From Bacteroidota bacterium (GTDB taxonomy: Bacteria; Bacteroidota; Ignavibacteria; Ignavibacteriales; Ignavibacteriaceae), in the NCBI GenBank assembly GCA_021824565.1, contig JAKAKL010000001.1, forward strand, positions 1-36,204: a stretch of DNA of 36,204 bases. Direction: 5' to 3'. A program made the translations under genes and the position numbers. Numbering within the stretch: position 1 is the first letter of the stretch; every line of letters begins with the position of its first letter. The notes beneath the pieces were generated by a model. The model was given only the letters and a program-made list of their open reading frames with translations, ran no database searches and was not told the origin of the DNA. Shown in pieces: positions 1 through 36,204 of this stretch.

Positions 1-127
1 CATAGCCTTTATTTTTTCCAAGTTCTTCCTGTGCATAAGTTGAAGTTTGATATATTGGAGTTATAACTGCGCCGGTTACTTCATCCGGCTTTTGACCGGC
101 ATGGATTGCATCTGTTGAGAAGCCCAT
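1..127 (-). CDS. Cystathionine gamma-synthase/gamma-lyase family enzyme, N-terminal fragment
   Basis: The first 42 codons of a gene that runs off the left edge. The visible N-terminus ([10 protein letters not shown] near the start, then a [10 protein letters not shown] segment) is the standard opening of the PLP-dependent Cys/Met metabolism family (MetB, MetC, gamma-lyase). An AAGGAA ribosome binding site lies just upstream of the ATG. It begins 21 bases after the cystathionine beta-synthase stop, so the two are very probably co-transcribed. With beta-synthase next door, a cystathionine gamma-lyase completing the homocysteine-to-cysteine route is the likeliest role. The fragment is too short to separate gamma-lyase from gamma-synthase. 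Confidence 0.85.
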
Positions 128-148
128 AAAATTCCTTTAAATATTTTA

Positions 149-1513
149 TTAAAAATTAGTATGTTCTAAAATATCGTATCGTGTAATTATATCAATAATT
201 CTTCCGTACTCGGTTACAAGAACTGCCGGAGAATCGCTTAAATATTTTTTTACAACGTTAAGTTCTGTACGTTCATCAAGAGTCGGAAAGCTCGGTTCCA
301 TTACGTCTTCAATATTAGAATCAAGAAGATTTTGGTTGCCGACAAGCATTGACATTAATTTTGCCTCGCGAATGCTTCCAACTGATTGTCCATTATCTAA
401 TACCGGAAGCTGTGAAAATCCTTTTGAGTTTAATACTTCTACGGCACCCTTAACTTTATCTTTAGCAAGCAGCGAAACCAATTCAAATTTTCTTCCGTTG
501 TGTTTGGCCTGCGAAATATCTTTAAGAGTTCTAATATCCGTCGGCAGCAAGCGTTTTTCGCGGAGCCATTCATCACTGTGAAACTTCGTTAAATATCTTT
601 CGCCTGTATCGCAAACTACAAAAACAATCACTGCATTTTCATCAAGGCTTTTTGCCACTTCAAGCGTTATTCCAAGTATTGTCCCTGTACTGCCGCCGCA
701 GAAAATTCCTTCTTCGCGTGAAAGCATTCTTGCGAAGTTGAACGAGTCCATATCGTTTATATTATATATTTTATCTATATACTCGAACTGCACATTCTTA
801 GGAAGGCAATCCTGACCGATTCCTTCGACAAGATAAGGCGTGCCTTTTGCAGTTATTCTTTTTTCTTTAAATTCTCTTAGAATCGAACCGTAAGGATCGG
901 CGCCGATAATTTGTATTGAAGGATTTTTTTCTTTAAGAAATCTTCCAACACCGCTAATTGTCCCGCCGGTTCCTATGCCCGCAACAAAGTGAGTTATTTT
1001 GCCTTCCGTCTGTTCCCATATTTCCGGTCCAGTCGTTCTATAATGTATCTCGGGATTTGCCGGATTGGAATACTGGTACATGAAAATTGAATTGGGAGTT
1101 TCTTCGTTAATTTTTCTTGCAACGGTTATGTAGTAATCTGGGTGATCATGCCCAACGGCATTCGATACTACAATAACATCACCTCCAAGCGCTTTCAGGT
1201 AATTAATTTTTTCAGAGCTTACTTTATCAGTTACAACAAAAATCGATTTATATCCTTTTACAGCGCACGCAAGTGCCAGTCCTATCCCGGTATTTCCACT
1301 AGTAGCTTCGATAACGGTTCCGCCGGGTTTTATCTTCCCGCTTCGTTCCGCTTCCTCAAGCATCGAAACGCCTATCCGATCCTTTACACTGCCGCCGGGG
1401 TTTGCCGATTCAAGTTTGGCAAAGATCTGTGGTTTTAATCCTTTGTTTAATTTGTTAAGCTTTATCAAAGGCGTGTTGCCGACTGCTTCAAGTATATTGT
1501 TTTTATATTTCAT
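149..1513 (-). CDS. Cystathionine beta-synthase (PLP enzyme with C-terminal CBS pair)
   Basis: A 454-residue enzyme expected to condense serine with homocysteine to cystathionine in the cytoplasm. The fold type II PLP core is clear: GGSVKDR with the Schiff-base lysine at K44, SGNTG at 72-76 for substrate carboxylate binding, and a [10 protein letters not shown] phosphate loop near residue 180. Residues about 335-454 form two CBS domains, the regulatory module of eukaryotic CBS. There is no N-terminal haem-binding extension. It sits between fmt (57 bp upstream) and a gamma-family enzyme (21 bp downstream), so it heads a transsulfuration pair at the end of the def-fmt run. Cysteine synthase is the alternative; the CBS tail and the neighbour favour beta-synthase. 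Confidence 0.9.
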
Positions 1514-1570
1514 ATAGTTTTAAAAATTTTTTTTTAATTGGTGAAAGTTTTATCCGCAAAACTTTTAGAT

Positions 1571-2479
1571 TTAATTGAAGCTAAAACCGCGCAGAAATTC
1601 TTCAGCCTTAAGTTTTTTCTTCCCTTCATGCTGAAGTTCTAATATTTCGAGCGAGCCTTCGCCGCAGCCTATAAACAGCTTTGTTTTGGTCTGCTTAATT
1701 TCTGAAGGACTTAATTTTTCTTCGTAATTAATTTTTGTCTTATAAATTTTTAATATTTTTTCTTTATAATAAAAAAAAGCCGCGGGAAATGGCGAAAGCC
1801 CGCGCACAAGGTTATGGATTTTATCTGCGGGCAAACTCCAATCTATTATCGCAGTTTCCTTAGTAATCTTTGGAGCTGAAGTAGCCAAAGAATTATCCTG
1901 AGTTATTAATTTAGCATTTCCGCTTTCAATTAATCTAACAGTATTAAGCACAGCACCGGCTCCGATTAGACTCATTCTATCGTGCAGAGTGCCGAAATCA
2001 TCTTCATCATCAATCTTAATTCTTTCTTGAAGAATCAACTTCCCAGTATCTACTTTTTCATCGAGGAAAAAAGTTGTTACTCCGGTTTCGTGTTCACCGT
2101 TGATCAATGCCCATTGAATCGGCGCCGCCCCGCGATACTTAGGCAAAAGAGAACCGTGCAGATTAAACGTTCCTTTAGGCGGAATTGAGAAAACTTCTGT
2201 CGGCAAAATTTTAAACGCAACAACTACGAAGGCATCGGCATTAAAATTTTTCAACTGGCTAATGAAATTTTCATCTCTTAATTTTTCAGGCTGAAGAACA
2301 ATGATATTATTTCTTAATGCAAATTCTTTTACGGCTGTATATGAAATCTTCTGACCGCGTCCCCTTTCTCTATCCGGCGCAGTTACAACGGCAGGAACAT
2401 CATAGTTATTATCAATCAATATCTTTAACGAAGGAACCGCAAAATCGGGCGTGCCCATGAAAATGATTTTCATCTTCAT
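1571..2479 (-). CDS. fmt: Methionyl-tRNA formyltransferase
   Basis: A 302-residue enzyme that formylates initiator Met-tRNA using 10-formyl-tetrahydrofolate. The N-terminal Rossmann-like domain opens with IIFMGTPDFAVPSL. The catalytic set is present: N107 and H109 in the NLHGSLLPKYRGAAPIQWA segment, and D144 in VDTGK. The C-terminal tRNA-binding domain is full length. It starts 7 bp after the def stop, giving the classic def-fmt order. The start is the first of two ATGs two codons apart (MKMKIIF); the second at 2473 is equally possible. There is no strong ribosome binding site, consistent with translational coupling to def. Confidence 0.95.
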   Translation of the reverse strand: MKMKIIFMGTPDFAVPSLKILIDNNYDVPAVVTAPDRERGRGQKISYTAVKEFALRNNIIVLQPEKLRDENFISQLKNFNADAFVVVAFKILPTEVFSIPPKGTFNLHGSLLPKYRGAAPIQWALINGEHETGVTTFFLDEKVDTGKLILQERIKIDDEDDFGTLHDRMSLIGAGAVLNTVRLIESGNAKLITQDNSLATSAPKITKETAIIDWSLPADKIHNLVRGLSPFPAAFFYYKEKILKIYKTKINYEEKLSPSEIKQTKTKLFIGCGEGSLEILELQHEGKKKLKAEEFLRGFSFN

Positions 2480-2486
2480 CCGCTGC

Positions 2487-3053
2487 TTAAAGCTGCATCT
2501 GGTAATCTATGTGAGAGGTAACAGGGTACTGGAACTCAACCTTTCGCTGCTTAATCTTAATCAAATCTTTCTTAAATTTTTTCTTCATCTCGTCGCTGAT
2601 CAAATCAGTAAACAAAATTCCCTGAAGATGATCATACTCATGCTGGATAACGCGCGCTAAAATATCTTTAGCATCGAGAGTAATTTCTTTCAGATCAGTA
2701 TCATGATATACGATTGTAATTTCCGCAGGTCTTTCTACCTCGGCGCGGATGTCCGGAATACTTAAGCAGCCTTCTTCAATAAAAACCTTTTTCTCCGAAC
2801 GGTAAGTAATTTTAGGATTAATAATAACCATCGGCTTGGAATCTTCGTGACCATCGATAACAGAAATATCAATAACAATAATCGCTTTATCGGAACCTAC
2901 CTGGTTGGCAGCTAAGCCGATGCCGTTCGCGTTCCTCATCGTCTCGAACATATCCCTTATAAGTTCTACAGTTTTAATATCAACTTCTTTTACCGGGTTC
3001 GCTTTTCTTTTTAATATCTTGTCGCCGATTAAAGTTATTGGTAATAGCGCCAT
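2487..3053 (-). CDS. def: Peptide deformylase
   Basis: A 188-residue metalloenzyme that removes the N-formyl group from nascent proteins. All three family motifs are visible: GIGLAANQ with Q51, EGCLS with metal ligand C96, and QHEYDHLQG with ligands H138 and H142 and catalytic E139. The frame stays open upstream to 3182, but I place the start at 3053: it has an AGGAG site 9 nt upstream and gives the usual MALLPI N-terminus, whereas the extra 43 codons are low-complexity and unlike the family. It leads the def-fmt-CBS cluster. The enzyme is partnered functionally by fmt directly downstream. Confidence 0.95.
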   Translation of the reverse strand: MALLPITLIGDKILKRKANPVKEVDIKTVELIRDMFETMRNANGIGLAANQVGSDKAIIVIDISVIDGHEDSKPMVIINPKITYRSEKKVFIEEGCLSIPDIRAEVERPAEITIVYHDTDLKEITLDAKDILARVIQHEYDHLQGILFTDLISDEMKKKFKKDLIKIKQRKVEFQYPVTSHIDYQMQL

Positions 3054-3062
3054 CAAAAAAAA

Positions 3063-3067
3063 CTCCT
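3063..3067 (-). promoter_or_regulatory. Ribosome binding site that fixes the def start
   Basis: AGGAG on the minus strand, 9 nt upstream of the ATG at 3053. It supports the shorter def protein over the open-frame extension to 3182. Confidence 0.7.
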
Positions 3068-3364
3068 GCAATTCAATTAATTTTATTTCTGGAAAATACC
3101 ACGTGAGATTTTGTCGGTGGTAAAAATAATGAAAACAATAAGAAGAAGAAAGTTTAGATGACAAAAATATTAGCGTCATCATATTTTTAATTTAAATAAA
3201 TCAGTTATACATCTGGTTTTACTTATCTCAAGATAAGAAATTAGAAATAGCCTGGAATATATAACGGATGTTTTTGAAGTTTATATAGAAGAATTAATTA
3301 AGTGGATTTCTTTCCGAAATGAACCGTAAAATTTCTAAAGCATATAGAGTGACGAGTACGCAGG

Positions 3365-3700
3365 ATTGTAGTCCGCCGGGAAGCAATGGTAAATACCTGC
3401 CTAAAAATAAAAGCTGTCATAAAACAAATGCTGTTTGTCCATTAAAAAACAGCGGAGTGATGTCGATTGATGAAAGGAGAACTTTAAAAAATGGAAACAT
3501 GCCGGAGACAAATGAAAGGTGGACTTTAAAAAATGACAACTCGCCGCAGATTAATGAAAGGCTGCCGGAAAATAATACTGACCCGCCAGAGATAAATAAG
3601 AACCTGCCTAAAATTAATGCGAGGGCGCCATTGAGTGAAATCACTCGGTCAGAGATAAATGATGGCTGTCCGGTGATGAATGAGACATGGTATGCTCAAA
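3365..3700 (+). repeat. Degenerate 21-bp tandem array C (about 16 units), upstream of groES
   Basis: The 951-base gap between def and groES contains a diverged tandem array with an exact 21-bp period. Clear unit starts fall at 3470, 3491, 3512, 3533, 3554, 3575, 3596, 3617, 3638, 3659 and 3680, with weaker units back to about 3365. A rough core is CTGCCGGAAATAAATGAA. Units 3470 and 3512 are nearly identical and form a 42-bp higher-order pair with the units between. One plus-strand frame (3319-3717, ATG to TAG) is open throughout and reads as heptads of the form xPEINER. I see no convincing ribosome binding site for it, so I annotate a repeat, not a gene. Confidence 0.8.
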
Positions 3701-3760
3701 ATACGAGAAAATTATAGCAAACCTCTGCGAAACTTAGTTATATGTATTCGAGTCAGTCTG

Positions 3761-3790
3761 TTCAAGTTCAAGTGTAAGATCAAGTTGAAG
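3761..3790 (+). repeat. Short AAG-phased hexamer repeat
   Basis: Four consecutive hexamers beginning AAG (AAGTTC, AAGTGT, AAGATC, AAGTTG) from 3764. The same hexamer type recurs after groEL (6004) and between the convergent genes near 25965-26030. Its function is unknown. It lies between array C and the groES promoter. Confidence 0.5.
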
Positions 3791-3910
3791 AAAGGATGCA
3801 AGGCGGCACAGGCTTAAACAAAGAAGCTTTTTAGAAAGCCGCTTCGTTTAAAGAGCAAGACGCTTTTCTGAAATCGACGTCACTTAATAAAAAAATAATT
3901 TTCAAAAATA

Positions 3911-3939
3911 TTGACAAAATTTAGAAGAGACATTATATT
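3911..3939 (+). promoter_or_regulatory. groESL promoter (sigma-70 type)
   Basis: TTGACA at 3911-3916 and TATATT at 3934-3939 with a 17-base spacer, a near-perfect housekeeping promoter of the E. coli type. The -10 box overlaps the start of the CIRCE operator, so repressor binding would block initiation directly. Confidence 0.85.
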
Positions 3940-3964
3940 AGCACTCCTAATTCGAGAGTGCTAA
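3938..3964 (+). promoter_or_regulatory. CIRCE operator (HrcA binding site)
   Basis: A perfect inverted repeat TTAGCACTC-N9-GAGTGCTAA, the consensus CIRCE element bound by the heat-shock repressor HrcA. It overlaps the -10 region and lies 40 nt before the groES start. The hrcA gene itself is not in the window. Confidence 0.97.
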
Positions 3965-4004
3965 TAATTAAGTTAAAAATCAAAAAAAAATCGGAGGTAC
4001 AATT

Positions 4005-4301
4005 ATGGCTAAAATAAATCTAAAGCCATTGGCAGACAGAGTAATAGTAAAGCCAAGCGAGGCAGAAGAGACAACAAAAGGCGGTATCATTTTACCTGAT
4101 ACTGCAAAGGAGAAACCAATAGAAGGCACTATAGTAGCCGTCGGACCTGGCAAAATAGCAGATGACGGAAAGCAGGTAAAGCCTGAAGTAAAGGTTGGAG
4201 ATAAAGTACTGTACGGTAAATACAGCGGTACTGAAGTAACAGTTGAAGGCGAAGAATATTTGATAATGCGCGAGAGCGATATCTTCGCAATCATTGGTTA
4301 A
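4005..4301 (+). CDS. groES: Co-chaperonin GroES
   Basis: A 98-residue co-chaperonin that caps the GroEL cage. It has the typical opening with [10 protein letters not shown], the mobile-loop region around residues 20-33 ([14 protein letters not shown]), and the conserved end of the fold at [19 protein letters not shown] ribosome binding site lies 8 nt upstream of the ATG. It is first in a two-gene operon with groEL (61 bp apart) under the CIRCE-controlled promoter, so it should be induced by heat or protein-folding stress through HrcA release. Confidence 0.98.
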
Positions 4302-4359
4302 TAAAATTTTTTTTAATAATAAAACCGTCCCGGCTGTGCCGTGGACAAGGAGGATATAA

Positions 4360-6000
<1,641 letters not shown>

Positions 6001-6003
6001 GAT

Positions 6004-6056
6004 AAGTTTAAGTTTAAGTTTAAGTTTAAGTTTAAGTTCAAGATTAAGAGCAAGAC
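6004..6056 (+). repeat. AAGTTT hexamer tandem repeat after groEL
   Basis: Five perfect AAGTTT units from 6004 to 6033, then AAGTTC, AAGATT, AAGAGC and a partial unit in the same phase. The repeat starts 3 bp after the groEL stop and lies before the terminator, so it would be part of the groESL mRNA 3' end. Confidence 0.9.
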
Positions 6057-6075
6057 TTATTTTAAATTTATTTAT

Positions 6076-6110
6076 GCGGAATCTGAAAAACAGGTTCCGC
6101 TTTTTGTTTT
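6076..6110 (+). terminator. Intrinsic terminator of groESL
   Basis: A 10-bp stem (GCGGAATCTG with CAGGTTCCGC, one G-U pair), a 5-base A loop, followed directly by TTTTTGTTTT. Confidence 0.9.
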
Positions 6111-6188
6111 AAACCTTTCCCAAATCATTTTTGTCGAACCACCAAGAATTTCAGTTTTCAAAACTTAGATAAATAAAAAGGCATAAAA

Positions 6189-6554
6189 ATGAAAAGTGTA
6201 ATATTCATATCGATTTTATTTTTTATATGTCTCAGCGCTGCAAACGCCCAGCAGTTCCGCCATTTTTCAATTCAGGATAGAGTTGCACAGCTAAAAGACA
6301 GTCTTGCTTTGTCCGACAGTCAAACAGTAATTGTTGATTCAATTTTAACAAACTCTATGCAGAAAGCAAGAAGTATGGATGTAAGCGAACCGGATAGACG
6401 GGACGCAATGATGCAGATAATGAAAGAAACAGATGCTGCCGTTGAAAAAGTGTTGACAAAAGATCAGCAAGTAATATATGAAAGGATGCTTGCAGAGCGG
6501 AGAGCAGAAATGCAGCAAAGGATGATGAATAGAAGAAATTACGATAACAATTAA
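6189..6554 (+). CDS. Small exported Spy/CpxP-like helical protein
   Basis: A 121-residue protein with a signal peptide (residues 1 to about 20, ending SAANA before QQF). The mature part is wholly helical in character and rich in Q, R, E and M, with an LTKDQQ motif near residue 93 that matches the LTxxQ signature of periplasmic Spy/CpxP-type chaperones. The C-terminus is Met/Arg rich (MLAERRAEMQQRMMNRR). A function in periplasmic folding or stress sensing is inference. It is monocistronic, flanked by terminators at 6076-6110 and 6581-6620. The ribosome binding site is weak. Confidence 0.75.
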   Translation: MKSVIFISILFFICLSAANAQQFRHFSIQDRVAQLKDSLALSDSQTVIVDSILTNSMQKARSMDVSEPDRRDAMMQIMKETDAAVEKVLTKDQQVIYERMLAERRAEMQQRMMNRRNYDNN

Positions 6555-6580
6555 TTATAGATGCCCTCCTATAAGAAAAG

Positions 6581-6620
6581 AATCCGCGGTCTGGCGTAAA
6601 AGTTGGGCTGCGGATTTTTT
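6581..6620 (+). terminator. Intrinsic terminator after the Spy-like gene
   Basis: AATCCGC pairs with GCGGATT, and the interior GGTCTGGC pairs with GTTGGGCT allowing G-U wobbles, giving about 15 bp around a GTAAAA loop, followed by TTTTTT. Confidence 0.85.
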
Positions 6621-6736
6621 AACGTCAAATCCAGCCTTTTCAAAAATTATTATATACTTTAAAAACTTTCTTATATTTTGCTATATTACATACCATCAAA
6701 AGAAATTTTTAATATTATTCCAGGAAATATTTCCAA

Positions 6737-9700
6737 TTGACTTCCGCAGAATTAGACGAACTGCTTCAAGAAGCATATGAGCATTTACAGCAAGGGCGTT
6801 ACCGCATGGCTCTCGTAGCAGCTAAGACCGTTTATGACGAAAGACAATATGATTACAACGCTGCGTCTTGTCTTGCGTGGGCAATGCTTGAGAACGGTTA
6901 TCCTGCACAAGCATTAGAACTTGCTAACCTGGCAGTACAGGTATCCGAGAATGATGTAAACTCAAGATTATATCGCGGATTTCTTTTGATGAGAATGGGA
7001 ATTTATGAAGGCGCAATCTCTGATCTTGATTGGGCGATATCTCAAAAGCCTGACATGCTAACGTGGGCGCATTTAAATAAAGCAAGAGCTTTGGGCGGCT
7101 TAGGAAGATTTTTTGAAGGTCTCGAGGAAATAGAAAAAGCCATATCAATTGATAAAGGCTCAAATCAAAAATTAAATCAAGTTCGCGAGTGGTTTAGAAA
7201 AGCATTAGGCTACGAAGGGAATTTCTTCAACGGTATATTTAATAAAAAGAAATCGATGATTTCCGAAGCGGAGGAAGCTTTAAAACAAAAAGAATATTGG
7301 TTTTCTATTTGGGCGGCAAGAAATATCCTGGATACGCCAGCCTTCAATAAAGATTTTAATAAAGCGCATTTGATCGAGTTAGAATCGTTGATTGGAATAT
7401 TCCAAACAAAAATGGCTTTTGAAAAAGCAGAAGCCATTAAAAATGATTATAGAGATGACTCTCATTTCAACGCGCTATACCGGCAGATAACTCACTATTA
7501 TCCAACCGAGCAAATAGAGATTCAAGAAGAAAAAATTATTCAACCGCCGGAAGAGGAAATTAATCCAATTGAAGAAAAGAGAACGGACTTTTTAGCTTAC
7601 GAAAATAAATTCTTCCATGTCTACCAGGCAAAAGTTTTCGATCTAACAGAAAATTTGCGTGCGGGAAAAAGATCTTACTTGCTTCAATTCTGCGAATCAA
7701 CAATAAGATACATCGGAATAGAAGTCGTAATTGATAATCCATTTTACAACAACAGGAAAATGGAGCTTGACGGAATAGCTGTGTGGTATTTGAATAACGC
7801 TGAAGTGGGCAGGCATGACTTTAAGATGGGAATTGAAAAAGATTGGAAGATAGTTGAGTTTATTCAAAGCTGGGGCGCAGAAACGCCGGGCTTCTGGAAT
7901 GCCGGTCAAGGAAGAGTTGATATATTTTTAGATAATTATCTTATCTGCACGAGATGGTTTTTGATCGGCGATTCGGAAATCTTCAACTTTGAGCAAAACG
8001 AAATTGGCAATGCTCAATCGCAGGAAACGGAGAAGCCTCAAATTAAGCAGCCGACAGATGTTATTGAATCATCTTTAAAAAAGCATGAAGCAAAATCGCT
8101 TGATGAATTATTAAAAGAGTTAGAAGATTTTGTGGGACTCGAAAGCGTTAAACAATCGATGCGCGATTTCGTCGATTATCTCAAATACATCAATGAACGA
8201 AAGAAATTAGGATTAAAAACGCAGGAAAGTTTATCCGTTCACAGCGTGTTTCTTGGTAACCCCGGAACAGGTAAAACTACAATTGCGCGTCTTCTCGGTA
8301 AAATATTCCAGGCAATGGGGCTATTGAAAAACGGGCATGTAATTGAAGTTGACCGCGCGGGTCTTGTTGGACAATACATCGGCGAGACCGCACAGAAAAC
8401 CGAGAAGGTTATTAACGAAGCCGTCGGAGGTCTTTTGTTTATTGACGAAGCTTATACTTTGAAGAAAGCCGGCAACACTCAAGACTTCGGTCAGGAAGCA
8501 ATTGACGTAATAATAAAAAGGATGGAAGAGTCGACCGACTTTGCGGTAATAGTTGCAGGTTATCCTGAAGAGATGAATGCATTTCTTAATTCCAATCCCG
8601 GTCTGAAATCCCGCTTCGTACATACTTTTAATTTTGAAGATTATTCCCCGGACGAATTGGTGCAGATTTTCAGTCTCTTTGCTGCGAGAGAAGAATATAT
8701 AATAAAGCCCGACGCCATTGAACTTCTACGAAAAGAATTTATAAATCTGTATCGAAAGCGCGATAAAACTTTCGGCAATGCAAGGCTTGCAAGAAATTAT
8801 TTTAACGACGCTAAAATTCATCTTAGCAAAAGAGTTTTGAAAATTCCAGGGCAGCACCGGACTAAAGAAGCAATGGTTACAATTTGCCCGGAGGATATTC
8901 TTGCAATCATCGGAAGTTCAATTTCAAAGGAAGTTAAAATAAGCATCGATGAAGAAGCACTGGCAAAGGCGATGGAAAAGCTTAATAATCTTACAGGGCT
9001 TGACAGTGTAAAAAAAGAAATAAATGAGATTATAAAGCTTGCGCGCTTTTATACCGAGCAGGGTGAAAATATTCACGATAAATTTTCTTCTCATTTAATT
9101 TTTCTTGGAAATCCCGGAACTGGAAAAACAACAGTAGCAAGATTGTTCAGTGAAATTTATTCGGCGCTTGGAATACTTCCAAAAGGTCATCTCGTTGAAG
9201 TAGACAGGCAGGGATTGGTTGCGAGCTTCGTCGGGCAAACTGCTGAAAAGACACGCCAGGCAATTGACAAAGCTATGGGCGGAACTTTATTTATTGACGA
9301 AGCATATACTTTAATCAAGAAAGGCGACGGCGGGTCGGACTTCGGCAAAGAAGCAATAGACACTCTCTTGAAAAGAATGGAAGATGAGAGAGGAAAGTTT
9401 ATTGTTATTGCCGCCGGGTATACTGACGAGATGAATGACTTCTTAAACAGCAATCCAGGACTGCAATCGAGATTTACTAAGAAGTTTACTTTTGACGATT
9501 ACACGCCGGAAGAGTTAATGCAGATTGCGCAAAAAATTCTTGAGGGCAGAGGTCTTGTTTTAGACGAAGAGGCGAAAGAGCCGTTGAGGAAATATTTCAA
9601 TACTGTTTATAGAAATAGGAATAAGACATTCGGCAACGGAAGATTAGTCCGCGACTTAATCGAAAGCGCTTCCAAGAAACAACTGCTGCGAGTAGCAGAC

Positions 9701-10636
9701 ATACCACATGAAGAGCGCCATCAGGAAGTGCTGAAATACATTCTTAATGATGATATCAAAGAACTTATAACGCAGGCAAAAGAAAAAGAAGCTTTCAATA
9801 TTGAAGGCGACCCGGAGCAGCTTAATAAATTTTTAAAAGAATTAAATGAGCTTACCGGTTTGGAATCCGTGAAGAAATCTGTAGATAAGCTTGTAAGCGG
9901 ACTAAAAGTAGCAAAGTTAAGGAAGCAGCGCGGGCTGAAAGTAATTCCAAAGAATCTTAATGCAGTATTCATGGGAAATCCCGGCACTGGAAAAACAACA
10001 GTCGCACGTCTCTTAAGCAAAATATATAAAGAGATGGGAATTTTAGAAAAAGGTCATTTGATAGAAGTAGACCGCACCGGTTTAGTTGCAGGATATCAAG
10101 GTCAAACGGCTGCTAAAACAGAAGAAGTTATTAAGAAAGCAGCAGGCGGAACGTTGTTTATCGATGAAGCATACACTCTTGTAAGAGGCGGCTCCGATTT
10201 TGGTCGGGAAGCGATTGATACTTTATTAAAGCGGATGGAAAATGAAGAAGAAAAATTTGTAGTAATTGTTGCTGGCTACACAAACGAGATGAAAGAATTC
10301 CTTGAATCAAACCCGGGGATACAATCAAGATTTACAAATACTTTTATGTTTGAAGATTATCCGCCGCGTCAAATGCTTGAGATCGGACTGGATATTTCAA
10401 ACAAGAATGGTTATAAATTAGACGAAGGCGCATGGCAATTACTGCTTGAAATTTTCACCGATCTTTACAACAAAAGAGATAAAAGTTTCGGGAATGCGAG
10501 AACAGTCAGAAATATTTTATTCAAAGCAATAAGCAACCAGGAAGAAAGAATCTTAACAATTGCCGAACCGGAGATAGAGCACCTTACAACGATAACATTT
10601 GAAGACGTAAAGAAGATCGAACTTTCCGAATTATAA
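6737..10636 (+). CDS. TPR protein with three tandem CbxX/CfxQ (SpoVK-type) AAA+ modules
   Basis: A 1299-residue cytoplasmic protein. Residues about 10-150 are TPR-like helical repeats; about 292-420 is a domain I do not recognise, with beta-rich character (FFHVYQAKVF to WFLIGDSEI). Three complete AAA+ modules follow. Walker A (GNPGTGKTT) begins at 507, 791 and 1080; the Walker B aspartate of FIDEAYTL is D570, D854 and D1143, exactly 63 residues later each time. Each also has AGY sensor-1, SRF arginine-finger and GNAR/GNGR sensor-2 motifs. Each begins with an L.GL(E/D)SVK signature. The family includes the rubisco activase CbbX, SpoVK and the TPR-AAA EccA of type VII secretion. Start is TTG: an in-frame TAA lies at 6710 and no ATG intervenes. 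The target is unknown; neighbours do not reveal it. Confidence 0.9.
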   Translation: MTSAELDELLQEAYEHLQQGRYRMALVAAKTVYDERQYDYNAASCLAWAMLENGYPAQALELANLAVQVSENDVNSRLYRGFLLMRMGIYEGAISDLDWAISQKPDMLTWAHLNKARALGGLGRFFEGLEEIEKAISIDKGSNQKLNQVREWFRKALGYEGNFFNGIFNKKKSMISEAEEALKQKEYWFSIWAARNILDTPAFNKDFNKAHLIELESLIGIFQTKMAFEKAEAIKNDYRDDSHFNALYRQITHYYPTEQIEIQEEKIIQPPEEEINPIEEKRTDFLAYENKFFHVYQAKVFDLTENLRAGKRSYLLQFCESTIRYIGIEVVIDNPFYNNRKMELDGIAVWYLNNAEVGRHDFKMGIEKDWKIVEFIQSWGAETPGFWNAGQGRVDIFLDNYLICTRWFLIGDSEIFNFEQNEIGNAQSQETEKPQIKQPTDVIESSLKKHEAKSLDELLKELEDFVGLESVKQSMRDFVDYLKYINERKKLGLKTQESLSVHSVFLGNPGTGKTTIARLLGKIFQAMGLLKNGHVIEVDRAGLVGQYIGETAQKTEKVINEAVGGLLFIDEAYTLKKAGNTQDFGQEAIDVIIKRMEESTDFAVIVAGYPEEMNAFLNSNPGLKSRFVHTFNFEDYSPDELVQIFSLFAAREEYIIKPDAIELLRKEFINLYRKRDKTFGNARLARNYFNDAKIHLSKRVLKIPGQHRTKEAMVTICPEDILAIIGSSISKEVKISIDEEALAKAMEKLNNLTGLDSVKKEINEIIKLARFYTEQGENIHDKFSSHLIFLGNPGTGKTTVARLFSEIYSALGILPKGHLVEVDRQGLVASFVGQTAEKTRQAIDKAMGGTLFIDEAYTLIKKGDGGSDFGKEAIDTLLKRMEDERGKFIVIAAGYTDEMNDFLNSNPGLQSRFTKKFTFDDYTPEELMQIAQKILEGRGLVLDEEAKEPLRKYFNTVYRNRNKTFGNGRLVRDLIESASKKQLLRVADIPHEERHQEVLKYILNDDIKELITQAKEKEAFNIEGDPEQLNKFLKELNELTGLESVKKSVDKLVSGLKVAKLRKQRGLKVIPKNLNAVFMGNPGTGKTTVARLLSKIYKEMGILEKGHLIEVDRTGLVAGYQGQTAAKTEEVIKKAAGGTLFIDEAYTLVRGGSDFGREAIDTLLKRMENEEEKFVVIVAGYTNEMKEFLESNPGIQSRFTNTFMFEDYPPRQMLEIGLDISNKNGYKLDEGAWQLLLEIFTDLYNKRDKSFGNARTVRNILFKAISNQEERILTIAEPEIEHLTTITFEDVKKIELSEL

Positions 10637-10641
10637 AAAAA

Positions 10642-10683
10642 AATGCCTCCGGGGTTTCTCCCGCAGGCATTGCTCCATTTTTT
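10642..10683 (+). terminator. Probable terminator after the triple-AAA+ gene
   Basis: A 12-bp stem with one mismatch (AATGCCTCCGGG with CCCGCAGGCATT) 5 bp past the stop. The T6 run begins 6 nt after the stem, so it is less classical. Confidence 0.6.
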
Positions 10684-11145
10684 CATCCAGCATATAGGTT
10701 TGGTTTTAGATAAGGTGTATTTGCAAAGCAAATACATTCTGTTGTGGGTCGAAAGCTCAGACTATAAAATCATCATCGACTCGAGCGAATAATTAAAACT
10801 CAATATCATTTATTAGAACAATGCAGATGAAACGCTCGTAAAAAAAATTATTTCTATGGCATCCGGCTGAATAATCAAAATCATTTTAAGTGCCATAAAA
10901 ATTGCACCTAGAGTTTTCGCCAAAAATGAAACATTCTCTAATTTTAACTGAACAATAAGCCGTAAGGAATGTGAAATAAATTCGCAAACAGAAAATTCTT
11001 CGTGTAGTTATAACCCGTTTAAGTTTTTTTAACAAGAAGGTTTATAAATATTTGTTTCTTAATTACACATGCGCTTATTATATACAGAGTGATTTGATAA
11101 TTATATTTGCATATAACGTAATTTTACAATAACTAAGGAAGTAAA
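10684..11145. other. Gene-free AT-rich spacer with one hairpin
   Basis: A stretch of about 460 bases with no credible reading frame. It holds a perfect 9-bp inverted repeat TGTATTTGC-AAA-GCAAATACA at 10716-10736 with no T tract. I looked for 21-bp periodicity like that of the arrays elsewhere in the window and did not find it. The last 40 bases should contain the thioesterase promoter, but I cannot place it with confidence. Confidence 0.6.
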
Positions 11146-11652
11146 ATGCTTCATAAGATCGTAAATAAACAGCAAAACTCTAAAATGTGCTTTGTATGCG
11201 GACTTAAAAATACGATGGGCATTCACGCACATTTTTATGTAACAGAGAATAAAGAACTGATCGCATTGTTCACTCCATCGGAGGAACATCAAAGCTACCC
11301 GGGAAGGCTTCACGGCGGCGTAGCATCTGCAATCCTTGATGAGACTATCGGAAGAGCGATAATGAACAGATATGATGAAGAAATCTGGGGCGTAACAATT
11401 GAACTGAATGTAAAATATAAAAAGCCGATCCCGCTGAATGAACAATTAAAAGTAATAGGAAGAATTACAAATGAAAACAACAGAGTCTTCGAAGGCACCG
11501 GCGAAATAGTATTACCTAACGGCGAAATAGCAGTTACAGCATCAGGTAAATATCTAAAAGTCCCGCTTGAAAGAATAACGGAATTTAATAGAGAAGAGAA
11601 TGAGTGGAGGGTAGTCAAAACAGAGAGCGATCCGGATAGTATAGAAATATGA
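11146..11652 (+). CDS. PaaI/YigI-type hotdog thioesterase
   Basis: A 168-residue single hotdog domain protein, probably hydrolysing acyl-CoA thioesters in the cytoplasm. The diagnostic LHGGVASAILDE segment (H56-G57-G58, with D65/E66 as candidate catalytic acids) is intact. The N-terminus carries CFVCGLKNTMGIH (C15, C18), an opening typical of a PaaI subgroup. The usual beta-strand tail (GEIAVTASGKYLKV) follows, then a charged C-terminal extension of about 25 residues. An AAGGAAG site lies 4 nt upstream of the ATG. The gene is convergent with the channel gene 8 bp away. Substrate cannot be read from the sequence. Confidence 0.88.
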   Translation: MLHKIVNKQQNSKMCFVCGLKNTMGIHAHFYVTENKELIALFTPSEEHQSYPGRLHGGVASAILDETIGRAIMNRYDEEIWGVTIELNVKYKKPIPLNEQLKVIGRITNENNRVFEGTGEIVLPNGEIAVTASGKYLKVPLERITEFNREENEWRVVKTESDPDSIEI

Positions 11653-11659
11653 AGAGCAA

Positions 11660-12235
11660 TTAGTTTGCTAATACTTTTTCGATACGTTTATCTGGAATGA
11701 TCCACATTGCGGCAACGAGCACGTAAAGACTTAAACTAATCCACGGGTTTAGAAAAGAAACGACTACAGCCAAAGAATAAAAGACCAAAGAAATTTTTCC
11801 TTTAAAATCTTTTCCATAAGCAATAGCTATCTTAGAATCCTTGCCGTGCTGTTTAATTAATAAGAATGCAAGTATCGTCCAAGAAACAGCGCACATCAAA
11901 AGAATAAATCCATAAAGAGCGACGGGCAGTTTTGTAAAATGATTCTCCCCCATCCACGTAGTTACAAATGGCGTAAGCGAAAGCCAGAAGAGCAAATGCA
12001 GATTAGCCCAGAGTATTTTGCCGTCCACCCTTTCAACAACGCGCAGCAGATGATGGTGATTGTTCCAATAAATCCCGATAAATACAAAGCTAAGTATATA
12101 GCTTAAAAAAATTGGAAGCAGCGGAAGCAGAACAAAAGGGCTGTCGCCGATAGGAGCTTTAAGCCCGAGAACCATAATAGTAATGATTATAGCAATTACA
12201 CCATCGCTAAAAGTTTCCAAACGACTTTTATCCAT
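11660..12235 (-). CDS. TMEM175/DUF1211 family potassium channel homologue
   Basis: A 191-residue integral membrane protein with about six hydrophobic segments. It opens with the family signature RxxxFSDGVIAI (R5, F9-S10-D11-G12), which in TMEM175 channels lines the pore and stabilises the tetramer. Bacterial members of this length form tetrameric, weakly selective K+ channels; that activity is family knowledge, not shown here. The gene ends 8 bp from the convergent thioesterase and shows no operon partner. Its upstream side is the second 21-bp array region. Confidence 0.85.
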   Translation of the reverse strand: MDKSRLETFSDGVIAIIITIMVLGLKAPIGDSPFVLLPLLPIFLSYILSFVFIGIYWNNHHHLLRVVERVDGKILWANLHLLFWLSLTPFVTTWMGENHFTKLPVALYGFILLMCAVSWTILAFLLIKQHGKDSKIAIAYGKDFKGKISLVFYSLAVVVSFLNPWISLSLYVLVAAMWIIPDKRIEKVLAN

Positions 12236-12389
12236 AAAATCATCCTTATAAAAAAATTATTTCACAAAATATTTTTTTGACTTTTACCACCGATAATAAT
12301 CTATGAAGTAAATTAAGATATAAAAAATAGACGCACATAAAATTGATATACCGCAAAAAAAATCATGAAGATCAGCGAGAAGCATTTTC

Positions 12390-12602
12390 GAGTTCATAAA
12401 AGATGTTCAATGGATTGCGAAAAATATTTTTGCTGATCGAAAGACTTTTTTCGCACCTGCACAATCAGTTTATGTGAAGGCAAAATCCATTTTTAGTTGA
12501 CAGAAGTTTCTGCAAGCTTAACGAAGCCAATTTACAGGAAGAGGGATGTTGCTCCCAGTATGCGTAAGCTTGTTACTTGTGATAGATGTTTCCTCCAAGT
12601 AC
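12390..12602 (+). repeat. Degenerate left flank of array A
   Basis: Sequence leading into array A still shows a weak 21-bp rhythm (blocks such as those beginning at 12500, 12521, 12542, 12563 and 12584), with rising similarity to the clean units towards the right. This suggests an old array decaying at its edge. Further left (12236-12390) I see only AT-rich sequence that should hold the channel promoter. Confidence 0.45.
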
Positions 12603-12898
12603 GCAGAAGTCTCTTCCCAGTGTGCAGAAGTCTCCTCACAGTTCGCAGAAGTCTGTTCCCAGTGCGCAGAAGTCTGTTCCCAGTACGCAGAAGTCTGTTC
12701 CCAGTGCGCAGAAGACTCTTCCCAGTGCGCAGAAGTCTGTTCCCAGTACGCAGAAGTCTGTTCCCAGTACGCAGAAGTCTGCTTACGTGTGACAGATGTT
12801 TGCTCCCAGTACGTAGAAGTCTACTTAGGTGTGACGAAAGATTGCTACAAAGTCTTGGGAGGCTATTTTTGTGCGATGGAAGATAGCTAAATGGTATA
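12603..12898 (+). repeat. 21-bp tandem array A
   Basis: Units start every 21 bases at 12605, 12626, 12647, 12668, 12689, 12710, 12731, 12752, 12773, 12794 and 12815, then fade to about 12898. The core is CGCAGAAGTCTGTTCCCAGT with variation mainly in GTGCGC versus GTACGC at the junction. No indels are visible. The unit has no stop codon in any of six frames, so three overlapping plus-strand frames are open (12497-12886, 12546-12890, 12586-12792). That is expected for such a unit and is not evidence of a gene. There are no unique spacers, so it is not CRISPR. Confidence 0.92.
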
Positions 12899-13151
12899 GA
12901 AAACTCATGTCAAGAACATAACGAACGCGATAAAAATCTAATATTTTAATTTACATCGATAAATTAAATTATCTATATCGCCTCGATGCGGCTGCAATTT
13001 ACTTGGGGTTTTTCTTTGCTACAAGTATAACGCCTTTAAAGAGGCTTTAATAATGAGTAATTAGGCAACCTTCGAAGTCTAAAACAGCGACCTCGAATGT
13101 TTAGTAATATCTGACGTGGAAATATTTTATTTGTGAGTTTTAAGAATTATG
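12899..13151. other. Gene-free spacer between array A and the TonB receptor gene
   Basis: About 250 AT-rich bases. I see no reading frame with a start and ribosome binding site, and no clear repeat. Confidence 0.5.
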
Positions 13152-13189
13152 TTAAGGATGATATCTTTCCAAAAAGATATCATCCTTAA
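13152..13189. terminator. Perfect 17-bp hairpin after the TonB receptor gene
   Basis: Seventeen perfectly paired bases on each side of a CCAA loop (arms at 13152-13168 and 13173-13189), 14 bp beyond the receptor stop. On the minus strand no T tract follows; on the plus strand TTTT follows. It may terminate or protect the receptor mRNA 3' end. Confidence 0.45.
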
Positions 13190-13203
13190 TTTTAATATAC
13201 AGC

Positions 13204-15588
13204 TCAGATGTTTAACGAAATTTTAAAGACCACTTTCCTTCTTTCCTCGAAGCTTGCACCGCTGAAGAATGCGCCTTTAATTAAATGTGAATGATCTAAT
13301 AAATTAGTTACCGCAAGCGACGGCTCAATGGATGCAGTCCCGTCAATTGGAAATGTATATCCGCCTGAAAGATTAAATATCCATGACGGCGCTGTATGTG
13401 CGCTCTGGTTAAAATCAAATAAGCCTGTCTTGAACGTATAATTGTTGATTCCATTTGTCAACCCGGAACCATAGATACCTACAAGATTCATAAACCAATT
13501 CTGCGGCTGATAGTTTAATCCAACTACAACTGAGAGCCTTTGGTCATGATCAAGATCGAAAGCGATGGTTGAATTGTCCGCGGGAATAAATCCGCCGGAG
13601 ACAGGCCCTATTCCGTAAGCATGAATCAGTGAAGCATTAATAAACCCGGAGATCGGCGTTGAAAGATCGTCATAATTTAGACTTAATTCTATCCCGCTGA
13701 CTTTTACTTGATTAATATTAACATTAACTCTAATTGTACTTGAGCCTAAAGTTTGATCATCTAAGCCGGGAGAAGAATCTTTATGAAAATAATCCAGCTT
13801 AGCCGTAACGCCATTTAGGAAATTATGTATGATTCCGCCTTCATATAAATTATCTTTTTCAGGATAAGTAGCCGAAGCAGTATCGCCGATAATAGTAGCA
13901 ACAGAAGAAAGCCCTTCTATATTCGTCGGGATAAAAAGTCTGTCATAGCTTAAATATAAGGTAGTAAAATCATCCGGGAAAAAGCTGATTTTTAATCGGG
14001 GGCTGAACTGAGTCTGCATATTAATTACCGGCGCAATATGTTGATCGTACCTTAAGCCGGCTTCGATCCTTGTCCACTCAAAAGGATGATTATTAGATTG
14101 AGCAAAAACTCCGAAGTCCGATCCGGAGAATTTAGTATTGTTTGAAGGACCATTCCCGTTCACATCATTGAACTTAAAATTTTCCGTGCCGTTCGTTGCA
14201 CTTAGTTCCAGTCCAACCGCGTAGCCAAATTGATGAGATAATTCATCGCTGTATTTTATTCGGGTACCAAAAGTAGCGAAGTTTCTATCCTGGTTTACTG
14301 TATACCCGGTAGTATCGCTGCCAATATGCTGCACAGACTGATCAAACGGGCTTGTGTTATATTTTAATCCGCCTTCGCGCGAATATAACCCGACGAATAA
14401 TTCGCTGGACTTATCAGTCTCATTTGAAATAGTATGATAATACGAAATTGTCTGAAACGAATTGTAACTATTCTGAGTGTCGAAATTAATTCCTTCAACA
14501 GGGTCGAAAGGAATTTGAGTTTGCGTTACGCTGTAATTTAAATTTGAAGTGAGAAAATCATTTCCGCTTAAGAAATAATCCATCTTACCGTAAAGAGAAT
14601 AATCAAAACCGTGGTCGTTGAATAATTTTGTTACCGGCTGGTCGATCCTATGATCAGTTTCATCTCTTGAGCCGGAGAAAAAATAGCCGAAGTTTCCTGC
14701 ATGATCGCTCAGAGAAATGCTCTGTCCATTAGAATTAAGCGCTTTAAATGTACCGACATTTGATCCAAGTCCCTCATTATTGGAAGTTAAATAACTGCCG
14801 GTATAGCTTGATAAATTCATTTTAAATTTTCCTGCGGGCACTTGATTTCTAATATCAATTATAGCCGCTACGTTTCCATATTCAGCAGGAAATCCACCGG
14901 TAAAAAAAGTAATACTTTTTATAACTTCAGGATCAACAACTTCGTTTAATCCGCCGAAGACGCCAAGCGGAATCGGGATACCGTCAATGAGGTAAGAATA
15001 TTCTCCATGCTGACCGCGGATATGGACTTCGCCGGTCGGCGCTCTAACTGCACCTGTTAAATTTTCTTGAATAACAGTAGTCATTCTTGCTTCCGGCGTC
15101 GGGTGAAAAGTCTGCAGCTCAAAAGTTTTATAGCCGGTCTTTATGTTTGTAAAATTTGTAACGTGATTTTCTTTTGTCCCGGTTACAACTATGGCTTGCA
15201 TGCCGATAGCGCTTTCGTTTAATTTTATATTTATGTTTTGATGATCGCGATCGATTCTAACCGGACCTGAATAATTTTTATAACCTATATATTGCGTCGA
15301 CAAATTATAATCGCCTGGTTCAACATCGGCAAATACCGCAGTACCGAAATGATCGGTTTCTTTAACATTTATAATTCTATCGTGAAGCTTTAAAATTATA
15401 GAAACAAGCTCAAGCGGACTATTCTGAGCCGAATCTATGACGGTTACTTTATAATTTACAGTATTTCTGTTTTTCAGATCTTTATTTTTATTAGTTGCAA
15501 AATTTATTTTTGTAAACGACACAACAAATAAAATTATTATAAAGCTCGCACATTTATATTTATGCGAGTAAGAAAAATTTAAAAACAT
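13204..15588 (-). CDS. TonB-dependent outer-membrane receptor with CarboxypepD_reg-like domain
   Basis: A 794-residue protein. A hydrophobic export segment covers residues about 14-30. A carboxypeptidase-regulatory-like beta-sandwich (about 45-130) precedes a plug domain (about 150-260) containing VHIRGQHGEYSYLIDGIPI, followed by a 22-strand-type barrel to the C-terminus. An ATAGGAG site precedes the ATG. The architecture matches Bacteroidota receptors for chelated metals or small ligands; the ligand cannot be read directly. It lies 148 bp downstream of a small His/Cys membrane protein on the same strand, and an MntR-like palindrome lies upstream of both, so a transition-metal substrate is my inference. 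Confidence 0.9.
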   Translation of the reverse strand: MFLNFSYSHKYKCASFIIILFVVSFTKINFATNKNKDLKNRNTVNYKVTVIDSAQNSPLELVSIILKLHDRIINVKETDHFGTAVFADVEPGDYNLSTQYIGYKNYSGPVRIDRDHQNINIKLNESAIGMQAIVVTGTKENHVTNFTNIKTGYKTFELQTFHPTPEARMTTVIQENLTGAVRAPTGEVHIRGQHGEYSYLIDGIPIPLGVFGGLNEVVDPEVIKSITFFTGGFPAEYGNVAAIIDIRNQVPAGKFKMNLSSYTGSYLTSNNEGLGSNVGTFKALNSNGQSISLSDHAGNFGYFFSGSRDETDHRIDQPVTKLFNDHGFDYSLYGKMDYFLSGNDFLTSNLNYSVTQTQIPFDPVEGINFDTQNSYNSFQTISYYHTISNETDKSSELFVGLYSREGGLKYNTSPFDQSVQHIGSDTTGYTVNQDRNFATFGTRIKYSDELSHQFGYAVGLELSATNGTENFKFNDVNGNGPSNNTKFSGSDFGVFAQSNNHPFEWTRIEAGLRYDQHIAPVINMQTQFSPRLKISFFPDDFTTLYLSYDRLFIPTNIEGLSSVATIIGDTASATYPEKDNLYEGGIIHNFLNGVTAKLDYFHKDSSPGLDDQTLGSSTIRVNVNINQVKVSGIELSLNYDDLSTPISGFINASLIHAYGIGPVSGGFIPADNSTIAFDLDHDQRLSVVVGLNYQPQNWFMNLVGIYGSGLTNGINNYTFKTGLFDFNQSAHTAPSWIFNLSGGYTFPIDGTASIEPSLAVTNLLDHSHLIKGAFFSGASFEERRKVVFKISLNI

Positions 15589-15696
15589 TTTAGTACTCCT
15601 ATTTCCTGCTATAGTTAATTACTTGAAATAATCAATGAATTATTATCATGCGTGGTGTATGTAACTAATACTACTCGCACGATAAAAGCGTAGAAT

Positions 15697-15718
15697 TATT
15701 TGCGAAAAGTCGCAAATA
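15697..15718. other. Inverted repeat between the small membrane protein and the receptor
   Basis: TATTTGCGA-AAAG-TCGCAAATA, a perfect 9-bp stem in the 148-bp gap. No T tract follows on the minus strand. It could be an attenuator, an mRNA-processing site or an operator. It shares TATTTGC/GCAAATA arms with the hairpin at 10716-10736. Confidence 0.5.
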
Positions 15719-15736
15719 CTTTTTAATTTATCATAA

Positions 15737-16099
15737 TTATGCTAAGACAGGCGGAGCTCTGTGTCTATTGTTGTTATAGTGAGGAGCGAAGGGATAGTTT
15801 TGTTTTAAAGAAAAGGAAATATTTTCAATAAAATTAATCTTTATAGAGTCAAATATTGAAATGAAACTGTAGTTTAATACCGTACTGGCAAATTGCTGGA
15901 CTACACAGGTATGCGTTAAGTCGACAAGCTTATCAAAAGGGTTCGCGGTGCTGTTACAATTGCCATCTGCAAACTCAAAATGACCGGTTTGAATATCGAT
16001 GTGGTGGTAATGAAAAATCGATAAGCCTACCAGGAATAAATATGAAAGCAGCATCAGCGCTGCAAACTTATTGCGGTATTTTTCTGAAAATAATTTCAT
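15737..16099 (-). CDS. Small single-pass membrane protein with His/Cys motif, upstream of TonB receptor
   Basis: A 120-residue protein I do not recognise by name. One hydrophobic segment spans residues about 12-30, followed immediately by HYHHIDIQTGH, then a cysteine, then HTCVVQQFAST, and a basic His-containing tail. Small proteins with this layout (membrane anchor, His cluster, Cys/His pair) often precede metal-related TonB receptors in Bacteroidota; that is a general pattern, not proof. The order on the minus strand is this gene then the receptor, 148 bp apart, probably one transcript. Could be a metal-binding periplasmic protein or a sensor. Function unassigned. Confidence 0.7.
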   Translation of the reverse strand: MKLFSEKYRNKFAALMLLSYLFLVGLSIFHYHHIDIQTGHFEFADGNCNSTANPFDKLVDLTHTCVVQQFASTVLNYSFISIFDSIKINFIENISFSLKQNYPFAPHYNNNRHRAPPVLA

Positions 16100-16216
16100 A
16101 TCTTGCCGACAAAATTTGAAATTATTCTTAAATATTACAAGACTGAATTTTTAGCTGTGATATAAACAACCGCAAAATCGTATTTTTTTTTAAACCTTTC
16201 ATATGCGAATTTCATC

Positions 16217-16233
16217 TAATGCCTTAGGCAAAG
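16217..16233. promoter_or_regulatory. MntR/DtxR-like palindrome
   Basis: TAATGCCTTAGGCAAAG contains the palindrome TGCCT-T-AGGCA (16220-16230). It resembles manganese-type DtxR-family boxes of the form TTTGCCTNAGGCAAA: the right half matches fully and the left half 5 of 7. It sits about 120 nt upstream of the small membrane protein and 64 nt upstream of the divergent peptidase-barrel gene. Which promoter it controls is not clear. Confidence 0.4.
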
Positions 16234-16294
16234 GGAAATGTTTTAAAAAAAATAAAATTTACGAATCACTGAAAAATTAAATAAACCGCTTATT

Positions 16295-19200
16295 ATGGAA
16301 ATGGAAAAAAAAATTTCTTTTAAAAAATATATTTATCTCTGCTTACTTGTTTTCCCGATATTGTTTACTACTTCGTACGCTCAATATTTCGGAAGGAACA
16401 AAGTAGTTTACGATAAATTTGATTTTAAAGTCCTCCATACGGAACACTTCAACATATATTATTATCCAGAAGAAGAAGCAGCAGTTAACTATGCAGCAAG
16501 GCTTGCAGAGCGCTGGTATAAGCGTCATTCCGTTTTAATGGATGATACATTAAGAGGGAAACAAACTTTGATTTTATACGACGGCTTCCCTCAGTTCTCG
16601 GAAACGAATGTTACGCAAGGAATGATCGGACAGGGAACCGGCGGTTTCACCGAACCAGTAATGAGAAGGATTGTTCTTCCTTTTGCCGGACCTCTTGACG
16701 AAACAAGTCACGTTATTGGTCACGAACTGGTTCATGCTTTTCAGTTTGATATTACAAGCAAGCACGGCTTGGATAAAGGCGGCTATCCAGCAGCTTCGCA
16801 GATGCCGTTATGGTTTATCGAAGGAATGGCAGAATATTTTTCCCTCGGTCCGGATGATCCCAACACTGCAATGTGGATGCGAGAGGCAAGCTTAAAAAAA
16901 CTCCCGTCGATTTCTGATTTGAACAGCTCCGAATATTTTCCTTATCGATACGGACAATCTCTATTGGCTTTTATGGGCGGCAAATGGGGCGACTATAAAT
17001 TAGTTCGATTATTGCGAGTAGCCGCAATGCTCGGCAATATGGATGCAGGTATTGACAGCGTTTATCATATAACAGCAGACTCATTAGCAAAAGATTGGCA
17101 TAAGGCGCTTCATGAAGCATACGATTCATTGGCAAAGGTTACAAAAAAACCTGAAGACTACGGCAAAGAATTAGTATCTGAGAAAAAAGGCGGCGGTGAA
17201 ATGAATCTTTCGCCGACTTTAAGCCCCGACGGCTCAAAAATGATTTTCTTTTCTTCAAAAGATTTATTCGCGATGGACTTGTATCTTGCCGATGCAAGAA
17301 CCGGAAAGGTGATAAGAAATATTTATCGCAGCGAGCTTGATACTCATTTGCAAAATCTTGAATTTATTAATTCAGCCGGAGCTTGGAGCCCGGATGGAAA
17401 GCAATTTGTATTTGCCGGTGTAGTTGACGGCAGACCAATTCTTTCGATCATCAATGTTGATAATAATAAAAAAGCCAGAGAAATTAAGTTCCCAAAATTA
17501 GCTGAGATATTTAATCCTGCATGGTCTCCCGATGGACGATACATTGCATTCTCTGCTTTAGCCAACGGACTCTCCGATCTTTTTATGTATGACTTGAAAG
17601 AAGATAAACTTCAAAGATTAACTGATGATGCTTACGCCGATCTTCAGCCTGCTTTTTCACCGGACGGCAAATCTATTGCTTTTGTAACGGATAGATATTC
17701 AACAGACCTGTCAGATCTTAAATTAGGCAACTACAGATTAGCAGTTTATAATATTGCTTCAGGAAAAATAGACAGCTTAAAAAGTTTTGATGACGGGAAA
17801 AATATTAATCCGCAATGGTCTCCTGACGGAAAAAGTATTTACTTTATTTCGGATAGAAACGGAGTTTCAAATATATATAGGCTTTCATTAGCCGATAATA
17901 AGATTGAGCAAGTAACAAATCTCTTTGGAGGAGTCAGCGGAATTACAAGTATTAGCCCCGCATTATCAGTTGCTGCGAATTCAAATTATATTGCTTACAG
18001 TGTTTTTGATAAAGGTAAGTATAATATTTTCTCAATTGATTCTTCAAACGTCTTACAGGGAAAGAAAGACCTACCTCAATTTACTTTTACAAAACCCGCA
18101 ATGCTTCCGCCTTTGCAAAGATTTGGTAATGTTCTAACAAATAATATGAGCGACGCTCATTTTGGTCTCCCGGATGATTCAAGCTTTACAACGACAAATT
18201 ATAATCCGACATTACGATTAAGCGGAGTCGGTCAGCCTTCTGTTGCTGCCGGCGTTGATCAGTTTGGAACTTATGTAGGCGGAGGAGTTGCTTTATTCTG
18301 GAGCGATCTTTTAGGCGATTATAATCTTGCTACTGCTTTGCAAGTCGAGTCCGGCGACGGCTATACAAATATTTTCGGTCTGGTCGGTTTCATGAATACT
18401 AAAGACAGATGGAACTGGGGCGGAGTCGTTCAGCAGATACCATATTATTACACTTACTTTAATGCCGGCTACACCACAATAAATGGGACTCCTGCTTATA
18501 TTCAGCAGCAATATCTTTATAAGGAAACCGATAGAGAAGTTTCAGGGCTGTTATCCTATCCTTTTAGCCAATCATATCGGGTAGAACTCAGCGCCGGTTA
18601 TCGCAATATCAGCTTTGATAATGTGGTCGTTACTCAAGCGACTTCGTTGTATGACGGTTCCGTACTTATAAATAACACTCAATCTCTGCCGCATAATCAG
18701 GATCTAAATCTTGCCACTTTTGATGCGGCGTTAGTATTTGACAACAGCTATTTCGGCGCAACAAGCCCGCTGCTTGGTACAAGATACAGAATAGATGTCG
18801 AGCCCATTGTTGGAACAATAAATTGGAATAATGTTCTGATAGATTTCAGACAATATTTTATGCCCGTTCGTCCTTTTACGGTAGCGTTGAGAATTTTACA
18901 AGCAGGAAGATACGGTGCCGGGGCTGAAGATCAGCGTTTGTCACCTTTGTTCCTTGGTTATCCGGGACTTGTTCGCGGATATGATAACCAGACGTTCACA
19001 GATGCAGAGTACGCAGATACTTCAGCAAATTCTACTATCAATAGATTATTTGGAAGTAAAATTCTTGTTGGAAATCTTGAGCTTCGCTTCCCTCTTCTTG
19101 GTGTGCTTGGATTAGGCAGTGGTTTCTACGGCTACTTCCCTATCGAGATGGGACTTTTTTATGATTCAGGACTTGCATGGACAAACGATAATAAGCCATG

Positions 19201-19360
19201 GTTCGTTGCGCATGGCGACAGGAAGCCTGTCAGCAGCTATGGAGCAGCGTTAAGAGTTAATTTATTCGGTTATGCCGTTGGCGAAGTTGATTATGTTCGT
19301 CCTGTTGACCGCCCAGCGGTTGGATGGCTGTGGCAATTTAATTTAACGGAAGGATTCTAA
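16295..19360 (+). CDS. Peptidase MA-like metallopeptidase / PD40 propeller / outer-membrane barrel fusion
   Basis: A 1021-residue exported protein. A signal peptide (residues about 12-29, ending SYA before QYFG) is followed by a gluzincin-type domain with HELVH at 143-147 and a downstream WFIEGMAEYFS segment, whose glutamate is the expected third zinc ligand. Residues about 295-600 hold several TolB/PD40 blades (repeated PDGKxIxF motifs). Residues about 640-1021 are beta-barrel-like with a surface-antigen (Omp85/BamA-type) appearance and end in phenylalanine. Similar three-part proteins occur in Ignavibacteria and Gemmatimonadota, usually unnamed. The role is unknown; outer-membrane proteolysis or assembly is inference. 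The start could also be the second ATG at 16301. Confidence 0.85.
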   Translation: MEMEKKISFKKYIYLCLLVFPILFTTSYAQYFGRNKVVYDKFDFKVLHTEHFNIYYYPEEEAAVNYAARLAERWYKRHSVLMDDTLRGKQTLILYDGFPQFSETNVTQGMIGQGTGGFTEPVMRRIVLPFAGPLDETSHVIGHELVHAFQFDITSKHGLDKGGYPAASQMPLWFIEGMAEYFSLGPDDPNTAMWMREASLKKLPSISDLNSSEYFPYRYGQSLLAFMGGKWGDYKLVRLLRVAAMLGNMDAGIDSVYHITADSLAKDWHKALHEAYDSLAKVTKKPEDYGKELVSEKKGGGEMNLSPTLSPDGSKMIFFSSKDLFAMDLYLADARTGKVIRNIYRSELDTHLQNLEFINSAGAWSPDGKQFVFAGVVDGRPILSIINVDNNKKAREIKFPKLAEIFNPAWSPDGRYIAFSALANGLSDLFMYDLKEDKLQRLTDDAYADLQPAFSPDGKSIAFVTDRYSTDLSDLKLGNYRLAVYNIASGKIDSLKSFDDGKNINPQWSPDGKSIYFISDRNGVSNIYRLSLADNKIEQVTNLFGGVSGITSISPALSVAANSNYIAYSVFDKGKYNIFSIDSSNVLQGKKDLPQFTFTKPAMLPPLQRFGNVLTNNMSDAHFGLPDDSSFTTTNYNPTLRLSGVGQPSVAAGVDQFGTYVGGGVALFWSDLLGDYNLATALQVESGDGYTNIFGLVGFMNTKDRWNWGGVVQQIPYYYTYFNAGYTTINGTPAYIQQQYLYKETDREVSGLLSYPFSQSYRVELSAGYRNISFDNVVVTQATSLYDGSVLINNTQSLPHNQDLNLATFDAALVFDNSYFGATSPLLGTRYRIDVEPIVGTINWNNVLIDFRQYFMPVRPFTVALRILQAGRYGAGAEDQRLSPLFLGYPGLVRGYDNQTFTDAEYADTSANSTINRLFGSKILVGNLELRFPLLGVLGLGSGFYGYFPIEMGLFYDSGLAWTNDNKPWFVAHGDRKPVSSYGAALRVNLFGYAVGEVDYVRPVDRPAVGWLWQFNLTEGF

Positions 19361-19380
19361 TTTTAGATTCCTGCTGAAAA

Positions 19381-19440
19381 AGGAAAGTGGAAAGTTGAAG
19401 CAACATTATTTTAGCCTAGCTTCTAAATTCCACTTTACCG
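19381..19440. terminator. Candidate bidirectional terminator between convergent genes
   Basis: AAAGTGGAA (19384-19392) pairs with TTCCACTTT (19428-19436), and inner AGTTGAAG/CTTCTAA partly pairs. It sits between two convergent genes. The T tract is poor. Confidence 0.4.
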
Positions 19441-19463
19441 GAGTTGCGATAATGAAACAAAAT

Positions 19464-20591
19464 TTATTTTCTTATTTTTCTAATTTCAATCTCGCCATTT
19501 ATAGTTGAAAGATTTATTCTCACTCCGCCTCCATTTAACTGATATTCTGCTTTCTGTTCGTTAGAGTATTTATTAGCGCTAAATTCTTTTGCAGGAAAAT
19601 CTGAGGTAATCATTTTGTCATCTTCATCGCCGCTGCCAATTGATTTTGCATAAATATTTATTTTCAAGTTAGGATCGACGAGAAGTTTGATGCCGCCGTT
19701 CATTGTAGAAATACTGCTGCTTTTATTACCAGCTGATTTTAGTTCTACATAAATATCGCCGCTCATCGTTTCTGTTTTTATTGAGCCGTAAATATTATGC
19801 AGTTCAATATCTCCGCCTTTGGTTTCAGCATCAATTAAATCGGAAGCTCCATTCAGTTTTATATCACCGCCGTTAGTTTCAATATTGGCGCTGCCAGCAA
19901 TTTTCAGAATACTAATGCTTCCGCCGAGGGTCATAATGTCAGCGCTGCCGCCGATATTGTGTATTGAAATATCGCCGCCGTTGGTTTTTACATCCGCATT
20001 TCTTCCGACATCTTTCATCACTATGTTTCCGCCAAGTGTGTTAACGTCGCATTTGCCGCTGATATTTCCAGTGTGAATCTCTCCGCCGTTTGTTGACAGA
20101 ACTGCGTCGCCAATAATATTAGAAGTTAAAATATTTCCGCCGAAAGTTTTAACATTTACATAACCGTTAATATTCTCCAGCGATATATTCCCTCCGTCAG
20201 TAGAAGCCTGAAAATTTCCTTTTAATGAACTTAAGAGTTTGACATCCCCTTGAAGAGTTTTTATATAAACATTAAAACTTAATGGAACAGTTATCCTAAT
20301 ATCAGAATTGCCTCTGCTTGCATTTGTATTGTTCTTTACATTTATAGTATTACCTGACTGGCTTAACTCAAAAGGAACCGGCTCGTCTTCGTCAACGTCT
20401 TCAGCTTTAACAGCTACTTCATTTTTGTCCCACGTTAATACTTTAACGCTGCCTACTAATAATGTAACGTTGATCTGCCCGCCGCTGTTTGCTTTTACCG
20501 ACCTTACACCGTTAATATTATCTGTCCCTTGCGCATTGATTGTCAGCGTCGAGGCGCATAATAAAATTGATAAATATTTTATTGCTTTCAT
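19464..20591 (-). CDS. DUF4097-type exported beta-solenoid protein
   Basis: A 375-residue protein with a signal peptide (cut near A20, TINA before QGTD). From about residue 132 it has eight tandem 18-residue repeats of the form GG(N/D)IxLxNIxGxxxVxT, the pattern of a DUF4097 putative-adhesin beta-solenoid. The repeats alternate in type (see findings). It is the third gene of an ECF sigma/anti-sigma operon: its ATG overlaps the anti-sigma stop by 4 bases (ATGA), implying translational coupling. DUF4097 proteins commonly accompany such cassettes; their biochemical job is not established. It is probably periplasmic or surface exposed. Confidence 0.88.
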   Translation of the reverse strand: MKAIKYLSILLCASTLTINAQGTDNINGVRSVKANSGGQINVTLLVGSVKVLTWDKNEVAVKAEDVDEDEPVPFELSQSGNTINVKNNTNASRGNSDIRITVPLSFNVYIKTLQGDVKLLSSLKGNFQASTDGGNISLENINGYVNVKTFGGNILTSNIIGDAVLSTNGGEIHTGNISGKCDVNTLGGNIVMKDVGRNADVKTNGGDISIHNIGGSADIMTLGGSISILKIAGSANIETNGGDIKLNGASDLIDAETKGGDIELHNIYGSIKTETMSGDIYVELKSAGNKSSSISTMNGGIKLLVDPNLKINIYAKSIGSGDEDDKMITSDFPAKEFSANKYSNEQKAEYQLNGGGVRINLSTINGEIEIRKIRK

Positions 20592-21535
20592 TGTATATTA
20601 TCCTCCTTTAACAAAGAAGCAGCCCGGATGCGGACATACTGGTTCTCGTCATCCTTCGCTTTTTGATTTAACACATTTATTGTTTCTTGATTTATTTCGC
20701 TGCCGTTAGACTTAACTGAAGCAAGCACATTAATTGCCGTAACCCGCATTCCGGAATTCCTATCGTGCTGAAGGACATAAAGCAAAGCCTCGTTTATATC
20801 ATTACCGAAAGGCAGATTTACTAGAGCCTTCAAGGCTTCCATGCGAACAGCAGGATTATTATCATATTTCATAGCAGTGATTAATGAAGCCCTAACCTTA
20901 GGGTTTACTTTTGCATTATCAGAAGTTTGATTGGCAAGCAGGTTAGCAGTCTGAATTCGTGTGCCTGGATTTTTTTCATTCACTAATGCTTCAGCTAAAA
21001 TTTTTTGAATAGCCGGATTGTTCAAATCGCCTTTCATGACTACTTCATTTGTCGCATCAAAAGAAAATTCTATTTGACTATTGCTAGTATCATTTTTTAT
21101 TATCCTCACATTAGTTATGCGCGCATTGCCGGCAGGATTATTTGCTAAACCGTGATTGGAAAATTTCCCCGGAGAAAAAACGAAATACCCGATTGATAAT
21201 CCTACAAGCAGTGAAAAAGCGCCGGCTAAAATCGGTGTGCGGTATATTCTGAAATTTCTACCGCTGAAATTCTTCACTTTCTGAAAAATTGATTGTCTTG
21301 AAAGTTCATAGTTGAGATTATCTTTAAATTGTCCGCGCGCTTCGGAAAGAAATTCATCATCAATATTTGTTTTTTCTTTTTCATTTATCTTAGAATAGAA
21401 CTTCGTCAGCCTGTCATATTCATGCTGACATTCGCTGCATTCAAGAAGATGCTTGTGAAGCTTTTCAAGTTCATTATCCGTCAGCTCATTCGTCAGAGCG
21501 AGCTGAATTAATTCTTTAAATTTATCGTGTTCCAT
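20588..21535 (-). CDS. Zinc-finger anti-sigma factor with C-terminal HEAT repeats
   Basis: A 315-residue membrane protein. The N-terminal cytoplasmic ZAS domain has H29-x3-C33-x2-C36, the zinc motif that holds ECF sigma factors. One transmembrane helix spans about 101-120. The periplasmic part has an unassigned segment followed by HEAT-like helical repeats (about 180-315; repeated pattern NPxxRxxAxxxL, for example NPAVRMEALKAL and NSGMRVTAINVL). It lies 9 bp after the sigma gene with an AAGGAG site and overlaps the DUF4097 gene by 4 bp. The inferred role is to sequester the upstream sigma factor until a periplasmic signal, possibly protein binding to the HEAT region, releases it. Confidence 0.88.
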   Translation of the reverse strand: MEHDKFKELIQLALTNELTDNELEKLHKHLLECSECQHEYDRLTKFYSKINEKEKTNIDDEFLSEARGQFKDNLNYELSRQSIFQKVKNFSGRNFRIYRTPILAGAFSLLVGLSIGYFVFSPGKFSNHGLANNPAGNARITNVRIIKNDTSNSQIEFSFDATNEVVMKGDLNNPAIQKILAEALVNEKNPGTRIQTANLLANQTSDNAKVNPKVRASLITAMKYDNNPAVRMEALKALVNLPFGNDINEALLYVLQHDRNSGMRVTAINVLASVKSNGSEINQETINVLNQKAKDDENQYVRIRAASLLKEDNIQ

Positions 21536-21544
21536 CTTTTCTCC

Positions 21545-22123
21545 TTAACCAACTAAATCTTTCAAATGTTCACGCATTCTTTGCGTAGCCATAAATAAAT
21601 AATTCTTTACAGTCCCTTCGGTACAATTCATAATAGAGGCTATCTCTTTTATTTTCAGTTCTTGAAAATGTTTCAAAGTAAAAACCAATTTCTGCTGCGG
21701 CGAAAGTTTTTCCAATCCTTTTTCAATATTTGTTTGGATATCCGAACTTAGAGCTTCTTCGTCGGCGTTTATATCACCGGCGATGGTTTCCGCAAAAGAT
21801 TTTTCCGAACCGTCTTCGTCCTCGATATTTTCATCAAGCGAAGCGTAAGAATATTTTTTCCTTTTCGCGCGATAAGTAAGACAGACATTTGCAGTTATCC
21901 TGTAAAGCCATGTAGAGAACTCGCTTTTAAATTGGAATTTTTCAATTGATCTAAAAACTCTGATAAAAACTTCTTGATAAATATCTTTTGCATCTTCTCT
22001 ATTATTTATATACGAATAAGCAATAGCAAGAACATTTTTATCATAACTGTATATCAGCCTCTCGAAAGACGCTCTGTCTCCCTTCTGCGCTGATATTATC
22101 AAATTATTTTCTTCCGGTGTCAT
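21545..22123 (-). CDS. RNA polymerase ECF-type sigma factor (RpoE-like)
   Basis: A 192-residue group IV sigma factor. Region 2 covers about residues 20-90, including DAKDIYQEVFIRVF (core binding) and STWLYRITAN (-10 recognition). Region 4 covers about 130-185, with the helix-turn-helix LKIKEIASIMNCTEGTVKNYL (21 positions, about 152-172) for -35 recognition. The linker is acidic. It heads the sigma/anti-sigma/DUF4097 operon. A matching ECF-type promoter lies just upstream (22146-22172), suggesting autoregulation. It is divergent from the DUF5916 gene. Confidence 0.93.
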   Translation of the reverse strand: MTPEENNLIISAQKGDRASFERLIYSYDKNVLAIAYSYINNREDAKDIYQEVFIRVFRSIEKFQFKSEFSTWLYRITANVCLTYRAKRKKYSYASLDENIEDEDGSEKSFAETIAGDINADEEALSSDIQTNIEKGLEKLSPQQKLVFTLKHFQELKIKEIASIMNCTEGTVKNYLFMATQRMREHLKDLVG

Positions 22124-22145
22124 AATTTTTTTTCATTCTAAGATG

Positions 22146-22172
22146 TTAGACCTAATAATATAAAAAAGGTTG
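22146..22172 (-). promoter_or_regulatory. ECF-type promoter of the sigma operon
   Basis: On the minus strand, CAACCTT (22166-22172) and GTCTAA (22146-22151) with a 14-nt spacer. It resembles the E. coli sigma-E pair GGAACTT/TCTAA at the same geometry. The -10 lies 22 nt before the sigma ATG. A near-identical pair faces the other way at 22204-22231. Confidence 0.75.
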
Positions 22173-22203
22173 TGGGCATATTAAAAAAAATTTTAATTCA
22201 TAC

Positions 22204-22231
22204 CAACCTTTTTAAAAAAGCTTTAGTCTAA
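22204..22231 (+). promoter_or_regulatory. ECF-type promoter of the DUF5916 gene
   Basis: On the plus strand, CAACCTT (22204-22210) and GTCTAA (22226-22231) with a 15-nt spacer, 23-32 nt before the possible start codons. Both hexamers are identical to those of the divergent sigma-operon promoter, including the T run after the -35. Confidence 0.75.
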
Positions 22232-22254
22232 AGTTTTAGGAAAAAATTTAATGA

Positions 22255-24912
22255 GTGAAATTCATGACGTTTAAAAAGATACTTTTTTATTTTTTATTAT
22301 TGTGCAGTGCATCTTTGATTAAAGCCTCTGTTCCCGGGGATAAATCAAAAATAATTGTTTTTGCAACTAAGATTAATCAGCCAATTATAATAGACGGAGC
22401 TCTTGATGATGCAGCATGGCAAAAGGCAAAGGTAATATCAAATTTCATTCAGAGAGATCCGCTTGAAGGACAAGCCGCTACTGAAAAAACCGAAGTGCGT
22501 ATTTTGTACGACGACAAAGCAATTTATATCGGAGCGCGCATGTTCGATCCATCTCCGGATTCAATCGTAAAAAATTTAGCTAGACGCGATGTTGATATAA
22601 ACTCAGACTTGTTTGAAGTATTCTTCGATCCATATAATGATTTAAGAACAGGGTTTTATTTTGGCGTTAACGCTGCCGGCACTTTGTACGACGGAACTTT
22701 ATATAACGACTCATGGAATGATAATTCATGGGACGGCGTGTGGGAAGGAAAAGTAAGTATTGACAAAAACGGGTGGACAGCGGAAATTAAAATCCCTTTT
22801 TCACAGCTAAGATTTAATGCCAAAGAAAACGATAATGTTTGGGGAATAGATTTTGAGAGAATAATTGCAAGAAAACATGAAACAGACTATCTCGTTTATA
22901 TTCCGAAGACCAGTAATGCATTTGTTTCCAAGTTTGCAGAATTACAAGGAATAAAAAATATAAATCCTCCAGATGATATTGAGTTTCTTCCATACGTGAC
23001 TACCAAAGCGGAATACATGGATGCGGGCAGCGGCAATCCGTTTAACAATGGTTCCGCCTATTCACCAAGTATCGGCGCTGACTTCAAAATGGGTGTCGGA
23101 TCAAATTTAACTTTAAACGCTACTGTAAACCCAGACTTCGGACAGGTAGAAATTGATCCCGCTGTAATTAACCTTAGCGACGTTGAAACATATTTTAATG
23201 AGAAGCGTCCCTTCTTCGTTGAAGGCTCCAATATTTTCGAGTTCGGAAGAGGCGGTGTCACTGACTACTGGAATTTCAACTGGTGGGAACCAACTTTCTT
23301 TTACAGCAGAAGGATTGGAAGAGCACCGGAGGGATCAGTCCCAAGCGCGGACTTTGTCGATGAGCCGGCAGGCACCCATATAATCGGGGCTGCAAAACTT
23401 TCCGGCAAGTTAGATGGAAACTGGAATGTTGGAATTATTCAAGCTTTGACTTCAAGAGAAAATGCTAACTATCAAATAAGCGGTCAAAAATATAATATTG
23501 AAGTTGAACCGCCTACCTATTACGGTGTGGCTCGCATTCAAAAAGTAATGAACGATGGTCATCAAGGCATAGGAATAATTACAACTTTTACAAATCGCTT
23601 TCTAAGAGATCAGAACTTAAAAGATCAGCTTAATGGAAATGCTTTAGTAACCGGAATAGATGGATGGACTTATTTAGATACAACAGGGACCTGGGTTGTA
23701 AACGGCTGGCTCGGCTCAAGCATAGTTCACGGTGATTCAACGCAGATGATTAACTTGCAAACCGGTCCGCATCATTATTTTCAAAGACCTGACTCAAAGC
23801 TTTTACACGTAGATAGTTTGGCAAATTCATTGTCAGGATATGCAGGAAGATTTGTCATAAGCAAACAAAAAGGAAATTGGGGCGTCAATTCTGCAATCGG
23901 CTTTATCAGCCCTGGTTTTGAAGTTAATGATCTTGGATTTCTGCCGTTGTCCGATATTATAAACACACATTTTGCAAGCTGGTACAGCTGGACTGAGCCT
24001 ACAAAATTATATCGAAGTGCAACAATTGGCGGAGCAATCTTTCGTACTTACGATTACGAAGGCGAAATTACTTGGGAAGGAGTTTTTCAAAATGGCAGCG
24101 TACAGTTTCTCAATTATTACGGAATGAATTGGGATTTTGCTTATAATCCGCAAACTATTAATATTAGAGCAACAAGAGGCGGACCTTCTATGATTAATCC
24201 GGAAGGCTACCAGGTAGATTTAAGCTTAGGCTCAGACTCGAGAAATACCTGGGTAATATCTGCTTCGAGCGGAACATACTGGACACATTTTTCAAATCAA
24301 TGGTATATTAATAGTGAACTAGATTTAAATCCTTCTTCAAATATTTCTTTAAGCTTTATTCCCGAACTAGATGGATATATCGACAACGCCATGTGGGTAA
24401 ACTCTTATTCTGATAAATATGATGCAGCTACATACGGGACGAGATATGTCTTTGCTGCATTCCATCAAACCACTCTGTCTGCAGGAATTAGATTGAACTG
24501 GACTTTTACTCCGAAGTTAAGCTTACAATTATATGCCCAGCCATTGATATCCGCCGGTAATTACAGCAGCTTTAAAGAACTCGCTCAACCAGGAACTTAT
24601 TCCTTTAATATTTATGGAATTGGCAAATCAACATTTAACAGCAACACATACTCAGTCGATCCCGATGGAAATGGTCCTGCTCCATCTTTTATTATTGACA
24701 ACCCGGACTTCAACTTCGTTTCACTTCGCGGCAACGCAGTGCTGCGATGGGAATATCTGCCCGGCTCTGTAGTGTATTTCGTTTGGACTCAGACCAGATC
24801 GGATCAAGAAGTGCTTGGGCAATTCCAGTTCAATCATTCATTTGATAGAATTTGGCTGCTTCATCCTGACAATACCTTTATAGTTAAGTTTTCTTACTGG
24901 TTTAATATTTAA
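22255..24912 (+). CDS. DUF5916 outer-membrane protein with N-terminal carbohydrate-binding-like domain
   Basis: An 885-residue exported protein. Signal peptide is followed by a CBM9/DOMON-like beta-sandwich (about 35-230, IIIDGALDDAAWQKA to WGIDFERI), a conserved linker with NPDFGQVEIDPAVINLSD and FFVEGSNIFEFG (about 285-325), and a long aromatic-rich C-terminal barrel to residue 885. This is the DUF5916 architecture common in Bacteroidota; the ligand is unknown, although sugar or peptide binding is often supposed. The first in-frame start is GTG at 22255; ATG at 22264 also gives a good signal peptide, and the AGGA site at 22238 favours the GTG by spacing. Probably transcribed by the divergently encoded ECF sigma factor. 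Confidence 0.88.
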   Translation: MKFMTFKKILFYFLLLCSASLIKASVPGDKSKIIVFATKINQPIIIDGALDDAAWQKAKVISNFIQRDPLEGQAATEKTEVRILYDDKAIYIGARMFDPSPDSIVKNLARRDVDINSDLFEVFFDPYNDLRTGFYFGVNAAGTLYDGTLYNDSWNDNSWDGVWEGKVSIDKNGWTAEIKIPFSQLRFNAKENDNVWGIDFERIIARKHETDYLVYIPKTSNAFVSKFAELQGIKNINPPDDIEFLPYVTTKAEYMDAGSGNPFNNGSAYSPSIGADFKMGVGSNLTLNATVNPDFGQVEIDPAVINLSDVETYFNEKRPFFVEGSNIFEFGRGGVTDYWNFNWWEPTFFYSRRIGRAPEGSVPSADFVDEPAGTHIIGAAKLSGKLDGNWNVGIIQALTSRENANYQISGQKYNIEVEPPTYYGVARIQKVMNDGHQGIGIITTFTNRFLRDQNLKDQLNGNALVTGIDGWTYLDTTGTWVVNGWLGSSIVHGDSTQMINLQTGPHHYFQRPDSKLLHVDSLANSLSGYAGRFVISKQKGNWGVNSAIGFISPGFEVNDLGFLPLSDIINTHFASWYSWTEPTKLYRSATIGGAIFRTYDYEGEITWEGVFQNGSVQFLNYYGMNWDFAYNPQTINIRATRGGPSMINPEGYQVDLSLGSDSRNTWVISASSGTYWTHFSNQWYINSELDLNPSSNISLSFIPELDGYIDNAMWVNSYSDKYDAATYGTRYVFAAFHQTTLSAGIRLNWTFTPKLSLQLYAQPLISAGNYSSFKELAQPGTYSFNIYGIGKSTFNSNTYSVDPDGNGPAPSFIIDNPDFNFVSLRGNAVLRWEYLPGSVVYFVWTQTRSDQEVLGQFQFNHSFDRIWLLHPDNTFIVKFSYWFNI

Positions 24913-24994
24913 AATCTCAAGTAAATTGTTTTCGAAGACGGCTGGTTGTTTTTAAAAAAACTATTTCTATCTTTGCGAAAAAAAAATTTTATAA

Positions 24995-25942
24995 ATGGAC
25001 AAGCATAAAGCGCCGCAAAATAGAACAATTATACTCACTGAAGAAGAGAAAGAACATTATTTAAATAACATCGCTCATTTGTCTCAATTAAAAAAGAGAA
25101 TTCCTTTAAATACTATAATTCAGGGCGATGTATTTGAAGCCGCAAAATTAATTCCAAAGAAATCGGTCGATTTATTATTTCTCGATCCGCCTTATAACCT
25201 CAGCAAACAGTTTCACGGAAATAATTTTATTAAAACTTCGGAAGAAAAATATATTAAGTGGTTTCAATCGTGGTTTGACTTGCTACTGCCGTCATTAAAA
25301 GAAACCGCTTCAGTTTATATATGCTGCGATTGGCAAACTTCTGTCTCCGTATATGAAGCAATAAAAGAAAAATTGATAATTAGAAATCGCATAACGTGGG
25401 AAAGAGAAAAAGGCAGAGGAGCAAAAACTAATTTTAAAAACTCTCATGAAGATATCTGGTTCGCGACAAAAAGTAAAAAATATAAATTCAATATCGACGC
25501 TGTAAAATTAAAGCGGAAAGTAATTGCGCCTTATCGTGAAAACGGGCAGCCGAAAGATTGGGAAGAAAGCGGCAACGGTAATTTCAGACTCACTCATCCG
25601 GGCAATTTATGGACTGATATCAGCATCCCATTCTGGAGCATGCCTGAGAATACCGATCATCCCACTCAAAAGCCGGAAAAGCTTCTTGCTAAGTTAATTC
25701 TCGCAAGCACAGACAATGGAGATACAGTTTTAGATCCTTTTGCAGGCTCAGGTACAACAGCAGTCGTATCAAAAAAATTAGATAGAAATTTTATTGCAGT
25801 AGAATTGTCTGAAAAATATGTTTGCCTCGCTAATAAAAGGTTGGATATTGCGGAAAGAGACAAAGACATTCAAGGATACTCAGGCGGAGTCTTTTGGGAA
25901 AGAAATACTTTATCCTTACAAAAAAGAACCGGGACAAAATAA
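24995..25942 (+). CDS. Site-specific DNA methyltransferase, beta class
   Basis: A 315-residue amino-methyltransferase. Catalytic motif IV DPPYNLS begins at 64 and the AdoMet-binding motif I DPFAGSGTT at 247-255, with the target-recognition region between them. That order defines the beta class (N6-adenine or N4-cytosine); DPPY favours either, with adenine more common in this subfamily. No restriction endonuclease or specificity subunit is adjacent, so it appears to be an orphan. Its recognition sequence cannot be read from this. It is monocistronic, with a weak ribosome binding site. It is convergent with the SPOR gene across an inverted repeat. Confidence 0.88.
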   Translation: MDKHKAPQNRTIILTEEEKEHYLNNIAHLSQLKKRIPLNTIIQGDVFEAAKLIPKKSVDLLFLDPPYNLSKQFHGNNFIKTSEEKYIKWFQSWFDLLLPSLKETASVYICCDWQTSVSVYEAIKEKLIIRNRITWEREKGRGAKTNFKNSHEDIWFATKSKKYKFNIDAVKLKRKVIAPYRENGQPKDWEESGNGNFRLTHPGNLWTDISIPFWSMPENTDHPTQKPEKLLAKLILASTDNGDTVLDPFAGSGTTAVVSKKLDRNFIAVELSEKYVCLANKRLDIAERDKDIQGYSGGVFWERNTLSLQKRTGTK

Positions 25943-25962
25943 TTGCAAGAATAATGTGAATT

Positions 25963-26030
25963 CTTAAACTTAAACTTAATCTTGAACTTGAACTCAGCAG
26001 TAGTTCATTTTCAAGATTAAGTTCAAGAAG
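25963..26030. repeat. Inverted hexamer-repeat element between convergent genes
   Basis: AAG-phased hexamers are arranged as an inverted repeat: the left arm 25969-25986 and right arm 26010-26027 match at 17 of 18 bases around a 23-nt loop. It is built from the same AAGTTC/AAGATT units seen after groEL. Located between the methyltransferase and SPOR stops, it could act as a bidirectional terminator, but neither arm is followed by a T tract. Confidence 0.7.
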
Positions 26031-26056
26031 AACACAAGATAAATTTCAAAAATAAT

Positions 26057-26509
26057 TTATTGACTTACTGTAACGACCCAGGCATCTTTAAATGCTTCCT
26101 GCTGCCTTAAATTGTCCTTCTCTTGCTCGGCTTGATCGTGCGAAGAAAAAATTTGCGCAAGTCTGACAACATATAAATTATTATCATGGTTAAGTGAAAT
26201 ATTCACTTTCTGGTTCAGCAAAGATTTTGTTTGATCAACAAATTCCTGCGCTCTGCCCTGCGTTGTGAAAGCGCCGATTTGAACGAGATAATAGGGAGTT
26301 GGAATTTCCTGTTTCTCCACAGTAGGATTAGTTTCTTTTGGAAGAATTACCGGTTTGGTAGTATCGACAGGTACTTTATCAAAAACGTATAAAGAATCTT
26401 TCGTTTCGCTTTTGCTTTGAGTAGTCTGCTGCGTTGAAGAACATGATGCCAGCAGAAACGAAGTAACAACAAGAAATAAAACAGTGAAAGAATTTTTTGT
26501 TCTCATCAT
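26057..26509 (-). CDS. SPOR-domain lipoprotein
   Basis: A 150-residue lipoprotein with lipobox LLASC (lipidated C23), a Ser/Thr/Lys-rich linker, and a SPOR domain at about 73-150 (YYLVQIGAFTTQGRAQEF to AWVVTVSQ). SPOR domains bind denuded glycan strands of septal peptidoglycan, so a cell-division or envelope role is likely. A GGAAAG site precedes the ATG; a second ATG follows at once. Single gene, separated from the GDSL gene upstream by a strong terminator. Confidence 0.9.
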   Translation of the reverse strand: MMRTKNSFTVLFLVVTSFLLASCSSTQQTTQSKSETKDSLYVFDKVPVDTTKPVILPKETNPTVEKQEIPTPYYLVQIGAFTTQGRAQEFVDQTKSLLNQKVNISLNHDNNLYVVRLAQIFSSHDQAEQEKDNLRQQEAFKDAWVVTVSQ

Positions 26510-26576
26510 AATATACTTTCCAGTTATTGATAAATTTCATTTCAAACATAAGAACAAAAATATTGAATTAAAATAA

Positions 26577-26608
26577 AAAAAGGGATGACGTTTCTGTCAT
26601 CCCTTTTT
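26577..26608 (-). terminator. Strong intrinsic terminator of the FadL-GDSL operon
   Basis: A perfect 13-bp stem (AAAAAGGGATGAC with GTCATCCCTTTTT) around a 6-nt loop, 9 bp past the GDSL stop, with T/A runs on both sides so it can work in either direction. Confidence 0.92.
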
Positions 26609-26616
26609 GTGAAGGA

Positions 26617-28065
26617 TTAAAATAGAAGATGTTTAAATGCGCCTTGTTCAAAATAGGGATATTGATTCAGCAAAGCGCTCTTCTTAGCAAGTACTAAACT
26701 GTTTGGCAGCGTGGCAACATTTACCATTGAATAGTTTGCACCAAACTTCTGATTAATAACCGTTAAGAAAGCGTTTGCGATTATGCCCTGCGCTTGAGCC
26801 GTTGGATGTACCCCATCCAGAGTAAACAAGCCGCCGGTAACATAAGTCGTAAAGAAATTTATTCCATTAACATTGGTGCCGCCTGAAAAGTCATGTGCTC
26901 TCATTTGATTGAAGATAGTATAAATATCAACTACTCCCCAACCTTCTGTCGAATGGGCACCTGCTTCTCTCGAAGCTGCGTTAATAATGGAATTATTGAA
27001 AGATATTGTAGCATTTTGTGCATTTTGAATTTCAGTTGGATCGAGAATTAAGCCGTTTGGCCATGGATTATCAGGAGTCATACCGAATGGGTGATGGGTA
27101 TTAATTAAATTAGGAACGCTACTACCATAGTATAAATGATCGGCAGTGCCTGTTGTATCACCAATCATTGAAGCTAAGGAAGAACCTTTTAATGTTATTA
27201 ATACTTTGCCGGTTAATAATGCTAAAGAATCCATTCTTCCGGTACCGATCGCAGTTTCAGTGCTTTGCTGATAGTACAGACCTTTATTACTTTGTGTAAT
27301 GAAATTAACTATCGGCCAGGGAATGAGCATAGCCATTTCCGGTCCAACAGTTGTAAAATATGGAATTGTAGTAATATCAGGTATTGTAGCAACAACTACT
27401 CCAGCACCCAAAGATGCGATGCTATCAGCAACCTGATTATATAAATTATCAAAGTTGGGTGTTAGAGGTGCCAAACCGCCGCTACTGCCATAAGCAAGTA
27501 CATCATTATTCCCAATCCATAATGTTACAAATGTTGGATGTAATAATTTTGCCTCAGAAAATTGAGTCCCTAGTCCTCTTAGGATTAAATTGAATAAAGG
27601 ATCAGGCTGTCCCAATTTTGCAGCCCAGCAATGCAATGAGTCAGTTGCGTTAAGAACGTCCCAGACAAAAGCGTTAGGAACGCCAAGATTGTTATATGGC
27701 GCCGGGTAGGTAAGATTAAGCGGCACACCGGAGCTTGGATCATAACCAATGGTAAACGGATTTAACGAGACAACTTTCATTCTTCCGCCAACACCTGGGT
27801 CGCTGACTAAAGGCATTTCGAAAGATGTACCTGTCTGCTGCGCGATTAAATTACCATAAGCATAAATTTGTCCGCTCTGGAAAAGTGCGCCCGACTGATA
27901 ACCTGCGGTAATACTGTTACCGATTGCAACGTATCTTGTAAAATCGGCGCTGCCGCTTTTAGGATTAGGACCGCTTGGTGCAGTAAGATTAGTCTTATCT
28001 TCGCATCCGTTAAAAACTATTACAGCCAACAATACTGTAAAAATTAAACTTAAAATCTTTTTCAT
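26617..28065 (-). CDS. SGNH/GDSL-family lipoprotein hydrolase
   Basis: A 482-residue lipoprotein (lipobox FNGC, C21). SGNH blocks are visible: block I IGNSITAG with nucleophile S51, a glycine-rich block II near VGGR, block III LWIGNND supplying the oxyanion asparagine, and block V DGVHPT with D417 and H420. The fold points to an esterase or lipase acting at the outer envelope. The next gene upstream, 18 bp away, is a FadL-type porin, so release of fatty acids outside followed by uptake through FadL is a reasonable inference. An AAGGATG-type site precedes the ATG. Confidence 0.88.
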   Translation of the reverse strand: MKKILSLIFTVLLAVIVFNGCEDKTNLTAPSGPNPKSGSADFTRYVAIGNSITAGYQSGALFQSGQIYAYGNLIAQQTGTSFEMPLVSDPGVGGRMKVVSLNPFTIGYDPSSGVPLNLTYPAPYNNLGVPNAFVWDVLNATDSLHCWAAKLGQPDPLFNLILRGLGTQFSEAKLLHPTFVTLWIGNNDVLAYGSSGGLAPLTPNFDNLYNQVADSIASLGAGVVVATIPDITTIPYFTTVGPEMAMLIPWPIVNFITQSNKGLYYQQSTETAIGTGRMDSLALLTGKVLITLKGSSLASMIGDTTGTADHLYYGSSVPNLINTHHPFGMTPDNPWPNGLILDPTEIQNAQNATISFNNSIINAASREAGAHSTEGWGVVDIYTIFNQMRAHDFSGGTNVNGINFFTTYVTGGLFTLDGVHPTAQAQGIIANAFLTVINQKFGANYSMVNVATLPNSLVLAKKSALLNQYPYFEQGAFKHLLF

Positions 28066-28083
28066 TTTTCATTCATCCTTTCT

Positions 28084-29325
28084 TTATTGTATACCATAAG
28101 ATAGAGTTAACGACACTAAATTAGCGGCTGTATTATAAGTACCGTTGAAAGGAGAAATACCTTGAGAATAATTTTCCATTGAATTTGTAACCGTAAGCTG
28201 GCTGCCTCTAATAAAGAGATAAGCAGCATCAACATTCAAATTGTTTGCAAGCTTATAGCCCAATCCAAAGCTGAAGCCAAGGCGGTCCGCATCCGGTAAT
28301 GACGGATTTAAATATTGCGGTTTAACCGGGTCCTTATCATAATAAATTCCGGCGCGCACTTTTAAATCTTCCAGTAAAGAATATTCACCGCCGAAGCGAA
28401 GTATATATGAATTATCGTAAAGGCGAGGACTTGATTGAACCATCTTTGGCGAAGCAAAATCAACAGTAAGCGTATCATAGCTCGACCATCCGACATACTG
28501 GAAATCAGCGCTTAGAAGAAGCTCTGGAATAATTCTATAAGCTACACCGACAGCAAGATTAAGAGGAGTAGTTAAGTCTGCTGAAGCGCTGCCGTTCGGC
28601 AAAGCAGATGCTAATTGAGAAGCACCGGTAGTTGTTGCGGTACCTTTAAAAGTATACTTAACCTGGCTGTGAAAAGAAACGCCGAAAGATAAATCTGGTG
28701 TCGGTTTATATAAAGCGCCGAGGTCAAAGCCCCAGGCAGAGTTTGCGTTACCATTAAGAGTAGTGAAAGCATCGCCTGCAAATGGAGTTTGAGGAGATTT
28801 TTGAGAGATAGTAACGGTTGCAAAGCTGTATATCAATCCTGCGCTTACTGAAAGATTATCAAAAAGATTGTAAGCGACTTCCGGAGTGATAATAAATGTT
28901 TGCAGTTTTGTCTCAACAGCTAAATAGCGTCCCACCCAATCCGAAGGCCATTGCGAAGCAAGTCCAAATGGGCTTGTAAAGCCTAATCCAAAAGCTAAAT
29001 CTTTATTGTAACTGTATGAAGCAAAGAAATGAGTAGGGAAAAAAGTTTGCTTCGCTGCGTCGGTCTCGGTAACATTGGGGCTAACACCTCTAAACGAGAA
29101 CGTAGGTGCTATCATTGTGGTGCCCAGCATAAAATTGATACCGGATAATTGAGTTAACCCGGCGGCATTAAAATAAATTGCCGACGGATCATTCGAAATT
29201 GCTGTGAAAGCTCCGCCCATAGCCATTGCTCTTGCGTTGTGTTCATTCAATTGAAAGCCACCGGCAAAAACAAATTGAACGCTAAGGGTGAAGAATATTA
29301 CGAAAGTAATTAGCTTTACTTTCAC
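28084..29325 (-). CDS. FadL/OmpP1/TodX-family outer-membrane transporter
   Basis: A 413-residue outer-membrane barrel for hydrophobic compounds. Signal peptide ends near residue 21 (VFAGG), followed by the family hallmark GFQLNEHNARAMAMGGAF and NDPSAIYFNAAGL. The start is GTG at 29325, with a perfect AGGAGGT site immediately upstream and no ATG nearby. It is co-transcribed with the GDSL lipoprotein. A possible promoter (TTGAGT near 29371-29376 and TCTATA/TATAAC near 29346-29353 on the minus strand) lies between it and the biotin carrier gene. Long-chain fatty acid or hydrocarbon uptake is the usual role. Confidence 0.92.
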   Translation of the reverse strand: MKVKLITFVIFFTLSVQFVFAGGFQLNEHNARAMAMGGAFTAISNDPSAIYFNAAGLTQLSGINFMLGTTMIAPTFSFRGVSPNVTETDAAKQTFFPTHFFASYSYNKDLAFGLGFTSPFGLASQWPSDWVGRYLAVETKLQTFIITPEVAYNLFDNLSVSAGLIYSFATVTISQKSPQTPFAGDAFTTLNGNANSAWGFDLGALYKPTPDLSFGVSFHSQVKYTFKGTATTTGASQLASALPNGSASADLTTPLNLAVGVAYRIIPELLLSADFQYVGWSSYDTLTVDFASPKMVQSSPRLYDNSYILRFGGEYSLLEDLKVRAGIYYDKDPVKPQYLNPSLPDADRLGFSFGLGYKLANNLNVDAAYLFIRGSQLTVTNSMENYSQGISPFNGTYNTAANLVSLTLSYGIQ

Positions 29326-29328
29326 GTT

Positions 29329-29335
29329 ACCTCCT
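29329..29335 (-). promoter_or_regulatory. Ribosome binding site fixing the GTG start of the FadL gene
   Basis: AGGAGGT on the minus strand, 3 nt from the GTG at 29325. Confidence 0.8.
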
Positions 29336-29379
29336 GGGATGTTTTGTTATAGAATACATTAATTAAAAGAACTCAAATT

Positions 29380-29880
29380 CTATTCAATAGAAAGAAGCAA
29401 AGCTCCTTTTTCTACCTTGCTGCCTGCCGCAGCATAAATTTCTTTTATAACTCCAGTCGCGGGAGACCTTAGATCATTTTCCATCTTCATAGCTTCCAGG
29501 ATAATTAAAGTCTCTCCATGAACAACGTTATCGCCCGGATTTTTTTTCACCTTCAAAATCATTCCAGGCATAGGCGCTTTTACATCGGTCTTATGCTTTC
29601 TAACGGATTTCTGTTGAAGAATCGCGTCAGCCTTTTCTTCAAGAGCGGTGCGCGCCGATGCTTCGATATTAATTCCGCTGATAATTATCGAATATAAATT
29701 TCCATCCGAACTATCTGCAGAAATCTTATAAATCTTTTTGTTAAAATTAAGCAAGAAAGATTTTGAATCAAGCGCAAGCAGCTCGTAATTATTTTCTTTA
29801 CCGTCGATAATAATTTTAGAACTGTCTTTAATTTCGACCTTCTTTCTTTCTCCTGCAATATTAACAAATATTTCATTCAT
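29380..29880 (-). CDS. Biotin carboxyl carrier protein of an acyl-CoA carboxylase
   Basis: A 166-residue protein. The N-terminal part (1-90) resembles the domain linking the carboxylase and carrier in PCC/MCC-type alpha subunits; residues 100-166 are a biotinyl domain with KAPMPGMI and the biotinylated lysine K132 in EAMKMEND. The ATG at 29880 overlaps the biotin carboxylase stop by 8 bases. The frame is open to 29916, but those codons lie inside the upstream gene and lack a ribosome binding site. It works with the adjacent biotin carboxylase. The two together equal one fused alpha subunit split in two. The carboxyltransferase is not in the window. Confidence 0.9.
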   Translation of the reverse strand: MNEIFVNIAGERKKVEIKDSSKIIIDGKENNYELLALDSKSFLLNFNKKIYKISADSSDGNLYSIIISGINIEASARTALEEKADAILQQKSVRKHKTDVKAPMPGMILKVKKNPGDNVVHGETLIILEAMKMENDLRSPATGVIKEIYAAAGSKVEKGALLLSIE

Positions 29881-31366
29881 AACTCTGCTCGGTCCATTTA
29901 TTACCATTAACAGCAAATTTTGAATGACCGTTGTTATTTCCTCGGTTGGCTTTCATGATAGCCGCCAATGCGGCGGCGGCGTTCTTTATTTCTTCATCGT
30001 CATTATGATTCCGATCTGTTAAGAGCGATTCTATTTCAGATTCTACAAAATTTATATCGAATGATCCGTCAAGGAATTTATCATGCGCTAGAATATTTTT
30101 TAGGAAGGGAATGTTTGTAGTAACTCCCGAAATTTGAAATTCGGACAATGCTCTTTGCATTCTATCAACAGCGCTTTGTCTGTCTTTTGACCAGCAGACG
30201 AGCTTTGCAATCATAGGATCGTAATAAATAGAAATTTCAGAACCGGAATCGAAGCCGCTGTCTACTCTAACTCCCGGTCCGCCCGGCAGCGAAAATTCTT
30301 TTAAAGTCCCGGTTGAAGGAAGAAAATTATTTTCCGGGTCTTCAGCATAAATTCTGCATTCAATTGCATGACCGTGGATCTTTAAATCCTTCTGTTTGAA
30401 AGAAAGTTTATTCCCCGCTGCAATAGAAATTTGCTCTTTCACCAAATCAACTCCCGAAACCAATTCGGTAACCGGATGCTCAACCTGCAGTCTTGTATTC
30501 ATCTCAAGGAAGTAAAAGTTTTTTTCTTTATCCATCAGCATTTCAATTGTACCGGCATTAAAATAGCCGCAAGCCTTCGCCGCATTGATCGCAGCCTCTG
30601 TAATTTTCTCTCTTGTGTTATCATCGACAAAAGAAGAAGACGCTTCTTCGATAATTTTCTGATGCCTTCTCTGCACCGAGCATTCTCTTTCAAATAGATG
30701 AGCATAGTTCCCGTGCTTATCGGCAATGATCTGCACTTCAATATGCTTTGGATGCTCTATAAATTTTTCAATATAAATATTGGAACTTCCAAAAGCCTTA
30801 AGTGATTCGCGCTGTGTAGCCTCAAAAGCATTTTGAAATTCCGCGGAGGAAAATATTTTCCTCATTCCTTTACCGCCGCCGCCTTCAGACGCTTTCAGCA
30901 GCACCGGGTAGCCGATCTTTTCAGCAGACTTAATGCCTTCTTCAATCGAAAGCACAGGCTTTGTCGTCCCGGGAACAATTGGAACGCCGTTCTTCTTCAT
31001 CAATTCTCTCGCTGCCGTTTTGCTGCCCATCAATTTTACAGAATTAGATGAAGGACCGATGAATACGATTCCTTCATCTTCAACGGCTTTAATGAAATCG
31101 GCATTCTCCGAAAAGAATCCGTAGCCGGGATGAATTGCATCGACTTTTATTTTTTTTGCAAGCTCAATAATTTTGTTTTTGTTCAAGTAGGATTCGGAGA
31201 CAACCGGCTCGCCGATAAAATAGGCTTCGTCGGAAAGCCTTGCATGCAGAGAAGTTTTATCCGCTGAAGAATACACCGAGGCAGATTTTATTCCCAGTTC
31301 CCTGCATGCGCGGATAATACGAACTGCAATCTCGCCTCTGTTGGCAATTAATATTTTATCAAACAA
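29873..31366 (-). CDS. Biotin carboxylase subunit of acyl-CoA carboxylase
   Basis: A 497-residue ATP-grasp enzyme that carboxylates biotin with bicarbonate. It shows the opening FDKILIANRGEIAVRIIRAC, the glycine loop EGGGGKGMR (about 163-171), and the ERECSVQRRHQKIIEEAPS-like segment (here EEASSSF; about 228-247). The C-terminal biotin carboxylase domain ends near 450, and about 45 extra residues rich in N and A form a tail. Length fits the acetyl/propionyl/methylcrotonyl-CoA family. It overlaps the carrier gene by 8 bp and follows mutS2 by 45 bp. Whether the substrate is acetyl-, propionyl- or another acyl-CoA depends on a carboxyltransferase located elsewhere. Confidence 0.92.
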   Translation of the reverse strand: MFDKILIANRGEIAVRIIRACRELGIKSASVYSSADKTSLHARLSDEAYFIGEPVVSESYLNKNKIIELAKKIKVDAIHPGYGFFSENADFIKAVEDEGIVFIGPSSNSVKLMGSKTAARELMKKNGVPIVPGTTKPVLSIEEGIKSAEKIGYPVLLKASEGGGGKGMRKIFSSAEFQNAFEATQRESLKAFGSSNIYIEKFIEHPKHIEVQIIADKHGNYAHLFERECSVQRRHQKIIEEASSSFVDDNTREKITEAAINAAKACGYFNAGTIEMLMDKEKNFYFLEMNTRLQVEHPVTELVSGVDLVKEQISIAAGNKLSFKQKDLKIHGHAIECRIYAEDPENNFLPSTGTLKEFSLPGGPGVRVDSGFDSGSEISIYYDPMIAKLVCWSKDRQSAVDRMQRALSEFQISGVTTNIPFLKNILAHDKFLDGSFDINFVESEIESLLTDRNHNDDEEIKNAAAALAAIMKANRGNNNGHSKFAVNGNKWTEQSYE

Positions 31367-31388
31367 GTTTTACCCTATGAGTAAATTC

Positions 31389-31406
31389 GTCCCGTCTTTG
31401 CGGGAC
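31389..31406. other. Small GC hairpin between mutS2 and the biotin carboxylase gene
   Basis: GTCCCG-TCTTTG-CGGGAC, a 6-bp perfect stem in the 45-bp gap. No T tract of note, so it is at most a weak attenuator. Confidence 0.4.
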
Positions 31407-31411
31407 AGGTT

Positions 31412-33760
31412 TTAATTTAACTCTGCGATCGTTATTCCTTCGCCGCCGAATTCAATCGGGGCAAAATAAAATGCTTTAACTTTCTCGTGATGTTTTAATA
31501 CATCCGTAACCGTCTTTTTAAGTGCGCCAGTTCCTTTTCCGTGTAATATCTCTATCTTATCTAAACCGGAGGAATAGGCATTATCAATAAACTTTACAAC
31601 TTCAAATTCGGCAGCCTCCGCTCTTTCTCCGCGAATATCCAGCCTGATATTTACAGGAACCGGAGCATAACCGTAACCATTATATAATTCCGTTTTCTTA
31701 TTCTCTTTTTTTGAAATTACTAAATCGGCAAGTGCCGCTTGAATCTTTATAGCGCCAGCCTTGATAACAGCCTTCTTCTTTGCTTGATCAATCTCTAAAA
31801 TTTCTCCAACAGTCTGCGTGTTTTTAATAGTAACAATATTGCCGACTTCAAAATTATAGTTTTCTACATTCAAATCAATATCATCTGAAAAAAGTTTTTT
31901 ATTTTTTTCTTTCAAATCTTTCACAATGTTTTGCGAATGTTTTATCGTTTCCTGTCTGGCGTTTGTCTCTTTAAGCTCTTTTACAACTTTTTCTATCTGC
32001 TTATTAATATCTTTAAGATAAATATCAGCTTCCTCTTTTGCTTTCTTTAAAATTTCCTTCTTCTCTTTGTTAAGCTTTTCAATATTTTCTTTATAAAGGT
32101 TTGATAAGCCGTTCAAGCGGCTGTTCTCTATTTCGAGCTTTCTCAATTTATCTTCAAGACTGCGCGACTTAGTTTCAATCTCTACGAGAAACTTTTCTAC
32201 CTTGTGCTTATCGGTGTCAAGATATTCCGAAGCGAGATTTAAGAACGGCTCATCGAGACCGATACGCTTTGCAACTTCAAACGCATAGCTTGAGCCGGGA
32301 ATTCCCTGCTTAAAATAGTATGTCGGCTTTAGATTTTCAGTATCGAATTCCATAGCGGCATTCTCGAAGCCGTCAAGATCGTTCGCGATAAGCTTTAGAT
32401 TGCCGTGATGGGTCGTTGCAAACACTGTTGCTTTTTTATCTCTTAAAGAAATTAAAGTTGCGGCGGCTAAAGCAGAGCCTTCAGCCGGATCGGTGCCGGT
32501 TCCAATCTCATCTAAAATGATTAAAGAATTTTTACCGGCTGTCTTAAGTATCTGATTTATGTTCGATAGATGAGAGCTGAAAGTTGAAAGATCATCTTCA
32601 ATCGACTGCTGATCGCCGATGTCCATCAAAACATTTTCAAAGAAATGAAAATTAGTATCGGCGTTGCATGGAATATGAATCCCGGATTGAATAAGCAGCG
32701 ATAAGAGACCGATAGTTTTCAGCACTACTGTTTTGCCGCCCGCATTCGGTCCGGTGATCAAAATTATTTTCTTCTTATCGATCGAAACGTTTAGAGGGAT
32801 CGTATTTTCTTTACCCAGCTTCTTCAAAAGTATCGGATGGCGCGCGTCTATTACCTCGAAAGGCTTATTATTATTTATCTGAGGGAACGTCCCGATTATT
32901 TCAATCGAATACTGCGCTCTTGCAAAAATAGAATCAACAAATGAAATTATTTCAAGAGCGAGCTTTAATTCATCGCTTACAACCCCGATACGCTTTGTCA
33001 GCTCCCGGAGCAGCCTTTCGATCTCTCTTCTTTCGGCAAAAGAAAGAGAGACAATTTCATTATTTAACTCAAGCGTTTCTTCCGGCTCTATATAAACTGT
33101 CTGACCGGTGGAAGACTCGGAATGTATGAAGCCTCTTATGTGACGCTTATGCTCGGCTTTAACAGGGATGACAATTCTTCCGTCGCGCAAAGTCAAATAA
33201 TCTTCGCGGACAATATCCTTCTCGTTAAGCGATTTGATTATTCTGTTTACCGATCTTATCAGCTCATCGTTGGTTTGCCTGATCTCTTTTCTGATTTCAG
33301 AAAGCTTTATGCTCGCGCTGTCGTTTATATCGCCGTTTTCGTTTATGATCTTTTTAACTGCGTGCTCGAAAAGTTTATCCGAGAAAAGCTTTGAAGATAT
33401 TTTTGAAAGCTCCGGGGCAATCTCGTTATTGCTTTTTAAGAAGCCCGCAAGGTTCCTTGATATTACAGCAAGGCGAAGTATCTCAAGTATCTTTTTGCTT
33501 TCGATCAAAGCGCCTTCAATATTGCATTTGGAAATTGTCTCGGCGAGATCGGGAATGTATTCAAGCGGCGGCTGATTGTTCTTAATTAGAATTTCCTTCG
33601 CCTCCGAAACTAAATTACCTTCCGCAATGCTTTGCTCCTGCGTTTCAAAAGGAACCGAAGACAAAACATTTTTCTTCCCGCTTTCAGTCGTGCAGTATCT
33701 GGATATGTATTGAAGAACCTTGGAGAATTCTAATCTTTCTAAAATTGAGTTCGCGATCAT
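31412..33760 (-). CDS. mutS2: MutS2 (endonuclease/ribosome-rescue ATPase with Smr domain)
   Basis: A 782-residue protein with full MutS2 architecture: N-terminal core and lever helices, ABC ATPase with Walker A GPNAGGKT at 337-344 and Walker B LIILDEIGTGTDP (about 413-425), a long Lys/Glu-rich coiled coil (about 510-640), a KOW-like segment, and a C-terminal Smr nuclease domain (about 707-782, LDIRGERAEAAEFEV and HGKGTGALK). MutS2 proteins suppress recombination and, in Bacillus, split collided ribosomes. Its ATG overlaps the cvpA stop by 4 bp, so it sits in a coupled yqeY-cvpA-mutS2 run, a common order in this group. Confidence 0.96.
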   Translation of the reverse strand: MIANSILERLEFSKVLQYISRYCTTESGKKNVLSSVPFETQEQSIAEGNLVSEAKEILIKNNQPPLEYIPDLAETISKCNIEGALIESKKILEILRLAVISRNLAGFLKSNNEIAPELSKISSKLFSDKLFEHAVKKIINENGDINDSASIKLSEIRKEIRQTNDELIRSVNRIIKSLNEKDIVREDYLTLRDGRIVIPVKAEHKRHIRGFIHSESSTGQTVYIEPEETLELNNEIVSLSFAERREIERLLRELTKRIGVVSDELKLALEIISFVDSIFARAQYSIEIIGTFPQINNNKPFEVIDARHPILLKKLGKENTIPLNVSIDKKKIILITGPNAGGKTVVLKTIGLLSLLIQSGIHIPCNADTNFHFFENVLMDIGDQQSIEDDLSTFSSHLSNINQILKTAGKNSLIILDEIGTGTDPAEGSALAAATLISLRDKKATVFATTHHGNLKLIANDLDGFENAAMEFDTENLKPTYYFKQGIPGSSYAFEVAKRIGLDEPFLNLASEYLDTDKHKVEKFLVEIETKSRSLEDKLRKLEIENSRLNGLSNLYKENIEKLNKEKKEILKKAKEEADIYLKDINKQIEKVVKELKETNARQETIKHSQNIVKDLKEKNKKLFSDDIDLNVENYNFEVGNIVTIKNTQTVGEILEIDQAKKKAVIKAGAIKIQAALADLVISKKENKKTELYNGYGYAPVPVNIRLDIRGERAEAAEFEVVKFIDNAYSSGLDKIEILHGKGTGALKKTVTDVLKHHEKVKAFYFAPIEFGGEGITIAELN

Positions 33761-34278
33761 TTTGTGGAATCTTTTTCGTTGAAATAATCTTTTATTATTT
33801 CCTTTGTTTCCGGCGTGTAATTATTAAGATATTTTACCGTGCCCGGGATTATGCCGTACACATAATGGTACAGCTTCGATTCTTCGACAGAAGACTTTGA
33901 AGGCGCGCCGAATATATTAAGCAGAAAGAAAACCGCGCTTAGGAAAAACAAGATCTGAATCGCGCCGACAGCGCCTCCTAATAGCTGGTTCAGAAGTCCG
34001 CTTACTTTATCAAATGGATGAACCAATCTTTTTACAACCGATGTTATTACCATAACGGCTATAAAAATTATAATTCCGCCGATTATTTGCGAGAGATAAA
34101 TTTCTATACCGAATTGATGTTCAATAAAATTGCCGAAGCTGCCGGCAAACTTTGCGGCAAGGACGACCGCAATTATAAATCCGAGGAACCCGATCAGCTT
34201 CCTAACGAACCCGTCCTTGAACCCGAGTACAAACCCGATAAGGACTACGGCTAATATTATTATGTCAAGCAGATTCAA
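33757..34278 (-). CDS. CvpA family membrane protein
   Basis: A 173-residue protein with four hydrophobic segments and the CvpA hallmark opening NLLDIIILAVVLIGFVLGFK (20 residues). CvpA-type proteins are linked to colicin V production and envelope homeostasis in enterobacteria; the biochemical role is unclear. The gene overlaps yqeY and mutS2 by 4 bp at each end, so translation is coupled across all three. Confidence 0.9.
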   Translation of the reverse strand: MNLLDIIILAVVLIGFVLGFKDGFVRKLIGFLGFIIAVVLAAKFAGSFGNFIEHQFGIEIYLSQIIGGIIIFIAVMVITSVVKRLVHPFDKVSGLLNQLLGGAVGAIQILFFLSAVFFLLNIFGAPSKSSVEESKLYHYVYGIIPGTVKYLNNYTPETKEIIKDYFNEKDSTK

Positions 34279-34727
34279 TTTATTCCTAAATATTTTTCAA
34301 CTGCGGCTTTAACAACTTTGCCGTCGGCTTTTCCTTTTAAGCTTTTCATTGCCTGCGGCATAAGCTTTGGAAAATCTTCTTTTGATTTCGCTCCGATAGA
34401 TTCCGCAATGGATTTAATTTCATTTACAATTTCATCTTCCGTTAATTGCTTCGGAAGATAGCTTTGAAGTATCTCCAGTTCGGCTTCTTCTTTCTTAGCC
34501 AGTTCTTCCCTGCCGGCATTTCTAAACTGCTCGATAGAATCTTTTCTTTTCTTTGCCGCGGTGCTGAGCATTTTTATTTCATCGTCCGCGCTTAATTCCC
34601 TGCCCGCGCCGCTCTTTTCAAATTCAAGTATCAACGCGCGGATAGACCGTATTGTCTCAAGGCGAATCTTGTCGCCCGATTTCATAGCCGACTTTAAGTC
34701 TTCATTAATTTTTTCTTTTAAATTCAT
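34275..34727 (-). CDS. GatB/YqeY domain protein
   Basis: A 150-residue protein matching the YqeY family (opening LKEKINEDLKSAMKSGDKIR; LPKQLTEDEI in the middle; GKADGKVVKAAVEKYLG at the end), related to the tail domain of the GatB amidotransferase subunit that contacts tRNA. Standalone YqeY has no settled function. It overlaps cvpA by 4 bp and lies 19 bp after the SDR gene, with a GGAGAAG site before the ATG. Confidence 0.92.
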   Translation of the reverse strand: MNLKEKINEDLKSAMKSGDKIRLETIRSIRALILEFEKSGAGRELSADDEIKMLSTAAKKRKDSIEQFRNAGREELAKKEEAELEILQSYLPKQLTEDEIVNEIKSIAESIGAKSKEDFPKLMPQAMKSLKGKADGKVVKAAVEKYLGIN

Positions 34728-34746
34728 TTCTTCTCCGATTTTGAAA

Positions 34747-35436
34747 TTAATCTATTTTAAATCTCTCCGTTAACTGAATAATATTTCCCGAAACAAAGTT
34801 AAAGTTATTAAATATTCCGTGAACAAGTTCTGCAATTTCCTCAGGCTTAATCCAGCTATCGTAGCCGCTCTTCATCCACTCGCGGTTTGCGGGAGTATCA
34901 ATTATAAAAGGAGCGACTGCGTTTGCGCTGAGCTTAAATTCCTTTCCTTCGAGCGCGAGCGATTTAACAAAATGAATAAGCGCGCCTTTAGATGCACCGT
35001 ATGCCGCTTTCTTAGCCTCGGGATTAACGCCGGTATAAGCGGCTGTAAATAAGATAGAGCCGCCGGCTGATCCTTTCACAAGATTCATAAAATGCTTTGC
35101 GATTAGGAAGCTCGTCTTCAAATTCATGCTGAACATTTTATCCCAGTCAGCGGCGTCCGTCTCCGAAATATTCTTTCCGCCGGAATAGCCGCCCACCGCG
35201 TCGAACAGAAAAAATATTTTATCCTTTGCCGGCTTAACCGCTGCGAATGCTTTTTCAATATTCACTTCGTTAGTTAGATCGCCGGTAATAATACATGACG
35301 TCTTCACATTCTCATCGTAAGCGAATGGAGAGGAATTGAACAAATAAACTTTGTCGTAATCCTTTTTAGAAAGCACACCGGAAACCCCTTTGCCGAGAGC
35401 GCCGCCCGCTCCAAATACAAGTAATTCTTTTTTCAT
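34747..35436 (-). CDS. Dihydropteridine-reductase-like short-chain dehydrogenase
   Basis: A 229-residue NAD(P)-dependent oxidoreductase. The cofactor loop GAGGALGKG is at 9-17 and the Y146-x3-K150 pair is in YGASKGAL. The usual catalytic serine about 13 residues before Tyr is absent: the segment reads ILFTAAYTG. Recalled vertebrate QDPR shares this lack, along with VGGYSGGK-like and DTPxNRxxM segments in the same order, so a QDPR-type function (quinonoid dihydropteridine or a related substrate) is my best reading. It heads the run SDR-yqeY-cvpA-mutS2, behind a sigma-70-type promoter at 35497-35525. Confidence 0.8.
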   Translation of the reverse strand: MKKELLVFGAGGALGKGVSGVLSKKDYDKVYLFNSSPFAYDENVKTSCIITGDLTNEVNIEKAFAAVKPAKDKIFFLFDAVGGYSGGKNISETDAADWDKMFSMNLKTSFLIAKHFMNLVKGSAGGSILFTAAYTGVNPEAKKAAYGASKGALIHFVKSLALEGKEFKLSANAVAPFIIDTPANREWMKSGYDSWIKPEEIAELVHGIFNNFNFVSGNIIQLTERFKID

Positions 35437-35496
35437 GAAATTATCTTTTTAAAGAAAATTCTTCTGCCTAAACTTCTCTTCCAAATGATGAGCGAA

Positions 35497-35525
35497 AATA
35501 TAAATCTATATGATTTCTAATTCAA
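35497..35525 (-). promoter_or_regulatory. Promoter of the SDR-yqeY-cvpA-mutS2 run
   Basis: On the minus strand TTGAAT (35520-35525), 17-nt spacer, TATATT (35497-35502). The leader to the ATG at 35436 would be about 54 nt. The -10 is identical to that of groESL. Confidence 0.6.
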
Positions 35526-35587
35526 CTTTGAGTGATTAGCGTTAAGATTGTTTCAATTTATTAAAACTCATCCTCTTCTCTTCATGA

Positions 35588-35599
35588 TTGACCGGTCAA
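35588..35599. promoter_or_regulatory. Perfect 12-bp palindrome TTGACCGGTCAA
   Basis: A perfect palindrome about 65 bp upstream of the SDR promoter -35 and 60 bp before the open frame at 35660. Its form suits a TetR-type operator, but no regulator gene is nearby. Confidence 0.3.
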
Positions 35600-35845
35600 A
35601 CTTTTACTCTGCAAACATAAAAACTATAAAATGGTCCTTTACATTTTTTTTCTGCTGCAATGTTCCAGCTTAAATCGACTGCCGCCAAAAATCCTCTGCT
35701 CTTTCCCGCAATTGTCACCAAAATTTTCTCGAATCAAAATGAAGATTATTTTTCAAATTCTTCCGTCTTCGGAACGCATCCTCACAGCGATTTAACTGCT
35801 GCCGTACCCGGCTTAACATCCGCTCTATTTTTCCTGGCGAATTCT
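35600..35845. other. Spacer between the SDR promoter region and array B
   Basis: No gene I can support. The frame from 35660 is open here but its residues do not resemble a known protein. Weak 21-bp rhythm from about 35770 may be a decayed array edge. Confidence 0.4.
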
Positions 35846-36204
35846 GAGACTAACTTAACGACTTCTGAAGTCTTAATAACCCAAACTCTACGCTTCGTAA
35901 CGACGTCTCAAAGTTACTTAATGGCATCTGATAGCAGCATAATCGTCGCTATACGGAACATAATGACATCTGCGAGCTACATAATTACTTCTGCACGCTG
36001 CATAATTGCTTCTGCGAGGAACATAATTGCATCTGCACGCTACATAATTGCTTCTGCACGCTACATAATCCCATCTGCGAGCTGCATAATTGCATCTGCG
36101 AACTACATAATTGCATCTGCGAGGAACATAATTGGAAAAACAGCTTACATAATTGGCAAAACAACTTACATAATGTCAGCTCGATGTAACATAATGAGAG
36201 CTAT
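35846..36204 (+). repeat. 21-bp tandem array B, running off the window
   Basis: Seventeen complete units start every 21 bases from 35846 (35846, 35867, 35888, 35909, 35930, 35951, 35972 and on to 36182). The cleanest are 35972-36139, core ACATAATTGCATCTGCG; units on both sides decay, and weaker ones may reach back to about 35770. No indels appear. One plus-strand frame is open from an ATG at 35660 through the whole array to the window end, 181 codons, reading heptads like ASYIIAS; the second shared frame holds a stop in each unit. There is no clear ribosome binding site before 35660 and the composition is repeat-driven, so I do not call a gene. Confidence 0.9.

Follow-up and report, generated by a model that had tools for sequence, protein, structure and literature searches.

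The DNA analyzed here, which we call the window, is a stretch of 36,204 bases that forms one of the 148 contigs of a 4,594,733-base assembly, and the named records that come closest to it are MAGs under the labels Bacteroidetes, Ignavibacteriaceae and Ignavibacteriales. By sequence and open reading frames, a gap of 131 bases (22124-22254), of the size and between the genes that the original prediction had given, separates a sigma factor gene on the minus strand (21545-22123) from a DUF5916 gene on the plus strand (22255-24912). The sigma factor has 192 residues and contains only the sigma-2 and sigma-4 domains of an ECF protein (PF04542 at residues 26-90, PF08281 at 133-182). Directly 3' of it lies a gene for a zf-HC2 protein with C-terminal HEAT repeats (20588-21535, minus strand). 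Zinc anti-sigma (ZAS) factors are marked by an H-x3-C-x2-C motif close to the N terminus and by a membrane segment. Both are found in the window protein, as HLLECSEC at residue 29 and as a single hydrophobic segment at approximately residues 102-120 (peak at 102); among its relatives the motif occurs in 45 of 67 and the segment in 65 of 67, and a homologue adjoins the sigma gene in all 30 family loci scanned. The protein is thus the probable membrane-bound anti-sigma factor of this sigma, as predicted from its sequence, and the position of the cysteine motif relative to the one hydrophobic segment would place the HEAT repeats outside the cytoplasm. The third gene of the operon (19464-20591, minus strand) encodes a product that itself matched no Pfam family in our scan, and is described as toastrack (DUF4097)-like through one of the three relatives scanned (DUF4097 at 1.3e-18 in L263; the relative in L280 yielded only a weak LiaF-like_C match and that in L293 nothing).

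The gene on the other side of the gap, which may start at GTG 22255 or at ATG 22264, encodes a protein with CBM9_1 and DUF5916 domains that is, by Pfam and by its structural model, a probable outer-membrane barrel. In the AlphaFold model (pLDDT 63.6, pTM 0.54) the CBM9 domain is clear on fold comparison (7nwn, Z 17.1, rmsd 3.0 over 171 residues). The C-terminal region is closest to outer-membrane barrels at Z of about 11-13 but with rmsd of 4-10 in a modest model, which is compatible with the outer-membrane label; a sequence search of the PDB with this protein returned nothing credible, its one match having E 0.11. A gene for an N6/N4 DNA methyltransferase (24995-25942, plus strand) follows 82 bp 3' of the DUF5916 gene on the same strand and may belong to the same transcript.

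The gap contains two copies of one bipartite element. On the minus strand, CAACCTT-N14-GTCTAA occupies 22146-22172, with a candidate -35 box at 22166-22172, identified by sequence and family conservation, and a -10 box at 22146-22151 preceded by G. On the plus strand, CAACCTT-N15-GTCTAA occupies 22204-22231, with the -35 box at 22204-22210, identified by sequence and genus orthologues, and the -10 box at 22226-22231 preceded by A. The distance from the -10-like box to the start codon is 22 nt for the ATG of the sigma gene and 23 nt for the GTG of the DUF5916 gene (32 nt for ATG 22264). The pattern CAACCTT-N(12-17)-GTCTAA has exactly two matches on both strands of the 36,204 bases, compared with a mean of 0.00 in 100 dinucleotide-preserving shuffles of the window, so that the pair of boxes on each strand, the spacings of 14 and 15 nt and the absence of a further properly spaced copy from the window were all accurate as first described. 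A scan of the rest of the assembly revealed one further exact copy, at C108:509-536. At the genome scale the count itself proves nothing, since 80 family genomes contain 85 matches versus 83 for the reversed control pattern, and a relaxed scan with three mismatches yields noise (80 matches versus 146 for the reversed control); the evidence lies in the location of the copies.

The two -35 regions (CAACCTTTTT / AAAAAGGTTG) are perfect inverted repeats of each other over 10 nt, at a distance of 31 nt, and such a pair could in principle be an operator for a dimeric regulator rather than parts of two promoters. This reading is most improbable: among 30 family sigma loci two exact copies occur in the window locus only (the second copy in G013 has one mismatch), other family loci have at most one copy, DUF5916 genes on other contigs have a single copy each, and for 47 of 49 sigma genes the copy is paired, within two mismatches, with GTCTAA at a spacing of 14 or 15 nt.

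We examined 49 sigma genes or fragments in the family panel of 80 genomes. The element upstream of them is exact in 43 cases and has one mismatch in two, two mismatches in two and three mismatches in two (L036 and L147). Across the 47 promoters with at most two mismatches, GTC is preceded by A in 27, by G in 20 and never by C, the spacer is 15 nt in 32 and 14 nt in 15, and the element mostly lies 20-24 nt 5' of the start. Orthologues from other families show the same picture (exact in 19 of 25, with one mismatch in three, two in two and three in one). For the named sigma loci, a set that overlaps the others, 45 of 80 have an exact element and 69 of 80 have one with at most two mismatches, and the exact copies include those in records of a Caldithrix (L282) and of a KSB1 (L289); eight of the 11 named loci that lack an element at this level are 27-38% identical and probably non-orthologous. 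In the class panel, 61 of 124 sigma genes have no exact motif within 150 nt upstream, near-matches having been read for some of them. The predicted autoregulation is borne out at the sequence level, the element being kept 5' of the sigma gene in relatives.

The same element is kept upstream of DUF5916 genes. Among seven DUF5916 orthologues of the genus (at least 66% identity, the window genome included), it is exact in five and has one mismatch in two. Five of the seven are located on contigs other than that of the sigma gene, where the element lies approximately 18-40 nt 5' of the gene. The divergent arrangement was seen in two genomes only, the window genome and G013, whose sigma is 83% identical; G013 keeps both elements, the DUF5916 one having GTCAAA in place of GTCTAA, and its DUF5916 gene lies more than 200 bp further from the element, with a leader of 242 nt. 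Loss of the motif in a relative with the same gene pair, an outcome that the original prediction had named as counting against it, is thus not seen in the sole other pair examined. The altered -10 box and the longer leader in G013 would fit a reading in which only the sigma promoter works and the DUF5916 element is a decayed or chance copy. We regard this as very unlikely, because orthologues on other contigs keep the element just before their own gene and because in other genera it stands before further DUF5916 genes.

In 18 other family genomes DUF5916 lies inside the sigma operon, 16 of them by position on one contig (the sigma gene of G060 being a fragment), while in G033 and G028 it is assigned to the operon since a toastrack gene precedes it on a broken contig. 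Within two mismatches, no separate element precedes the in-operon copies that were read. The orthologues on other contigs and the operon copies together make the link between sigma and DUF5916 independent of adjacency in the window. Among non-operon homologues, an element with no more than one mismatch is present in 15 of 27 cases in sigma-bearing genomes versus 0 of 11 in sigma-less genomes (Fisher p=0.002, for genomes that share ancestry); out of 1500 random 450-nt sequences none reached one mismatch and 34 reached two. This count excludes the sigma-operon copies, those with a missing 5' end (G036, G038, G056 and G026), and three matches of 33-36% identity (G018:C24, G016:C12 and G066:C104), the first two of which have four mismatches each. 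Among the 27 homologues, 12 have more than one mismatch and eight more than two (two copies in G079, one of them 55% identical, and those in G071:C19, G064:C61, G037, G072, G035:C35 and G053), and the link is incomplete. The predicted direct control of DUF5916 is likewise borne out at the sequence level by the retention of the element 5' of this gene in relatives.

On the scale of the class, we searched 391 genomes, 121 with the sigma and 270 without, for CAACCTT-N13/14-(A/G)GTCTAA. The 135 copies comprise 63 within 150 nt 5' of a sigma orthologue, 55 at non-sigma sites in sigma-bearing genomes, and 17 in genomes scored as sigma-less. The motif is present in 75 of 121 sigma-bearing versus 17 of 270 other genomes (Fisher p=1e-31, the genomes sharing ancestry), and copies beyond the sigma's own are found in 45 of 121 versus 17 of 270. 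The reversed control (91 copies) does not track the sigma: it turns up in 26 of the 121 genomes with the sigma and in 49 of the 270 without (p=0.49). Two of the 17 genomes, G060 and G066, hold a partial sigma gene, so the truly sigma-less genomes with the motif number 15.

The third exact copy in the window genome (L003:509-536, equal to G000:C108:509-536) precedes an operon of a MoxR-type AAA ATPase and DUF58. A promoter of the form CAACATTTATAAGTTTG....CGTCTAA is found at this position in many family genomes, with or without the sigma. The family has 69 MoxR-type ATPase genes, many with guessed starts, and of the 67 upstream regions read 52 have the element with at most two mismatches. Genomes with the sigma account for 34 of these (out of 42 regions) and genomes without it for 18 (out of 25), and the element is exact in sigma-less G015, G020 and G024. 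The base before GTC in these 52 elements is C in 48 and T in four. We considered the MoxR operon as a member of the regulon of this sigma and rejected it, given the retention of the element in sigma-less genomes and the C before GTC. The MoxR promoter probably belongs to another ECF sigma, as judged from these sequences, although the window's sigma may cross-read it. Since the MoxR type has C and persists without the sigma, while the sigma type has A or G, the promoter code probably includes the base before GTC. The genome scan for CAACCTT-N14-15-GTCTAA that had been proposed admits the MoxR site, most likely the promoter of another ECF sigma, and needs the extra base.

A second related element, TAACCTTATAATTAATTCTTAGTCTAA, lies before a second DUF5916 gene of the window genome (L395:1501-1527, G000:C20:156661-156687), a paralogue of 36% identity. 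The form TAACC...AGTC(T/A)AA precedes relatives of this paralogue in the genus members G013, G014, G015, G016, G018 and G020, of which G014, G015 and G020 are sigma-less, suggesting that another ECF sigma controls the DUF5916 paralogues. When one mismatch was allowed and A or G required before GTC, the scan gained this site (TAACCTT...AGTCTAA), the MoxR site, and two sites inside open frames (L396 and L397).

The window genome has 18 Sigma70_r2 matches, 17 of them above the cut-off, and conserved promoters similar to ours stand before the MoxR gene and the DUF5916 paralogue (TAACC....AGTCTAA) in sigma-less genomes as well, so the elements in the gap might be ECF promoters that are read chiefly by an ECF paralogue of the adjacent sigma within that cell. 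We consider this unlikely. Across the class the motif tracks the adjacent sigma, as do the upstream regions of the DUF5916 homologues; the 16 other sigma-like genes of the genome that were examined have no upstream match better than three mismatches; and the base before GTC, A or G in 47 of 47 sigma promoters versus C in 48 of 52 MoxR promoters, sets the two types apart.

The genes behind further sites were read for 50 of the 55 non-sigma copies in sigma-bearing genomes, 40 of them fetched and ten in the family. According to Pfam, the 40 fetched sites precede 15 DUF5916, six DUF4097, three DUF2807, one MacB/FtsX, three PDZ, one PadR, one DUF2268 protease and one other sigma gene, as well as five genes of HlyD-type adaptors, the latter found in five genomes that belong to a single other family of the class, f5 (L426, L430, L432, L433 and L434); at four sites there is no family or no gene behind. 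Besides DUF5916, most of these appear to be envelope genes. Starts are uncertain at eight of the 40 sites, where the downstream frame is open across the motif. Among the ten in-family sites five precede DUF5916 (the window site and those of G017, G018, G071 and G073) and one DUF4097, those of G033 and G034 lie inside open frames, and those of G075 and G076 lie 270 nt before an apparent ABC ATPase gene, judged by eye. We also read 41 loci of the family with exact sites classed as non-sigma; L128 among them turned out to be a fragment of a sigma gene. MoxR genes follow at 12, DUF5916 at six and DUF4097 at one, and at least 11 of the 41 look like chance occurrences, falling in open frames of more than 150 codons that have none of these genes behind them.

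Because many relatives have this element in front of genes of the same kinds, the two elements in the gap are very probably promoters read by the adjacent sigma. We therefore interpret the gap as two divergent promoters of one ECF sigma, from which the sigma operon and DUF5916 would be transcribed when the sigma is released (probability about 0.9). On an envelope signal the membrane-bound anti-sigma factor would let the sigma go, and RNA polymerase with this sigma would fire both ways: leftward through the sigma, anti-sigma and toastrack-like genes, which would combine positive autoregulation with an inherent negative feedback, and rightward through the gene of the CBM9-domain, predicted outer-membrane barrel protein. 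Release would thus raise the operon and DUF5916 together, presumably in the service of envelope maintenance. The promoter code, as read from these sequences, is CAACCTT(TT)-N13/14-(A/G)GTCTAA. The mechanism would be an ordinary one, an ECF sigma with its own promoters, soundly predicted from one site and with other genomes in agreement.

The early hallmarks of ECF promoters were AAC in the -35 box and CGT in the -10 box (PMC8103513). CAACCTT contains the first; the second is absent, A or G preceding GTC in 47 of 47 promoters. Membership in the ECF sigmas (group IV) stands, since, according to the same review, the defining features were later narrowed to the two domains (PMC8103513). Like E. 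coli sigma-E (RpoE), as described there, the window's sigma is a two-domain ECF protein with an adjacent gene for a membrane anti-sigma factor, a predicted autoregulated promoter and envelope targets (PMC8103513). It differs from sigma-E in the -35 box (CAACCTT versus GGAACTT), in the HEAT repeats of the anti-sigma factor and in its predicted targets, which are DUF5916 and toastrack genes. The relatives uphold the ECF promoter reading, and the likeness to sigma-E originally drawn has to be amended: the -35 box is at least as close to that of Bacillus subtilis SigW, which is quoted as ATTGAAACCTTT and which shares AACCTTT (PMC8103513). SigW is also the best NCBIfam profile for the sigma, at scores below the equivalog cut-offs (123.7 versus 209 bits for NF007223, 107.6 versus 243.1 for TIGR02948). 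The comparison with SigW covered the -35 box and the profile, and the relatives here, unlike SigW, are Gram-negative. Toastrack (DUF4097/DUF2807/DUF2154) neighbourhoods of the extended PSP response have been linked to envelope-stress regulation, and PadR regulators as well as a sigma factor in operonic linkage are mentioned there (PMC11237479). In contrast to those neighbourhoods, the commonest partner here is DUF5916, and no PspA or PspC was found among the proteins scanned.

Taken across the class, we favor, with some reservation, the view that these loci belong to an envelope-stress regulon of Ignavibacteria-type bacteria, with one ECF sigma, a HEAT-repeat anti-sigma factor and a DUF5916 outer-membrane protein as its core output, reached by three routes (the same operon, a divergent promoter or a distant promoter). 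Genes of the toastrack, HlyD/MacB and PDZ types would be additional outputs. The literature searched contained no regulon with DUF5916 as main output, no paper naming DUF5916, and none on an ECF sigma factor in Ignavibacterium. If true, this would be the first regulatory role for DUF5916, as an effector or a sensor of the state of the outer membrane; its tie to an autoregulated ECF sigma and to toastrack and HlyD/MacB-type genes would give it a testable envelope role in a little-studied bacterial group, known mostly from metagenomes, where sequence is enough to recognize the promoter in many genomes. Within one cell, two types of ECF promoter seem to be told apart by one base in front of the -10 box, so that promoter specificity can be tested directly.

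A separate observation concerns G060 (C112:32845-33565; L307, L152), where the sigma gene behind the promoter is truncated and carries an internal stop. No anti-sigma match was found at this locus; next come the remnant of a toastrack gene and, after it, a DUF5916 frame that is still open. This is apparently a decayed operon that has retained its promoter and its output.
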